This document shows positions 1 to 64,000 of a stretch of DNA of 64,000 nucleotides, piece after piece. The first letter of the stretch is position 1. Each line of letters starts with the position of its first letter. The DNA comes from Candidatus Tepidiaquacella proteinivora. GTDB taxonomy: Bacteria; Bacteroidota; Ignavibacteria; Tepidaquicellales; Tepidaquicellaceae. The stretch covers positions 1,435,501 to 1,499,500 of the forward strand of contig CP054675.1 in NCBI GenBank assembly GCA_013348845.1. Reading direction: 5' to 3'. The notes below the pieces were generated by a model. It was not told the DNA's origin and made no database searches. It saw only the letters and a list, made by a program, of their open reading frames with translations. A program made the translations under genes and the position numbers.

Positions 1-1
1 A

Positions 2-1525
2 ATTTTTGATAATATAGCCGAAGGTGTCGTAATAGGTGATATAAATGAGACATTTATATTAGCAAATCCTGCAGCTGAAAAAATATTCGGTTCGCCCCCA
101 GGTGGTTTAATTGGAAGGAATTTTAAGGATTTCGTAGAGCCTGAGCATTTAAAAATCTTACTTCATAATACAGAAGAAAGGAAAAAAGGGAAAGTAAATA
201 ACTACGAGCTGGAAATAAAAAAATTCGGTGGTGAGAAAAGAATCATTTCAATAAGTGCCTCACCACGATATGATAAAAATGGTAATTATGCTGGATCCTT
301 CGGATTAATTTCAGATATTACCGGTAAAAAAATACTGGAATCAGAACTTGAAAATTCCAAGTCAAAAGCTGAAGAAATGAACCGTCTTAAAACCAATATT
401 CTTTCCAATATAAGTCATGAATTCAGAACACCTTTAAATAGTATACTTGGTCTCTCAGAATATATAATGGAAAATTTCACACAGGAAGATATAATAAGTT
501 TTGCGAAACAAATTCATAATAGCGGAAACAGATTACTACAAACAATTAACCAAATTCTCGATTTATCAAGAATTGAGGCTAATAAATTTGACATTAATAT
601 TGAAAAAATTCAAATTGATGAAATTATTGAAAACCTTAAAAGTATATATTTGCCAATAGCAGAAGAAAAAAATATAAATTTTATTATTGATGTTAAAAAT
701 CCGATTGAGCTTTACTGTGAAAAATCAATGTTGAGGTCTGTATTAAATAATTTTGTAAATAATGCTATTAAATATACCCACAAAGGTGAAGTAAGATTAG
801 AAATAAAGAATGTAGATACCGAAACAGGAAAGTTTGTACATTTTCAAATATCGGATACCGGTATAGGTATAGAAGAAAATTCTAAAAAACAGATTTTCGA
901 GGCATTCAGGCAAGCAAGTGAAGGATGGGGAAGAAAATTCGAGGGGCTTGGATTAGGACTAACAATTGCAAGGAAATATCTTACTTATTTAAAAGGTCAT
1001 TTAGATTTTGAAAGTAAATTAAATAAAGGAACTACTTTTAATATTTATATTCCTTCAGAATGTAATAAGGAAGAATTTGTAATACCTTTAAAAGAACCCG
1101 CTAAAGAAATTATAGCACCCACTCAGCCAAAAGAACCTCTTAGAAAAATTCTTTATGTAGAAGATGATTATAATTGCCAGTTATTAGTTAAGATTTTACT
1201 CAGAGATAAATTTTCCGTCGATATAGCAAAAAATTTAAATGATGCTCTTTCATTAATTGCTATTAACTTATATGATATGATTTTACTTGATATTAATTTA
1301 GGCGGTGGGGAAACAGGTTTAGACCTGCTTAAATCATTGAAAAATAATACAAGATATGAAAACATCCCCGTAATAGCTCTGACCGCATACGCTTTAAAAG
1401 AAGAAAGGGATGCAATTTTAAAAGCGGGATGTATAGAGCATGTAAGTAAACCTTTCGAAAAAGAAACTTTGTTAAATGCAATTTTCCGTGTAATTGATAA
1501 AATAAAAAATCTAAACCTGTATTGA
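2..1525 (+). CDS. Hybrid sensor histidine kinase (PAS-HisKA-HATPase-REC), 5' end outside window
   Basis: This is a two-component hybrid kinase that senses an unknown signal, autophosphorylates on histidine and passes phosphate to its own receiver domain. The reading frame is open from base 2, and the stretch before the first internal ATG (377) encodes a PAS domain ending 'SDITGKK', so the true start lies upstream of the window. A coiled linker then leads to the HisKA box 'ISHEFRTPLNS' with the phospho-acceptor His at 416-418. It is followed by the ATPase N box 'NNFVNNAIKY', the G1 box 'DTGIG' and a G2-like 'GLGLGL'. The C-terminal receiver begins 'KILYVEDD', has the phospho-acceptor Asp at 1289-1291 ('LLDINL') and a conserved Lys in 'SKPF'. 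Its last four bases overlap the next kinase gene, which suggests co-translation. No DNA-binding response regulator is adjacent. Confidence in the family is high; the signal is unknown. Confidence 0.95.
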   Translation: MFDNIAEGVVIGDINETFILANPAAEKIFGSPPGGLIGRNFKDFVEPEHLKILLHNTEERKKGKVNNYELEIKKFGGEKRIISISASPRYDKNGNYAGSFGLISDITGKKILESELENSKSKAEEMNRLKTNILSNISHEFRTPLNSILGLSEYIMENFTQEDIISFAKQIHNSGNRLLQTINQILDLSRIEANKFDINIEKIQIDEIIENLKSIYLPIAEEKNINFIIDVKNPIELYCEKSMLRSVLNNFVNNAIKYTHKGEVRLEIKNVDTETGKFVHFQISDTGIGIEENSKKQIFEAFRQASEGWGRKFEGLGLGLTIARKYLTYLKGHLDFESKLNKGTTFNIYIPSECNKEEFVIPLKEPAKEIIAPTQPKEPLRKILYVEDDYNCQLLVKILLRDKFSVDIAKNLNDALSLIAINLYDMILLDINLGGGETGLDLLKSLKNNTRYENIPVIALTAYALKEERDAILKAGCIEHVSKPFEKETLLNAIFRVIDKIKNLNLY

Positions 1526-3099
1526 GCTTAAAAAAATTACAAGGTGTGCCGGAATTAAAGATAAATAAAAAAAGCCAATTAGAAGATTTATTTAAGAGTA
1601 ATTCTGATTTATTAAAAAATATATTTAATAATTTTCAGGATATTATAATTCTATATAATCTACATAGGAAAAAAATATTATTCATCAGTAAAAATATAAC
1701 TAATATCCTGAACTATAACATTAAAGATATAAAAAGCCTAACAAACGAAGATATACACTATTTAATGCATTCCGGTGATTTTAAGGAATATAAAAAAATT
1801 GATTATCAAAAAAATAAAGACTTATGTTTTGAATATAGATTGAAAATTAATAACACAAGAAATTATAAATGGTTTAAAGAAAATATATTAGTATTAGAAA
1901 AAGATAATTTTGATCAACCATATATAATATTATATACATTAAAGGATATATCTGCTTACAAGGAACTTGAGAAAAAACTTTCCGATACAGAAGACAAGTT
2001 AAAAGATTTCGAAAAGTTACAAGATAATGCTTTATGGGAACTCGACATAACGACAAATAAAATAACCTTCACTAAGGAAATGAGCAAAATTCTTGAATTA
2101 GAAGAGGGCAAGAAAATCAATAAAAACCAGTTTTTAAAATATATTTACCCTGAAGATTTAAAAAACTTTAAAGCTTCTTTATTAAAATTAGCCAAGGGAA
2201 TACCGCAGCAGATAACATTAAGAGTAAAATTAAAATCGGGGAATATAAAATATCTACTTTCAAATCTTAAACCAATAACAAATAAGAAAAATAAAGTCAC
2301 AAAAATTTCTGCAATATCAATAGATATATCAGAAAAAAAATTAGCGGAAAGTAAATTAAGAGAATATACAAAAGAATTAAAAGAATTAAATAGAAGTAAA
2401 GATAAGTATTTCTCAATTATCGCACATGATTTAAGGGGTCCTTTTACCAGTCTTTTAGGCTTTTCTAACCTACTTAAGGAAGAATTTGATTTTTTAACCC
2501 GTGAAGAGGTTAAACATTATATCAGTCTGATAAATTCCTCATCAAAAAATATTTATAGCTTAATAGAAAATTTATTACAATGGACAAGACTTCAGACAGG
2601 TAGGTTAGTATATCAACCGGAAAATGTAAATCTAAATTCTATTATTGATGAAGTTGTAATGTTATATAAAGCCCAGGCGAGTACAAAGAATCTTGATATT
2701 GTTATTGATATTCAAAATGAAATTTATGTTTATGCAGATATAAATATGTTAAAATCAGTTTTGCAAAATCTCGTTTCTAATTCAATTAAATTTTCAGAAG
2801 AAGGCGGAAAGATTATTCTAAGCGTTGAGGAAAATAACAATAAATACACAATCTCTGTTAGTGATACCGGCATTGGAATCCCCCCTGAAGTTGTTGATAA
2901 ATTATTTAAAATAGATTTTCATTACTCTACCCCGGGGACAAGAGATGAAAAGGGTTCTGGGTTAGGACTTATTCTCTGTAAAGAGTTTATATCAAAACAT
3001 GGTTCTGAAATTAAAGTAAAGAGTGAACCCAAAATAGGTACAACTATATCATTTGATTTAAAAAAGGGAAAGAACACAAATATAAAAAAGAATCAATAA
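1522..3099 (+). CDS. PAS-domain sensor histidine kinase
   Basis: This is a cytoplasmic-looking sensor kinase with no convincing membrane segments. Two PAS-like domains lie at about residues 26-147 and 165-272, each ending in a PAC-type 'DIS' motif. A short coiled coil follows (275-295), then the HisKA box 'IIAHDLRGPFTSLLG' with His302, and a HATPase domain with the N box 'LQNLVSNSIKFS', G1 'SDTGIGI' and G2 'GSGLGL'. There is no receiver domain. The start is TTG at 1522, sharing TTGA with the stop of the upstream hybrid kinase, so translation is probably coupled. The pair may form one phosphorelay in which this kinase feeds the neighbour's receiver; that is inference. The output regulator is not in view. 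Confidence 0.93.
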   Translation: MSLKKLQGVPELKINKKSQLEDLFKSNSDLLKNIFNNFQDIIILYNLHRKKILFISKNITNILNYNIKDIKSLTNEDIHYLMHSGDFKEYKKIDYQKNKDLCFEYRLKINNTRNYKWFKENILVLEKDNFDQPYIILYTLKDISAYKELEKKLSDTEDKLKDFEKLQDNALWELDITTNKITFTKEMSKILELEEGKKINKNQFLKYIYPEDLKNFKASLLKLAKGIPQQITLRVKLKSGNIKYLLSNLKPITNKKNKVTKISAISIDISEKKLAESKLREYTKELKELNRSKDKYFSIIAHDLRGPFTSLLGFSNLLKEEFDFLTREEVKHYISLINSSSKNIYSLIENLLQWTRLQTGRLVYQPENVNLNSIIDEVVMLYKAQASTKNLDIVIDIQNEIYVYADINMLKSVLQNLVSNSIKFSEEGGKIILSVEENNNKYTISVSDTGIGIPPEVVDKLFKIDFHYSTPGTRDEKGSGLGLILCKEFISKHGSEIKVKSEPKIGTTISFDLKKGKNTNIKKNQ

Positions 3100-3127
3100 A
3101 AAAAAACCGGTACATCAAGTACCGGTT
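3100..3127 (-). terminator. Rho-independent terminator for the W/H-rich protein gene
   Basis: A perfect 9-bp stem, AACCGGTAC (3105-3113) with GTACCGGTT (3119-3127), surrounds a 5-base loop. Read on the minus strand it is followed by a run of T residues (the A run just below 3105). It lies 30 bases beyond the stop of the minus-strand gene and directly after the kinase stop. On the plus strand no T run follows, so it should serve mainly the minus-strand gene. Confidence 0.85.
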
Positions 3128-3156
3128 AAAAGGGTTAAATTAATAAAAACAAAATT

Positions 3157-4443
3157 TTAATCGTGTCTTGAGTTAGATTTGTTTTCGTTCCTATTGCCTG
3201 AATTGTTATTCCTGTTACTGTTGCTATTATTATTTTCTCTATTAGATTTATTTTCATGAGATTTTCGCTCGCCTGAATTATAATTCCTGTTCTCATCTCT
3301 TGGTTTACTCTCCCGCTGCTTATTCTCATAAGATTTATTTTCCTGCTTCTTGTTTTCGTATGACTTATTCTCATTCTGTTTATTTTCGTAAGACTTACTT
3401 TCCTCTTTCTTATACTCATAAGGTATCTTTTCTTTCTCCTGATTTCCAGACTCGTATTTCTTCTCTTTGTTTGGTTTTTCTACACTTTTTGATTCTGTAT
3501 CTCTGTTGTTATAATCTTTTTTCTTTTCAGTATTAGTACTTTTATTACTTTTATTACCAGTTTCTTTAACAATAGCTCCTTTGGGCTTATATATTGTTAT
3601 TGAATTATCATCAATTTTTATACTTTTTTCTTTCTCAGAATATTTAATTAATTTAGGTTCTATTTTTTCATCTATACTTTTTTCAATATTTTTTACAGGG
3701 GGTCCATTATTAATTATAATGTCATTATATTTACTTTGCTTCCCAATATTTGATTTACTGATAAGAAGTTGATTATAATCAGCATCAATTATATTTTCTT
3801 TTGTTATTAATTCTTTAGTAAATTTTTTCTTCTCTATGAAAGTCCAATACTTATAATAGTGGTGGTGATGGTAGTGATATCTATGCTTATGCCACCTGTG
3901 GAAGTGCGGATATCTTGGAAACCATCCTACATAAGCACCGGTATAACACCAATCCACCCAACTTGGTGCCCATACTCTACCCGGTATCCAGATCCATCCA
4001 TATATTTCAGAATAGACCCACCTTCCATGATGATAACATGCCCAACCCCAATCATAAAATGAATACCAGAACCAACCCCAAATAGTATAATACCATCTAC
4101 CATAACAGTAAGGAGACCATCCGACATAATAAATTCTTGGACGCCAGACCCAAATAATTTGATTTCTGCAACAGGATTCGCCACTACTAACTTCTTCCTC
4201 ATCTTTTGGAATCATATCTTCAAGTTCCCCTTTAGTTGTTTTAATCCATTCCCCATCTTTATCAAGGTCTTTATACATTTCTCTATAATTCGCAGTAGAA
4301 TCAAATAAATCGCTTTCATCATCATAATATTCCGAAGTATCAATCTGGGCAAAATTATCTTTTGGAATTAGAAAAAGAAATAATGCGAAAAAAACCCCCA
4401 TAAAAAACACTGTGTGTTTTTTAAATATTTTTATGGTATTCAT
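3157..4443 (-). CDS. Secreted Trp/Tyr/His-rich protein (DUF6600-like) with charged repeat tail
   Basis: This is an exported protein of unknown function. Residues 1-33 are a signal peptide (basic start, long hydrophobic stretch, 'NFAQ' before the likely cleavage point). An acidic segment with a Cys pair (about 91-92) precedes an unusual block at 98-200 made of short repeats such as 'YGRWYY', 'WGWFWYSF', 'HGRWVY', 'YGWIWIPG' and 'WAPSWVDW'. This pattern matches my knowledge of the DUF6600 family of W-rich repeats. Residues 180-197 form a His-rich cluster ('HYHHHHYY'), a possible metal-binding patch. The last 230 residues are Lys/Glu/Asn/Ser-rich and look disordered, with three exact-spaced 10-residue units starting SYENK at 351, 361 and 371. 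A strong AAGGAG ribosome site (4452-4457) sits before the ATG. The gene is monocistronic with its own terminator. Confidence 0.85.
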   Translation of the reverse strand: MNTIKIFKKHTVFFMGVFFALFLFLIPKDNFAQIDTSEYYDDESDLFDSTANYREMYKDLDKDGEWIKTTKGELEDMIPKDEEEVSSGESCCRNQIIWVWRPRIYYVGWSPYCYGRWYYTIWGWFWYSFYDWGWACYHHGRWVYSEIYGWIWIPGRVWAPSWVDWCYTGAYVGWFPRYPHFHRWHKHRYHYHHHHYYKYWTFIEKKKFTKELITKENIIDADYNQLLISKSNIGKQSKYNDIIINNGPPVKNIEKSIDEKIEPKLIKYSEKEKSIKIDDNSITIYKPKGAIVKETGNKSNKSTNTEKKKDYNNRDTESKSVEKPNKEKKYESGNQEKEKIPYEYKKEESKSYENKQNENKSYENKKQENKSYENKQRESKPRDENRNYNSGERKSHENKSNRENNNSNSNRNNNSGNRNENKSNSRHD

Positions 4444-4686
4444 TACCTTTTCTCCTTAAAAATTTACGAAAGGTTATTTAACTTATAGATTAATTATATC
4501 AATACAACAATACTCCATAATCAAGCACTATACACCTAAACTTACTCTTTATACTCACAATTTAAACAAAAAGTTCAATAAAAAGTTTAATAAAATATAA
4601 TGCTTTCTTACTAAATAAATAATCTAAAAAAATCAAGATTATATTATATAATTACCCCTGATAAATAAAATTTATTCCCTTTTTAG

Positions 4687-4773
4687 CAGAGAGTGCGGGA
4701 TTCGAACCCGCGAAACGGTTTCCCGTTTACACGCTCTCCAGGCGTGCCTCTTAAACCACTCGAGCAACTCTCT
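4687..4773 (-). tRNA. tRNA-Ser (anticodon GGA)
   Basis: The minus strand folds as a class II tRNA. A 7-bp acceptor stem pairs AGAGAGT with ACTCTCT. The D arm is followed by an anticodon stem CACGC/GCGTG closing loop CTGGAGA with anticodon GGA (plus-strand bases 4737-4739). The long variable arm is typical of tRNA-Ser, and the T arm GCGGG-TTCGAAT-CCCGC is canonical. The discriminator is G and CCA is not encoded. It should read UCC and UCU codons. Confidence 0.95.
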
Positions 4774-4907
4774 AATATTTTATACATAAAATTAAGAATT
4801 TTATTATCTAACTAAAATGCAATTTTTATTATAAATTATTTAAAAAATAAAAGACTTTTTTGTATTTTAAATTATTTATATGTTTTTCAGGAAAATATCT
4901 ATATAAT

Positions 4908-5720
4908 ATGAATTCATTAACTCTAAAAAATATCTTAAAGGAAATTGTAATTGTTGCTGATAATATTTGTCAAAAAGGTTGGGCTGAAGGAAATGCGGGA
5001 AATATATCCTGCAATATTACTGAATTTATTGATAAAAAAATTAATCATAGAAAATATGAGGTGTATGATTTTCTTCAACCGTATCGAAACCTCAATGAAA
5101 AATTTATCCTAACGACTGCTACTGGAATAAAAATGCGGGAACTTGTTTCAGATACAGCATCTTGTATGCTGATTATATATATATTTAATTATGGTAAAAG
5201 TTATATTTTATTAAGTTATAATGATATTTTTAATAAGAAAAATTTAAAAAAAAGTAAAAACTTAACTCCAACTTCTGAGCTCCCTTCCCATCTTGCAATT
5301 CATGATTTTCTTATTAAAACAAACAGAAAAGAAAAGTTTGTACTTCATACACACCCAACAGAAGTAATCGCCTTAACTCAAATAAAAAAATTTACTAAAG
5401 AAATAACTATAAATAATTTGCTTTGGAAAACACATCCTGAAATGAAAATCTTTTTACCTGATGGGGTTGGTTTTGTTCCTTACTGTCTGCCGGGTAGTAA
5501 TAAAATTGCTGAATTAACAGTGAAATCAATTAAAAATCACAAAGCAATAATATGGGAAAAACATGGCTGTCTTGCAATAAGTGATAGTATATTGAAGTGT
5601 TTTGATATTATAGACCTAATTACAAAAGCAATTAAAATATTTTTTATTTGCAAATCTGCAGGATTTGAGCTCGAGGGTTTGAAAGAATCTGAATTGAAAA
5701 GACTAAATGAAAAAACATAA
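4908..5720 (+). CDS. rhaD: Rhamnulose-1-phosphate aldolase-like class II aldolase
   Basis: This zinc-dependent class II aldolase probably cleaves L-rhamnulose 1-phosphate to dihydroxyacetone phosphate and lactaldehyde. Counting from the ATG at 4908 the protein is 270 residues, close to the 274 of E. coli RhaD. Conserved signatures are 'NAGNIS' near the N-terminus, 'PTSELPSH' with the presumed catalytic Glu124, 'HTHPTEVIALT' with zinc ligands His147 and His149, 'PDGVGFVP' and 'EKHG' with the third ligand His219. These positions are offset by 6-7 from the E. coli residues Glu117, His141, His143 and His212. A longer frame from TTG 4860 adds 16 residues without family similarity, so I prefer the ATG. 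No rhamnose isomerase, kinase or transporter is adjacent, so the physiological substrate is uncertain. Confidence 0.85.
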   Translation: MNSLTLKNILKEIVIVADNICQKGWAEGNAGNISCNITEFIDKKINHRKYEVYDFLQPYRNLNEKFILTTATGIKMRELVSDTASCMLIIYIFNYGKSYILLSYNDIFNKKNLKKSKNLTPTSELPSHLAIHDFLIKTNRKEKFVLHTHPTEVIALTQIKKFTKEITINNLLWKTHPEMKIFLPDGVGFVPYCLPGSNKIAELTVKSIKNHKAIIWEKHGCLAISDSILKCFDIIDLITKAIKIFFICKSAGFELEGLKESELKRLNEKT

Positions 5721-5828
5721 CATCATTTTCAGAATAGTACATAACAAAAATCCTGATTATAATAAAACAATAAGAAAGATATAGTAAATTTAATACAATA
5801 TTATTAAATAAATCAGATTAGATATTTT

Positions 5829-7193
5829 ATGTCTATTAAACCTAAACTCGGTTTATTTGATACGACAATGGTTGTTATTAGTCTGGTAATAGGTATAGGA
5901 ATATTCAGGACACCATCAATAGTAGCAAGAAATACTGGGAACACAGAGTTATTTTTTTTAGCATGGGTAATAGGGGGGATAATTTGTTTATTAGGAGGAT
6001 TAATCTTTGCTGAAATCGGGGGAAAAAAATCTTTTGCTGGTGGTTATTATAAAGTTGTTTCTGAAGCATATAATCCAGCAATTGCTTTTATGTTAAACTG
6101 GCTTGGTATAATAATTACTTCAGGGGCAACATTCGCCGCTGTTTCTATAATTGCTTCAGAATATTTAATTCAAGCAATAGGAGATGTTCAACCTTTTGTA
6201 AATCCTGATTTTTTAAAGACCATTACAGGTAAAAAAATTGTCGCCGGAATACTCGTATTTATTTTATTTTTTATTAATTATTTAGGGATAAAATCCGGGG
6301 CAATATTTCTTAATATAATAACAGTATTAAAAATATTAACAATATTATTTTTCATTATTATTTCTTTTTTTTATCCGTCCAGTTATAACTATTCACCAGA
6401 AAATGAACCAATAAAATTCGTCAATAATGGATTTTATACAAGTATATTTGGTTTTTTTCTTGGGTTAAGAGCAGTGTTTTTTACCGTAGGGGGGTACCAA
6501 CTTACAACAAATCTATCTGCAGATGTTAAAAACCAGAAAAAGAATTTGCCTTTAGCAATAGTAACAGGAGTTGTGCTCGTAATTCTATTATATCTTTTTA
6601 TAAATTTTAGTTATTATAAACTCCTCGGATTTGAAGGTATATCTAAGTCAGATTTAATTGCAGCTGATATGGCTAATTTGATATTTGGCTCTTTGGGAAG
6701 TAGAATTATATCTATTGTAATACTCATATCAGCAATAGGTTATATGAATGCTACAATTATGCATACACCAAGAGCATACCACGCAATGGCAACAGATAAA
6801 GTTCTGCCCAAAATTTTTATGAAAGTTAATGAAAAAAATCAAGTACAGGAATTTGGATTAATTTTTATGTTTACCCTTGTAATATTTTTTATAATAACAC
6901 AAGAAGGTTTTGAAAAAATACTTAATGTAATAATGTTTAACGATTTATTATCAATTGCAATTACTGCATCAGTGATTTTCTTTTTTAGACATAGAGAAAG
7001 AAAACTTAATGAAAAATGGGAGGGATACAAATCTCCATTATATCCCGTGTTACCTATTATTTTTATCGTTTTTCTATTACTTGTATCAATAAGAAGTTTC
7101 TATGAGGATTTTATAGCGGGTATAGTTAGTTTAGGGGTCTTTTTTTTAGGATATCCAATTTATAAAATATTGAATAAAAAATTAAATAATTGA
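5829..7193 (+). CDS. APC-superfamily amino acid permease
   Basis: This is an inner-membrane secondary transporter, most likely for an amino acid or amine. The 454-residue length and about 12 hydrophobic segments fit the APC family. The first membrane segment carries the typical unwound motif 'GIGIFRTPS' (about residues 22-30), where the substrate backbone is bound. 'FAEIGGKKSFAGGYYKV' follows segment 2, as in LAT/APC transporters, and 'HTPRAYHAMATDKVLP' after segment 8 is another family signature. It stands alone with about 110 bases on each side and no obvious operon partner. A small inverted repeat overlaps and follows its stop (7190-7206) but lacks a T run. Substrate cannot be read from the sequence. 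Confidence 0.9.
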   Translation: MSIKPKLGLFDTTMVVISLVIGIGIFRTPSIVARNTGNTELFFLAWVIGGIICLLGGLIFAEIGGKKSFAGGYYKVVSEAYNPAIAFMLNWLGIIITSGATFAAVSIIASEYLIQAIGDVQPFVNPDFLKTITGKKIVAGILVFILFFINYLGIKSGAIFLNIITVLKILTILFFIIISFFYPSSYNYSPENEPIKFVNNGFYTSIFGFFLGLRAVFFTVGGYQLTTNLSADVKNQKKNLPLAIVTGVVLVILLYLFINFSYYKLLGFEGISKSDLIAADMANLIFGSLGSRIISIVILISAIGYMNATIMHTPRAYHAMATDKVLPKIFMKVNEKNQVQEFGLIFMFTLVIFFIITQEGFEKILNVIMFNDLLSIAITASVIFFFRHRERKLNEKWEGYKSPLYPVLPIIFIVFLLLVSIRSFYEDFIAGIVSLGVFFLGYPIYKILNKKLNN

Positions 7194-7308
7194 TTTCACA
7201 AATCAAGTAGTGGCTCTGCTTCGCAGATGATTTAGAAATTTATTACCTTCAGCTCTTGTTATTGATATTGAAATAATTTATTTATAAATTTTTAAATAAA
7301 GTGCAAAA

Positions 7309-8331
7309 ATGATTGATTTTAAAGAGTTAGAAAAAGCTTATAATGAAAACAGATTTTACTCACTGCAACTTGAGGTTGGTGATGTATGTTATCAGGGATG
7401 CTCTTATTGTTATATGAACGCCCTAACTGAAAGGAAAAATTCATTAACAGGAAAAAAAATTTTTGAAATATTATACGATGCAAAGCGATTAAAAATAACA
7501 GCAATAGAATGGTTGGGAGGAGAACCATTATTAAGAAGAGGAATATATTCCTTTCTAAAAAAATCAACTGAATTAGGTTTCAGAAATAATATGTGGACAG
7601 GAGGGCTACCACTTAAAAAAATTACTGTAGCAAAAAAACTTGCAGAATTTTGTAAGGTAGGTCTTATTTCTTTTCATCTTTCTACACTTGACAGAAAATT
7701 ATATGAAGAACTTCACCCCGGCAGAACTTCAAAGGATATTGATGATATAATAAAAGGAATTAAGAATTTATTAAAGTTAGGTTACCCTTCAAATCAAATA
7801 TTAAATTCCATAACTTTTACCGGTTATCAAAGTACAGAGGATTTAGTCGAAACAATGGAGTTTTTTTATAATGAATTTGAAATTACAAGTTCTATAAATG
7901 TTTACCATACATATTTAAGACCCGGTACAAGCTGCGAAGAGCTGAATAAATTTATTCCTTCTAAAAAGAGTGTGGCAAAAGCATATAAATACTATATTAA
8001 TTTTTTAGGGATTAAAAATTTTCCTATGAATTGTGTTAATAAGCAATATTGTTCGGCTACACTTGCAGCTTTAAACGATGGGACTGTATCACCATGTGCC
8101 ACAATCAGGAAAGGATGTAAAGAAAATTTGAATAAGTACAGATTATATGATATTGTTATGAATAATATTGAGTATCTCACATTTCAAAAACTTAAAGATA
8201 AAAATAACTTACCAGATGGATGTAAAATTTGTAAACTAAATGATATTTGCTGGGGATGTCGCTCAAGATCTTATGCCGCTGGAAATGGTATATACGGGAA
8301 AGATCCAAGATGTTTTAGAACGAATAAATAA
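7309..8331 (+). CDS. Radical SAM protein with SPASM-type C-terminus
   Basis: The protein is a radical S-adenosylmethionine enzyme. The [4Fe-4S] motif CxxxCxxC is present as Cys27, Cys31 and Cys34 ('CYQGCSYCY'), followed by 'EWLGGEPLLR', the GGE motif that contacts SAM. The C-terminal third holds further cysteines: 'NKQYCSA', 'SPCAT', 'RKGCKE', 'GCKICKLNDICWGCRSR' and 'DPRCF'. That arrangement is typical of SPASM/twitch domains that bind auxiliary iron-sulfur clusters. Family members often modify ribosomally made peptides or act as anaerobic sulfatase maturases. I find no short precursor-peptide frame or sulfatase next to it, so the substrate is unknown. It begins with ATG and has no close operon partner. 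Confidence 0.9.
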   Translation: MIDFKELEKAYNENRFYSLQLEVGDVCYQGCSYCYMNALTERKNSLTGKKIFEILYDAKRLKITAIEWLGGEPLLRRGIYSFLKKSTELGFRNNMWTGGLPLKKITVAKKLAEFCKVGLISFHLSTLDRKLYEELHPGRTSKDIDDIIKGIKNLLKLGYPSNQILNSITFTGYQSTEDLVETMEFFYNEFEITSSINVYHTYLRPGTSCEELNKFIPSKKSVAKAYKYYINFLGIKNFPMNCVNKQYCSATLAALNDGTVSPCATIRKGCKENLNKYRLYDIVMNNIEYLTFQKLKDKNNLPDGCKICKLNDICWGCRSRSYAAGNGIYGKDPRCFRTNK

Positions 8332-8403
8332 ATTTTATACATTGATAAAATTCAGTAAATTTTTAATTTTATAATAAATATTAAAACAACATAAATTAAT
8401 AAT

Positions 8404-9285
8404 ATGAAATCATTAACAAAAAGAGTATTTCTTTTCTTAATAACAAATTTATTTGTAGTTGTTACAATTGGGATTATAATTGGATTGTTAGGTATTCCTT
8501 TCGATGGGGCTGTGGGATTAATGGTAATTTCTTTTCTCTGGGGAATGGGAGGCGCTTTTATTTCTTTACTAATGAGCCGATGGCTGGCAAAACGAGCTTA
8601 TGGTATTAAGGTTATTGACCCTTTAAATTCTGCAGGTTATGAAAGAAAGTTATATGAAATGGTAAAGCGACTTTGTGAGAAAGAACAAATTCCTGTTCCG
8701 GAAGTAGGGATTTATGAATCTCCTGAACCGAATGCATTTGCAACCGGGGCAACGAAAAAATCATCAATAGTTGCATTTTCAACAGGTTTACTTAATATGA
8801 TGGATGACAAACAGGTTGAAGCTGTTGCAGGTCATGAAATCACCCATATTAGCAATGGAGATATGGTAACTTTGACACTATTGACAGGTGTGGCAAATGC
8901 GTTTGTAATATTTCTGGCAAGAATTATTGCAAGTGCAATAGATCAGGCTTTAAGAGGAGATGATGGAAGGGGAGGACTTGGATTTTTAGCATATTATGCT
9001 GTTGTATCAGTTCTTGAAATATTTCTGATGTTACTCGCATATATACCAATTTCAGCTTTTTCAAGATATCGGGAATATTCGGCAGATGCAGGTTCTGCTA
9101 AATTATCTAATCCAAATAATATGATTAGTGCGTTATCGGTTCTTGGAAGTTATACTGGTGAATTAGATAAGAAAAATTCTTTTTCAATAGCAAAGATTGA
9201 ATCAAAAAGAAGGGTATCGATTTTTGCTACTCATCCACCAATTGAGAAGAGAATAGAAAGACTTAAAACTATTAAAGTTTATTAA
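8404..9285 (+). CDS. htpX: HtpX membrane zinc metalloprotease
   Basis: HtpX is an inner-membrane protease that helps degrade misfolded membrane proteins. The length (293 residues) is the same as E. coli HtpX. Two N-terminal membrane segments (about 8-30 and 36-58) precede the soluble part. The zinc motif is 'GHEITHISNGD' with His144, Glu145 and His148. Two more hydrophobic segments follow, then 'SRYREYSADAGSA' with Glu224 as the expected third zinc ligand. The C-terminus has the family motif 'FATHPPIEKRIERL'. It begins with ATG at 8404. The gene is followed after 28 bases by a B12-binding radical SAM gene, and co-transcription is possible. Confidence 0.97.
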   Translation: MKSLTKRVFLFLITNLFVVVTIGIIIGLLGIPFDGAVGLMVISFLWGMGGAFISLLMSRWLAKRAYGIKVIDPLNSAGYERKLYEMVKRLCEKEQIPVPEVGIYESPEPNAFATGATKKSSIVAFSTGLLNMMDDKQVEAVAGHEITHISNGDMVTLTLLTGVANAFVIFLARIIASAIDQALRGDDGRGGLGFLAYYAVVSVLEIFLMLLAYIPISAFSRYREYSADAGSAKLSNPNNMISALSVLGSYTGELDKKNSFSIAKIESKRRVSIFATHPPIEKRIERLKTIKVY

Positions 9286-9313
9286 TAGTTTTATAAATAA
9301 ATAGGAACATATT

Positions 9314-10768
9314 TTGAAAATACTTCTTGTTGCAAACCCAAAGATGTATTTTGGGGTGGATTTACTATTCAGAATTCCAAATCTTGGATTGTGTTCACTT
9401 GCTTCAAATATTAATAGAAGGGAAAATGAAGTCAGGGTTATAGATTTAATTGTTGCAGGGAAAAACCCATTAAAATATTTTACCAAACTAATTAAAGATT
9501 ATTCTCCCGATATTGTTGGTTTTACCTGTATGGCTTTTCAGTATTCAGATACGATGAAATATATAAATCTTTTAAAAAAATTTAAACCAGAAACGATTAC
9601 TATACTTGGAGGATACTATCCTACTGTTGATTATGAAACTATAATAAATAGTGAAGATATAAATTTTATAGATTATATAATAATAGGAGAAGGGGAAACT
9701 ACTTTTAATAATCTCATAAATGCATTAAATGGTAAAAAAGATTTACACAACATTCCCGGTTTAATTTATAAAGACGGAAAAAACATTATAAAGAATCTGA
9801 ACCTTCAGCTTGCTAACCTTGATGAAATAAAATTACCTGACAGAAGCGTAAGATTAATAAAAAATGGTTTTTACTGCAACGGATATAAAGCAGATGCGGT
9901 TGAAACTTCAAGGGGCTGTGTTTATGACTGTGGTTTTTGTTGTATTAATAAGATGTATGGCAAAAGCTATAGAAAATTTAACTTTGAGCGAATCATATCA
10001 GATATAAAAGATGCCGTGAAATACGGAGCAAAAGCAATAATGTTTGTTGACGATAATATTACACTTGACGGTAATAGATTTTTAGAATTATGTTATAGAA
10101 TAAAAGAAGAAAAATTAAATCATATAAAGTATCTGATTCAGGCAAGTGTTAACGGAATTAAAAGAACTCCAGCATTACCAAAAGCAATGAGAGAAGCAGG
10201 AATAGAATGGGTTTTTCTTGGAATTGAAAATGCAAACAAAAATATGCTGAAATTTGTTAATAAAGATTCGCAGTTGGATCCATCAGATACTGAAGATGTT
10301 GTTAAATCATTAAACGAAAATAATATTATTACCATCGGTGGCTTTATACTTGGATATCCTGAAGATAATGAGGAATCGATAAGGTATAATTTCGAATTTG
10401 CGAAAAGAATTGGTATTGCAATACCTATCTTTAATATACTGACCCCATACCCGAATACAAAAGTTCGGGAAGAACTTATCAGGAAAAATCTAATAACAAA
10501 TCTAAATGATTATTCAAAATACGATTGTTGGGAGGTTAATATCAGGACCAAATATCTAACAACAGAACAAATATATAAAATCAGGCATGAACTTGAAGCA
10601 AGATATCCAATTGAATACGGAACACTACAAAAATTAATAAAGCGTTATCCATTATTTATGCTAAAGATTTTATGGCGATTTTTAACTTTTAAGCCAAAAG
10701 ATTTATATAAGTACTTTACTGGCGCAGGGACTTTCTGGGGCAAAAGAAAAACAGTTTATGCCCGATAA
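9314..10768 (+). CDS. B12-binding radical SAM protein
   Basis: This is a cobalamin-dependent radical SAM enzyme of unknown substrate. An N-terminal B12-binding Rossmann-type domain (about 1-150) starts 'KILLVANP' and contains 'PNLGLCSLAS', 'VIDLIV', 'PDIVGFTC', 'ITILGGYYPT' and 'IIGEGE'. The radical SAM core follows with Cys202, Cys206 and Cys209 in 'SRGCVYDCGFCC', then 'FVDDNI' and 'WVFLGIEN'. Such proteins commonly methylate unactivated carbons or rearrange lipids, tetrapyrroles or antibiotics. The start is TTG, supported by an AGGAA about 7 bases upstream and by alignment of the domain start; an internal ATG (residue 11) would cut into the first beta strand. It probably shares a transcript with htpX upstream. 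Confidence 0.88.
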   Translation: MKILLVANPKMYFGVDLLFRIPNLGLCSLASNINRRENEVRVIDLIVAGKNPLKYFTKLIKDYSPDIVGFTCMAFQYSDTMKYINLLKKFKPETITILGGYYPTVDYETIINSEDINFIDYIIIGEGETTFNNLINALNGKKDLHNIPGLIYKDGKNIIKNLNLQLANLDEIKLPDRSVRLIKNGFYCNGYKADAVETSRGCVYDCGFCCINKMYGKSYRKFNFERIISDIKDAVKYGAKAIMFVDDNITLDGNRFLELCYRIKEEKLNHIKYLIQASVNGIKRTPALPKAMREAGIEWVFLGIENANKNMLKFVNKDSQLDPSDTEDVVKSLNENNIITIGGFILGYPEDNEESIRYNFEFAKRIGIAIPIFNILTPYPNTKVREELIRKNLITNLNDYSKYDCWEVNIRTKYLTTEQIYKIRHELEARYPIEYGTLQKLIKRYPLFMLKILWRFLTFKPKDLYKYFTGAGTFWGKRKTVYAR

Positions 10769-10826
10769 CTTATTCAATATTAGTTATTACCGCTGATTTT
10801 TTTTTAATTTTAATCTATAAGAAATT

Positions 10827-11042
10827 TTGTTTTCAAGTTATATAAAAAAATACTTATCTTTTATTTCAAAACATTTAAGAAAATCATATCAAGGTTTTCC
10901 AATAAATTTATTAGAAAATACAATTTTTTATTCGCAGATTAGTTTAAATCAATTTGAATTTTCAGAAATCTTATATTTCCAGGAATTTTTACCTTTATCA
11001 GAAACAAATCGGAACATATTAGCATATTTTGAAGTTAAATAA
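10827..11042 (+). CDS. Possible small ORF, doubtful
   Basis: A 71-codon frame from a TTG occupies most of the gap between the B12-binding radical SAM gene and the DUF4189-like gene. An uninterrupted frame of this length is somewhat unusual in AT-rich non-coding DNA, where stops are frequent, and no gene overlaps it on either strand. It has no signal peptide, membrane helix or motif I recognise, and I see no good ribosome site. It could be a remnant, a real small gene or chance. It ends 19 bases before the next start. Confidence 0.25.
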   Translation: MFSSYIKKYLSFISKHLRKSYQGFPINLLENTIFYSQISLNQFEFSEILYFQEFLPLSETNRNILAYFEVK

Positions 11043-11061
11043 AAAGTAAAGGTATGTACTT

Positions 11062-11439
11062 ATGAATAAATATATATATATTCTTATATTAATATTTCTT
11101 ACCTTATCTACAATTCCAATATATTCTCAAAGCGCTGTATATTTTTGTGAAACCACCGGAAGGTTCGGTTATTCCTATGGAAATAATATAGAAGAAGTGA
11201 AAAAGGCTGCCTATAATTCCTGTCTGAAAAATGGAGGGGTAAATCCGGAACTTGTTGTATTTACAGAAGAAAAAGGATATGGCGCTATCGCTTTGGGAAC
11301 TGATGCCAATGGGATTAGATTAATTGGGGCTGCAGTTGGATTTTCTTCTTCTACATCAGCTATGAATGCAGCGATTGAAGCTTGCAAGAAACACGGCGGG
11401 AGAAATATTAAGGTGGAAGCAAAATGGTATGACAAATAG
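11062..11439 (+). CDS. Small secreted DUF4189-like protein
   Basis: This is a 125-residue exported protein. Residues 1-22 form a signal peptide ending 'IYSQS'. The mature part has two similar modules of the form 'YG...AI/S...A...AAY/IEAC/NSC...GG', seen as 'EEVKKAAYNSCLKNGG' and 'SAMNAAIEACKKHGG'. With 'YGAIALG' between them, this resembles the DUF4189 family (small periplasmic proteins rich in Ala, Gly and paired Cys). An AAAGG ribosome site precedes the ATG. Function is unknown, and the family call is from pattern memory. Confidence 0.7.
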   Translation: MNKYIYILILIFLTLSTIPIYSQSAVYFCETTGRFGYSYGNNIEEVKKAAYNSCLKNGGVNPELVVFTEEKGYGAIALGTDANGIRLIGAAVGFSSSTSAMNAAIEACKKHGGRNIKVEAKWYDK

Positions 11440-11545
11440 TCAGTTAGCATTTTTATCATATTAAAGGGGTTTAATAAAATTTATACTGAAAATCGCAGGT
11501 TTAATAAACTAATAAAAAATTTTTTTTGTTTATTTAGAAAAAAAT

Positions 11546-12154
11546 ATGAAGAAATTTATTTCTACAAAAAACGAAACAGTAAGATTATTTAAAAATCCGG
11601 TTCTCGAATATTTTTCTCACATACATCCTGTTATACCACTTATTTTTTATTTCCCTGTGGTTATAATTTCAATATATATCGGCACGAAAGATAAAGTATT
11701 GTTATTTGTAGTTTTATCTTTTTTCATTGGGGTTTTTATTTGGACTTTACTCGAATATCTGATTCATAGATTTGTTTTTCACTATCATCCCAAATCCGAG
11801 AAAGGTAAGAAAATAAGTTTTCTCATCCATGGCGTCCATCACAGTTACCCCAGAGATCGGACAAGATTAGTAATGCCTCTACCTGTTAGTATTCCACTTG
11901 CCATAATTTTTTATTTTCTATTTAAAATTATTTTTGGAGAATATCACTATACATATTTTGCAGGATTAGTTTTCGGTTACTTATGTTATGATTATATACA
12001 TTATGCGACACATCATTTTCCAATGAAAAGAGGTATAGGTAAATTTTTAAAGGTTTATCATTTAAAGCACCATTTCAGAAATGAGAATAAATCTTTTGGG
12101 GTAAGTAGTCCTTTATGGGATTATGTATTTGGAACAACCCCCGAAAGAGAATAA
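11546..12154 (+). CDS. Fatty acid hydroxylase superfamily membrane protein
   Basis: This is a di-iron membrane oxygenase of the fatty acid hydroxylase/sterol desaturase superfamily (PF04116 type). It has about four membrane segments and the required histidine boxes: 'HRFVFHYH' (about 72), 'HGVHHSYPRD' (about 94), 'HYATHHFP' (about 150) and 'HLKHHF' (about 173). The 'HGVHH-YP-D--RLVMP' segment followed by 'FGVSSPLWDYVFGT' matches the fatty acid 2-hydroxylase (FA2H/Scs7) branch rather than sterol desaturases. By family it would hydroxylate the 2-position of an acyl chain in a sphingolipid-like or other membrane lipid, using O2. The N-terminal cytochrome b5 domain of eukaryotic FA2H is absent, as is usual in bacteria. 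It is convergent with recX. Confidence 0.88.
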   Translation: MKKFISTKNETVRLFKNPVLEYFSHIHPVIPLIFYFPVVIISIYIGTKDKVLLFVVLSFFIGVFIWTLLEYLIHRFVFHYHPKSEKGKKISFLIHGVHHSYPRDRTRLVMPLPVSIPLAIIFYFLFKIIFGEYHYTYFAGLVFGYLCYDYIHYATHHFPMKRGIGKFLKVYHLKHHFRNENKSFGVSSPLWDYVFGTTPERE

Positions 12155-12320
12155 TCATTAACAATTTACCTTTAAAAAATGAAAGTATAAAATTTGATAT
12201 TCTATAATAATATCTTAAAACAATAGATTTTATTCTTTCAAGAATTATTCTCTAATATTAAGACTTTAAAAAAGACAATCCTAATTATATATCTATTAAG
12301 AATTCTGTAATAAAAATCTA

Positions 12321-12950
12321 TTAATAATTTGTTTTGAGGATTTTTTTTACGGCTTTTTCTGAAATATCATAACTAAAACCCCGGGATAATAAATAACGAA
12401 ATGCCCTTTGGTACTTTTTTTCCGTGGGGTCTTCTTTGAGTTTTTTTACGTATTTATTCAAAAGGATTATTGCATTTTCTTCTTCAACTTCATCTTTTAT
12501 CCCCAGTTCAACAAGATCAAAAATAACATTTTTATTAATACCCTTTTGTAAGAGTTTTTGTGTAATTAGTTTTTTCCCGGCAGGTTTTTTTGACATTATT
12601 GACCCAATCATTGATTTTGCAAAGTTTTCATCATTAATAAAATTATGATTACGGAAAAAAGTCAGTATTTTTTCAATATTAGAATTAGATATTTTTTGTT
12701 TCCTGAGTCTATCACGAAGTTCCTTTTCACTTCGCTGACGGTATTTTAAATAATTATAGGCAATTTTCTTTCCATAGTTAAATTCATCATAGTTTTTTAT
12801 CTCCATAATTTTTTTTTCATCAATATTATCATTTTTACGAAGCCCGAATTTTACAAGAGTGTCTTCATAAACTCCAAAGCTGAATTCATTATCAATATAT
12901 ATATTATATCTCCCCTTTTTCTTCTGTGGTTCTATTAAAGTTATTTTCAT
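12321..12950 (-). CDS. recX: RecX, modulator of RecA
   Basis: RecX binds RecA filaments and limits recombinase activity. The 209-residue protein has the three-helix RecX repeats: 'NYLKYRQRSEKELRDRLRKQ' type in the first third, 'NDENFAKSMI' in the middle, and a C-terminal repeat with 'QRAFRYLLSRGFSYD'. An N-terminal extension (1-55) begins with 'KITLIEPQKKKGRYNIYID', which is common in Firmicutes and Bacteroidota RecX. It lies 83 bases downstream of recA on the same strand, and a strong hairpin in the gap probably limits its expression relative to recA. Confidence 0.93.
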   Translation of the reverse strand: MKITLIEPQKKKGRYNIYIDNEFSFGVYEDTLVKFGLRKNDNIDEKKIMEIKNYDEFNYGKKIAYNYLKYRQRSEKELRDRLRKQKISNSNIEKILTFFRNHNFINDENFAKSMIGSIMSKKPAGKKLITQKLLQKGINKNVIFDLVELGIKDEVEEENAIILLNKYVKKLKEDPTEKKYQRAFRYLLSRGFSYDISEKAVKKILKTNY

Positions 12951-12970
12951 ATCAGAGCTTAAAATCTAAA

Positions 12971-13012
12971 TAAAAACTTCAGAAAACATTACTGTTAATA
13001 TTTTCTGAAGTT
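12971..13012 (-). terminator. Hairpin between recA and recX (terminator/attenuator)
   Basis: A 12-bp perfect stem, AACTTCAGAAAA (12975-12986) with TTTTCTGAAGTT (13001-13012), closes a 14-base interior that can pair further (ATT with AAT). On the minus strand it is followed by a T-rich stretch. It lies 21 bases after the recA stop and about 20 bases before the recX start, so it can end most recA transcripts and let some read through. Confidence 0.75.
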
Positions 13013-13033
13013 ATAAAAATTAGTTATAGTTTT

Positions 13034-14071
13034 TTATTTTTTCTTCTCTTTTGAATTTTCCGTTTGATAGTTTGAATTTGAAATTCCTAAAGAAGTAAGG
13101 ACATCATTTAAAAGTTTATTATACAAATCCTTGTCTTCATTTAAAAGTTTCTTTAATCCATCTCTTCCTTGAACTCTGTTATCTCCTAAAGTAAACCAAG
13201 CCCCACTTTTCTTTATTAATTCTTTTGAAATCGCAAGATCTATTAAATCACCAATTTTGGAAATTCCCTCATTATACATTATATCAAATTCAACTTCCTT
13301 AAATGGGGGTGCAACTTTATTTTTTACGATTTTTACTTTTGTCCTGTTTCCAATAATGCTATCCCCTTCTTTTATCTGTCCAATTCTCCTTATATCTAAT
13401 CTTATTGATGCATAAAATTTAAGTGCTTTTCCTCCGGTTGTTGTTTCAGGATTACCAAACATTATACCAATTTTTTCTCTTAATTGATTTGTAAAAATTA
13501 AAGCAACATTTGATTTCGAAACTGCAGCAGTTAGTTTCCTCAAAGCTTGCGACATTAACCGTGCTTGCATTCCTACTACTGCGTCTCCCATTTCACCTTC
13601 TATTTCAGCTCGTGGTGTTAAAGCAGCAACTGAATCAACAACAATAACATCAAGTGCATTGCTTCTAACCAGAGTTTCACAAATTTCAAGTGCTTGCTCT
13701 CCATACTCTGGCTGAGAGATTAGTAAATTACTAACATCTACTCCAAGTTTTTGTGCATAATTCACATCAAGTGCATGTTCCGTATCTATAAAAGCTGCTA
13801 ATCCATTATTCTTTTGTGCTTCTGCAATTACATGCAAGCAGATAGTAGTTTTTCCAGAAGACTCTGGTCCAAAAACTTCAGTAATTCTCCCACGAGGTAT
13901 GCCTCCTATACCAAGAGCAATATCAAGAGAAATTGAGCCAGTGGGGATAGCTTCGATTTTAGCAACTGGTTTATCACCAAGCCGCATTATTGAACCCTTA
14001 CCATGCTCTTTTTCTATTTGAGAAAGAGCAATGTCGAGTGATTTTAATTTCAATTCTTTATCGTTTGACAT
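13034..14071 (-). CDS. recA: RecA recombinase
   Basis: RecA forms filaments on single-stranded DNA, drives strand exchange and triggers LexA-type self-cleavage. The protein is 345 residues. The Walker A motif 'GPESSGKTT' is at about 68-76, the Walker B region is '[20 protein letters not shown]', loop L1 includes '[19 protein letters not shown]', and loop L2 contains '[22 protein letters not shown]'. The C-terminal region has '[16 protein letters not shown]' as in other RecA proteins. The gene starts 24 bases after the nrdJ stop on the same strand. No LexA box of the E. coli or Bacillus type is visible just upstream, so SOS control, if any, uses a motif I cannot recognise or acts at the nrdJ promoter. 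Confidence 0.99.
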
Positions 14072-14095
14072 ATAAATTTTTTTATTAATTAATAA

Positions 14096-17000
14096 CTATG
14101 AACACCCTGTTGTAGAGCCGCAAGACATACACACTAAACAAGTACCATTTCTCGCCATAGTTGCTTGACCACACTCTGGACAAATATCACCAGTATATAC
14201 ACCTTTGTTATTAGTTACGGCTACAGTTTTTGGGTTTACCTTTTGGTCTTTTGGTTTATTACTATTAAGATTATTATCTAAACTTATTTTTCCGTTTGGT
14301 TCAGAATTACCGGATGAGTTATCTTCTCCATTATATAATCCTTCTTCATTAAAGTCATCTTCATCTTTTTTAATAATTGCATCAACTGTTCCAGCTTTTG
14401 CATCATCTTCTATATGTGCAAGGTCATATCTTCCTAAATAAGTAACAGCTAATTCACGAAATATGTAATCAATTATCGATGTTGTCATTTTGATATTAGG
14501 ATTACCTATAACAATACCATTAGGTTCAAATCTTGTATAAACAAAAGCATCAACAAACTCCTCCAGAGGAACTCCATGTTGCAATCCGAGTGACACTGCA
14601 ATTGCAAAACAGTTCATAAGACTTCTAAACGCTGCTCCCTCACGATGCATATCTATAAATATTTCACCAAGTTGACCATTATCATATTCTCCCGTCCTTA
14701 AATAAACAGAATGTGAACCAATCTTTGCTTTTTGAGTATATCCTTTTCTTCTATAAGGTAACTTTCGCCTTTTAGCAATATATCTATGAATAATTCGTTC
14801 AGCAACTTTTACAATATCACTTGTCTGCTCAGGAGTTTTTGATTTTTCAGTTTCAAGTTCTTCATATTCTTCAGCAATGATTGTACTTAAAGGTTGAGAT
14901 AACTTTGAACCGTCTCTATATAATGAATTCGCTTTCAAACCTAATTCCCACGATTTCAAAAATGCATTTTTAATATCCTCAACAGTAGCTGTAGCAGGTA
15001 AATTAATGGTTTTTGAAATAGAACCAGAAATGAATGGTTGTGCTGCTGCTACTATTTTTATGTGTGCTTCGGGTTGTATATAGCGTGTTCCTTTCCTACC
15101 GCCTCTATTTGCACAGTCAAAAATCGGGTAGTGTGGTTTTTTTAAATGTGGTGCACCTTCGATAGTTTTAGCTCCAAAAATGTAATCATTCGCTTCATCT
15201 ATTTGCTCTTTCGTATAACCAATTTCGGATAAAATATTTAGCGAAGCATCATTTAGTTTTTCATCTGATATTTTTAATGTTTCTTTACAAAAATCATCAC
15301 CAAGGACTTCTCGAGAGAAGACAAAATTAATATCATACATCGAAGGTAACAACTTTTCAATTTTGAGTATAATTTCTTTAGTAAATCCTTTTTCTAAGAG
15401 AGATTTAGAATTTATATAAGGGCAATCTACAAGTGTTCCATGACCTATACAATATTTTACAATGCCTTCAATTTCACTTTCAGTATAACCAAGTTTTTTC
15501 AATGCAATAGGTAAAGATTCATTAATTATTTTAAAATATCCACCACCTGCAAGCTTCTTATATTTGACAAGAGAATAATCAGGTTCAATACCGGTAGTAT
15601 CACAATCCATCACAAGTCCAATTGTACCAGTTGGAGCAAGTACGGTAACCTGTGCATTTCTATATCCATATTTATTACCTAATTCTAATGCTTTATCAGC
15701 ATCGCGTCTTGCTGCTTCAAGCAAATAATCAGGACAATACCTTTTATCAATTCCCATTGGATAAATTGATAAAGACTCATATTCATTCTTAGGAACATTA
15801 TATGCAGCTCTTCTATGATTTCTTATAACCCGTAGCATATCTTCCTTATTCTCATTGAATCTAACAAAAGGACCAAGTTCTTTAGCCATCTCTGCTGATG
15901 TAGAATAAGCAGTCATATGAATAATACATGTTAATGCACCAGTTATAGCAAGTGCTTCAGGAGAATCATAAGGAATTGCATTTCTCATCAATAATGCTCC
16001 AAGATTTGCATATCCAAGTCCGAGAGTTCTATATTCATAAGATTTTATTGCAATTTCTTTACTTGGAAATTGAGCCATAAGAACACTAATTTCAAGAGCA
16101 ATAGTCCATAATTTCGCTGCATGTCTTAACTTTTGTATGTTAATAATTCCTTTGTCTTGGTCATAAAATTTAACAAGGTTTAAAGAAGCAAGATTGCAGG
16201 CTGTGTCATCAAGAAACATATATTCACTACAAGGGTTAGATGCTCTAATTTCACCACCTTTTGGACACGTATGCCACTCATTAATAGTGTCGTGAAATTG
16301 CATACCGGGATCTGCTGACGACCAGGCAGCGAATGCAATATCTTCCCATAATTTTCGAGCTTTTACTACTTTTACAGGTTTAGGAATTCTGTTTTCTTTT
16401 GTAGCTGCTCTTAATTCAGTTCTATTATATAAAAACCAGTCATCATCTTTTACAACAGCTTTCATAAATTCATTAGTTGCCCTAACAGTATTATTTGAAT
16501 TCTGACCTGAAACTGTCTGATATGCTTCAGAATTCCAATCTACATCATAAACAGGTATATAAATTTCTTTATATCCGTATTTTGCAAGTTGAATAACTCT
16601 TTCGATATAGTTAAGAGGAATAAAATCTTTTTTCGCTTCAATTATTGCATTTGCAAGAGCTTTATTTTTTCTCCTATCTGTTCCATCATTTTCAGGGTGT
16701 ACGCTATGACACGCTTTTAAAATGTTATTAAGATGTTTATTAAGTAACTTCGAGCCTGCAACTAAAGCAGCAACTTTTTGTTCTTCAATTACTTTCCAGT
16801 TAATAAATTCTTCCACATCAGGATGGTCCAAATCAAGTATAACCATTTTAGCGGCTCTTCTCGTTGTACCACCTGATTTTATAGCCCCTGCGCTTCTATC
16901 CCCAATTTTTAAAAAAGACATTAAACCCGATGACCTTCCTCCACCACTTAAAGATTCTCCAGCTGCTCTAATATCCGAAAAATTTGAACCGGTTCCTGAG

Positions 17001-17680
17001 CCGTATTTGAATAATCTGGCTTCGCGAACCCATAAATCCATAATCCCACCCTCATTAACTAAATCATCTTTTACAGACTGTATAAAACAAGCATGAGGTT
17101 GACAATGCGAATATGCATCTTTCGATTGTGTTAATTGTCCTGTATCAGGATCAACATAATAATGTCCTTGTGAAGGTCCAGTAATACCATAAGCCCAATA
17201 CAAACCGGTATTAAACCATTGTGGTGAGTTGGGCGCAGCAAATTGCATTGCCAGCATATAATACATTTCTTCATAGTAATTCAAAGCATCTTGTTCAGAA
17301 TCAAAATACTTATACTTCCATCCCCAATAAGTCCAGCAACCTGCTAATCTATGAAAAACTTGTCTTGCATCATTCTCCCCTGTAAAAAAATCCGCATTAG
17401 AATCAGAAGAAAACATATCGGTCTCCGGTTCTGACCTTGATAACCAATAAGGTACTCCTTCTTCTTTTACTTTTTTAAGTCTTTTAGGAACTCCTGCTTT
17501 TCTGAAATACTTTTGAGCTAAAATATCAGTTGCTACTTGAGACCAATGTTTGGGAACGATAACATCTTTCATTTGAAAAATTAATTTCCCCGTTGGGTCT
17601 TTGATCTCAGAAGTACGCTTCTCGTATTCAATACTTATTAATTTCTTTGAATTGCCTAATAATAAACGGTTAATCTTCAT
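14096..17680 (-). CDS. nrdJ: Adenosylcobalamin-dependent ribonucleotide reductase (class II, NrdJ)
   Basis: NrdJ reduces ribonucleotides to deoxyribonucleotides with a radical generated from adenosylcobalamin, so it works with or without oxygen. The 1194-residue length is usual for the long NrdJ type. Landmarks are '[12 protein letters not shown]', '[13 protein letters not shown]', '[14 protein letters not shown]', '[21 protein letters not shown]', '[12 protein letters not shown]', '[20 protein letters not shown]' and the C-terminal Cys-rich tail with 'CPECG' and 'CLVCMSCG', which transfers reducing power. A long insertion between the GG-TTRRAAK and NPCSE motifs matches this subfamily. It is the first gene of a likely nrdJ-recA-recX unit. 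I see no cobalamin riboswitch in its leader, in keeping with B12 being its cofactor. Confidence 0.98.
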
Positions 17681-17949
17681 TCATAAAAGCTTAATTTGTT
17701 AGAAAATTATAAATTAAAAAAGAGCAGTTAATTATTTTTGTGCTACAGAATTAAAATTACTTAAAATTAATATAACTAAATTTTAAAATCAAATTTCTTT
17801 TGAATGGAGATAAAAATTTTTTCCTTTTTTTTTATTTTTTTTAATGTAAAAACTTTTTTAAATATCTAAGTATTTTTTCTTACAAAAAAGAAATAATGAC
17901 TGTATTTTAATTATTTTTATGTATAAATTGGTGATTTTAATAATAAAAA
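17681..17949. promoter_or_regulatory. Divergent intergenic region between nrdJ and the YfhO-like gene
   Basis: These 269 bases must hold promoters for both divergent transcripts. The DNA is extremely AT-rich with T tracts at 17810-17875. I looked for LexA-type palindromes, an NrdR box pair and a cobalamin box and saw none that I would defend. No precise promoter is called. Confidence 0.4.
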
Positions 17950-20490
17950 ATGGCAAAATCAAAACAAGATTTTAAAAAGGGAAAACTATCTATTAAAGAT
18001 AGTTTAAATATTCTAACATCACCTTCATCAAAAATCATTTTAACCTATCTTGCAATAATATTTATTTTTCTTATTTTATTCTTCAGGCAAGGTATATTCA
18101 ATGATAAAGTTTTTGCATCGCCAGATAATCTCTCTCCGCTTAGTTTTAATACATTTCTGAATGACTCTAAAGCACAAGGCATTTTTCCCCTATGGGTTCC
18201 TTATATCTTTATGGGGATGCCTTCATATGCATCTCTTGCTACAGGATTACCAGCCTTTCATAAAATATTTTCTTTTATTTGGAACGGCATAATTAGTGCT
18301 ATAGCTGGAGATAATTTGTTTTTTGTTACTTTGCCGTATTATTTTGTTTTTGCAATTTCAATATTCTTTTACATTCTATACAAATTCAAAAATTCCTTGA
18401 TTGCTCTTTATGCAAGTCTTACAGGGGTATTCGCTACTGGTATTATACAATTAATTATAGTAGGACATCATACAAAAATGATGGTCTTTGCGTTTTTCCC
18501 TCTTATTCTTTTATTTATTGATAAATTATTTGAAGAAGATAAAAAGATAATTGATAAGTTGTTTTATACTTCAATACTTACAATTCTATTGTTCCTGCAG
18601 ATTTCATTTAATCATATTCAAATGCTGTTTTACTCACTTCTAACGATTGGGATATATATAATTTTTCAGTTTCTGTATAAATTAATAAAGAAGATTGAAA
18701 TTAAGAAAACGATTATTTCTTTGCTACTTATTCTTTCTGCATTAATTCTCTCATTTATAATGAATGCAGATCCAATACTTCTTGTTAAAGAATATAATAA
18801 ATATTCAATTCGAGGGGAACCGAGCATAGAAGCAAAAGAATCAACAGAAGTAAAAGATATAAAACCACTTGATTATGAGTATGCAACTAATTGGTCATTT
18901 TCTCCCGGAGAAATGATTACTTTTGTAATTCCTTATTATTACGGCTTTGGAACCGTAGAATTAGAAAAAGGGAAAACAGGAAATTTATATTGGGGGCAAA
19001 TGCCGTTTACAGATTCTCCTGTTTATTTTGGAGTTATTACATTAGTACTTGCTATTATTGGGATAATAATGAACTTTAGAAAAAATATCTCTGTAATTGC
19101 ATTTACTTTTATAACACTATTTTTCTTACTATTATCTTTTGGGAGAACTTTCCCGCTATTATATAATTTATTCTACTATCATGTACCGTTTTTTAGTAGT
19201 TTCCGCGCTCCTGTTATGATACATTATTATATGGATTTTACTTTTACAATTTTAGCTTGCTATGGTCTCAAATCTATTTATAATAGTATAAAAGAAGTTA
19301 ACTCAGAAAAACTTCTTAAAATTACAAGCTATATAATTCTTTCAATATCAATTATAATTTTTCTGGGAGCAATCGCAGGATGTGAAAGTTCTTATAGTAA
19401 AACTATTGCCAATAGTCCTTTAATTGAAAAAATAAAACAACAACCAGGAATAACTCAGGAACAAATATCTCAATACACTAAATATATTGCAACTTATGCA
19501 TATAAGAATTTAATAAATGATATGCTATTACGTTCTATATTAGTTATTGTTGCAATAGTATCAATTATCTTAATGCTAAGAAATATAATAAGTAGAACAT
19601 TACTGTTAATTATATTTATAATTTTAGGAACTTTTGACATTATCAACATAAGTTCTACAACATTACACTGGAATAAAAAATCAGAACAAAAATCAGAAAT
19701 ACAAGAAACTGATTATACTAAATGGCTTTTAAATAAAGAACCCCAAACATATGAATATAGGATTGCACAGTTGAATAATGGTAGATTGATTTATTCAAAT
19801 TTATTAGCCTATCACCGGTTACATTTATTTAATGGTTATCATGGAGCAAAATTAAGAATTTATCAGGATGCAATTGATGTAGCAGGAGATAATAATCCAT
19901 TTTTATTAGGCTTATGTAATGTAAAATATATAATTTCAGACAAACCATTATTTGATACAAATTACATTGAAAGATATAAAGGTTCTGCGATAGTATATGA
20001 GAATAAGTTATTTATACCGAGAGCATTTTTTGTCGAGGAATATAAGATTGAAAAACCATTACAGATTTTATATAATATAAGAAATGCTAATTTTAATCCA
20101 CTTAAAACTGTATTTCTTGAAAAGGATTTAAATGTAAAAATTGATAAACCTGATTCTAATGTTAATATTAAAATAATAAAGTTTGAAAATCATAACATTA
20201 CTTACGAGGTATCTGCAAATGGAAATAATCTTCTCGTGTTTAACGAAATGTACTATCCTCCTGATTGGAAAGCTTATATAGATGGTAATGAAACAGAAAT
20301 TCACAAAGCTAACTATTTACAAAGAGCAATTATAGTTCCTCCTGGTAAGCATACTATAGAATTGAAATATTACTCCAAAACTTACGAAGAAAGTAAAAAA
20401 ATAAGTTTATTTGCAAACATTTTTGTGCTGCTATTATTGATTGGAAGCTCGGCAGGATTTTATTGGAAATCACATAAAAAAAATATTTAG
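17950..20490 (+). CDS. YfhO-family polytopic membrane protein
   Basis: This is an 846-residue inner-membrane protein with about a dozen hydrophobic segments, a large extracytoplasmic C-terminal domain and a last membrane helix near 815-838. The C-terminal motif 'YYPPDWKAYIDGNE' followed by 'NYLQRAIIVPPGKHTIELKY' is characteristic of the YfhO family (PF09586). An early loop carries 'PLWVPYIFMGMPSYAS', typical of GT-C-like lipid-linked sugar transferases. YfhO proteins are implicated in glycosylating cell-surface polymers such as lipoteichoic acid in Firmicutes; here a role in surface glycan transfer is inference from family and from the glycosyltransferases downstream. It begins with ATG at 17950 with no evident ribosome site. 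Confidence 0.85.
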   Translation: MAKSKQDFKKGKLSIKDSLNILTSPSSKIILTYLAIIFIFLILFFRQGIFNDKVFASPDNLSPLSFNTFLNDSKAQGIFPLWVPYIFMGMPSYASLATGLPAFHKIFSFIWNGIISAIAGDNLFFVTLPYYFVFAISIFFYILYKFKNSLIALYASLTGVFATGIIQLIIVGHHTKMMVFAFFPLILLFIDKLFEEDKKIIDKLFYTSILTILLFLQISFNHIQMLFYSLLTIGIYIIFQFLYKLIKKIEIKKTIISLLLILSALILSFIMNADPILLVKEYNKYSIRGEPSIEAKESTEVKDIKPLDYEYATNWSFSPGEMITFVIPYYYGFGTVELEKGKTGNLYWGQMPFTDSPVYFGVITLVLAIIGIIMNFRKNISVIAFTFITLFFLLLSFGRTFPLLYNLFYYHVPFFSSFRAPVMIHYYMDFTFTILACYGLKSIYNSIKEVNSEKLLKITSYIILSISIIIFLGAIAGCESSYSKTIANSPLIEKIKQQPGITQEQISQYTKYIATYAYKNLINDMLLRSILVIVAIVSIILMLRNIISRTLLLIIFIILGTFDIINISSTTLHWNKKSEQKSEIQETDYTKWLLNKEPQTYEYRIAQLNNGRLIYSNLLAYHRLHLFNGYHGAKLRIYQDAIDVAGDNNPFLLGLCNVKYIISDKPLFDTNYIERYKGSAIVYENKLFIPRAFFVEEYKIEKPLQILYNIRNANFNPLKTVFLEKDLNVKIDKPDSNVNIKIIKFENHNITYEVSANGNNLLVFNEMYYPPDWKAYIDGNETEIHKANYLQRAIIVPPGKHTIELKYYSKTYEESKKISLFANIFVLLLLIGSSAGFYWKSHKKNI

Positions 20491-20550
20491 CACTCCAATA
20501 TTATTTAATGTAAAAGAAAGAAGCATAATTGTAAAAATAAAAATTGTGCT

Positions 20551-21507
20551 ATGTCAGCTATTATAATATCACTTCTTGCAGCAATTATTCCAATGTTCAC
20601 TTATCTCTTAATCATCTGGTTAATGGATAAAAACGAGAGGGAACCTTATGGTTTAGTTTTGGTGAATTTCTTCTGGGGTGCATTTGGTGCTATAATTCTT
20701 ACATTACTTTTTAATCCACTTTTTAAGTCAATACTGAATTTAATAATTCCGATATCTCAATACTCATATACAAGATTTTCAGATTTATCAGGGGCAATAA
20801 TTATTGCTCCTGTTTTAGAAGAATTTACAAAGGGGATATTTCTATTTTTCTTTTCTTTTAGCAAAAATTTTGATGGGGTTGTAGATGGACTTGTTTACGG
20901 AGCGGCAATAGGCCTTGGTTTTGGAATGACAGAGAATTTTCTATATTTTATTACCGCTAAGGAACAAATTTTTCTTCTTATAATAATTAGAACATTATTT
21001 TCTGCTCTCCTTCACGCAACATCACAAGCAACGTTTGGTATTTTTATAGGATATTCAAAGTTTAAACCTTTATCTGTTAAATTATTATTAATTCCTATTG
21101 GATATATTACAGCTGTATTAATACATTTTATATGGAATTTTAGTGTTAGTTATAGTGAGTTAACAATATTAGGTTTTATGTTTATGTTCTTCTACATAAT
21201 AATTACAATTATAATTTTTAAAATTGCAGTAAAATTAGAAGGGCAAATCATATATAAGGAGTTAATAGAAGAAGCGGAAAATGGGGTAATACCTCCAGAA
21301 CATTTAAAATATCTTCCTTATGTATTTCTAAGAAAAAGATCAGGTTGGTTTCTTGAAGAAAGAAAAAGAAAGGAATATATCAATTCAACTGTTTTATTGG
21401 CACTTAGAAAATCTCAGTTACAATATGTTCCTGAAAAGAAACGAAATATCTATCTGAATGATATAGTTTATTTAAGAACAAAAATATCGGTATTATTGAA
21501 CAAATAG
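20551..21507 (+). CDS. PrsW-family intramembrane metalloprotease
   Basis: This is a polytopic membrane protease of the PrsW family (PF13367), related to CAAX/ABI proteases. About eight membrane segments are predicted by eye. Conserved motifs are 'DKNEREPYG' near residue 26, the paired glutamates 'LEEFTKG' (Glu90, Glu91), 'GFGMTENFLYF' (Glu128), 'LLHATSQATFG' (His155) and 'HFIWNF' (His192). These provide the predicted metal site within the membrane. In Bacillus PrsW cleaves an anti-sigma factor; no anti-sigma factor is adjacent here. A basic cytoplasmic tail (about 255-318) follows the membrane part. It lies 60 bases after the YfhO-like gene on the same strand. Confidence 0.88.
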   Translation: MSAIIISLLAAIIPMFTYLLIIWLMDKNEREPYGLVLVNFFWGAFGAIILTLLFNPLFKSILNLIIPISQYSYTRFSDLSGAIIIAPVLEEFTKGIFLFFFSFSKNFDGVVDGLVYGAAIGLGFGMTENFLYFITAKEQIFLLIIIRTLFSALLHATSQATFGIFIGYSKFKPLSVKLLLIPIGYITAVLIHFIWNFSVSYSELTILGFMFMFFYIIITIIIFKIAVKLEGQIIYKELIEEAENGVIPPEHLKYLPYVFLRKRSGWFLEERKRKEYINSTVLLALRKSQLQYVPEKKRNIYLNDIVYLRTKISVLLNK

Positions 21508-21666
21508 CATAATGAAATTTATTTTCCCTTAAGAATATACCTGAAATTTAAAATCATTTATAAATTTAAAGATCTTTATTTTTTTAAAACTATAGTATCA
21601 TTAAGCTTTATTGACTTTTTTAGTAAATGCTATTTAAATAACTTTAATAAATGAACTTATCAAAGT

Positions 21667-24045
21667 TTGAATCTTACAGATAAAGTAATAAAAAATACAT
21701 TATATAATTTCCTATCACAGTTCGCTGCTTTTTTATCACCTCTTATACTCACCCCTTTTATTATTGGTAAAATTGGAGAGCAAAATTTTGGGATTTATGC
21801 AATAATTTTAGGTTTTACCGGTACTCTTGGCTTAATGGATTTTAGTTTATCCACATCTTTTGTTAAGTTTATTTCAGAATACTATAACCAGAAAAAATAT
21901 AAAGAGCTAAATGAGGTAATAAATACAGGATTTTGTTTCTATTTTTGTTTCTCACTTATTGTGTTAATTGCAGGATATATATTTTCTATTCCTTTACTCA
22001 GAATTATAAATATTCCTGAAGATTTATTTGCCTCCGGAATAACTGCATTTAGAATTTCGCTGTTTGCTTTTTTCATAACAAACGTTTTTATAATATTCAC
22101 ATCTATTTTGATAAGTCTGCAGAGAATGTATATTGTAAGTATTATTTCCTTCATCTCTACTTTGGTTAATATACTTTTAATTATGATTTTTCTTTTGCTT
22201 GGATTTGGACTCGTTGGTTTGTTGTGGAGTCAGTTTATAACCGCATGTATTTTATCCTTTGTCCCTATTTATTTTTCTTTTAAACATTTACCCCAAATGA
22301 AGTTTGGAATAAAATACACTGGAACAAATGCTTTCAAAAATATGGGGAAATTTGGATTACAAATGCAACTTTCTAAACTTGCAACTTTCGCTTCTGAAAA
22401 GTATGATGAAATATTACTTGGGATTTACTCATCGCTTTATAATGTTACCTATTATAATATCGCTGTAAAATTAGGAAAATTTAGCAGGTTTGCACCAATG
22501 CAAGTGGTAAATCAGGTTGCACCAGTTGCAGCTGAGTTAAATGCTAAAAATGAAATTAATAAACTCAAAAAATTATTTAGTGATATAAGTAAATATTTAA
22601 CTTTAGTTGCTCTTCCGATTGTGATTTATGTATTTACATTTGCTGATTTGTTAATTTTTACATGGATGGGTACTGAATATCCAACCGCTGTTCATATTAC
22701 GAGGGTCTTAATAATCGGACAAGCAATAAATCTGATTTTTTCCGCACCGGGAAATTCAATCACACCCAATATAGGAAAACCTAAGTATCAAATGTTTGAA
22801 GGATTAATACACTTAGGGGTTAATCTGATTGTAAGTTTTATTCTGATTATCAATTTTGGAGTATTAGGAGCTGCTTATGGTAATGCTTTTGCAACGGTAA
22901 TATCGTCATTATATGTTTTCTATGTATCTTCCTCATATTTTAAAACTTCATTAAGTACAATATTAAGTAAAATATACATAAAACCTACAATTTCAGTAAT
23001 TATTTCTTCAATACTTTCGTTTATCGTTTTTTCCAATATCAAAAATACAATTATAATAAATAATAGAATAAATGGTCTTTATATGATTTTGATTACTGGG
23101 TCTATATTTATTTTCTTTTACATATTAATTATACTACTCACAGGCTTTTTGGATAACTACGATAAATTTTTAATATATAAAACTCTCGGAAAATTTATTC
23201 CTAAATCAATAAAAAATAAATACAAACAAGATAAAACATATACATATAACAATGAATTGTTGAGCTTTTTTGTTGTAACACATAATCGTTTAGAAATGCT
23301 TAAAACTTGCATTACTTCTCTATTGAAAAGCATTGAAGGTTTGAACTATGAGTTAATAATTTGGGATAATAATTCTACTGATGGTACAAAAGAATATCTG
23401 GGAAATTTATCTCTAACTAATAAAAAAATCAGGGTTATTCTTCACGATAAAAATGCGGGTACTAATGGTAAAGCTTATGCTGCTGAACAATGTAAAGGCG
23501 ATTATATCTTTGGTATAGATGATGATGTGTTAGATTTTCCTGAAAATTGGGCTATTGAAATGTTGACTGCATATAATTGTATTCCCTTTATGGGTTATCT
23601 GGCAACAGATGTAGTTCAAAATGAATTCACTAACGGAGCCAAAGCTTCTCCAGAACTTTATCAAAAGCAAAGCTATTTAAATGGGAAATACAATTTACTT
23701 ATCGGACCAACCGGCGGTTGGTGTTTTCTTATATCGAGAGAAGTTTACAACGAAATCGGAAAATTCTTAATATTGAATGACAGGGTATTCTTTTTTGAAG
23801 ATGGAGATTATGGGATAAGAGCTATGGGAAAAGGTCTAAAAGTTGGTATTCTTGAAGGATTAAAAGTATTTCATGCTACGGGCGATTATTACAATAAAAG
23901 GTATAGACAAATTTTGCAGGGAAAATATCAAAGTATAAAAATAAACCTCCCATTTAAATATAGGTTGGTTAGAAAATTAAAAACAATTTTTTCTTTTAAA
24001 AAATATTTCAGAAAAATTATTGATGCTTCAATAAAGTCAAGTTAA
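21667..24045 (+). CDS. Fusion of Wzx-type flippase and GT2 glycosyltransferase
   Basis: Residues 1 to about 500 form a 12-14 helix polysaccharide flippase of the MOP superfamily, starting 'LYNFLSQFAAFLSPLILTP' and containing 'LGLMDFSLSTSFVKF'. Such proteins move lipid-linked oligosaccharides across the inner membrane. After a short basic linker (about 505-528), a GT2 glycosyltransferase A-fold begins at about 531 with 'SFFVVTHNRLEML'. It continues with 'LIIWDNNSTDGT' and has the nucleotide-sugar/metal site 'FGIDDDV' (Asp618-620) and 'FFFEDGDYGIRA'. The two activities are normally on separate proteins. The start is TTG at 21667: the frame has a stop at 21652 and no ATG between. The next GT2 gene starts 10 bases after the stop. 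Confidence 0.88.
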   Translation: MNLTDKVIKNTLYNFLSQFAAFLSPLILTPFIIGKIGEQNFGIYAIILGFTGTLGLMDFSLSTSFVKFISEYYNQKKYKELNEVINTGFCFYFCFSLIVLIAGYIFSIPLLRIINIPEDLFASGITAFRISLFAFFITNVFIIFTSILISLQRMYIVSIISFISTLVNILLIMIFLLLGFGLVGLLWSQFITACILSFVPIYFSFKHLPQMKFGIKYTGTNAFKNMGKFGLQMQLSKLATFASEKYDEILLGIYSSLYNVTYYNIAVKLGKFSRFAPMQVVNQVAPVAAELNAKNEINKLKKLFSDISKYLTLVALPIVIYVFTFADLLIFTWMGTEYPTAVHITRVLIIGQAINLIFSAPGNSITPNIGKPKYQMFEGLIHLGVNLIVSFILIINFGVLGAAYGNAFATVISSLYVFYVSSSYFKTSLSTILSKIYIKPTISVIISSILSFIVFSNIKNTIIINNRINGLYMILITGSIFIFFYILIILLTGFLDNYDKFLIYKTLGKFIPKSIKNKYKQDKTYTYNNELLSFFVVTHNRLEMLKTCITSLLKSIEGLNYELIIWDNNSTDGTKEYLGNLSLTNKKIRVILHDKNAGTNGKAYAAEQCKGDYIFGIDDDVLDFPENWAIEMLTAYNCIPFMGYLATDVVQNEFTNGAKASPELYQKQSYLNGKYNLLIGPTGGWCFLISREVYNEIGKFLILNDRVFFFEDGDYGIRAMGKGLKVGILEGLKVFHATGDYYNKRYRQILQGKYQSIKINLPFKYRLVRKLKTIFSFKKYFRKIIDASIKSS

Positions 24046-24055
24046 AGTCAAAACT

Positions 24056-25021
24056 TTGATTTCGAAAAATCAATATATTGTATCTATATTAATCGTAAAT
24101 TTCAATACCGGCGAGATTCTTAAGAAATGTATTAGCTCTATTTTTAACTGTGAGAAAAGTATCTCATTTGAAATAATTATAGTTGATCAAAATTCTTCGG
24201 ATAATTCAAAAGATATTATATTTTTTCTTTCTAAAGAATATAATAATATAAAATATATATTTAATGATACTAATACGGGTTTTTCTAAAGGAATTAATAC
24301 AGCATACGAAATAGCAACGGGTGAATTCTTGCTAATACTAAATCCGGATATAATATTTACAAAACCGGTTTTAGAGAATTTAATTTTTCAATTAAAAAAA
24401 AATTCAGCCGGTGCTATATCTCCGTTACTTAAAGGAAATGATGGTAATATTCAATACGAATACTATCAGAAATATCCATCTATACTTCAGTTTTTTTTAT
24501 TTCATTCATTTCTGACAAAAGTTTTTGGGAAAATTAAATTTCTAATAAAAAAATATCATTATGACGAAAATATTCTAAAAAACAAAAAGGGACTGGCTAA
24601 AGTCCCGCAATTACCTTGCGCTTTTTTCTTAGTTCCAACAAATATCTTTAAAAAATTTGGTAAAATGAACGAAAATTATTTTATATTTTTTGAGGATATG
24701 GATATATCTTTCAAAATCAATAAAAATTATCCTCTTTATGTAGATTGTGAGAGCGAAGTTATGCACATAGGGGGAGCAAGTTTTAATATGGATTCTAACC
24801 CTAAAATTTATGGGAATTATATGCTAAGTTACATAATTTTTTTTGAACAAAATTATAATTTTGTTTCTACTTTTTTCCTTAAGTTATTTACTTTAATTAA
24901 TTCATTATGCATATTGTTTATTGAAAAGTTAAAACAACTGTTTAAAATACAAAACAAATTCAGATTTGAAAAACATAAATTTTTTATTAAATTGTTAATT
25001 AACCATATAGTAAATCATTGA
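24056..25021 (+). CDS. GT2-family glycosyltransferase
   Basis: This is a GT-A fold enzyme that transfers a sugar from a nucleotide donor to a growing surface glycan. The N-terminus has 'VSILIVNFNTGEIL', then 'IIVDQNSSDNS', 'NTGFSKGINTA' and 'LILNPDII' in place of the usual DxD. 'FFEDMDISFKI' is the acceptor-side acidic motif. The arrangement is typical of rhamnosyltransferase-like GT2 proteins (WcaA/RfbN group). The hydrophobic C-terminal stretch (about 270-290) may associate with the membrane. The start is TTG with no in-frame ATG before the domain. Its stop overlaps the next gene by TTGA, so the two are translationally coupled. Donor and acceptor sugars are unknown. Confidence 0.88.
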   Translation: MISKNQYIVSILIVNFNTGEILKKCISSIFNCEKSISFEIIIVDQNSSDNSKDIIFFLSKEYNNIKYIFNDTNTGFSKGINTAYEIATGEFLLILNPDIIFTKPVLENLIFQLKKNSAGAISPLLKGNDGNIQYEYYQKYPSILQFFLFHSFLTKVFGKIKFLIKKYHYDENILKNKKGLAKVPQLPCAFFLVPTNIFKKFGKMNENYFIFFEDMDISFKINKNYPLYVDCESEVMHIGGASFNMDSNPKIYGNYMLSYIIFFEQNYNFVSTFFLKLFTLINSLCILFIEKLKQLFKIQNKFRFEKHKFFIKLLINHIVNH

Positions 25022-25974
25022 TACAAATAGTTATTCCAAATTATAACGGGAAAGAACACATTAGAGAATGTCTTGATTCATTAAGAAATCAAACAGAGAA
25101 AAATTTTTCTATAACTGTCATAGATAATGCTTCTCAAGATGGTTCCGATACTATTATTGAAAAAGAATACCCGGAGGTAAATCTGATACGTTTACCAAAT
25201 AATCAAGGATTCGCAAAAGCAATTAACTATGGTATAATAGAAGCTCTGAAAAAACCTGAAATAAAATACATTATTTTATTAAATAATGATGTAAAGTGTG
25301 ATTCTGAGTTTGTAGCAGAAATGATAAGAGGGTTTATCACTGATGATACAGGAAGCGTAGCTGCTAAAATGTTAAACTATTATGATAACACATTAATTGA
25401 TGCAGCAGGAGATTATATAAACTGGAAAGGGGCACCAACTGCAAGAGGGCATGGATTAAAAGATTCCGAGGAATTTAATAAACAAACATTTATATTTTCT
25501 GCATGCGCAGGAGCAGCAGCATATAGACGTGAAGCTTTTGAAAAAGCAGGTTTATTTGATGAAGATTTTTATGCTTACTTTGAAGATGTTGACTTTGGTT
25601 TTAGGCTACAATTAATAAATTACAAGTGCAATTATAATCCAAAAGCTATCTGCTATCATAAAAGAGAGGCAACCTTTTCTAAAATGAAAGGATTAATAAC
25701 AAAACTATGTGAAAAAAATTTAATAGCTCTAAGATTAAAAAATTATCCTTTTATTTTATTATTAAGACTTCAGTTAATATTTTCAATATCAAGATTGATA
25801 AGGTATTACAGATTAATAAGAAAAGAGTCCTTCAGAACATTTTTATATGCTCTTGAAGGATATTTTCTTGGGTTATGCGAAATTCCAAAGACTATCAAAA
25901 AAAGGAAAATAATTCAAAAAAAAAGAAAAATAACAATTTCTGAATTATGCAAGTTATTGAAAACCTACAGATAA
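25018..25974 (+). CDS. GT2-family glycosyltransferase
   Basis: This is a second GT2 enzyme in the glycan run. It begins directly with the domain, 'IQIVIPNYNGKEHI', followed by 'VIDNASQDGSD', 'NNQGFAKAINYG', the donor site 'ILLNNDVKCD' and 'FYAYFEDVDFGFRLQL', then 'CYHKREATF'. These are signatures of the rhamnosyl/hexosyl GT2 group. The very basic C-terminal tail ('KTIKKRKIIQKKRK') may bind membrane phospholipid. The TTG start at 25018 shares TTGA with the previous stop. The 135 bases that follow contain no gene I can support. Confidence 0.9.
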   Translation: MIQIVIPNYNGKEHIRECLDSLRNQTEKNFSITVIDNASQDGSDTIIEKEYPEVNLIRLPNNQGFAKAINYGIIEALKKPEIKYIILLNNDVKCDSEFVAEMIRGFITDDTGSVAAKMLNYYDNTLIDAAGDYINWKGAPTARGHGLKDSEEFNKQTFIFSACAGAAAYRREAFEKAGLFDEDFYAYFEDVDFGFRLQLINYKCNYNPKAICYHKREATFSKMKGLITKLCEKNLIALRLKNYPFILLLRLQLIFSISRLIRYYRLIRKESFRTFLYALEGYFLGLCEIPKTIKKRKIIQKKRKITISELCKLLKTYR

Positions 25975-26109
25975 CTAAATCAAATTTTATTAATTCATTT
26001 AAAATAGGTTTTGAAATCCAAATTAAAAAAATTCGCTCAGAAAAAAGTAATTTATCAACACTAATGAATTCACCTTCAAATAAAATCATAAAATAGCATA
26101 AATAAATTA

Positions 26110-26979
26110 ATGATTTCATTTATCATTGTTAATTACAAGAGTGCCAATTATTTAGAAGATTGTCTAACTTCTATATTTAAAATAGTATCTTCAACTCCAT
26201 ACGAAATTATCATAGTTAATAACTCACCAGAAGAAAATCTAAATAAATTAAAAAATGAAAAACAAAAAATAATTATCATTGAAAGTAAAAATATTGGTTA
26301 TTCTACGGGATGTAATATCGGGGCTAAGAATTCTAACGGGGAATATCTTTTTTTCCTAAATCCAGATACTATATTGTTAAATGACTTTTTTAGTGATTTA
26401 TTTCAATATTTTAAGAATCTGGAATATGGAGCAATTGGATTTAAGTTATTAGATCGAAATAAACAATTTCAGATTTCTTTCGGCAAATTTCCATCGATAG
26501 TTGGAGAAATAAAAAACAAAAGTATCAAAAATGCTTTCAGAAAGCGAAACCAAAAAATTATAACAAAACTTGAATCGAAATATATTAATCCTTCACCTGT
26601 AGATTGGGTATCAGGCGCAGCCTTTTTCATAAAAAAAGCAACTTTTGAAATGGTAGGAGGATTTGATGAAAGATTTTTTCTGTATTATGAAGATGCTGAT
26701 TTATGTATGAGAATTTCAAAATCTGGATTTCCAAATTATTTTTTCCCTCCTGGTAATATAATACATTTTGAGGCAGAAAATATTAGAACTGAATTTTCGT
26801 ATATATATATACATGCAAAGAAATCACAGTTACTATATTACAAGCTACATAATGGAATATTTCAAACAATTTTGTTGAGAATTTATTTATCTTTAAAGTT
26901 CGGCATAAAATTTCTACTTTCTTTTAAAAAAACTTACTTAACATTATTTTTGCTTGCTATAGGTTTAAAGAATGATTGA
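26110..26979 (+). CDS. GT2-family glycosyltransferase
   Basis: This is a third stand-alone GT2 enzyme. Visible motifs are 'ISFIIVNYKSANYLEDC', 'IIIVNNSP', 'NIGYSTGCNIGA', 'FFLNPDTIL' and 'FDERFFLYYEDADLCMRI'. The product is 289 residues, with a basic hydrophobic C-terminus that may sit at the membrane. The domain begins at residue 2, so ATG 26110 is firm. Its stop overlaps the GT9 gene by eight bases, which indicates coupling. It probably adds one sugar to the same glycan as its neighbours; the sugar cannot be deduced. Confidence 0.9.
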   Translation: MISFIIVNYKSANYLEDCLTSIFKIVSSTPYEIIIVNNSPEENLNKLKNEKQKIIIIESKNIGYSTGCNIGAKNSNGEYLFFLNPDTILLNDFFSDLFQYFKNLEYGAIGFKLLDRNKQFQISFGKFPSIVGEIKNKSIKNAFRKRNQKIITKLESKYINPSPVDWVSGAAFFIKKATFEMVGGFDERFFLYYEDADLCMRISKSGFPNYFFPPGNIIHFEAENIRTEFSYIYIHAKKSQLLYYKLHNGIFQTILLRIYLSLKFGIKFLLSFKKTYLTLFLLAIGLKND

Positions 26980-28048
26980 CAAACAAAAAGTAAGGAAAAT
27001 TGCAGTTGTTAAACTCTGTTGCTTTGGAGATATTGTATTTATTACCCCATTAATTAAAAATTTAAGATATAACTTTCCCACTGCTGAGATTACTCTAATT
27101 TCTGCAGGATGGATAGAAAACATAATAAAATTTATTCCTGATATTGACAGAAACATTACTTTTGAATATCCGAATGATTCTTCTATATTAAAAAAAATTT
27201 CTTACGGAATAAATTTCATTAAGACTTTAAGGAAAGAAAAATTTGATATGGCAGTCTTAGGACATAGGACAAGTTATTTCGGGCTTGCATTATTTTTAGC
27301 AAAAATAAAATACCGGTTAGGTTTTAATACTACAAGATTTATAAATTATAAAGCAAATTTTTTAGAAAATACACATGAAGCTAAAAGATACCTTGAAATT
27401 TTAAAAAATTTCGGATTAGAAATTAAATATGAAAATACTGAATTAAAACTACCAAAATTATATAAATCAGACTCTGAAAAATTTACAATCGGGATATTTC
27501 CCTTTGGTGGAGTTAATCCCGGAACAGAAATGGAAATTAAAAGATGGGAGTTAATAAAATACATTCATCTTATAAATAAGATTAAAGAAAATTTCAAAGA
27601 TATAAAAATATTATTATTTGAAGGCGTAACTAAAGATGAAAAATTTGAAAATGTAACTATACCTTCCAATGTTATCATAACTAAAATTAATTTTGATTAC
27701 ATAGCTAATTGTAATATCTTTATTTCTGGAGATACTGGCCCACTTCATATAGCCTCAGCTTTAGGAATATCTACACTGGGGATATTTGGTCCCACAAACC
27801 CTGAACAGTTTGCTCCAATTAATCATACGGCAGAAAGAAGAAAAGTTTTACACAGATATATTTGGAGGAAATTATATTGTAGTCCATGCTATACATCTAA
27901 AACTGCAATTGATAAAAAGAATAAGAAATACTGGCAAGGGAACAATTTTATTTGCTATAGAGGAACAAATGAATGTATTAAAAGCATTGAAGTAGAGGAG
28001 GTTTTTTTTGAATTGAAAAAAATTATTGAATTTTTGAGGTTAAAGTAA
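26972..28048 (+). CDS. GT9 (ADP-heptose:LPS heptosyltransferase-like) glycosyltransferase
   Basis: This is a GT-B fold enzyme of family GT9, related to WaaC/WaaF/WaaQ heptosyltransferases of lipopolysaccharide core synthesis. The N-terminal domain starts 'RKIAVVKLCCFGDIVFITPLI', the GT9 signature. The C-terminal donor-binding domain has 'IFISGDTGPLHIASALG' and 'LGIFGPTNPEQFAP'. A Cys-rich segment ('LYCSPCYTS' and 'FICYRGTNECI') near the C-terminus is found in several GT9 proteins. The presence of a GT9 enzyme supports an LPS-type envelope. It ends one base before nadD, so the latter is likely co-transcribed. Confidence 0.9.
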   Translation: MIDKQKVRKIAVVKLCCFGDIVFITPLIKNLRYNFPTAEITLISAGWIENIIKFIPDIDRNITFEYPNDSSILKKISYGINFIKTLRKEKFDMAVLGHRTSYFGLALFLAKIKYRLGFNTTRFINYKANFLENTHEAKRYLEILKNFGLEIKYENTELKLPKLYKSDSEKFTIGIFPFGGVNPGTEMEIKRWELIKYIHLINKIKENFKDIKILLFEGVTKDEKFENVTIPSNVIITKINFDYIANCNIFISGDTGPLHIASALGISTLGIFGPTNPEQFAPINHTAERRKVLHRYIWRKLYCSPCYTSKTAIDKKNKKYWQGNNFICYRGTNECIKSIEVEEVFFELKKIIEFLRLK

Positions 28049-28049
28049 T

Positions 28050-28646
28050 ATGAAAAAATATGGGATATTTGGAGGAACATTTGACCCTCCGCATATAGCA
28101 CATCTTATTCATGCAGAACTTGTAAGAAACAAAATGCGGCTTGATAAAATTATTTTTGTTCCTTCCGGCAATCCACCACTCAAACGAAAATCTTCAGTAT
28201 TAGAATCAAATCACAGATATAATATGGCAAAACTATGCTTTAGTAGTAATAAAAATTTTGTGGTGGATGATATAGAACTCAAAAACACATATCAGAAAAC
28301 TTATACGATAGATACATTAAAAAAACTTAATACAAAGTATAAAAATCAAAATGTTATATTTTACTTTATTATCGGAACTGATAATTTCATAGAATTACCG
28401 AAGTGGAAGGACACTTATGAAATATTTTCAATGTGCAAAGTTATTGTTATCAATAGGCCACCTTATAAATTTGAAGATGGTCCAGATGAATTTAAAAGAA
28501 AAGTAATCAGAGTTAAAGTCCCCAATTTAGATATATCTTCAACTGTAATAAGAAAAATGGTTAAAAAAGGACAGTCAATTAAATATTTAGTAACTGAAAG
28601 GGTAGAAAAATATATTATTCAAAATAATTTATATAAAATTTATTAA
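28050..28646 (+). CDS. nadD: Nicotinate-nucleotide adenylyltransferase
   Basis: NadD adenylates nicotinate mononucleotide to deamido-NAD in NAD synthesis. The 198-residue protein has the family's nucleotide-binding motif 'GIFGGTFDPPHIAHL' at residues 5-19, 'IFVPSGNPPLK' for substrate binding, 'FIIGTDNFIELPKWKD' in the centre, and the ISSTxIR motif 'DISSTVIRKMV' at the C-terminus. The length and motif order are standard. It begins one base after the GT9 stop, and the next gene starts five bases after its end. The position inside an envelope cluster seems to reflect operon convenience rather than shared function. Confidence 0.97.
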   Translation: MKKYGIFGGTFDPPHIAHLIHAELVRNKMRLDKIIFVPSGNPPLKRKSSVLESNHRYNMAKLCFSSNKNFVVDDIELKNTYQKTYTIDTLKKLNTKYKNQNVIFYFIIGTDNFIELPKWKDTYEIFSMCKVIVINRPPYKFEDGPDEFKRKVIRVKVPNLDISSTVIRKMVKKGQSIKYLVTERVEKYIIQNNLYKIY

Positions 28647-28651
28647 AATAT

Positions 28652-29446
28652 ATGGAAACAAAAGACAATCAAAATTTACAACACAACCAGCAAACTTCAG
28701 ATATATCATTACTTGATATAATAACTGGTATATTTATTTCCCCGAAACAAACTTTTGATTCTCTGAAAAATATCGGGAAAAAACATTTATGGGTAGTTCC
28801 TTTTATTATTATAATTATTCTTGGAATATTAACAACCTTTCTTTTCAATAACGATAATGAACTTACTTCAGAAAGTAAAACATTGCAAAAAGAATATTTA
28901 CAGAAAATGATTGACAATATTGAAAAGAAAGAGAAAAGTAATGAAATACCATCAGAACAGGCAGCCAAAATAAAAGAGGATCTTCAAAAAAATATTGATA
29001 ATGCAACCGGGGAAACAGGATACATAGGTATTCACATTGGGAATATAATTTATATTTTATTCTTAAGCCTTGTCATTTTAATATCGACAAAAATATTAAA
29101 AGGACAGATAACTTACTTAAATATTATAAATATAATAGTATTATCAATGTTAATTTTGTGTGTCGGGGACCTGATAAATATAATTGCTTCAATACTTTTA
29201 GGTTATAATACAAATATTGGATTAAATATTTTTCTAAAACCACCAATAGTGCCTTTTTATGCAACTGTATTTTTTGGGGCAATTGATTTATTTGATGTCT
29301 GGTTTCTTGTGGTATTATCTATTGGTATTTCAAAAATTGCAAATTTAAAATTTACAACATTATTTGTTATTTTAATCGTTGTTAGGGTAATTATTGCCTT
29401 AGCTTTATCATTCACTACATTGTTACCCGATATTATTTTTGGATAA
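28652..29446 (+). CDS. Yip1-domain membrane protein
   Basis: This is a 264-residue inner-membrane protein with about five hydrophobic segments. The N-terminal cytoplasmic part ends in 'ITGIFISPKQTFDSL', which matches the 'i-tgi-f-Pk--F--l' start of bacterial Yip1 proteins (PF04893). A charged coiled segment (about 70-115) lies between the first and second membrane helices. Function in bacteria is not established. It follows nadD by five bases and is convergent with tag, the two stop codons being only four bases apart. Confidence 0.75.
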   Translation: METKDNQNLQHNQQTSDISLLDIITGIFISPKQTFDSLKNIGKKHLWVVPFIIIIILGILTTFLFNNDNELTSESKTLQKEYLQKMIDNIEKKEKSNEIPSEQAAKIKEDLQKNIDNATGETGYIGIHIGNIIYILFLSLVILISTKILKGQITYLNIINIIVLSMLILCVGDLINIIASILLGYNTNIGLNIFLKPPIVPFYATVFFGAIDLFDVWFLVVLSIGISKIANLKFTTLFVILIVVRVIIALALSFTTLLPDIIFG

Positions 29447-29450
29447 AAGA

Positions 29451-30029
29451 TTATAATTTACATAACTCTTTGTATCTAAAGCATGATATCAGATGGTCAT
29501 TTACCATTCCTGTTGCCTGCATAAACGCATAACATATAGTACTACCAACAAATTTGAAACCTCTTTTCTTTAATTCATCACTCATTAAATCAGATTGCTT
29601 TGTTTTTGTTGGAATCTCATTTAAATTTTCCCACTTATTATGTATTGTTTCTCCATCAACAAACCTCCAGATAAATTTATCAAAAGTTCCGAATCTGTCT
29701 TTTATATCAAGAAAAGCTTTAGCATTATTAATAACTGATAATATTTTTAGCTTATTTCTGATAATTAATGGATTTTTCAGGAGTTGATTTATTTTTTCGG
29801 ATTTATACTCAAGAATAATTTTAGGATTAAAATTATCAAATGCTTCCCTTAAAGCATTTCTTTTTTTGAGAATTATACTCCAACTTAATCCTGCCTGAAA
29901 TGTATCAAGGATGATGAATTCAAAAAGTTTCATATCGTTATGAACAGGTACTCCCCATTCTGTATCATGATACAATATCATTTCAAAAGAAGATAAGCAC
30001 CACCCACATCTAATTAATTTCCCTTTCAT
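29451..30029 (-). CDS. tag: DNA-3-methyladenine glycosylase I
   Basis: Tag excises N3-methyladenine from alkylated DNA as the first step of base excision repair. The protein (192 residues) matches E. coli Tag closely: 'RCGWC' at the start, 'YHDTEWGVP', 'FQAGLSWSIILKKR', 'IIRNKLKILSVINNAKAFL' and 'KKRGFKFVGSTICYAFMQATGMVNDH'. Zinc is expected from the N-terminal Cys, the His of 'YHDTEWG' and the C-terminal His and Cys of 'NDHLISCF'. The invariant Glu of 'DTEWG' contributes to base recognition. It is a single gene, read from its own promoter between it and the divergent secreted-protein gene. Confidence 0.97.
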   Translation of the reverse strand: MKGKLIRCGWCLSSFEMILYHDTEWGVPVHNDMKLFEFIILDTFQAGLSWSIILKKRNALREAFDNFNPKIILEYKSEKINQLLKNPLIIRNKLKILSVINNAKAFLDIKDRFGTFDKFIWRFVDGETIHNKWENLNEIPTKTKQSDLMSDELKKRGFKFVGSTICYAFMQATGMVNDHLISCFRYKELCKL

Positions 30030-30146
30030 AAAAAATTATTCTAACATTCAATTAACAAGAAAAATTTTATTTTAAAAGTTTTTATACTTTATCAAAACAT
30101 AAAATTATCTATATTTAATTTATTAATAATTACAAAAAATAAAAAT

Positions 30147-31751
30147 ATGAAAAAAATAATTTTTATCTTTGCATTTTTATTCATTCCGCTTTCTTTATTT
30201 TCTCAGGTTGTAAAAGAGGAAATCATCTTAAAATCAGAAGAAGATTCCATTAATATTTATAATTTTATTTATAATGAAGAAACTAAAACCTATATTTATC
30301 TTAATTATGACGAAAGTGGGAAATATTACATAACAAGTAATAAGGGAAATTCAAGAAGATATGATTACCTTTCAACTTATGATGCTAAATTTGATAAGAA
30401 AGGAAATTATTATATAATTGGGTATAAAAATGACCAAATGACCAATAAATCAACATATTATTTCCTGATTAACGGAGTAGAGAACGGAGAATTTGATTTT
30501 ATCAATTACCCGTTATCTCAGTATGAAGAAATGATTTATTTTGTAGCTCAAAAAGATTCATTATATTTATTAGTAGGTTACGACACTGAAAAGAACAGAT
30601 TTACTTATGGGAAACAATACACTAATATTTATTTACCAAAGATAGATGAAAAATACATTTGGGAACCATATTACGAACTTGGGATTACTAAAAAAGGTGA
30701 ACCTTATTACGTAGCGGATGATGGTAAAAATGTTTTTCTTGTAATTGGAAATAACGAACAGCAAAAGCACAAAGGTATAAGAGACTATACTACTTATGAA
30801 GACTTAAAAGGCAATATATGCTATAATGCTATAGATGCTGAGGGTGAAAATCAATACGGTTATTTAGTCCAGGGTAAAAAAATCTATAAATCATTCAAGG
30901 CAACTTTAAACCCAATAATTTTTAAACCGGATAATACTCCTGTATATAAAGGTTCAAATGATGAATATAATGAATTCTATTCACAATTTATTATTGAAGG
31001 AGAAACACCTGGGAAAATTTACAATGGATATATTTACGACATCACTCTAACTCCAAATGGCAAAATCGCTTATATTGCGACTGATTCAACAAAAGATGGA
31101 GAATATTATTCCCGAATTGTAATAGATGGTAAAGAGAATAAAAAATATGAATATGTGAATAATTTAAAATTCTTAAAAGATGACATTCCTGTTTATTCCG
31201 CAAAAAAAGATAATCAAGAAATTCTTGTAATAGGAAATAAAGAAAATTATTATAATTATAGTTCTATATTAAATATTACTATTTCTCCAAAAGGCGAAGT
31301 GGCAATTTTAGGGTATAAATATCCTGATGACAATTCAAATGATGTAATAGAATATTATGTTCACATAGGGGATAAAAAATATGGGCCATATGTGAATTAC
31401 CCCTATTCATATATGGAAGGTAGTCAGGATTTTATATTCTTCAATGAAAAAGGAAATTTTGCTTTTATCATCATAAATGATAATGATGAATATTATATTA
31501 TTTCTGATTACTTTAAAAGTGATGATTATAATTCGGTATGGTTATTGGATTCGTACAAAAATGATTTTTACTATTTAGCAAACAAAAGAACAACAGGGGA
31601 CAAGGATTCTTACTGCGTATATAAAAATGGAAAAAAAGTAAGCGATTCTTATGATGATATCTCAAATTATACACTTGATAAAGAAAAAGGAACATTGACA
31701 TTTTTGGGATTAAAAGAAAATACCGCTTATTATGTTAAAATAAAACTTTAG
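30147..31751 (+). CDS. Secreted repeat protein, probably a beta-propeller
   Basis: This is an exported protein of 534 residues with a signal peptide (1-20, ending 'LFSQ'). The mature chain is built of loose 50-60 residue repeats. Each alternates a strand pair containing 'G-Y/I-A-I-G/A-K/D' with a segment such as 'YFLINGVENGEF', 'RIVIDGKENKKYEYV', 'YYVHIGDKKYGPYVNY' or 'YCVYKNGKKVSDSYDDI'. The 'ING(K/E)xxGxYD' pattern suggests a propeller related to WG- or NGK-repeat proteins of Bacteroidota. It is very rich in Tyr, Lys, Asp and Asn. There is no sorting tail, so it may remain periplasmic. I do not recognise a named family, and function is unknown. Confidence 0.7.
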   Translation: MKKIIFIFAFLFIPLSLFSQVVKEEIILKSEEDSINIYNFIYNEETKTYIYLNYDESGKYYITSNKGNSRRYDYLSTYDAKFDKKGNYYIIGYKNDQMTNKSTYYFLINGVENGEFDFINYPLSQYEEMIYFVAQKDSLYLLVGYDTEKNRFTYGKQYTNIYLPKIDEKYIWEPYYELGITKKGEPYYVADDGKNVFLVIGNNEQQKHKGIRDYTTYEDLKGNICYNAIDAEGENQYGYLVQGKKIYKSFKATLNPIIFKPDNTPVYKGSNDEYNEFYSQFIIEGETPGKIYNGYIYDITLTPNGKIAYIATDSTKDGEYYSRIVIDGKENKKYEYVNNLKFLKDDIPVYSAKKDNQEILVIGNKENYYNYSSILNITISPKGEVAILGYKYPDDNSNDVIEYYVHIGDKKYGPYVNYPYSYMEGSQDFIFFNEKGNFAFIIINDNDEYYIISDYFKSDDYNSVWLLDSYKNDFYYLANKRTTGDKDSYCVYKNGKKVSDSYDDISNYTLDKEKGTLTFLGLKENTAYYVKIKL

Positions 31752-31823
31752 AAAATTTTTCTAATTTATTTAGAGAATAAAATATTTTTTATATATTATA
31801 TTATATCCAACTAATTTGTTTAT

Positions 31824-34800
31824 TTGAGTTTTAAAATTTACAAATCATCAGCTGGAAGTGGAAAGACCCATTCTTTAGCGGTAGAATATATATTACTCTG
31901 CTTTAAAAATGCTTCATATTTTAATAATATTTTAGCTGTTACCTTCACAAACAAGGCAACAGAAGAAATGAAGCAGAGAATAATTGACTATCTTTATAGC
32001 ATTTCTAATTACAGCGTTCAAAATGATAATAAAATCTCAAATATCGTTAAAACTATAGCAGAAAAGACGGGATTAGAAATTAATACAATTCAGAAAAAAG
32101 CAAATAAAATTTTAAAAAACATACTTTACAATTATTCGAATTTCTCAGTAAGTACGATTGATTCATTTTTTTCAAGAATTTTGCGTTCATTTTCAAAGGA
32201 ACTTGGTTTACAAGGCAGTTATGAAATTGAGCTTGATGAGAATAAAGTGCTGGATGACATAATCAAAAACTTATGGATAAAAACGGCTGAAGACGAAATT
32301 TTGTCTGAATATCTTGAAAAATTTTTATATTATAATTTATCTGAAGGAAAAACTTATAATTTAGACTCACCACTCAAAAATTTTGGACGTGAAATATTCA
32401 GGGATAGATATTGGGAAAAAAAACTCATAAATATGAATTATTATGATGAAAATAAAGATAAATTCAAAGAGTTTATTAATGAATTAGAAAAGAAACTAAA
32501 AGAGACTGAAACATACATAAATAATAAAATTGATGAATTAAAAAATTTATTAGAAGAATATAATCTCAGTGCTGATGATTTTTTTGGTAAATCCCGTAGT
32601 ATCCCTTCAAAGTTGTTAAAGCTAAGAGAAAAAAATGGTATAGAAAAGTTAGAAATTAACATAAGCGAAAATGATAAATGGTGCACAAAAGATTCAACCC
32701 CAAAAAATAATATCATAAAATGTTTAGAAGAAAAGTTGAGTAATATAGTAAAGGATTTAATTTCGTACATAGATAATAAATATCCTGAATATGTTACCAC
32801 AAAAATTATAAATGATAACATTTTTGTTTTCGGGATATTTACTGATTTAATTAATATAGTAAAAGATTATGAAAATGAGAAAAATACAATATTGTCGAGT
32901 AATATAACCAGAAGGTTGAGATCACTCATAACAGATAACAGTCCATCTTTTATTTTTGAAAAAATAGGCAGTAATTTTTGCAATTTTTTAATTGATGAAT
33001 TTCAAGATACATCAACTTTTCAATGGCAAATTTTTAAACCCCTGATATTAGAATCCTTATCCCACAATCACTTATCACTTGTGGTGGGAGACCCAAAACA
33101 GACAATCTATAGATGGCGTGAGGGTAATATGAGTTTAATACTTAAGGATATTTATAATGATTTATACAAATATAAGGATAATATTGAAGAAATACCCCTT
33201 GATATTAACTTCCGTAGTTATAAGAATATTGTTGAGTTTAATAATCAATTCTTTAATGATATACTAAAGGATACAAGTTATAATGTTATTTCAAATAATG
33301 GTAATGATATATACGAAAAAACCTATAAATACTTCAAACAAAAATCTTCAGCTCAAAATAAAAATAACGAAGGATATGTAAACATTACAATAATTGAAAG
33401 AAATACAAATACTAACGACTTAAAAATTGCTGAAGAAACGCAGGGTAATAAAAAAACTGATGATATAAATGATATTATTTTAGACAGGTTGAAAATTATT
33501 ATATCTGAAGTTTTAAACAGAGGTTATAAAAAATCAGATATAACAATTCTTGTTCGTAAGATTAAAGAGGGCAAAGAAATAGCAAAAGCAATCCTTGACC
33601 TTGGTTGCGATATAATCTCTCCAAATTCCCTGAGCATTTTGAGTTCTCCAAAAGTGAATTTTATTATTAATTTGCTAAAATTTATAGTAAACCAGAAGGA
33701 CTTTTTATCAATTGGTGAGTTATTAAATAACAAATTAAACTACTTATCTCAAAACGGTAGGGAAAATAATGAAATATTTTCTGCTTGTTCAGATTTGCAA
33801 GAAAACGGAGAAAATATAACTGACAATATTTTATGGAATATACTTCCGGGTGAATTTAAAAATGAGGAAGATTTGCATTTTATTTCCTCATCTATGTATA
33901 ATTATAATGTTTATGAATTAGTTGAAAACCTAATAAGAATTTTTCAGTTTGATAATATAGCAGATTTATATATTATAAAGTTTCTAAATACTGTTAAAGA
34001 GTACTGCAAAAATAATTCTTCAGATGTAAAGAGTTTTCTAAATTGGTTTAGCACAATAATTGAAGCTGATAATGATAATTTTCTTGCAATATCAGCACCG
34101 GAAAATAAAGATGCAATAAAAATTAGCACAATACATAAATTCAAAGGTCTTCAGAACAAAGTAATAATAATTCCATTCGCAAACTGGGATATTCAATTAA
34201 AAGGTAATAGAGATATAATATGGGTTTCTTCTGATAAAGAACCTTTTAATCAATTTCCCGCTTTTCCGGTATATGCAAAAAAAATTATTGAAAATTCTTA
34301 CTTCTCAGAAGATTATAAGCTGGAAATTGATTTAACACTTATCGACAATTTAAATTTACTATATGTAGCACTAACAAGAGCTGAGGAGGCATTATATATC
34401 ATAACATCAGAACGACGTGGCAATTCCATATTTGAAATAATAAAAGCAAAGTACGATAAACTAAAAGTTATACCAAATTGTATAGAAGAAACATTCAATA
34501 AGGAACAATTTAATATTAAATGTTTATCTATAGGTGAATTGCCAACTAAAGAAACTAAAAATGTATTTCAGGAAAAAATTGAATTTATAGATTCTGAAAA
34601 AATAACTTCATCGCAATGGTATAGAAATATTATTATAAAAATGGCGGATATAGAAAATAAGCCATGGGACCAAAATTATAAAAAAATACAGTTAGGAACT
34701 AAAATCCACAAAATCCTTTCACAAATAGAAACACCAAAAGATATAAGTGATATTATCAATAAAGAATTAATTAGGGGAAATATTGATGAAAATGAAGTTG

Positions 34801-35105
34801 AATTAATAAATGAAAAATTAACTAAGCTTTTCTCCAATAAAGAATTCATATCTTTATTTAATAAAGATTGGGAAAGTAAAGCAGAAGTAGAAATAATAAC
34901 TCCAAACGAGGGAATAGTAAGGCCAGACAGAGTTTTAATTAAAGATAAAGAAGTTCAAATAATTGATTTTAAGATAGGTAAAGAGAATAAAGAACATATT
35001 ACCCAAATAAATAAATATTCTAAGATACTTACAGATTTAGGTTATAATGTTATAGGCAAGTTTATTGTATATATATCTGATGAAATTGAAATTATGAATT
35101 TGTGA
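31824..35105 (+). CDS. addA: AddA-like UvrD-family helicase/nuclease
   Basis: This is the large helicase subunit of an AddAB/RecBCD-type complex that processes double-strand breaks for RecA. The UvrD-family helicase motifs are in order: Walker A 'SSAGSGKTHS' (residues 8-17), 'AVTFTNKATEEMK', 'LIDEFQDTS' (about 390), 'VVGDPKQTIYRWREG', 'KISTIHKFKGLQ' and 'LLYVALTRAEEAL'. A C-terminal PD-(D/E)XK nuclease is visible at about 1033-1053 ('RPDRVLIKD' then 'IIDFKIGKE'). The length, 1093 residues, suits the Bacteroidota type. The start is TTG, since the frame has a stop at 31812 and the domain begins at residue 4. The addB-like gene begins 22 bases after the stop. Confidence 0.88.
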   Translation: MSFKIYKSSAGSGKTHSLAVEYILLCFKNASYFNNILAVTFTNKATEEMKQRIIDYLYSISNYSVQNDNKISNIVKTIAEKTGLEINTIQKKANKILKNILYNYSNFSVSTIDSFFSRILRSFSKELGLQGSYEIELDENKVLDDIIKNLWIKTAEDEILSEYLEKFLYYNLSEGKTYNLDSPLKNFGREIFRDRYWEKKLINMNYYDENKDKFKEFINELEKKLKETETYINNKIDELKNLLEEYNLSADDFFGKSRSIPSKLLKLREKNGIEKLEINISENDKWCTKDSTPKNNIIKCLEEKLSNIVKDLISYIDNKYPEYVTTKIINDNIFVFGIFTDLINIVKDYENEKNTILSSNITRRLRSLITDNSPSFIFEKIGSNFCNFLIDEFQDTSTFQWQIFKPLILESLSHNHLSLVVGDPKQTIYRWREGNMSLILKDIYNDLYKYKDNIEEIPLDINFRSYKNIVEFNNQFFNDILKDTSYNVISNNGNDIYEKTYKYFKQKSSAQNKNNEGYVNITIIERNTNTNDLKIAEETQGNKKTDDINDIILDRLKIIISEVLNRGYKKSDITILVRKIKEGKEIAKAILDLGCDIISPNSLSILSSPKVNFIINLLKFIVNQKDFLSIGELLNNKLNYLSQNGRENNEIFSACSDLQENGENITDNILWNILPGEFKNEEDLHFISSSMYNYNVYELVENLIRIFQFDNIADLYIIKFLNTVKEYCKNNSSDVKSFLNWFSTIIEADNDNFLAISAPENKDAIKISTIHKFKGLQNKVIIIPFANWDIQLKGNRDIIWVSSDKEPFNQFPAFPVYAKKIIENSYFSEDYKLEIDLTLIDNLNLLYVALTRAEEALYIITSERRGNSIFEIIKAKYDKLKVIPNCIEETFNKEQFNIKCLSIGELPTKETKNVFQEKIEFIDSEKITSSQWYRNIIIKMADIENKPWDQNYKKIQLGTKIHKILSQIETPKDISDIINKELIRGNIDENEVELINEKLTKLFSNKEFISLFNKDWESKAEVEIITPNEGIVRPDRVLIKDKEVQIIDFKIGKENKEHITQINKYSKILTDLGYNVIGKFIVYISDEIEIMNL

Positions 35106-35127
35106 TTAAATTTTTTATTAATTTATA

Positions 35128-38031
35128 ATGGATAGTTTTTTAAACGAAATAGTAAACATAATTTCCAATAAGTACAAAGATTATCAGAATATTACAATCG
35201 TATTCCCATCAAGAAGAGCCGGTTTATATTTTAAAAATTATATCTCAAAAATAATTCAGTATCCATGCTGGGGATTTGAGATTTTAAGTTTAACAGACTT
35301 TATGTCAAAATATTCTGATCTGGAAATTAAAGAATCCTCTGTTCTTATCTGGGAATTATACGATATCTATAAAAAATACTTTCCTGCTGAGACTCCTGAT
35401 AGCTTCCTGTATTGGGGAAATATAATAATTAATGATTTTGATATTATAGATAAATATTTAGTCGAAGATACTAAAATTTTTAAAGCAATAAGAGATTGGA
35501 AGGAAATTGAAGAGATGTTCCCTACTGAACTTCCGGAAGAATATGAAACTTTCTGGAAATCTATAAAAGATTTTAACTCCGTTCAGAAAGAATCTTTCTT
35601 AAAAACTTGGGAAGTTCTTGGGAAAATATATAAAGATTTTACAACAATATTAAAATCAAAAAAAATTGCTTATGAAGGACTTGCTTTTCGTGAATTATAT
35701 AATTCATTAATTTCAGGGACAAAAATAAACAGAGAAAAAATAATTTTTGCAGGGTTTTATTCATTTTCTAAATCAGAAGAAGAAATTATTTCCTACTTAT
35801 TAAAGAATAGTAATGCAGAACTATATTTTGATTTAGATAATTATTATCTGGAGGATAATGATAATGAAGCCGGAAAATCATTAAGAAAATCAATTAATAA
35901 ATTTAAGTATGTAATTGAAAAGAATAAATTAGAACAAAAAGATTATATTTTCCTGATTGATTCAAAAAGTTTAATCAATGAGAATAAAAAGATTAATATA
36001 ATAGGTGCGCCACTGCAAGCAGGAATGGCCAAAGTACTTGGTAATTTATTGTCAGACTTAATAAAAAATGATAATGAAAATATTTTATATGAAAATTTAA
36101 ATAACACCGCAATAATTTTACCAGATGAATCCATTCTTCTGCAAGTTCTGTACTCCATCCCGGAGGAAATTAAAGATTTCAATGTTACAGTCGGTTTTCC
36201 CTTTAAAGATACATCTCTATATTCTCTATTGTTGCTAATTCAGGATTTACATAACAATTCGATTAAAAAAGACGATAAAATCTTATTTCATTATTCAGAT
36301 ATAGAACGAATCCTGTTACATCCATATATAAGATTTTCAGATATTGCAATTGTATTCAGAATTCTAAATACTATTTACAATAAAAATATTGTTTATACAT
36401 CCCTATTATATAGTGAAGAGTTTAAGGCAATTTTTGATAATATTAATGATGATTCTATAGAAATAATTAAAAAAGTATTTACCGGTTTAGGAGAAAATAC
36501 AATAGAAATCTATAATTATTTAAAAAATATAATATTGTCTATTGCTAAAAGGATTGAGAACTCTAAAGATGAGTATTACAAAAAGTTTCAGTTTGAATAC
36601 CTTTATTATTTCTATAATGAATTAGAAAAGTTATTTAAATTAATTTCAAAGTATAATATTAATCTTAGTATAAATAATGCCTTTAAAGTAATTATGACGA
36701 TTTGCGGAAAAATGCATATACCCTTTACAGGTGAACCTATAAAGGGCTTACAAATAATGGGAATTTTTGAATCAAGAAATCTTGATTTTGAAAATGTTTA
36801 TATCTTATCCTTAAACGAAGGTGTGTTTCCCTCTAGTGGTTATGAAAACAGTTTTATTCCATATAATCTGAGGAAGGCATTCGGTTTACCAACCTATGAA
36901 GACAAATCTGCAATTGAAGCATATTTATTCTACAGATTATTACAAAGAGCAAAAAATGTAAATTTGTTATATGACACGGAAATTAATAACAATATAAAGG
37001 GCAAAAGTAGATATATTTATCAAATTGAAAAAGATATTTTTAAATCACATAAAGGTTTAAATAATAAAATATTTTCATTCAAATTACCATATACAAAACC
37101 AATAAAAATAGAAATTAAAAAGACTGAAGATTTAATACAAACCTCAATGAATTTTCCTCACTTATCTCCTTCTGCAATAATTACATATATTGAATGTAAG
37201 CTTAAATTTTATTTTGAAAGAATTATAAATCTTGAAGAAATAAAAACTCCTGCAGAAACATTAGATGAAGTAACCATAGGAAGTATATTTCATAAAATAA
37301 TGGAACTTATTTACAAAGATTATATCGGTAAGACTATATCAAAAAAAATAATTGAAAAACTGAAAGGCGATTTCGATACATTATATGAAGATTTATTTTA
37401 TGAAGCTATCGACAAAATATCATATGAGAGAAAAACGAATATTAATTTCGAACATTCTGAGAAAAATAAGTTTTTAAAATATGTAATAAAAGATTTCGTG
37501 AAAAATGCATTAGAAGCAGATAAAAATTTTGATTTTCCAATAGAAATATATGCATTAGAATCAATAGTTGAAGCACCAATTGATATTAAAATATCAAATG
37601 CAGTTAGTAAAAGAATAATACTTAAAGGCATAATTGACAGAATTGATAAAATAGATAATAAATTCAGAATTGTTGATTATAAAACAGGGTACAGTCACTT
37701 TTTAAATTTTTCTCCCAACAATAAAGATGGGTTTTTTGAAAAGATTTTTTCCGATACTAAATATAAAGATAGTTTTCAAATTTTCTTTTATTTATACATT
37801 TCTTTATCGAAGCTAACTGAAAATGAATTTACCGGAGCAATATTATATCCAAGAGAAAAGAAAAGTAAATATGTGGAAATTGAAAAAATTACCAAAAATG
37901 ATCTTCTTATCTTTGAAGAATATTTAATTAAATTACTAAATGAAATTTATAACTTAGAAATCCCATTTTCGCAAACAGAGGATGAAAAAAAGTGTGAATA
38001 CTGTCCATACAAACATTTATGTTACAGATAA
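35128..38031 (+). CDS. addB: AddB-like nuclease subunit with Fe-S cysteines
   Basis: This is the partner of the AddA-like helicase. The N-terminus resembles a helicase fold without a working Walker A motif ('ITIVFPSRRAGLYFKNYI'), as in Bacteroidota AddB-like proteins. 'ESRNLDFENVYILSLNEGVFPS' is the recognisable motif-V region. The C-terminal PD-(D/E)XK nuclease has 'GIIDRIDKIDNKFRIVDYKTG' (about 834-854) and a later Gln-containing strand. Four cysteines typical of AddB iron-sulfur clusters are Cys690 ('YIECKLKF') and Cys956, Cys959 and Cys965 at the very end ('CEYCPYKHLC'). The cluster would staple the nuclease domain closed. With addA it forms an operon. Confidence 0.88.
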   Translation: MDSFLNEIVNIISNKYKDYQNITIVFPSRRAGLYFKNYISKIIQYPCWGFEILSLTDFMSKYSDLEIKESSVLIWELYDIYKKYFPAETPDSFLYWGNIIINDFDIIDKYLVEDTKIFKAIRDWKEIEEMFPTELPEEYETFWKSIKDFNSVQKESFLKTWEVLGKIYKDFTTILKSKKIAYEGLAFRELYNSLISGTKINREKIIFAGFYSFSKSEEEIISYLLKNSNAELYFDLDNYYLEDNDNEAGKSLRKSINKFKYVIEKNKLEQKDYIFLIDSKSLINENKKINIIGAPLQAGMAKVLGNLLSDLIKNDNENILYENLNNTAIILPDESILLQVLYSIPEEIKDFNVTVGFPFKDTSLYSLLLLIQDLHNNSIKKDDKILFHYSDIERILLHPYIRFSDIAIVFRILNTIYNKNIVYTSLLYSEEFKAIFDNINDDSIEIIKKVFTGLGENTIEIYNYLKNIILSIAKRIENSKDEYYKKFQFEYLYYFYNELEKLFKLISKYNINLSINNAFKVIMTICGKMHIPFTGEPIKGLQIMGIFESRNLDFENVYILSLNEGVFPSSGYENSFIPYNLRKAFGLPTYEDKSAIEAYLFYRLLQRAKNVNLLYDTEINNNIKGKSRYIYQIEKDIFKSHKGLNNKIFSFKLPYTKPIKIEIKKTEDLIQTSMNFPHLSPSAIITYIECKLKFYFERIINLEEIKTPAETLDEVTIGSIFHKIMELIYKDYIGKTISKKIIEKLKGDFDTLYEDLFYEAIDKISYERKTNINFEHSEKNKFLKYVIKDFVKNALEADKNFDFPIEIYALESIVEAPIDIKISNAVSKRIILKGIIDRIDKIDNKFRIVDYKTGYSHFLNFSPNNKDGFFEKIFSDTKYKDSFQIFFYLYISLSKLTENEFTGAILYPREKKSKYVEIEKITKNDLLIFEEYLIKLLNEIYNLEIPFSQTEDEKKCEYCPYKHLCYR

Positions 38032-38092
38032 ATGAATTTTTTCATTTTATAAAATGTTATTAAATAAAACTTAAGAAATTTTAAATTAACTA

Positions 38093-38836
38093 ATGAAAAT
38101 GAAAAAATTAATATTATTAAATTTTGCACTTTTAGTTTTAATTTCCTTCTCATGCAAAAAAAATGATGAGCAGGCAAAAAACAGTGAAGAGAATTCAAGA
38201 ACAAACACAGAATCATTTACAGGAGATAGTACAGATATATATGGTCAGGGATATTACACTTATCAGGATTCATTGCAATCATATCATATGGGATATAATG
38301 TAGCAAGAGATAGTTTATATAAAAGAAAAAATATAGAAATATTTGAAAATTTGAATTTACTAATTAAAAATAATCCTAAAAACCCAGGCCCTTATCTTGA
38401 TAGAGGAAATCACTTCCAAAATATACACAAATACGAAGAAGCCATACAAGATTATAATAAATATATTGAACTGAACCCCAAAAATCATTCTGCATATTTG
38501 AACAGAGGCACAGCATACGAAAGGCTTAAAAAATATGACCTTGCATTAGCTGATTATGATAAAGTAATAGAATTAAAACCAAATGATACAATTGCGTATT
38601 TTAATAAAGGAATCCTGTATGATGCAATAAATAATCCTGAAAAAGCAATAGAATCATATACTAAAGTAATTAGCATTGATCCGATGTTAGCAAAAGCTTA
38701 TTATAACAGAGGTATAGTATATGAAAAGATTAAAGAATATAAAAAAGCATTGGAAGATTTTAAAAAGGCTCTTGAATTAAATCCAAACTATGGCGAGCAA
38801 TTAATAAACAGGATTAAACAACTTGAAAAAAGATAA
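38093..38836 (+). CDS. TPR-repeat lipoprotein
   Basis: This is an exported lipoprotein of unknown partner. The signal peptide ends in the lipobox 'LISFSC' (Cys about 21), so the mature protein is lipid-anchored. After an Asn/Ser/Glu-rich linker it has about four tetratricopeptide repeats from residue 95 on, with sequences such as 'AYLNRGTAYERLKKYDLALADYDKVIELKPND' type units and 'AYYNRGIVYEKIKEY'. TPR domains bind other proteins. Two starts (38093 and 38099) are both possible and differ by two residues. It follows addB by 61 bases, and a functional link with it is unlikely. Confidence 0.87.
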   Translation: MKMKKLILLNFALLVLISFSCKKNDEQAKNSEENSRTNTESFTGDSTDIYGQGYYTYQDSLQSYHMGYNVARDSLYKRKNIEIFENLNLLIKNNPKNPGPYLDRGNHFQNIHKYEEAIQDYNKYIELNPKNHSAYLNRGTAYERLKKYDLALADYDKVIELKPNDTIAYFNKGILYDAINNPEKAIESYTKVISIDPMLAKAYYNRGIVYEKIKEYKKALEDFKKALELNPNYGEQLINRIKQLEKR

Positions 38837-38841
38837 ATTTT

Positions 38842-39261
38842 TTACTTATATGTAATTTCCCACTCCCCATCTGTTTTTATATCCAAAATATAAGCGTCAT
38901 TTTCTGAAACATTAATTAATTCATATCCTTTAAAATCTCCTTTTGTATTGAATATAATTTTTATCAAGGAATCATTTGAATTTTTTAGGGTAACTGTGTA
39001 ATCGCCATCACCTTTATGTGTTGATGTGAAAATTGCTTCCCCTTTATTTAAATGTATAATTTGTTTCAAATTACCACTTCCTTTATGAGTGAATCTGTAT
39101 TGAATTTTATTAGAATCACTTATCTGAGTTATCTCATTATTAGAAGATTTAGTATAAATGTTTGTCGATATATATTTTTCATATATATAATATACCAACG
39201 CCAACATTCCAACTGCAAAAAAAATATATGCAAATACTCTTGTTAATAAATTTTTTTTCAT
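38842..39261 (-). CDS. Small membrane-anchored protein with a beta-sandwich-like domain
   Basis: This 139-residue protein has one N-terminal membrane helix (about 8-27) and an extracytoplasmic domain. The domain has strands 'YRFTHKGSGNLKQIIHL', 'AIFTSTHKGDGDYTVTL', 'FNTKGDFKGYELI' and 'YILDIKTDGEWEI'. The G-D/S-G-N/D turns and the closing 'L-I-T-DG-W-I' resemble the small galactose-binding-like sandwich domains seen at bacterial cell surfaces. I do not know a named family for it. It converges with the TPR lipoprotein gene, with five bases between the stops. Confidence 0.7.
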   Translation of the reverse strand: MKKNLLTRVFAYIFFAVGMLALVYYIYEKYISTNIYTKSSNNEITQISDSNKIQYRFTHKGSGNLKQIIHLNKGEAIFTSTHKGDGDYTVTLKNSNDSLIKIIFNTKGDFKGYELINVSENDAYILDIKTDGEWEITYK

Positions 39262-39708
39262 TTTGAATTTTTAAATAAAAAACATTAACAATGTTTTTAG
39301 AGTTCAAATTATTTTTAAATTTAATTAAAATTAAAAAAACCTTCAATTTTAATATTTCACACTACATTTTGTTTTAGTAGTCATAAAATTTTGATAAATC
39401 ATTAATATAGTAGCATCACTACATTAATAGTATTAAGACTATTTTCAAGGGGCTGTTTTTTTATTAACGCAAAAGATAAACTATTGTTATTACATATTTT
39501 GATTTTATGTTATTTCGGCATAGTAATTGCAATATTAATAATGAGTAAAGAATAAAAATATATTAAGAGTTTGATTACAGGTTTTGTCAAATATTATAAT
39601 CCAATAAAACTAATAAGAATATTTAATCAACAAATAATAATTTATTAATATAATATAATGAACCTTTCTTCAAGTTATTATGTTAAAGATAGAAACGATA
39701 ATTAAAAA
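39262..39708. other. Long AT-rich intergenic region
   Basis: These 447 bases lie between two divergently transcribed genes and should contain their promoters. I find no tRNA, terminator, inverted repeat or supportable gene. One frame ending in TAA at 39553-39555 would encode a short hydrophobic peptide but lacks an ATG. A GGGG at 39451-39454 before a T run is the only GC-rich spot. Confidence 0.4.
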
Positions 39709-40716
39709 ATGAGAATGATAAAATATCTATTAACGCTACTAATAATTGTAACAAGCAATCAATTATTTTCACAAGATAATGATTCAAACTTAAACATTGC
39801 ATATAATAAGTTACAAGAAGGAAAAACTTTAGAAGCGATATCAATTTTTGAAAATCATATTGCAAAAAATCCCAATGACACAAGAATATACCTGCAGCTT
39901 GCATATGAATATTTAAAAATTAACAATAAGGAAAAAGCAATAAAATATTTTGAGTATGTGCAAAAGAATTCCAAGAACACAGATGAAATTCAGGCTGCGA
40001 AAAAACAATTAGAATATATATCTCTAAATTCTGAATCAGGGAAAAAGCATTTCATCGATTTATATTCGTATAGTGTATATGATACATATCAAGAGAATTT
40101 TATATCAAATTTAATTTTAAGGTATAATAATCATATTATAGACAGATTATATGGTGGAATATATAGTGATATCTACACAGATACAAGAACTTCGAAAGAC
40201 TATATTTACAATGACAGATATGTTGAGGTAGGTGGATTTTTAAGATATAATATACTACGTAATTTAAGTATAGAATTAAGGGCTGGATATGTAAGAGAGA
40301 TTGATTTCAATAAAAATAGTTTCAACTTTAAACCCATTTTAAGTTTCTCTGATAGATTTGGGACTAAAAATTTGAGAGTAAACTTTTTTACTGATGTTTA
40401 TTCAGCAGCATTGTATGACCACAAATTTGAAAACTTTTTCGGACAGCTTTCACTAAGAGAGGTAGTAAGTTTTAAGGTAAATAAAAGTTCAAATTTTGAA
40501 ACTTATGTGAGACAGTCAGTATTAGGAGATTCAAAAAAGTTTGATTATAATAATTACCTTGAGTTAGGTGGAGGAGTTGCTTATACATTTAATTCAATTT
40601 ATTTACCGGCAATTTTTGTGGAAGCAACGAACAAATTTTATTTTCAGGGAAACAGAGAAAACAGTTTCCAGTTTAAAGCAGGTTTATTATTTAACTTTTA
40701 CAAATTCGTATGGTAG
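39709..40716 (+). CDS. TPR plus outer-membrane beta-barrel protein (NfrA-like exporter)
   Basis: This is a probable outer-membrane export protein for a polysaccharide. A signal peptide (1-22, ending 'LFSQ') precedes two TPR-like repeats (about 28-100: 'AYNKLQEGKTLEAISIFENHI', 'IYLQLAYEYLKINNKEKAIKYFEYV'). The rest (about 112-335) alternates amphipathic strands with Tyr/Phe and ends 'QFKAGLLFNFYKFVW', the aromatic terminus expected of an outer-membrane barrel. TPR-then-barrel is the layout of NfrA, PgaA and BcsC, although those are much longer. The downstream gene overlaps by seven bases and encodes an NfrB-like glycosyltransferase, which is the main reason for the NfrA-like call. Sequence similarity to NfrA itself is not demonstrable by eye. 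Confidence 0.72.
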   Translation: MRMIKYLLTLLIIVTSNQLFSQDNDSNLNIAYNKLQEGKTLEAISIFENHIAKNPNDTRIYLQLAYEYLKINNKEKAIKYFEYVQKNSKNTDEIQAAKKQLEYISLNSESGKKHFIDLYSYSVYDTYQENFISNLILRYNNHIIDRLYGGIYSDIYTDTRTSKDYIYNDRYVEVGGFLRYNILRNLSIELRAGYVREIDFNKNSFNFKPILSFSDRFGTKNLRVNFFTDVYSAALYDHKFENFFGQLSLREVVSFKVNKSSNFETYVRQSVLGDSKKFDYNNYLELGGGVAYTFNSIYLPAIFVEATNKFYFQGNRENSFQFKAGLLFNFYKFVW

Positions 40717-42167
40717 CAGAAATATTACAAATAATAGTTTGGATAATAGCAATAATACTAATAATTAGTGGCTTAGACGATTTCTTCGTTGATATATCTT
40801 ATTGGATATTCAGAAGAAAATATAAGAAACAATTACCCGAACTTTCAGAAATAAGAGAAGCTAAGGAAACTCCAATTGCACTGGTAATAGGTGCCTGGCA
40901 AGAGCACTCAGTCATTGGAAGAACTTTATCCATAGCATTAAATAAAATTCAATATAAAAATTACAGAATTTTTGTTGGTGTTTATCAAAATGATGAAAAG
41001 ACACAGGAAGAAGTAATGAAGTTTGCAAGTGCTGACCCGAGAGTAATTATGTGTATTAATCCAAAGAATGGACCAACATCAAAGGCAGATAATCTGAATA
41101 ATATTTTTAATGTGATAAAATATTACGAAAAAGCACACACTGAATTTAGCGTAATACTTATTCATGATTCTGAAGACTTCATTCATCCATATTCACTAAA
41201 ACTATATAATTATCTAATCTCTTACAAAGGCAACTATGCAGTCCAAATTCCGGTTGTACCGATAAAAAGCAAATTAGGTAAATTATTTCACAGAACTTAT
41301 TGTGATGCATTTGCAGAAATGCACAATAAAGAATTGATTGTAAGACAATCATTTGGAGCATATATTCCCTTTGCAGGTACCGGAATGGCATTTAACAGAA
41401 AGGTTTTCTATTATCTTGAGACTAATGATGAAAAATATTTAGAAGATATTAGTAATGATATAAAAAGTAATAAAATAAATACAACCCAAATCAGTACTAA
41501 GTATTGGGAAAATTTCTCAAGGATGACCGGGGATTTGAATCATAATGTAAGAATATTTAACGATTCGAATTTAACAGAAGATTATGAAATGGGTTTAAAA
41601 TTTCATAAAATAGGTTTAAAGACAGTTTTTGTGAATTTAATTATGAATAGTAATGGTACTCCCGATGCAGAAATAGCAACGCAAAGTTATTTCCCGAACA
41701 GTTTCTGGGGCGCTATAAAACAAAGGTCAAGATGGATTGCAGGTATTAATTTGCAAAATTGGAAAATCCATAAATGGAAAGGTTCCTTACTTACCAAATA
41801 CTTTCTAATGCGTGACAGAAAAGGAATTATATCAAGCTTTATTCTGCTTTTTTCTTATTTAGGTCTTATTTATTCTGTACTTAACATTATTGATGAGAAA
41901 TATGGTTGGGGAATTTTTCCACATATTATTGATACTAACTCAACTTTATGGTATGTATTAATGTTTTGTTTTTCATTTTTAATTATAAGACTTTTTCATA
42001 GATTACATTTTACATACAAATGGTACGGGTTAAAATATTCGATTTTCAGTGTATTTAGATTATTGCTCGATAATATAATAAACTTTTTTGCATCTTTAAG
42101 AGCTATTAAGATATACTATAAAATGAAAGACAAAGTCGTAATCTGGGACAAGACAGACCATTATTAA
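40710..42167 (+). CDS. nfrB: NfrB-like inner-membrane glycosyltransferase (no MshEN domain)
   Basis: This is a processive-type GT2 synthase in the inner membrane. A membrane helix (about 5-23) leads to 'SGLDDFFVDISYWIFRR', then 'ALVIGAWQEHSVIGR', 'YRIFVGVYQNDEKTQ', 'GPTSKADNLNN', 'ILIHDSEDFIHP', 'LTEDYEMGLKFHKIGLKT' and 'KQRSRWIAGINLQNW'. These follow E. coli NfrB point by point ('DDLFIDVVYW', 'PAWNE-GVIG', 'GPTSKADCLNN', 'LHDAEDVISP', 'TEDYDIGFRL', 'RQKSRWIIGI'). Three further membrane helices close the chain (about 372-460). E. coli NfrB continues into a C-terminal c-di-GMP-binding MshEN domain; this protein stops at 485 residues and lacks it. The ATG overlaps the end of the barrel gene, and a UDP-GlcNAc 2-epimerase gene follows. 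Confidence 0.87.
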   Translation: MVAEILQIIVWIIAIILIISGLDDFFVDISYWIFRRKYKKQLPELSEIREAKETPIALVIGAWQEHSVIGRTLSIALNKIQYKNYRIFVGVYQNDEKTQEEVMKFASADPRVIMCINPKNGPTSKADNLNNIFNVIKYYEKAHTEFSVILIHDSEDFIHPYSLKLYNYLISYKGNYAVQIPVVPIKSKLGKLFHRTYCDAFAEMHNKELIVRQSFGAYIPFAGTGMAFNRKVFYYLETNDEKYLEDISNDIKSNKINTTQISTKYWENFSRMTGDLNHNVRIFNDSNLTEDYEMGLKFHKIGLKTVFVNLIMNSNGTPDAEIATQSYFPNSFWGAIKQRSRWIAGINLQNWKIHKWKGSLLTKYFLMRDRKGIISSFILLFSYLGLIYSVLNIIDEKYGWGIFPHIIDTNSTLWYVLMFCFSFLIIRLFHRLHFTYKWYGLKYSIFSVFRLLLDNIINFFASLRAIKIYYKMKDKVVIWDKTDHY

Positions 42168-42207
42168 AATATCAAAAAAAATAAAATTTTTAAAACAATA
42201 TAAAAAG

Positions 42208-43359
42208 ATGATGAACCAAAAAATTTCAAAAGAAGAGTACAACGGTAAAAAAGTTATTCTAATTGTTTTTGGTACCAGACCAGAAATAATTAAACTTTTT
42301 ATTCTTCACAGAATTTTAAAAGAATCAGAAGAATTTTATCCAATATTATTCAACACTGCACAGCAAAAGATATCTTCTGATATATTACAGCACTTAAACA
42401 TTGATGTAGATATTTTGGGAAATACTTTACCTGACCGTTCCCCAGATTTGAATCAGTTCATCTCACATTTAATAAATGATTTTAATGAAAAATTTAATAG
42501 TCCAAATTCTATAATTGATAAAAAAGATATTGCCGGAGTAATTGTACAAGGAGATACAGCATCAGCATATACCGGTGCAATTTGGGCATTTATGAATCAA
42601 ATTCCTGTATTTCACGTTGAAGCCGGGTTAAGAACTCACGACCAGAATAATCCTTTTCCGGAAGAATTCTTCAGGGAATCTATAGCGAGAACATCTGCTC
42701 TTAATTTTTGTCCTTCTCACATAAGTTATGAAAATTTGATAAAGGAAGGTATTAGTCCTAAGAAAAACTATATCGTTGGTAATACGATTAATGATGCAAT
42801 TATCCACCTGATGGATAATAAGAAGATTAAGGAAACTAATCAAACCAATTATATTTTAAGTACATTACATAGGAGAGAAAATTGGAATCATGTAACAGAA
42901 TATGCTAAAATTCTTTATAATGTTCTCAGCAATGATATAAGGGATAAAAATTTATTGCATATCATACATCCAAATCCATTAGTCAAAGAAGGATTCAGTA
43001 AAGTTTTTAAGAAATACATACCGGAAAATCTTATTATTAAAGAACCTATACACGATTATTTTGAAATGCTTGGAATAGTAAAAAATAGCAATATTATTCT
43101 TACTGATTCAGGAGGATTACAAGAAGAATCATTATTCTTTAAGATTCCTTGCGGAATAATGAGGAAAGTTACAGAAAGACCGGAAGTTTTACAAAGAAAC
43201 GCAAAGCTCTTACCTTTTGAAAAAAATAAGGTCAGAGAATTTCTATTAGAATCAGATAAATACAAAATTAATGATAGTACACAATATGATTTTACTTACG
43301 GAGATGGAACAACAAGCTATCAGATATATGAAATTCTTAAAAGATTTTTCAGAGTTTAA
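42208..43359 (+). CDS. wecB: UDP-N-acetylglucosamine 2-epimerase
   Basis: This enzyme interconverts UDP-GlcNAc and UDP-ManNAc. The family motifs are all present: 'FGTRPEIIKL' near the N-terminus, 'VIVQGDTASAYTGA', 'FHVEAGLRTHDQNNPFPEEFFR', 'VGNTINDAI', 'LSTLHRRENW' and 'ILTDSGGLQEES'. At 383 residues it is the normal non-hydrolysing bacterial type (WecB/MnaA). It lies 40 bases after the NfrB-like gene on the same strand. WecB is required for the Nfr glycan in E. coli, so its position here argues that the locus makes a ManNAc-containing polymer; that is inference. ATG 42208 is followed by a second ATG, and either could serve. Confidence 0.95.
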   Translation: MMNQKISKEEYNGKKVILIVFGTRPEIIKLFILHRILKESEEFYPILFNTAQQKISSDILQHLNIDVDILGNTLPDRSPDLNQFISHLINDFNEKFNSPNSIIDKKDIAGVIVQGDTASAYTGAIWAFMNQIPVFHVEAGLRTHDQNNPFPEEFFRESIARTSALNFCPSHISYENLIKEGISPKKNYIVGNTINDAIIHLMDNKKIKETNQTNYILSTLHRRENWNHVTEYAKILYNVLSNDIRDKNLLHIIHPNPLVKEGFSKVFKKYIPENLIIKEPIHDYFEMLGIVKNSNIILTDSGGLQEESLFFKIPCGIMRKVTERPEVLQRNAKLLPFEKNKVREFLLESDKYKINDSTQYDFTYGDGTTSYQIYEILKRFFRV

Positions 43360-43377
43360 AACAGAAAGGAAATTTAA

Positions 43378-45387
43378 ATGAAAAAAATTAGATATATTTT
43401 ACTTACAATAATAATTACCATATTATTTACCAATTCTTATTCTCAAGAAATTACACCGAATATAAAAGTACCAAAGAACATTGATACCTATAAGTTTAAA
43501 CTATTACCTCTATATAAAAACGAGTTAGTAGATTTGCCGATAATTACTGCAGATTTTAAACTTACATTGCGAGACAATATCCAGCTTGATTGCTCAAAAT
43601 TTTATCCTGTTGAACCAAATCCATATCTTCCAAACGGATACCCTGTTGTAATTATGTTACATGGATATGGAGACAGAAAAGAAACGCTTGCAGAATTTGC
43701 AAGAGCACAAGCAGCTTATGGTTATGTCGTATATACATATAGTATGCGTGGTCAGGGAAATTCAGAAGGTTTATCAAATCTCATCAGTACCACAGAAGCA
43801 GACGATTTAATTGAATTTGTGAACTTTGTAAGAACAGATTTCAGTACAGGACTTGATACCAGTAAAATATTAATTATGGGCGGTTCTCAAGGAGGAATTA
43901 TTCCTTTTATGGCTGCATCAAAAGGTGGTTTAAAAGTAAATTCAATAATATCAGCATTAGCTTCACCAGAGTTTGCTACGAGCTGGATTGAAAATGGTAG
44001 TATTAAAATGACATTTTTATGGACAATATCTTATCCCAATGAAAATGCAAGATACACAAATGAAATAGATAATATGAGAAATTGGGTTTATCAATCAGGT
44101 AATAAAAACAGCAACTGGAATAAACTTGCAACAACTTTACCGAAGAATAGAGATTTTATGACTATTGTTCAGAATAATAAAATTCCAATACTACTTGAAA
44201 ACTCATGGCAGGATTATTTCTTTAATACATTAGGAAATATTAAAGCTATTCCATTGTTAACTTCAAACTACAGAATATATTTCGGTGCTGTTATGGGTCA
44301 TGGGGGGGATATTTCTGAATCGGAAAATCAATGGCATATGGAATTCTTTAATGAATGGTTCTATTATTATATATGGGGAATAGATAATGGAATATTGATA
44401 AGACCCAAATTTCATTATGCATATACAACTTATCCAAGAGAAAAAAATGCCTGGTCTTTTATTCATGACAGTTCAGCAGTATGGCCAATAACAGGGGTTA
44501 ATAGTGTAAAGTTTTATTTCTCAGATAGCAATAAATTAAATCCCAATAAAACACCAGTAACAGTATCTACAAAATCTTTCCTAAATAATGTTTTAGATAA
44601 GAGATTAACAATGATAGAAGCTGTTAATGAAGATTTTACCGGACCAATATTTGATTCTAAATTCAGAAAGGAATCGATATTTTTTGAGACAGCACCGCTG
44701 TCCAAAAATGTAAAAATGATTGGCACCCCAAAAATCAATCTAAAATACAAAGCAAGCGCAAATATATGTCAATATAACTTCCAGATATTCGAAATTAAAT
44801 CAGACGGAACGACGAATATGGTTACAAGAATAAATTACACAGATAGAAATTATACTGCCGGTGCAATAAAAACTGTTCTTATTAATGGTATTTCACATGC
44901 TCATATATTTCAAGCTGGGAGTAAAATAAGGGTGGTTGTTACTAATCTTGATACCTATTTACCACAAGATTCAGCATTTTTAGGTACTTGCCCCTATGTA
45001 TTACCAGTATTAGTAAAAAGTACCAATCATATATATTTAAGAGGTTCATATATTGATTTCCCGTTTGTAACAATTACTTCCGGAAATATTGTTGAAAATA
45101 CCACATCAAATATTAATTCAGAACCTATACTTGAACAGAATTATCCTAATCCTTTCAATCCAACAACAAATATCAGATTCACAATACCAAACAATTATTC
45201 CGGATTGGTTACTATAAAAATTTATGATATGACAGGGCGAGAGATACAACAGCTTGTTAATCAAAATATGAATGCCGGTACTTATGAAGTTGTTTGGAAT
45301 GCTTCAAATTATGCTTCAGGTGTATATTTTTATCAATTAACTGCTGGTAACTATAAAGAAATAAGAAAAATGATGTTAATCAAATAG
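43378..45387 (+). CDS. Secreted S15-like alpha/beta hydrolase with sorting tail
   Basis: This is an exported serine hydrolase. The signal peptide is residues 1-23. The alpha/beta-hydrolase domain has the oxyanion segment 'VIMLHGYGDRKE', 'YSMRGQGNSEG', the nucleophile elbow 'GGSQGG' (Ser170), and a probable catalytic His near 'MGHGGDIS'. A beta-rich domain (about 360-570) matches the C-terminal jelly roll of X-Pro dipeptidyl peptidase (S15/CocE) enzymes. Residues from about 588 form a sorting tail ('NYPNPFNPTTNIRF', 'IYDMTGREI', 'YASGVYFYQL'). A clear AAAGGAAA ribosome site precedes ATG 43378, 18 bases after wecB. It could act on the exported glycan (for example as an esterase) or on peptides or esters. 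Confidence 0.85.
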   Translation: MKKIRYILLTIIITILFTNSYSQEITPNIKVPKNIDTYKFKLLPLYKNELVDLPIITADFKLTLRDNIQLDCSKFYPVEPNPYLPNGYPVVIMLHGYGDRKETLAEFARAQAAYGYVVYTYSMRGQGNSEGLSNLISTTEADDLIEFVNFVRTDFSTGLDTSKILIMGGSQGGIIPFMAASKGGLKVNSIISALASPEFATSWIENGSIKMTFLWTISYPNENARYTNEIDNMRNWVYQSGNKNSNWNKLATTLPKNRDFMTIVQNNKIPILLENSWQDYFFNTLGNIKAIPLLTSNYRIYFGAVMGHGGDISESENQWHMEFFNEWFYYYIWGIDNGILIRPKFHYAYTTYPREKNAWSFIHDSSAVWPITGVNSVKFYFSDSNKLNPNKTPVTVSTKSFLNNVLDKRLTMIEAVNEDFTGPIFDSKFRKESIFFETAPLSKNVKMIGTPKINLKYKASANICQYNFQIFEIKSDGTTNMVTRINYTDRNYTAGAIKTVLINGISHAHIFQAGSKIRVVVTNLDTYLPQDSAFLGTCPYVLPVLVKSTNHIYLRGSYIDFPFVTITSGNIVENTTSNINSEPILEQNYPNPFNPTTNIRFTIPNNYSGLVTIKIYDMTGREIQQLVNQNMNAGTYEVVWNASNYASGVYFYQLTAGNYKEIRKMMLIK

Positions 45388-45409
45388 TATATAATTTTTC
45401 TTAAATTTT

Positions 45410-45446
45410 AAACCCGTTAAATATTAATTATTTAACGGGTTTTTTT
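45410..45446 (+). terminator. Rho-independent terminator of the nfr-like operon
   Basis: The stem AAACCCGTTAAA (45410-45421) pairs perfectly with TTTAACGGGTTT (45431-45442), with two further A-T pairs inside, and is followed by a T run. It sits 23 bases after the hydrolase stop and marks the end of the transcript that begins with the barrel gene. Confidence 0.93.
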
Positions 45447-45638
45447 ATTTAATAATCCGGGGTTTTAAAATACAAAAAGGGTTAAATCTTAATTTTCTTA
45501 CTTCTATACAATTTTGTCGCATTTTTATACTTTATTCAGGATTTTTTTTAATAAATCCCAATATATTGATATTTAATTAAGGAATAAATCTTGCTGTACT
45601 TCTTAAATGAGCCTTAAAATTAAATTCTTTAATTATAA

Positions 45639-46781
45639 ATGAAACTTATATTGACACTTACAATTTTATTACAATTTCTTTTTTATTCCTCGGGGGTATT
45701 TTCACAAACTTCAGATACCAATAAGGTTTACGGCGTTACTATTGATGATGTTAGTAATTTAAGTGCTATTACAACTTCATTAAGTAAACTACCTAAAAAA
45801 ATGACAACAAGGGTTGTTTTTGATGAATGGATGCCAGCTACCTATTACTTAACACCCGTTCAAAGTATTCATCAGGTAAGTTACGTTATGGGAGAATTAC
45901 TTGATAGCTGGTGTTTTAGTCAATATAATTTAACACAATATACAAACCGTGTAAACGAATATGTAAATACTCTGGGGAATGATGTTGATATATGGGAATT
46001 CGGAAATGAAATAAACGGGGAATGGTTAGGAAATACTAATGATGTAATCCAAAAAATAACAGCAGCATTTCATATTTTAAAAGTAAATAATAAAACTACT
46101 GCACTAACTTTTTATTATAATTATGACTGCTGGGAAAATCCACAAAATGAAATGTTTTACTGGATAAATACTTATCTTCCTGATTATATGAAAAAAAGTA
46201 TAAATTATATATGGGTTTCATATTATGAAGACGATTGTAATAATTACCAACCGAACTGGCAAAAAGTATTTGATAGTTTAAGGGTTATTTTTCCAAACTC
46301 TAAAATAGGAATCGGAGAATGTGGAACAACAAAGGTTAATAAAAAAGAAGAATATATGCGAAGATACTACTCAATGAGTGTAACGACAAAAAATTATGTT
46401 GGTGGATACTTCTGGTGGTATTATAAACAGGATTGTGTGCCATATACAAAGTATTTATGGGGGGTTCTGAAAGATGTAATAAGTAATACCCCTTCACCAT
46501 ATATAACAACAGATACCTGCAAGTTAGCATCAATTAAAAACTACCCTAATCCTTTTAACCCAAAAACAAAAATATTTTATTCCATACCTTACAATTGCAA
46601 TGTCAGGATTACTCTATATGATATAACCGGAAAAGAAATTACAATACTTTTAAATGAATTTAAAAATAAAGGAGAATACATCTTGGATTTTGATGCTTCT
46701 AATTTAACAAGCGGGGTATATTTTTATAAACTGGAATTTTCAGGCAATGTAATTACAGAAAAAATGATACTAATGAAATAG
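45639..46781 (+). CDS. Secreted glycoside-hydrolase-like (clan GH-A type) protein with sorting tail
   Basis: This is an exported protein of 380 residues that looks like a TIM-barrel glycosidase. After the signal peptide (1-23, ending 'VFSQ') the sequence has 'DIWEFGNEINGEW', in which Glu124 after Asn is the typical acid/base position of clan GH-A. 'SKIGIGECGTTK' supplies Glu227 as a likely nucleophile on a later strand. 'FWWYYKQD' is an aromatic stretch suited to sugar binding. The tail from about 297 carries 'NYPNPFNPKTKIF', 'LYDITGKEI' and 'LTSGVYFYKL'. I cannot name the GH family or substrate. A free-standing transcription unit is likely, as a terminator precedes it. Confidence 0.75.
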   Translation: MKLILTLTILLQFLFYSSGVFSQTSDTNKVYGVTIDDVSNLSAITTSLSKLPKKMTTRVVFDEWMPATYYLTPVQSIHQVSYVMGELLDSWCFSQYNLTQYTNRVNEYVNTLGNDVDIWEFGNEINGEWLGNTNDVIQKITAAFHILKVNNKTTALTFYYNYDCWENPQNEMFYWINTYLPDYMKKSINYIWVSYYEDDCNNYQPNWQKVFDSLRVIFPNSKIGIGECGTTKVNKKEEYMRRYYSMSVTTKNYVGGYFWWYYKQDCVPYTKYLWGVLKDVISNTPSPYITTDTCKLASIKNYPNPFNPKTKIFYSIPYNCNVRITLYDITGKEITILLNEFKNKGEYILDFDASNLTSGVYFYKLEFSGNVITEKMILMK

Positions 46782-47162
46782 TAATTGTTGCTTCTCAAAA
46801 TTCCTAAAACTTTTAAAAATTTAAATCAATAGTGCTATTTTTAAAATATCAATTCAGTAGATAGAAAATTTCTATCATTACTTCCGTTTATTATTTTACT
46901 TAATATAAAATTAAAGTAATCCCAATAAAAATAGATCCTGTTTTATAAAAATTATTTATACGGCATACCCCGAACACCCGGAATAAAAAAAATAATTACT
47001 TTTATGATAAGTTTATTGTGGTATTATTACTGAATGTTATATCAGATGATCTGCCTTATTCCAATATTACAGAACAATTTAGTTATATCTTTTATAATCT
47101 AATTTAAAAATTATATTTTACTTTCCGGTAAATAGATAATTATAAAATTACATAATCAAATT
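46782..47162. other. AT-rich intergenic region between convergent genes
   Basis: These 381 bases separate the glycosidase-like gene from the convergent acetyl-CoA synthetase gene. There are two weak AT-only hairpins, TTTTAAAAAT with ATTTTTAAAA (46811-46820 and 46837-46846) and GATAGAA with TTCTATC (46860-46876). Either could help end transcription, but neither has a firm GC stem and T run. No gene or RNA is supported. Confidence 0.4.
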
Positions 47163-48869
47163 TTACATATCATTTTCAAGAGTAGATGTATCACCAATGT
47201 CCTCACCCCACTCTTTAGCTCTAAGTACTCTTCTCATAATTTTTCCGCTCCGTGTCTTTGGAAGTGATTCAACAAATTCTATTTCCTGTGGCATTGCAAG
47301 GGGAGAGAGTTTCTTTCTTATAAAGTTCATAATATTCAGCTCAAGTTCTTTGCTTGGTTCATACCCTTTTTTCAAAGTGATAAATGCCTTTACTACTTCC
47401 ATATTTATAGGATCAGGTTTTCCAACGGCAGCAGATTCAGCAACTGCAGGATGTTCAATTAATGCTGATTCTATTTCAAAGGGACCTACCAGATGCCCAC
47501 CGGCATTAATTACATCGTCATCTCTTCCAACAAACCAGAAATAACCTTCATCATCAATACTTGCTCTATCACCACATAAATACCAACCATTTTTAAACTT
47601 TCCTTTATATGTTTCTTCATTTTTCCAATATGTTCTAAACATTGATGGCCAACCTGGTTTAATTGCAATCATACCGACTACCCCTGTTCTCTCAAGAGGT
47701 ACAAAGGTTTTTAAATCAACAACGGTTGCTTCAATACCCGGGAATGGTTTACCCATTGAACCTGGTTTTATTTTCATACCCGGATAATTACTAATCACTA
47801 TGCAACCTGTTTCGGTTTGCCAGAAAGTATCGTGAAACATTTTTCCGAAAACTTCCTGTGACCACAATACTGCTTCAGCGTTTAAGGGTTCTCCGACGCT
47901 TGCCAGATGTCTTAATGATGACAAATCAAATTTTTTCACAATTTCATTTCCTTCTCTCATCAATGCTCTAATAGCAGTTGGAGCGGAATACCAGACTGTA
48001 ATTTTATGCTTTTCTATAAACCTGTACCAATTCTCAGCGGTAAATCCTGCTTCAGTTACACATTGAGTAACACCATTAGACCAGGGTCCTATTATTCCGT
48101 AAGAAGTACCGGTAACCCAGCCGGGATCAGCGGTGCACCAATAAATATCATCATCCTGTAAATCGAGAACATATTTCGCTGTAATATACTGCGAAATTAA
48201 AGAATAATGAACATGTTGTGCTCCTTTGGGCTTTCCGGTTGTTCCGGAAGTATAATGCAATATTGATGGAGTTTCAGCGGTGGAAGGATATATATCAAAC
48301 TTTTCTATTCTTTCTTCCTTTTCTAAATTAAATGCATATTCTTTTTCTCTTAAAGGTTTAGCACCATCATCATCAACAACAATAATATAATTCATATAAG
48401 GTAACTTGTCTAAAATATTTCTTACTTTTGGTAGATGCTTCTTCTGTGTAATTATTGCAGAAGTTTGAGCATCTTCAAGTCGGGTCAAAAGAGAATCAGA
48501 ACCGAAAGCGGAAAATAAAGGTTGCGCTATAGCACCCATTTTTAGAATACCAATCAGTCCAAAATATAATTCGGGAATTTTATCCATAAACAAGCAGACT
48601 CTTTCACCTGGTTTAATACCAAGGTTTTTTAAGTAATTCGCAATTGTGTTAGTAAGTACTCTTAAATCATTATATGTATATCTTTTTTCTTCACCTTTGA
48701 AACTTTCCCAGATGAAAGCAATTTTATTTGCTTTTCCCATTTCACAAATTCTATCAGAACAATACCATCCGATATTAATTATATCACCATCTTTGTAACC
48801 AAGTTCTTTTTTTGAAATTTCCCAGGAAAAATTTTTTACTTCTTCTTCGTAAGATTTCATATTTGGCAT
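47163..48869 (-). CDS. acsA: Acetyl-CoA synthetase (acetate-CoA ligase)
   Basis: This enzyme activates acetate to acetyl-CoA through an acetyl-adenylate. The 568-residue length and N-terminal sequence fit the shorter Bacillus AcsA type. ANL-superfamily motifs are present: the P-loop 'LHYTSGTTGKPKGAQH', 'WCTADPGWVTGTSYGIIGPW', 'FHDTFWQTETGC', 'WYLCGDRASIDDEGYFWFVGRDDDVINAGGH' and the C-terminal 'PKTRSGKIMRR', whose Lys is the catalytic residue regulated by acetylation in many bacteria. An AGGAA ribosome site lies before ATG 48869. It is a single gene. Propionate may also be a substrate. Confidence 0.93.
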   Translation of the reverse strand: MPNMKSYEEEVKNFSWEISKKELGYKDGDIINIGWYCSDRICEMGKANKIAFIWESFKGEEKRYTYNDLRVLTNTIANYLKNLGIKPGERVCLFMDKIPELYFGLIGILKMGAIAQPLFSAFGSDSLLTRLEDAQTSAIITQKKHLPKVRNILDKLPYMNYIIVVDDDGAKPLREKEYAFNLEKEERIEKFDIYPSTAETPSILHYTSGTTGKPKGAQHVHYSLISQYITAKYVLDLQDDDIYWCTADPGWVTGTSYGIIGPWSNGVTQCVTEAGFTAENWYRFIEKHKITVWYSAPTAIRALMREGNEIVKKFDLSSLRHLASVGEPLNAEAVLWSQEVFGKMFHDTFWQTETGCIVISNYPGMKIKPGSMGKPFPGIEATVVDLKTFVPLERTGVVGMIAIKPGWPSMFRTYWKNEETYKGKFKNGWYLCGDRASIDDEGYFWFVGRDDDVINAGGHLVGPFEIESALIEHPAVAESAAVGKPDPINMEVVKAFITLKKGYEPSKELELNIMNFIRKKLSPLAMPQEIEFVESLPKTRSGKIMRRVLRAKEWGEDIGDTSTLENDM

Positions 48870-49072
48870 AAGTTATTCCTTTTTATTTAAAAAAATAATT
48901 GTAAAAATTGTATTATTTAATTTTAAAAACAATTGAAAAGATTGGTATAATATTTATCCTTTTTTATAATAAATTAAAATGCAAAGAAAACAGAAATATA
49001 GTAAAATTTAAAAGAGTATCACCAATTTATTGAAATAACATATATTAAATTATAAAGCAGTAAATAATTTAA

Positions 49073-50740
49073 TTAATTAATTATTGTAATTTTAATAACT
49101 TTATTATAAAAATTGTTATAAAATCTTATGAAATAAATTCCTGTGGAAAGGTTCATACTTTCTGCATCTATTAAATATTCATACACACCAGCACTTAAGA
49201 ATCCGCTGAATAAATCTGAAATTCTTCTTCCTGAAATATCATAAAGAGCCAGATTCATAATTTCAGAATTATTTTCAGGTATTGAAATTCTGATTAATGA
49301 TCTCGAATTAAAAGGATTGGGGAAATTCTGACTTATTTCATAACATATCGGGGTTGAAAAATTAGTTTTTTTAATTCCGACATTTGAATTTGAAAATCCT
49401 TTAAGTTCAACTGTAATTGTTGTATCAGAATTAACAATAGTCAGAATGCCGTTATAAGTTTGATTAATAGCAGTTGGTTTAAATTTTATTTTTGCAAAAC
49501 CTAATTCACCTGCATTTACAGAAGTTGGAAATGATTCTACAATAAATTCCTGCATATTAGAATAAACAGAATTTATATTAAGTAAAGAGTTTCCATAATT
49601 CATAATTGCAAGATAATAGCTTAAAGTATCATTTACTGCTATTGTATCATATCTGATAATAAAAGGTGATACAGTTATTTTACCTTTAAAAATAGTAGGT
49701 GCAATCATATAAAAACTTCTTATCCTTTCAACAAATTCAGGATGATCTATGAAAGGATTGAATACATTTTGAAAGGATTTAATTCTTTGATTCCTTATTC
49801 TTTCTCTCTGGTCAACTATATCGGTAAAATTCCATAGTCTGAGCACATTTTCTTCTTTTTGTGCAAGATAGCTTCCCTGATTACCAAACCTAATAACAAA
49901 ATAAAAAATAGACCTTGCAACATTTCCTTTATGTACATCTCTTGGTTCGAACACAATTTCATTCTGGTAATCATATCCCCTTTTTGACCCACCTTGCTGC
50001 CATGTAATATTTGAAACAACAATACCAAAATGGTAGTTGGATCTTGCATTATTCGCTACAGAAAGTGTAGGATATAAATGATATAAATCACTTCTCATAG
50101 GTTCAGCAGAATTAAAATAACTCTGTGGCCAGGTGTGTTCTGTATCAAATCCTTGATTTTGTGCTTCTGTTCTATTCGCCGCCTTTATTTTAACACCAGT
50201 ATAGACACATTCAATCGTATCATCATTATTATAATCATCTATATATTCAAACATTTTATCTCTCGCAAGATTGTATCCGAGTGAAATATAATTTTGCAAT
50301 GTAAAATTATACAGAGCAGATTTTAATTCTTCATTTATCAATCCCTGAGTAAAACTATATAAAGTATCAGGATATTTTGCAGTACCTAATGAATAAAAAA
50401 CAATTGAATATGGTAAACCATCATTTTCAAAAATTAGGAAATCTCTATAAGTAATATTTTGATTTGTTCCAAAATAAACACTAACAAGAACGCTGTCAAA
50501 GGGATTAACTGCAAAAGGAGAAAAGTTAAAAAAGAACTTCGATGTCGTTGTACGAAATGAATTAATAAAAACAGTTTCAGAAGTCGGGTTTTTAAGATAG
50601 AAATACCGGGGTGTTTGTGTATTTGTTAAAACAGTATCGTAATTTATTAAAACAGGTATATATTGAGAAAAAAGGTTATTATAAAATGAAAAGAATAAAA
50701 TAACAAAAAGAATTTTCATAAAAATTTTATGTGAAATCAT
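49073..50740 (-). CDS. Secreted endonuclease I-family nuclease with sorting tail
   Basis: This is an extracellular nuclease of the EndA/NucM (endonuclease I, PF04231) type. From the ATG at 50740, a signal peptide ends 'NLFSQ'. An N-terminal beta domain (about 30-115) precedes the nuclease domain, which contains 'YNLARDKMFEYID', 'FDTEHTWPQSYF' (His is the general base and part of the beta-beta-alpha metal site), 'MRSDLYHLYPT' and 'NNARSNYHFG'. A later beta domain has 'ISVNAGELGFAKIKF'-like features of choice-of-anchor domains. A sorting tail closes the protein ('NFPNPFNSRSLIRI', 'LYDISGRRI', 'LSTGIYFIRF'). An upstream ATG (50776) would overlap the preceding gene and add 12 non-signal residues, so I prefer 50740. 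Confidence 0.88.
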   Translation of the reverse strand: MISHKIFMKILFVILFFSFYNNLFSQYIPVLINYDTVLTNTQTPRYFYLKNPTSETVFINSFRTTTSKFFFNFSPFAVNPFDSVLVSVYFGTNQNITYRDFLIFENDGLPYSIVFYSLGTAKYPDTLYSFTQGLINEELKSALYNFTLQNYISLGYNLARDKMFEYIDDYNNDDTIECVYTGVKIKAANRTEAQNQGFDTEHTWPQSYFNSAEPMRSDLYHLYPTLSVANNARSNYHFGIVVSNITWQQGGSKRGYDYQNEIVFEPRDVHKGNVARSIFYFVIRFGNQGSYLAQKEENVLRLWNFTDIVDQRERIRNQRIKSFQNVFNPFIDHPEFVERIRSFYMIAPTIFKGKITVSPFIIRYDTIAVNDTLSYYLAIMNYGNSLLNINSVYSNMQEFIVESFPTSVNAGELGFAKIKFKPTAINQTYNGILTIVNSDTTITVELKGFSNSNVGIKKTNFSTPICYEISQNFPNPFNSRSLIRISIPENNSEIMNLALYDISGRRISDLFSGFLSAGVYEYLIDAESMNLSTGIYFIRFYNNFYNKVIKITIIN

Positions 50741-50756
50741 TTTAGAAAATTTAAAC

Positions 50757-51158
50757 CTACAATCCGGGGAATTCATTATGATTAATAATTACTTCAACAT
50801 CAGGAAATTCATCTTTAATGAAAGAAGCGGTTTTTTCCGCTGCATAAACGGAACGATGCATACCCCCCGTACAACCAAAAGAAATCATTAAATCTGTAAA
50901 TCCTTTCTGGAGATAATTATTAACTACTTTACCTATTATGTTGAAAACATTATGCAGAAATTCCTGCATATCCTTTTGTTTATCAAGGAACTCAATAACT
51001 TCCTTATCTTTACCGGTAAGATTCCAGTATTGTTCAATCTGTCCCGGATTTATTATAAATCTGCAATCAAAGACAAATCCCCCACCGTTTCCAGTTTCAT
51101 CAACCGGAATACTTCCATATATATAACTAAAAGAATTTACTCTTACTACTAATGCCAA
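50757..51158 (-). CDS. Stand-alone RapZ C-terminal domain protein
   Basis: In E. coli RapZ is an RNA-binding adapter that controls GlmZ and hence GlmS, linked to cell-wall amino sugars. Only its C-terminal domain is present here, as a 133-residue protein: 'FSYIYGSIP', 'FVFDCRFIINPG', 'LTGKDKEVIEFL' and 'ISFGCTGGMHRSVYAAEKTASFI'. The N-terminal P-loop kinase-like domain is absent. Stand-alone copies are known from Bacteroidota. The start is TTG at 51158, as the frame has a stop shortly upstream and no ATG before the conserved part. It is followed by the nuclease gene after 16 bases, so the two may share a transcript. Confidence 0.88.
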   Translation of the reverse strand: MALVVRVNSFSYIYGSIPVDETGNGGGFVFDCRFIINPGQIEQYWNLTGKDKEVIEFLDKQKDMQEFLHNVFNIIGKVVNNYLQKGFTDLMISFGCTGGMHRSVYAAEKTASFIKDEFPDVEVIINHNEFPGL

Positions 51159-51228
51159 TATTTTAAGGTTTTATATAAAGATTTAATTATATAATTTATG
51201 AAAAATTGATTAAATTTAATACTTAAAT

Positions 51229-51564
51229 ATGAACCATAATTTAATCACAACAGCATTTACAATTGATAATTATAAAATTGTAAAAAACCTTGGTATAATT
51301 CGTGGTATTGTTGTTAGGTCAAGAAATATTTTTGCAAATATTGGCGCTCTCTTTCAAACAATAAAAGGTGGTAATATTACTTTATATACAGAATTGTGTG
51401 AAAAAACCAGAAGAGACGCATTTGAATTAATGGTAAAACATGCAGAAGAAGTGGGCGCAAATGCTATTATTGGTGTTCGGTATGATGCTACAGAGGTAAT
51501 GTCGGGAGTAACTGAGGTTCTGGCTTATGGAACTGCGGTAGTGGTGGAAAAAATTCAGGGGTAG
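51229..51564 (+). CDS. YbjQ/UPF0145 family protein
   Basis: This is a 111-residue protein of the YbjQ family (PF01906, called a putative heavy-metal-binding domain). Characteristic sequences are 'LGIIRGIVVRSRNIFANIGA', 'IKGGNITLYTELCEKTRRDAFELM', 'HAEEVGANAIIGVRYDA' and the closing 'EVLAYGTAVVVE'. Family members form ring-shaped pentamers, and their function is not settled. The gene is divergent from the RapZ-C gene (70 bases between starts) and is followed by a small terminator-like hairpin. Confidence 0.9.
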   Translation: MNHNLITTAFTIDNYKIVKNLGIIRGIVVRSRNIFANIGALFQTIKGGNITLYTELCEKTRRDAFELMVKHAEEVGANAIIGVRYDATEVMSGVTEVLAYGTAVVVEKIQG

Positions 51565-51575
51565 GTTTTATAATA

Positions 51576-51859
51576 TTAATTAAAAGAGTTTTTTCTAAAC
51601 TCGTTTTTTAAGGGAATGGTAGGAATGAATATTTTCTGATATTAAATCAACTGATTTTCAAGCATTATAAATAAGCCTGAAATGTTAGTAATGAATATTT
51701 TCTGATATTAACTAAAAGAGTTTTTTTCTAAAAGAATTCTTTTCTAAAACCGTTTTGAAGGGAATGGTAGGAATGAATATTTTCTGTTATTAAATCAATT
51801 GATTTTCAAACATTATAAAGAAGCCTGAAATGTCAGTAATGAATATTATCTGATATAAA
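51576..51859. repeat. Imperfect tandem duplication with nested 22-base units
   Basis: Two copies of a unit of about 130-150 bases follow each other: 51576-51706 and 51707-51859. The core parts (51591-51711 and 51740-51859) align almost base for base. The second copy has a short extra segment around 51731-51745. Inside each copy a 22-base motif resembling AATGAATATTTTCTGATATT occurs twice, starting at 51624 and 51690 in the first copy and at 51772 and 51838 in the second, always 66 bases apart. No gene lies here. It could be a recent local duplication, an RNA element or a protein-binding array. Confidence 0.85.
51586..51609 (+). terminator. Terminator-like hairpin after the YbjQ gene
   Basis: GAGTTT (51586-51591) pairs with AAACTC (51597-51602) over a five-base loop and is followed by G and six T residues. 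It lies 21 bases after the stop. The stem is short and AT-rich, so strength is modest. It also forms the start of the first tandem repeat unit. Confidence 0.6.
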
Positions 51860-51936
51860 TTACTTAATTTAGTTAATTATATTTTTTTATTAAATTATTT
51901 TTTATTTATCTGTGAATTTTTTTCTGATTATATAGA

Positions 51937-52833
51937 TTATTTTTCCTGCTTTTTCATTTTCCTTCTCCTTATATACCACAAAACAATCAATGCTATAATT
52001 ATAAAAGGTATAAGTACAATAATTGCAACAATCAGGAATATAACAACTTTAAGTAAACCTCTGACACCCTTTTTAACTGCTTCACCAAGCTCATAGAAGA
52101 AACCTCCACCAGTAGAAGTTTGTAAGAGATTTGGTTCGTATAAGGATATTTTAATAGTTGAATAACTTGCCTGGCTTTTTAAATATTTCATTTTCCCTTC
52201 AAAACTTTCTATTTTTTGTCTTACGCTTGCTAACTTTTCTTCTATTTCAAGTATTTCAGTAAGTTGGGAGGTTTTTTCATTTAATAATTTTAGTAGTCTT
52301 TGTTCTAATTCCTTTTGAGTTTTTTGTCTTGCTTCAAGGTCAATATATTCTTCGGTAATATCTGAGGAGGTAACATTTTCGGAAACCACTTTCCCAATAG
52401 TTGAAATTTCAGAGAGAATTATATCAAACTTTTCGACAGGTACTCTTAATGTTATCACCCCTTGTTTTTTCCCGGCAGAAGATAAAGTTGAATTTGAAGA
52501 AGATACATACCCGTTGTGTTTATTTGTTATATCTGTTATTGCTTTTTCGGATTCGTCATATTTTTCTACTTCAATAGAAATGTTTCCCGTTTTTACTATT
52601 AATCTATCGGTAACTTTAATTTCATCATTTTTAATTGTTTCTGTTTCTTTCTTTATAACATCTTTATTATCAACGTCGGGTTTTTCCCGAAAACTCTTAC
52701 CTTCATCTGTAGAAGTTTCCAGGGTTATTTTTTCTTTCTTTTCCTCAGTTATATTAGTTTTTTCCCTATCACAAGAAAAAGAAAATAGAAATGAAAGTAA
52801 AATTACACTTAAAATTAATGTTTTTGTTTTCAT
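51937..52833 (-). CDS. DUF4349 lipoprotein
   Basis: This is a lipid-anchored membrane protein of unknown function. The signal peptide ends in the lipobox 'FSFSC' (Cys about 21). A charged linker (25-75) leads to the DUF4349 domain: 'LIVKTGNISIEVEKYDES', 'NKHNGYVSSSN', 'VITLRVPVEKFD', 'GKVVSENVTSSDITEEYIDLEARQK'. A long coiled coil (about 165-220) with 'ILEIEEKLASVRQKIESFEGKMKYLK' follows. 'SYSTIKISLYEP' closes the domain, and a C-terminal membrane helix (about 263-290) ends in a basic tail. The domain order matches the family well. It is separated from the upstream minus-strand gene by a terminator. Confidence 0.88.
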   Translation of the reverse strand: MKTKTLILSVILLSFLFSFSCDREKTNITEEKKEKITLETSTDEGKSFREKPDVDNKDVIKKETETIKNDEIKVTDRLIVKTGNISIEVEKYDESEKAITDITNKHNGYVSSSNSTLSSAGKKQGVITLRVPVEKFDIILSEISTIGKVVSENVTSSDITEEYIDLEARQKTQKELEQRLLKLLNEKTSQLTEILEIEEKLASVRQKIESFEGKMKYLKSQASYSTIKISLYEPNLLQTSTGGGFFYELGEAVKKGVRGLLKVVIFLIVAIIVLIPFIIIALIVLWYIRRRKMKKQEK

Positions 52834-52891
52834 ATTTTTTAATTTTACTTTATATTAAACAAATCAAAAAACGTAATGTTCCGAAATCAAT

Positions 52892-52922
52892 AAAAAAAGT
52901 TGTCATTCAGACAACTTTTTTT
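52892..52922 (-). terminator. Bidirectional-type terminator hairpin
   Basis: A 13-bp perfect stem pairs AAAAAAAGTTGTC (52892-52904) with GACAACTTTTTTT (52910-52922) over the loop ATTCA. It lies 40 bases downstream of the minus-strand propeller gene stop and upstream of the DUF4349 start, so it ends the former. The symmetric A and T runs would also let it work on the plus strand. Confidence 0.9.
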
Positions 52923-52962
52923 AATTTTATCCTTCTGAAAGTAAATAAAATTTTCACAATGT

Positions 52963-54432
52963 TTATTTTATTAATACCATAATTTGGGTATCAGTATATT
53001 CACCAGCTCTTAAATTATAGAAATAAATTCCGCTTGGCAAATCTACTGCGTTAAATTCTACTTCATAAACACCAGCATCTTTTTTTGAATTTATTAGTTT
53101 CGTAATTAATCTTCCGAGGTTATCATATATACTTAAATCAACAAAAACAGATTTTGGGATTGAAAATTTTATTTTTGTAACCGGATTAAAGGGGTTTGGA
53201 TAATTGTTATATAGAAGGAAATTTTCCGGAATGTCATTATAGGAATTTTCTATTCCAACTGCAAAGTCCGGATCGAAAACAGAAATATACTGGAAATTTG
53301 AGCCTGTTGCCTTTGTTTGTACAAGTGCGCCTGTGGTATCATCAATCTCATGCACTCCTGTACCATTGGTTGTCAGATAGTTTCCATTAGGCAGCCTAAA
53401 AACACCACGATTACCGGTTACGCCAGATAAAGTAGTAATTAAAGTACCGGTAGAGGTATAAATTTTTATTCCGGAACCTGTACCGCTAAATTCACAAAGT
53501 GCAAGATTCCCATCATCAAGTTCTATTATTTGTTGTGGAAAGTTAAGCTGGTTATAAATAAGACTATTAATAAATCCACCTGAAAAATTAAAACGGTTTA
53601 CATCTTCAGTACCGCTTGAATTTGTTACAAGAATATCTCCTGTTCTATATAAAATTGCAAAAGGACTATTTAGATTAGTTCCAATAAAAGTACCAACAGA
53701 AATTCCGGCGGTGTCGAATTCCTGAATTGTGTTCTGATTCGTACCACTATAAACAGTTACAAGTAAATTTCTGTTTGGACGGAATGCAATTCCGCGAATG
53801 TTATCAAGATTACCACCCTGAGTGAATGTTCTTACAAAAAGACCGTTGGTGTCATACTCCTGAACTGCATCTGCAAGTTGGTCAGATACCAGAATTCGCG
53901 TTTTAGTTCTTTGCAAAGCATGTTTCGGACTTTGTAAATAAGGATAATTAGAGTGGATAAATGCTGTATCAACAAGGTCGCCGGTATTATAATCGAAGGC
54001 ATATACTCTATCGTAAGTCCAGTCAGGAATCATTAATAATTTATTTGAAGTTCTTGGATGCAGTATTATTTTCTCCCCGGTATTATCAATCACAATTCCG
54101 TTCCCATAATTTATTCTTGCTTTTGATAAGTCAAACTTTTGAACAATATCTTCATAAAATGCATTGAAGCCATCTTTAAAGGGATGTAAAAAATTTGTAA
54201 TTACAGTATAAACAATTTTACCATTTTCAACAAATCTTGCTTCAATAAATGCTTTATCTTTTATATAAATATTAATTGGAAGCTTTTGTTCAAATGCTGC
54301 TTTTTCAGCATTAGAGATTATTGATGGGTTTAATTCTGTCAAAGTGAATAAATCCTGGAAAGAAATTTTAGGTTGTGAAAATGCAAAAGTTGAAATTAAC
54401 AATAAAGAAAATAAAAAAGTTATTTTTTTCAT
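52963..54432 (-). CDS. Secreted beta-propeller protein with sorting tail
   Basis: This is an exported protein (signal peptide 1-19, ending 'FAFSQ'). From about residue 105 to 385 it has repeated strands of NHL/SMP-30-like propeller type, each with a variant of 'G-ILVT-----NTI-EFDT-G--V-TF' (for example 'NRNLLVTVYSG', 'TGDILVTNSSG', 'DDGNLALCEFSG', 'LPNGNYLTTNG'). The tail from about 405 has 'NYPNPFNPVTKIKF', 'IYDNLGRLI' and 'LPSGIYFYNL', and ends 'TQIMVLIK'. Propellers of this sort bind ligands or serve as scaffolds, and no catalytic motif is visible. Together with the next gene it may form a run of secreted proteins, each with its own promoter. Confidence 0.82.
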   Translation of the reverse strand: MKKITFLFSLLLISTFAFSQPKISFQDLFTLTELNPSIISNAEKAAFEQKLPINIYIKDKAFIEARFVENGKIVYTVITNFLHPFKDGFNAFYEDIVQKFDLSKARINYGNGIVIDNTGEKIILHPRTSNKLLMIPDWTYDRVYAFDYNTGDLVDTAFIHSNYPYLQSPKHALQRTKTRILVSDQLADAVQEYDTNGLFVRTFTQGGNLDNIRGIAFRPNRNLLVTVYSGTNQNTIQEFDTAGISVGTFIGTNLNSPFAILYRTGDILVTNSSGTEDVNRFNFSGGFINSLIYNQLNFPQQIIELDDGNLALCEFSGTGSGIKIYTSTGTLITTLSGVTGNRGVFRLPNGNYLTTNGTGVHEIDDTTGALVQTKATGSNFQYISVFDPDFAVGIENSYNDIPENFLLYNNYPNPFNPVTKIKFSIPKSVFVDLSIYDNLGRLITKLINSKKDAGVYEVEFNAVDLPSGIYFYNLRAGEYTDTQIMVLIK

Positions 54433-54506
54433 TTTTAATAAATGATAAATTATTAAAATTTTTTTAAAGAAACTTAAAAGATATATACGACAAACATATA
54501 TTCTTC

Positions 54507-56966
54507 CTACTTTATCAGAACCATTCGTTTTGTCATAATATATGAATTAGTTTTTATCCGGCATAGATAGACACCACTTTCAAGCCCAGAAGCATTAAAT
54601 TGCGTTTCGTATCTGCCGGGTTTGATATTCTCATTTACCAGAGTAGCCACTTCTCTTCCAAGCATATCATAAATTGTAATATTAACAAAACCTGCCACTG
54701 GAATATCAAATCTAATTATAGTTTCGGGATTAAATGGATTCGGATAGTTATCATATAATTTAAATTCAGTGGGAATTTCAGTTCCAATGTTTTTAATTCC
54801 GACTATTACCTGCCATCTTGCAGTTTCAACAATCGGATTAAACAAAGAAATTGTAACGGCGCTGTCATTACCACTACTATCAGGGGAGGTATATGAACCT
54901 GGACCTGAACCAGTCCACCCTCTGAAATAATAGTGTGAATTACCACTTTGGTAATATCTTGAAAGGACACCGAAAGTAGTTGGGGCAGCGGAGTCAGAAT
55001 ATCCTGCTCCAAAAGTATTCGGTATAACTGAATTGATAACAAGTCTGTATTGAATTGCATAAGTTGCAAACAAATTCATATTAGAATTAATTGTGATTTG
55101 TTGCAAGGTATCTCCTAAATTAGACCAATTAACAAATCTATACCGTGTACCACCTGTTCCGTAATAATACGGAGCATATACTGTAACATTCGTACCATTC
55201 GCAAAATATAATCTAACAGGATTCATATATTGAACTGAGTTAACATAAAACGGAACTACTCCTGAACGATTATTAGCAACATCAAGGTAACTCATATTCA
55301 TTAATAAATCAATTGTGCGCCTATGTACAGGGGTACCATTGCTACCAGCTCCAACAACATAGACTTTATAAACCCGCGGAGTAACTGAGCCAACTGCTTT
55401 AATTCTAAGTCTCACTGAATCAGGATAACTTAAAATAGAATCCTTCCCTACAAAGCTTAGAGAAATCGTACCCTGTAAGGGATTACTGTCCAGAGATGCT
55501 GTAAATTTAACTTTATCGGTATATAATTTAACGGAAGGAACTTTAACTGTAACAAATACACTGTCATTATTCTGTAATTGAACACTATTAGAACTAACAG
55601 TCATAGCAAAATCCGGAAAATAAGCAGTATAACTTCCGAAATATCCATTTCTGAAATCACACCAATTTAACATAGAAACCGAACCGTTAGAAATAATAGC
55701 ATCATAATCACCTAAATACATAGGTGTACCACCACCCCCACAACTGGTACAATTTATACGGAATTTTGCATTTCCAATTTTTTGATTAGTTACAAAAGAA
55801 ACTCCACCGTTAGTAGAATAAGAAGCATATACCTCAGCACTATCACTTGTTGGACAATTCCTTGTATCAAACCACTTTACATATAAAGTTCCGTTAAACT
55901 TATCGCACCAAATCGAAGGATGCCACTGATGATTGTTTTCAGTATTAGGGTCATCATTAATTTTTACAGGACTTGTCCATGATGCTCCCTGGTCAGTAGA
56001 ATATCTGCAAAAGATATCAGGTTTAGCCCCGTTAACATTTGGGGTATTAGTAGCATAGACGAGATATAATCTTCCTCTAAAAGGACCATAACTATTGTCA
56101 GCAGCAATAAATGGATAAGGTCTTGTTCTCATATTTTCAACAGAGTGCCTGTTATTAACAAAACTACCAACATATCCAGCGAAAATTTGAGCAGACATAT
56201 ACGCAAAATTTACACCCCCATCGGTAGAACGATAAAAAGTATAAGTTGGGGAAATGGAACTACCAGAATTAGTAACAACATAAACGCATCCACCGGGAAC
56301 ATCAGTAGAACCAACTTTATAAGGACCAACACAAACCATCATACCGGGTAATGATTGCGTATTTGGAGAAAAAGTAGTCTGAAATGTTGCTCCATAATTA
56401 GTACTTCTTGAAAAAGAACCATATCCACTTCCGGCAGTCATAGTACAGTAAACATAATTCGCAAACGGACCTCCTGTCTGGTCACAGGCAACCCAGTTTT
56501 TATCATTACCACTGATACAAAAAATCGGTGCTGACCAGGTTTGACCATTATTGGTAGATTTAACAATATAGCAACCAGTGATAGGGTTTCCTGTCATATT
56601 CATATAATATAAATTGCCTATGCTATCATAAGCAGTAACAGGGTCTCCCTGCGGAGATGGAAGTGGAGGATTATTGCTAAACCAATCGAGCCCATTCAAG
56701 GTATAATGAGTTGCATTAATATTAAATGCACAGAAATATTGTAAAGGATTTTTGAGATTCCAGGATATATGCGGCTCGGAAAAATCGATTCCAAGAAAAA
56801 AGTTCTCATAACCATCTTGAGTAACAATAGACATTGGTTCAGCATAGGGTGGAATAATATTCCTTAGATATACTGGAATTTGATCCAGATTTGGATCATC
56901 CTGTTGGCTATAAGCCAATCCAAATATAAAAATTGTTATTAAAAAAAAGATGTGGAGTTTTTTCAT
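54507..56966 (-). CDS. Secreted sialidase/BNR-repeat-like protein with sorting tail
   Basis: This is a large exported protein (819 residues, signal peptide 1-20). Residues of about 85-440 hold several Asp-box (BNR) motifs of the form S-x-D/N-x-G-x-x-W/F: 'STNNGQTWSAP', 'STNYGATFQT', 'STDGGVNFAY', 'STDQGASWTSP' and 'STNGGVSFVT'. They lie in a six-bladed propeller like that of sialidases and exo-alpha-glycosidases, but the sialidase arginine triad cannot be confirmed by eye. Two beta domains follow, the second with two copies of a 'Y-F/V-W---G' module (about 600-720). The tail ends with 'NYPNPFNPETIIRF', 'IYDMLGREV' and 'LESGVYLCRI'. It may be an adhesin or a glycosidase. Confidence 0.82.
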   Translation of the reverse strand: MKKLHIFFLITIFIFGLAYSQQDDPNLDQIPVYLRNIIPPYAEPMSIVTQDGYENFFLGIDFSEPHISWNLKNPLQYFCAFNINATHYTLNGLDWFSNNPPLPSPQGDPVTAYDSIGNLYYMNMTGNPITGCYIVKSTNNGQTWSAPIFCISGNDKNWVACDQTGGPFANYVYCTMTAGSGYGSFSRSTNYGATFQTTFSPNTQSLPGMMVCVGPYKVGSTDVPGGCVYVVTNSGSSISPTYTFYRSTDGGVNFAYMSAQIFAGYVGSFVNNRHSVENMRTRPYPFIAADNSYGPFRGRLYLVYATNTPNVNGAKPDIFCRYSTDQGASWTSPVKINDDPNTENNHQWHPSIWCDKFNGTLYVKWFDTRNCPTSDSAEVYASYSTNGGVSFVTNQKIGNAKFRINCTSCGGGGTPMYLGDYDAIISNGSVSMLNWCDFRNGYFGSYTAYFPDFAMTVSSNSVQLQNNDSVFVTVKVPSVKLYTDKVKFTASLDSNPLQGTISLSFVGKDSILSYPDSVRLRIKAVGSVTPRVYKVYVVGAGSNGTPVHRRTIDLLMNMSYLDVANNRSGVVPFYVNSVQYMNPVRLYFANGTNVTVYAPYYYGTGGTRYRFVNWSNLGDTLQQITINSNMNLFATYAIQYRLVINSVIPNTFGAGYSDSAAPTTFGVLSRYYQSGNSHYYFRGWTGSGPGSYTSPDSSGNDSAVTISLFNPIVETARWQVIVGIKNIGTEIPTEFKLYDNYPNPFNPETIIRFDIPVAGFVNITIYDMLGREVATLVNENIKPGRYETQFNASGLESGVYLCRIKTNSYIMTKRMVLIK

Positions 56967-57182
56967 AGGCGTTTTTTTTTGTTTAAATATACTACCTGTT
57001 TATTTTGAATTCAATACCTTTAAAAACTACTTAATAAGTTTTTGAGATTTCAGAAATTACTTAAAAAAACAAAATTATTCTTAAAAACAGAACTTCACAA
57101 AATAAGAATTCATAAATAAAAAAATTATAATAAACATCGCAACATCTTTTTTTAAAAAAACAGGAACCATTTTTTCTTAAAT

Positions 57183-59540
57183 TCAAACGCTACTTTGTTT
57201 TAAAATATACATTATTTGTCCTAACGATATTCCGCCATCATTGATTGGAACTTTTTTTTGCCAATAAGGTTTGAAACCATTTTCTTTCAATTTTCTAATT
57301 GTAGTTTCCAATAACAGAGAATTCTGAAAACATCCACCACTCAAAGCGATATTTTTAATTTCAACCTTTCTTGCAACATCAAGGATTATTTCTGATAATG
57401 TATTATGAAATTTTTTAGAAATTACATTAGCAGAAATATTATTTTTAATATCACTTATAATATCACGAATTAAAGGAATAAAATCTATTTCATAAATATT
57501 ATTTTTCTTATTTATGTCAAAGTTATAACATTTATTTTCGTCAGAAACATTATGCGCAGCAAACTCAAGTTCCATTGCTGCTTGCCCTTCAAATGAAGAA
57601 TAATTTTTAACACCAATTAAAGAAGACACTGCATCAAATAATCTTCCCATACTTGATGTAAAAGGGCAATTTATATTTTTCTCAAGAATTGTTTTTAATT
57701 TACTAAAATCATCATTAAAGGATTTCGCAAATTCATTAATATTATCAACATTCAATTCTTTTTGAAAATCTATCAACAGTCCTGTTGCAATTCTGTCAAC
57801 TTTTTTAATAGATTCTTCACCACCTGGTAATCGGAAGTATCGTAGATGTGCGATTCTTTTTATTTCCGAATTAATAATAAAAAATTCACTCCCCCAAATT
57901 GTGCTATCATAACCAAAGCCAGTTCCATCCCAGGCTATGCCAAGAACAGGTGATTTAATTTTATTTTCAGCTATACAGGAAAAAATATGCGCTATGTGAT
58001 GCTGAATCCTGGTTAATCTGATATTTTCAGAACGTGACTTTTCTTCAGCATACTTCGTCGATGGATAATCGGGATGCAAATCAGATATAATTTCTGAAAA
58101 GTTTATTTTGTAAATATTACTAAGATGTGAAATTGTATTTTCAAAAGAATTAATAGACTCAAGATTATCCAGGTCTCCGATATGTTGACTTAAAAAAACT
58201 TCATTTCCTTTTTTCAAAGCAATAGTATTTTTCAAAAAAGCCCCCGTAGCAAGAATTTGTGAGTTTATAGATTGTCCAGAATTTTCCGAGAAATCTATTG
58301 TAATAGGTAAAGGAGCATAACCCCGGGCTCTTCTTAATATAAACTCTTCTCCGGCTATAATTTTAACAATGGAATCATCGACATATCTTAAAATCGGGCG
58401 ATTGTGAATTAAGAAAAAATCAGCAATATTTCTTAAACGTTCCAAAGCTTCTGCTTCATCAATACAAATAGGTTCATCTGATATGTTACCGCTTGTTGCA
58501 ATTACAGGAATTTTCAGCATTCTCATCATAATGTGATGAAGCGGTGTATAAGGAAGTAAAACTCCAAGATATGGATTATTAGAGCCTTCACCAACGCAAT
58601 CTTCAAAAAATGGAATATTTACATTTGATGTTTTAAAATTATTATAACGAAATTTCTCTTTCAATTTTAAAAGAACAATAGGACTTTTTTGAGACAAAAG
58701 TAATTTTTTCTCCTTATCAGATAAGTAGCAGTATTTTTTTACTGTCTGTAAATCAGGGAACATAAGAGCAAAAGGCTTTTCATTTCTATGTTTTCTCTTC
58801 CGCAATTCTTTGATTGAATCCTTCATAAAAGGATTAACAAAAAGATGAAAACCTCCTAAACCTTTTACAGCAACAATTTTACCACTAAGTATTTGTTCAA
58901 TTGCGATTTCAATTGCTTTATATTTTTCAGCAATAGTATTTCCTTCACTATCCCATAAAATTACTTTAGGCCCACAAACAGGACAGGCATTGGGTTGTGC
59001 GTGAAATCTCCTATTCTCAGGATCTTCATATTCTTTTCTACACTTCTCACACATTGTAAAATTTTTCATAGTAGTATTATCCCTGTCGTAAGGTAACTTT
59101 TCTATAATTGTATATCTTGGACCGCAATTCGTACAGTTGGTAAATGGATATAAATATCTTCTATCGGCTGGGTCAAATATTTCTTTTAAGCAATCCTCAC
59201 AGATTGCAATATCAGGCATAATATATGCTGATGGTTCTTTATCGGTTTTGCTGTGAATTATTTTGAAATCTGAAAATTCCTCATCATTAGAATAAGGTAC
59301 TATATTATGCTTGAAACTTTTTATGTACGAAATATCCGGCTTATCACTTTGTAATTTATTAATAAATTTTATTAATACATCATAAGTGGAAATTGCTTTT
59401 ATTTCAACCCCTAAACCTGAATTTAAAACATAACCTTTAATCCCAAATTTATTGGCAAGTTTATATACAAAGGGTCTAAAACCTACCCCCTGAACTGCAC
59501 CTGTAATTATAATAGTAGCTTTATATAAATCATCAGACAT
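57183..59540 (-). CDS. hypF: Carbamoyltransferase HypF
   Basis: HypF converts carbamoyl phosphate to a thiocarbamate on HypE, the source of the cyanide ligands of the [NiFe]-hydrogenase active site. All domains are present in 785 residues. They are an N-terminal acylphosphatase domain ('GAVQGVGFRPFVYKLA'), two zinc fingers ('CEDCLKEIFDPADRRYLYPFTNC' region and 'CEKCRKEYEDPENRRFHAQPNAC' region), a YrdC-like domain ('AVKGLGGFHLF', 'RKHRNEKPFALM'), and a Kae1-like domain ('QHHIAHIFSCIAENK', 'GIAWDGTGFGYD', 'LSGGCFQNSLL'). It is the last gene of the aminotransferase-hypA-hypB-hypF run, 25 bases after hypB. HypE and HypC/D are not in the window. Confidence 0.97.
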   Translation of the reverse strand: MSDDLYKATIIITGAVQGVGFRPFVYKLANKFGIKGYVLNSGLGVEIKAISTYDVLIKFINKLQSDKPDISYIKSFKHNIVPYSNDEEFSDFKIIHSKTDKEPSAYIMPDIAICEDCLKEIFDPADRRYLYPFTNCTNCGPRYTIIEKLPYDRDNTTMKNFTMCEKCRKEYEDPENRRFHAQPNACPVCGPKVILWDSEGNTIAEKYKAIEIAIEQILSGKIVAVKGLGGFHLFVNPFMKDSIKELRKRKHRNEKPFALMFPDLQTVKKYCYLSDKEKKLLLSQKSPIVLLKLKEKFRYNNFKTSNVNIPFFEDCVGEGSNNPYLGVLLPYTPLHHIMMRMLKIPVIATSGNISDEPICIDEAEALERLRNIADFFLIHNRPILRYVDDSIVKIIAGEEFILRRARGYAPLPITIDFSENSGQSINSQILATGAFLKNTIALKKGNEVFLSQHIGDLDNLESINSFENTISHLSNIYKINFSEIISDLHPDYPSTKYAEEKSRSENIRLTRIQHHIAHIFSCIAENKIKSPVLGIAWDGTGFGYDSTIWGSEFFIINSEIKRIAHLRYFRLPGGEESIKKVDRIATGLLIDFQKELNVDNINEFAKSFNDDFSKLKTILEKNINCPFTSSMGRLFDAVSSLIGVKNYSSFEGQAAMELEFAAHNVSDENKCYNFDINKKNNIYEIDFIPLIRDIISDIKNNISANVISKKFHNTLSEIILDVARKVEIKNIALSGGCFQNSLLLETTIRKLKENGFKPYWQKKVPINDGGISLGQIMYILKQSSV

Positions 59541-59565
59541 AAGAAGAGTAAAGTAATTAGGTCAA

Positions 59566-60225
59566 CTATTTTTTTCTATCTTCTAAAAGAGAACTTAATC
59601 TATTACACCATTTATCTAAACCTTTCCCTGTCGTACAAGAAGTTTCGAAAATTTCAAGTTTAGGATTTATCTGTAATGCGTTTTTTTTAAGCAAATTTAT
59701 ATCACAGTTTATATATGGAAGTAAATCAGTTTTATTGATAATCAGAATTTTTGAATTAAGGAACATTCTTGGATATTTAAGTGGTTTGTCATCACCTTCA
59801 GTCGTGCTTACTACAACAGTTTTTAAATCCTCTCCAAGGTCATATCCAGCGGGGCATACAAGATTTCCTACATTTTCTATGAATAATAAATCTGTTTTTT
59901 CAAAATTCAAATTTGATATTGCATCATTTACCAGTTTTGCTTCGAGATGACAGGCACCATTGGTAACAATCTGTACAACAGGTACATCATATTTTGCAAC
60001 TCTAATTGCATCTAAATCAGTTTGCACATCACCTTCAATAACAGCAATATTAAATCTGGGTTTTAAAATATTTATTGTATTTTCAAGAATACTCGTTTTG
60101 CCGGCTCCCGGGGAACTTACCATATTAATTACTAAAAGATTATATTTCTTAAAAATACTTCTGTTTTTTTCAGCAATTTCATCGTTCTTTTCAAGAATCT
60201 TTCTTTCTATTTTAATTATTTCCAT
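59566..60225 (-). CDS. hypB: Hydrogenase nickel-insertion GTPase HypB
   Basis: HypB is a GTPase that with HypA delivers nickel to the hydrogenase large subunit. The 219-residue chain has the P-loop 'VSSPGAGKTSILEN', 'IEGDVQTDLDA', the metal-site motif 'NGACHLEAKLV' (Cys and His), 'FIENVGNLVCPAGYDLGED' and the guanine-specificity motif 'IINKTDLLPY'. The N-terminal Cys-rich or His-rich nickel storage extensions of some HypB proteins are absent, so it carries only the G-domain metal site. It lies 28 bases after hypA and 25 before hypF in the operon. Confidence 0.97.
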   Translation of the reverse strand: MEIIKIERKILEKNDEIAEKNRSIFKKYNLLVINMVSSPGAGKTSILENTINILKPRFNIAVIEGDVQTDLDAIRVAKYDVPVVQIVTNGACHLEAKLVNDAISNLNFEKTDLLFIENVGNLVCPAGYDLGEDLKTVVVSTTEGDDKPLKYPRMFLNSKILIINKTDLLPYINCDINLLKKNALQINPKLEIFETSCTTGKGLDKWCNRLSSLLEDRKK

Positions 60226-60253
60226 TTTAAAATTATATTAAGGTTAGTAAACT

Positions 60254-60595
60254 TCAATCGTCTAAAATAACATCACTTATAGTCAGTTCGGTTCCTGTTA
60301 AAATCTTTGTATCCGTACTAAAACAAAAAGGGCAATTAAATATAAGGTTTTCTATTTGAAAATTTTTATTACACAAATTACAGTATGCAGTAGCAGAAAC
60401 TCTTTCAATATTAAGTTTAGCACCATTAAGTTTTGTATCTTTAATTAAAATATTAAAACAGAATTCAAGTGATTCAGGAATAACCCCGGAAATATCACCA
60501 ACTTTTACATTTACAGCCACAACCTTCTTAAAATTGTCTGGCAGATTTTCCAGAACTAATTCAACTATGTTTTGAGCAATTGATAATTCGTGCAT
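60254..60595 (-). CDS. hypA: Hydrogenase nickel chaperone HypA
   Basis: HypA binds nickel through its N-terminal Met-His-Glu and hands it to the hydrogenase together with HypB. The 113-residue protein begins 'MHELSIAQNIVELV' and has 'VNVKVGDISGVIPESLEFCF'. The zinc-binding loop has two CxxC pairs, 'CNLCNK' and 'CPFC'. Its ATG overlaps the stop of the upstream aminotransferase gene by one base (TAATG arrangement), so its translation is probably coupled to that gene. Confidence 0.97.
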   Translation of the reverse strand: MHELSIAQNIVELVLENLPDNFKKVVAVNVKVGDISGVIPESLEFCFNILIKDTKLNGAKLNIERVSATAYCNLCNKNFQIENLIFNCPFCFSTDTKILTGTELTISDVILDD

Positions 60596-62070
60596 TATAA
60601 ATCCCTAAACCAATAATTATAATCAACAGTTCCTTCACCTGAAACTTTCCTGTTATAAAATTCATTTGTGTGCTTATCATATTCATAATCTTGTTCCCAT
60701 TTATCAATATTCTTTTTTATTTGCTTTATAGCATCTATCGTAAAATATAAATCTTCATCTGTCATCGTAGGATGAATAGAAATTCTCACCCAACCGGGCT
60801 TTGCAGACAAATCACCTTTGTCAATAAGGTCCGTGATTTTATGAGATTTTTCATAATCAACATTTAATAAATAATGACCATAAGTACCAGCACAAGCGCA
60901 TCCACCACGAACCTGAACACCGAATCTATCACTAAGTAATCTTACAATCAGGTTATAGTGTATATTATCAATATAAAAAGAAATAACCCCTAACCTTTCT
61001 TCAACATTATCAGCGAGAATATGTAAGTTAGGGATTTTCCTTAATTCTTCGAAAGCGATTTTCAAAAGTTCATCTTCTCTTTTTCTCATATTGTCCAATC
61101 CCATCTGCATTTTTAATTCAATAGCAAGTAAAGCTTTTATTGATTGTAAGAAACCGGGAGTACCGCCATCTTCTCTCAATTCAATATCTTCATAATACCT
61201 GTATTCACCCCATGGATTAGTCCAGTAAACCGTACCTCCGCCTGGTTGTTCGGGACTGAATCTTCTATACAAATTAGAATTAAAAACAATAACTCCGGAA
61301 CTGCCAGGCCCACCGAGAAATTTATGGGGTGAAAAAAACACAGCATCAATTCTTTCTTCCGGGTCTGGCGGATGCATATCTATTTTAACATAAGGAGCAC
61401 ACATAGCACAATCAATAAAGCAATATCCACCATATTGATGCATTAGTTTAGCCATTTTATGATATGGGGTTTCTATACCAGTTACATTTGATGCTGCGGT
61501 AAAAGAACCAAATTTTACTTTTCTGTCTTTATATTTTTCTAATTGCTTTTCAAGCTCATTTAAATCAATAAGTAAATCTTTATCAGGTTGTAATACAACA
61601 ACATCAGCAACAGTTTCAAGCCAGGTCGTGTGATTAGAATGATGTTCCATATGAGTTAATAAAACCACAGGACGCTCAGGTTCTTTTTTACATTGCTTAT
61701 AAATTAATTTATCACACATTTTGAGACCAAGTATCCTCTGGAATTTATTAATTACAGCAGTCATACCAAATCCAGCTGTAATTATAACATCTTCAGGACC
61801 TGCATTTACATGCTCTTTTATTTTTTTATGTGAATACTGATATGCTTTTGTCATAAGTGTACCGGTCTCACTTGTTTCTGTGTGAGTATTTGCAACATAA
61901 GGACCAATTTCATTTGTGATTCTATCTTCAATTGGTTTATATAACCTTCCACTTGCAACCCAATCAGCATAAATCATCTTAACTATACCATAAGGAGTTT
62001 TATATTTTTCATGGTGTCCAATTGTATTATTTCTAAAATGTTCAAAATATTTTTCAAGGCTCGTGTTCAT
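60595..62070 (-). CDS. Class V aminotransferase (cysteine-desulfurase-like) in the hyp operon
   Basis: This is a PLP enzyme of the aminotransferase class V fold, which includes NifS/SufS cysteine desulfurases. Landmarks are 'IYADWVASGRLYKPIE', 'THTETSETG', 'TAGFGMTAVINKF', 'LTHMEHHSNHTTW', 'DCAMCAPYVKIDMH' and the PLP lysine in 'FFSPHKFLGGPGSSG' (Lys250 from this start). 'RGGCACAGTYGHY' near residue 390 sits where desulfurases carry the active-site Cys. It is about 80-90 residues longer than SufS. The longer frame begins at TTG 62106, but I prefer the ATG at 62070, where the conserved part starts. Translational coupling to hypA suggests a role with the hydrogenase maturation genes, perhaps sulfur supply, but the reaction is unproved. 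Confidence 0.85.
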   Translation of the reverse strand: MNTSLEKYFEHFRNNTIGHHEKYKTPYGIVKMIYADWVASGRLYKPIEDRITNEIGPYVANTHTETSETGTLMTKAYQYSHKKIKEHVNAGPEDVIITAGFGMTAVINKFQRILGLKMCDKLIYKQCKKEPERPVVLLTHMEHHSNHTTWLETVADVVVLQPDKDLLIDLNELEKQLEKYKDRKVKFGSFTAASNVTGIETPYHKMAKLMHQYGGYCFIDCAMCAPYVKIDMHPPDPEERIDAVFFSPHKFLGGPGSSGVIVFNSNLYRRFSPEQPGGGTVYWTNPWGEYRYYEDIELREDGGTPGFLQSIKALLAIELKMQMGLDNMRKREDELLKIAFEELRKIPNLHILADNVEERLGVISFYIDNIHYNLIVRLLSDRFGVQVRGGCACAGTYGHYLLNVDYEKSHKITDLIDKGDLSAKPGWVRISIHPTMTDEDLYFTIDAIKQIKKNIDKWEQDYEYDKHTNEFYNRKVSGEGTVDYNYWFRDL

Positions 62071-62109
62071 AATAGATAATTCCCGTTTGTTATGATTTTT
62101 GTTCAAATA

Positions 62110-63759
62110 TTAATGACCAGATTCTCCTAAAACTTTGAATTTATCTCCTGTTTCTTTAACAATTAATTTATACCATTCACTACCATAACCAGGTTGAGAT
62201 ACTTTAGGATTTCTTTGATTAGGTACAACTGTTTTTATATTTCCATCCATAAACTTAGTAAATAAATACTTATATAATTCTTTCCAGGTGGTAAATGTCT
62301 GTGCACCTTTCGAACAAGAATATTCTGTTAAATATGCAATAGCTGAATCAGGGTTTTGTTCGTATAATTCAAGTGCTTTTTCATCAATTAAAGGGGTATT
62401 AGTAATATAGGTCATTTCAAGTTCCTTTTGTATAGCACGAATTTCCGGAATGATATCTCTATATCTTGTATAAGCTAAATTTGAAACCTGATTAAATATC
62501 CAAAAAGCGGAGCTATCGCTAAAAACCATCATAGAACCATTTCCAACAGCATAATTTGATGGAACTCTTGTTATGCTTGAATACATAGGTGTATAGACTG
62601 AGCTGTAAGTATCATCAACGCCGAACCAGATAATTCCACCTATACAATCAGGTAACCAGCTACGGGACTGAGCGACAAAAGAAAAACCAGTTTGCTGAGT
62701 TGAGATTGCCCTTTCGTTTAAATAACTATTTTTATCATTTTTATCTGTTTTCCAGGTAAGCGGACGCCATCTATATGGACAATTATAAGGACCAGCGCCA
62801 ACATCTTTTGTCATATCCATAGGAGTACCTTCAAAATGGTCACGCATTAACTCCATTGCTTCATACAATGATATTTTTTTATCAGGCTTAATCCAGAGTG
62901 GCATTCTGTTTTTTAAGTTTTTTCCCATAGCATAATCGAGATATTTGCCCATATTTTTATTAACTCTATTGAAAATCGACCAAACTCTTGATTCACAGAA
63001 TCTTGCACCGGAAAAATCCACTGGATTATATGTATCGGAAAAAGAAAATTCTTCATCTTTTCCATTAAAATATCCTTTTTTTCTTGCAAAACTGATTACA
63101 TCTTTTGCATAAAGACAATTTTCAGGATCATTCAAAGGGAAAGTGGTAATTCTTGCCTGATTTGCGTGTGCGCAGATATAGCCATCAGGAATTCTTAATG
63201 CTACCCAAACAGCACCTTTATTACCCGGACCTTTGCCAATAATTTCCATAATCCAGACTTCATTCTTATCAGATATAGAGAGTGATTCCCCTTCTGAATA
63301 ATAGCCATATTTTTCAACTAGTTCTGCAATTAAAAGAATAGCTTCACGGGCAGTTTTTGTCCTTTGTAAAGCAATAAACATTAAATTACCATAATCAAGA
63401 ATTGCAGTCGTATCAACAAGCTCTTCCCTTCCGCCAAAAGTTGTTTCTCCAATTGCAAGTTGATGTTCATTCATATTTCCAACTACATTAAATGTATGTA
63501 GTGCCTGAGGAATTCTACCAAGAAACTTGCCGGTATCCCATTCATAAATATCCATCATAGTTCCTTCGGGATAATCCTGGGCAGGCCAGTGATAGAGTTC
63601 ACCATATAAAGTGTGGGAATCCGCAGTATAAGAAATCATTACGGAACCATCTTTCGATGCTCCTTTTGTAATTAAAAAGTTGGTACAGGCAACTACAAAA
63701 TCCTGCATAATAAATAAGGAAAGAATTAATACTGAAATAAACGATGCAATTTTCTTCAT
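62110..63759 (-). CDS. Secreted C69-family dipeptidase
   Basis: This is an exported peptidase of family C69 (PepD type, Ntn-hydrolase fold). Residues 1-24 are a signal peptide and are removed just before Cys25 of 'ACTNFLITKGASKDGS', so the mature enzyme begins with the nucleophile Cys. Further family features are 'ISYTADSHT', 'NMNEHQLAIGETTFGG', 'EKYGYYSEGESLSISDKNEVWIMEIIG', 'HANQARIT' and 'TGFSFVAQSRSWLPD', the last typical of secreted Bacteroidota-group members. It would cleave dipeptides in the periplasm or outside the cell. It is followed by the aminotransferase gene after 39 bases and may be co-transcribed with the hyp run, without an obvious functional link. Confidence 0.92.
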   Translation of the reverse strand: MKKIASFISVLILSLFIMQDFVVACTNFLITKGASKDGSVMISYTADSHTLYGELYHWPAQDYPEGTMMDIYEWDTGKFLGRIPQALHTFNVVGNMNEHQLAIGETTFGGREELVDTTAILDYGNLMFIALQRTKTAREAILLIAELVEKYGYYSEGESLSISDKNEVWIMEIIGKGPGNKGAVWVALRIPDGYICAHANQARITTFPLNDPENCLYAKDVISFARKKGYFNGKDEEFSFSDTYNPVDFSGARFCESRVWSIFNRVNKNMGKYLDYAMGKNLKNRMPLWIKPDKKISLYEAMELMRDHFEGTPMDMTKDVGAGPYNCPYRWRPLTWKTDKNDKNSYLNERAISTQQTGFSFVAQSRSWLPDCIGGIIWFGVDDTYSSVYTPMYSSITRVPSNYAVGNGSMMVFSDSSAFWIFNQVSNLAYTRYRDIIPEIRAIQKELEMTYITNTPLIDEKALELYEQNPDSAIAYLTEYSCSKGAQTFTTWKELYKYLFTKFMDGNIKTVVPNQRNPKVSQPGYGSEWYKLIVKETGDKFKVLGESGH

Positions 63760-63954
63760 ACTTTCTATTTTATTTTTATAAATTCATTCAATATAATTAG
63801 AAATTTCCTTTAAAAAAAATGATAAAATGTAATATAAAAGCCATATAAAAAATATCATCTTTCTTGTTTTAAATAAAAAATTCTTATTTTTTAAAATTAA
63901 TATTTAAGAAAAATATTTTCTTATTCGATTTAAATAGAAATATATAATCAGAGA

Positions 63955-64000
63955 ATGAACACGAAAATCTCCGTCATTTGCCGGTTCCTGGGAGACAGCG
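63955..64000 (+). CDS. Possible start of a gene cut by the window end
   Basis: An ATG at 63955 opens a frame of 15 codons to the end of the window with no stop, preceded by GAGA a few bases upstream. The last 46 bases are about half G+C, while the preceding 190 bases are extremely AT-rich, so something other than spacer begins here. It may be a coding start or the edge of a repeat or RNA gene. There is too little sequence to name it. Confidence 0.3.
   Translation, partial: MNTKISVICRFLGDS

Follow-up and report, generated by a model that had tools for sequence, protein, structure and literature searches.

A four-gene operon with an NfrB-type glycosyltransferase

The window, which is the entire 64,000-nucleotide stretch of DNA from Candidatus Tepidiaquacella proteinivora that we analyzed, comes from a 2.4 Mb genome in one contig. 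Four open reading frames on its forward strand form one tight operon. They encode a TPR protein with a predicted 12-stranded outer-membrane barrel, which is a putative glycan exporter (39709-40716, + strand; 335 amino acids; TPR_19, E = 5e-7); an NfrB-type membrane GT2 polysaccharide synthase without an MshEN domain (40710-42167, + strand; 485 amino acids); a non-hydrolysing UDP-GlcNAc 2-epimerase of the WecB/NfrC type (42208-43359, + strand; 383 amino acids); and a secreted S15/CocE-like alpha/beta hydrolase with a T9SS sorting tail (43378-45387, + strand; 669 amino acids). The barrel gene overlaps the glycosyltransferase (GT) gene by 7 bases, and 40 bases separate the GT gene from the epimerase gene. 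An earlier, sequence-only reading of this DNA had given these gene positions, the overlap, and the gap, and we found all four reading frames there. (Two other genes nearby also encode secreted proteins with T9SS tails. The product of 45639-46781, + strand, adjoins the operon only in the window genome and its congener, and 49073-50776, - strand, encodes an Endonuclease I-type nuclease with an ASH-like domain.)

In E. coli, the N4 receptor glycan requires NfrA, NfrB, and WecB (PMC8669469, PMC8669472). In a direct comparison, residues 6-484 of the window GT align with residues 15-475 of NfrB from E. coli K-12 (286 bits, 34%, E = 5e-93). The homology runs from the GPTSKAD motif to RSRW, so the proposed match to NfrB holds over the region on which it had been staked. 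The window GT also matches GT2 (2.7e-35; Pfam/NCBIfam). The NfrB model from NCBIfam (NF008411) gives 329 bits, which is below its curated cut-off of 1170. The best NCBIfam model is PRK14716.1-3, at 388 bits, just under the cut-off of 409; it describes a 486-residue glycosyl transferase family protein, similar in length to the window GT, with no assigned function.

The motif comparison and the NfrB alignment locate all of the expected motifs: the DxD-type motif HDSED (residues 152-156; 41163-41177, + strand), the catalytic TED (residues 289-291; 41574-41582, + strand), and QRSRW, a QxxRW motif (residues 338-342; 41721-41735, + strand). The membrane region that is homologous to that of NfrB is present as well. 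The AlphaFold model of the GT is poor (pLDDT 48), and a sequence search against solved structures found no homologue. The literature that we found on NfrB does not mention Bacteroidetes, which is not proof of absence.

The window GT ends at the point where the MshEN-bearing half of NfrB starts, and Pfam finds no MshEN in it, which bears out the claim that it lacks the c-di-GMP domain. It had also been proposed that control must therefore differ at this locus. This lack of c-di-GMP control does not set the locus apart, because no GGDEF domain was found in any of the 43 genomes of the order. (The same search was positive in E. coli and in seven other control genomes.) An MshEN-less GT is therefore expected in this order and is not a peculiarity of the operon. 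The sole MshEN match of the window genome lies elsewhere, at 202519-202758. From these data, we predict that synthesis at the window locus is not under c-di-GMP control.

The barrel protein, the epimerase, and the hydrolase

The barrel protein resembles NfrA in architecture, with a TPR and a barrel, but not in sequence. Its best BLASTP match to E. coli NfrA has E = 0.053 and covers a TPR-like stretch only. Also, NfrA has a 16-stranded barrel, while the AlphaFold model of the window protein has 12 strands (pLDDT 78, from a shallow alignment). We therefore use the name NfrA by analogy only. A Foldseek search with the model returned many barrels, including the E. coli cellulose exporter BcsC (9b8a) and NanC. 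The barrel gene lies directly upstream of the GT gene in relatives from the window's family and from its sister family, so the proposed association of these two genes is conserved. The gene set as a whole is also kept throughout the order. The 335-residue, two-TPR exporter had been described as a minimal version, but it is at one end of a range of 325 to 563 amino acids among relatives.

The epimerase scores 228 bits against the wecB model (TIGR00236), above the cut-off of 210, and it shares an operon with the GT. Both observations agree with its earlier annotation as a UDP-GlcNAc 2-epimerase. Linkage of nfrB to a WecB-type epimerase is also known from other bacteria (PMC8669469). The epimerase gene comes next in most loci from the two families, and it is missing beside some of the split GT loci described below (L036-L040).

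The hydrolase matches S15, PepX_C, and the T9SS sorting tail in Pfam and NCBIfam. It had been put forward as a glycan-modifying partner of the operon. In the window's family, almost every locus that has the barrel gene has the hydrolase gene immediately after the operon; in most loci of the sister family, it is no more than a few kb away. This conserved linkage indicates that it is a real partner by position, but its proposed effect on the glycan is a functional prediction. The hydrolase might instead be unrelated to the glycan; for instance, it could be a peptidase, or it could serve nutrient uptake as an esterase. S15/CocE-like families have many substrates, and several genomes carry extra copies elsewhere. 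The conserved position argues against this possibility, as does the conservation of catalytic-type motifs (GGSQGG, WQD, and GHGGD are kept in nearly all copies), and we consider an unrelated role possible but doubtful.

The glycosyltransferase is split in related genera

In relatives from the same family, the window GT matches two pieces, corresponding to residues 1-242 and 278-485, that lie in separate open frames, with about 1-2.4 kb between them. In 14 of the family's genomes, which represent 8 genera, a pair of adjacent genes encodes the GT, and the break falls immediately ahead of the catalytic TED. None of these 14 genomes has an unsplit copy, and where the locus is duplicated, the duplicates are split too. 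Within the family, an unsplit GT occurs only in the window genome and in G002, its congener. The GT is in one frame in genomes of the sister family and of those other families of the class that gave a strong match; such short GTs, of about 445-495 amino acids, are found throughout the class, and the GT of the sister family has 444.

A representative pair lies at L034:6825-8678 and 8699-10216 (- strand), and others are in L035, L036, L037, L038-L045, and L048-L051. The N-half protein contains the HDxED-bearing part of the GT; after it, most copies have a linker, a single transmembrane helix, and a SPOR-like domain. The C-half protein begins with a coiled-coil head, which in many genera starts with DUF772, and continues with the half of the GT that has TED, QxxRW, and transmembrane helices. 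Every complete pair has HDxED on the N-half and TED and Q(R/K)SRW on the C-half. In intact pairs, the two genes are 6-60 nucleotides apart and have their own start codons. We found no introns in the split loci (no Rfam match).

There are several variants of this arrangement. L041, L043, L045, L049, and L050 have a second, paralogous split pair without a neighboring barrel gene or epimerase; the N-half tails of these pairs have a transmembrane helix and no SPOR match. In genus g3 (L037:8117-10891, + strand), the C-half has 924 amino acids, with a very long coiled-coil head, and the N-half tail is short and lacks both the transmembrane helix and SPOR. In genus g6 (L052:6684-9243, - strand), a C-half has no adjoining N-half and is preceded by a 368-residue protein with a coiled coil, a transmembrane helix, and a SPOR-like domain but no GT part. 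In G007, one C-half lacks an adjoining N-half.

If the split copies were decaying pseudogenes, then only the intact GTs would work. The frames are indeed broken in two contigs from genus g5 (L053 and L059). These breaks are probably assembly faults, because they lie beside runs of N. Moreover, dN/dS is just 0.008-0.035 in both GT halves, compared to 0.06-0.23 in the tails and heads (considering only comparisons with unsaturated dS). Such low values in both halves argue against decay. The active-site motifs are kept in all complete pairs, across 8 genera, and the duplicated loci are split as well. Given the selection and motif data, which contradict it, we consider decay very improbable. Instead, both halves are under strong purifying selection with their motifs kept. 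(The B1 and B2 distances also correlate, with r = 0.94, in part because of shared ancestry.)

Origin of the added heads and tails

Pfam's DUF772 matches 6 of 8 heads, with a best E-value of 4.6e-10 and most matches near or below the cut-off. An HMM of the heads gives 65.8 bits on the N-terminal part of a genuine IS5-type transposase from the same family, while the best of 2000 shuffles reached 10. (This transposase, in G007, is in two frames at L140:3404-4415, - strand, and is homologous to the C-half heads.) Away from the split loci, we did not find the DUF772 head except in this real transposase.

The SPOR matches of the N-half tails have E-values of 3e-4 to 0.02 in Pfam, which are near or below the cut-offs. 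The tail with the transmembrane helix and SPOR is homologous across most N-half copies. A longer SPOR-type protein from the sister family, whose N terminus we read as HU-like, is weakly similar to this tail in its C-terminal part (E down to 4e-6). Taken from sequence comparisons, the likely explanation is that a transposase-bearing rearrangement broke the GT gene and fused both of the broken ends to other reading frames.

Is the window glycosyltransferase ancestral or rejoined?

Residues 239-281 of the window GT (41424-41552, + strand) form a loop of 43 residues, about 40 more than in E. coli NfrB or in the GTs of the sister family, exactly at the site of the split in relatives from the family. 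With these extra residues at the family's split site, the window GT is derived relative to the 444-residue GT of the sister family. The earlier suggestion that this operon is a "minimal, possibly ancestral" version is thus unproven.

The location of the loop would make sense if the family's ancestor already had the split and the window genus (g1) later healed its GT, with the 40-residue loop as a scar. In trees of RpoB (support of 100/99) and of RpoB plus RpoC (SH-aLRT of 100), g1 lies inside a clade of genera with split GTs, and another group with split GTs falls outside the clade that holds g1. This nesting suggests re-fusion. Also, the two split groups (g4, g15, and g12 versus g3, g9, and g5) have homologous DUF772 heads, which argues for a single split event, as expected under re-fusion. 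But the trees for the operon's own genes oppose the nesting: g1 is sister to all split copies in the GT tree (85/85; p-AU for nesting of 0.048) and is beside all split copies in the operon tree (69/71; p-AU of 0.041). These gene trees seem to disagree, weakly, with the placement of g1 by RpoB and RpoC. A caveat is that g1 has a long branch, which may distort the trees. Furthermore, the loop has no similarity to the tails or the heads of the split genes. We found no remnants of the relatives' inserts in it, and shuffled inserts matched or exceeded the scores of the real ones in 413-900 of 1000 trials. On this evidence, re-fusion is a serious possibility whose chance we put below even.

The GT and operon trees are easier to explain if g1 kept the unsplit GT and enlarged its loop, while a single split occurred elsewhere and transfer of the operon carried it through the family. 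To fit the RpoB and RpoC trees, this account needs either horizontal transfer or deep lineage sorting. We give it nearly an even chance. As for the re-fused form, its complete history can be told only tentatively. A transposase-bearing insertion would have split the synthase of the ancestor and recruited SPOR; the two-part enzyme would have persisted in the family; and only this genus would have rejoined the halves, with a 40-residue scar left next to the catalytic base.

Discussion

Overall, the window probably contains an MshEN-less, NfrB-type operon for exopolysaccharide synthesis and export, whose GT has two subunits in most relatives from the family and is unsplit in the window. We propose that the epimerase makes UDP-ManNAc. 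The GT2 in the inner membrane would polymerize UDP-ManNAc, or a related UDP-sugar, and feed the polymer across the membrane, and the TPR-barrel protein would export it. The T9SS-exported hydrolase may then modify or trim the polymer outside the cell; this is the least certain step. In the relatives, the gene was apparently broken in the loop just before TED. The N-half would have gained a transmembrane helix and a SPOR-like tail, which probably anchors it to peptidoglycan, and the C-half would have gained a head from the N-terminal domain of an IS5-type transposase along with coiled coils. Both halves are predicted to be anchored in the inner membrane, where they would have to reassemble into one active site. 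Several observations count against this reading: the barrel protein shows no sequence homology to NfrA, the AlphaFold model of the GT is poor, some split loci have no neighboring epimerase, a C-half in G007 has no neighboring N-half, and the SPOR and most DUF772 scores do not clearly pass the Pfam cut-offs.

Compared to the E. coli system (NfrB, NfrA, and YbcH, with WecB), the window has a GT2 synthase that is homologous along the whole GT and transmembrane part of NfrB, and its operon also includes a TPR-barrel outer-membrane protein and a WecB-type epimerase. No gene of the operon was recognized as encoding YbcH. The differences are that the window GT lacks the MshEN/c-di-GMP half, that the gene order is barrel, GT, epimerase, and hydrolase, including a T9SS hydrolase, and that the GT is split in relatives from the window's family. 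The window operon is Nfr-like, c-di-GMP-free, and ordinary in kind. What is unusual is the fission of the GT2 catalytic domain in its closest relatives.

There are known parallels for parts of this arrangement. ALG13/ALG14 is a heterodimeric UDP-GlcNAc transferase, that is, a glycosyltransferase made of two polypeptides (PMC9527342), but it is not from the same GT family, and the enzyme here is a GT2 with the cut inside its catalytic domain, next to TED. In the insertional fission of mitochondrial cox2, an inserted sequence divided the gene into complementary ones, and their products apparently assemble as a heterodimer (PMC5374615). Here, in contrast, the protein is a bacterial GT2 and the inserted sequence appears to have come partly from a transposase domain and partly from a SPOR protein. 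Among the papers listed by a literature search, none used the phrase "split glycosyltransferase," which is not proof of absence.

These results extend NfrB-type glycan synthesis to a bacterial order without detectable GGDEF-dependent synthesis of c-di-GMP. Judging from the sequences, the relatives of the window genome would have a natural two-polypeptide GT2 polysaccharide synthase, cut within its catalytic domain and joined to added domains, some derived from a transposase and others of a peptidoglycan-binding type. The unsplit GT from the window allows a direct comparison with these split relatives. This makes it possible to test how a membrane synthase tolerates fission by its active site, and whether such fission is naturally reversible.
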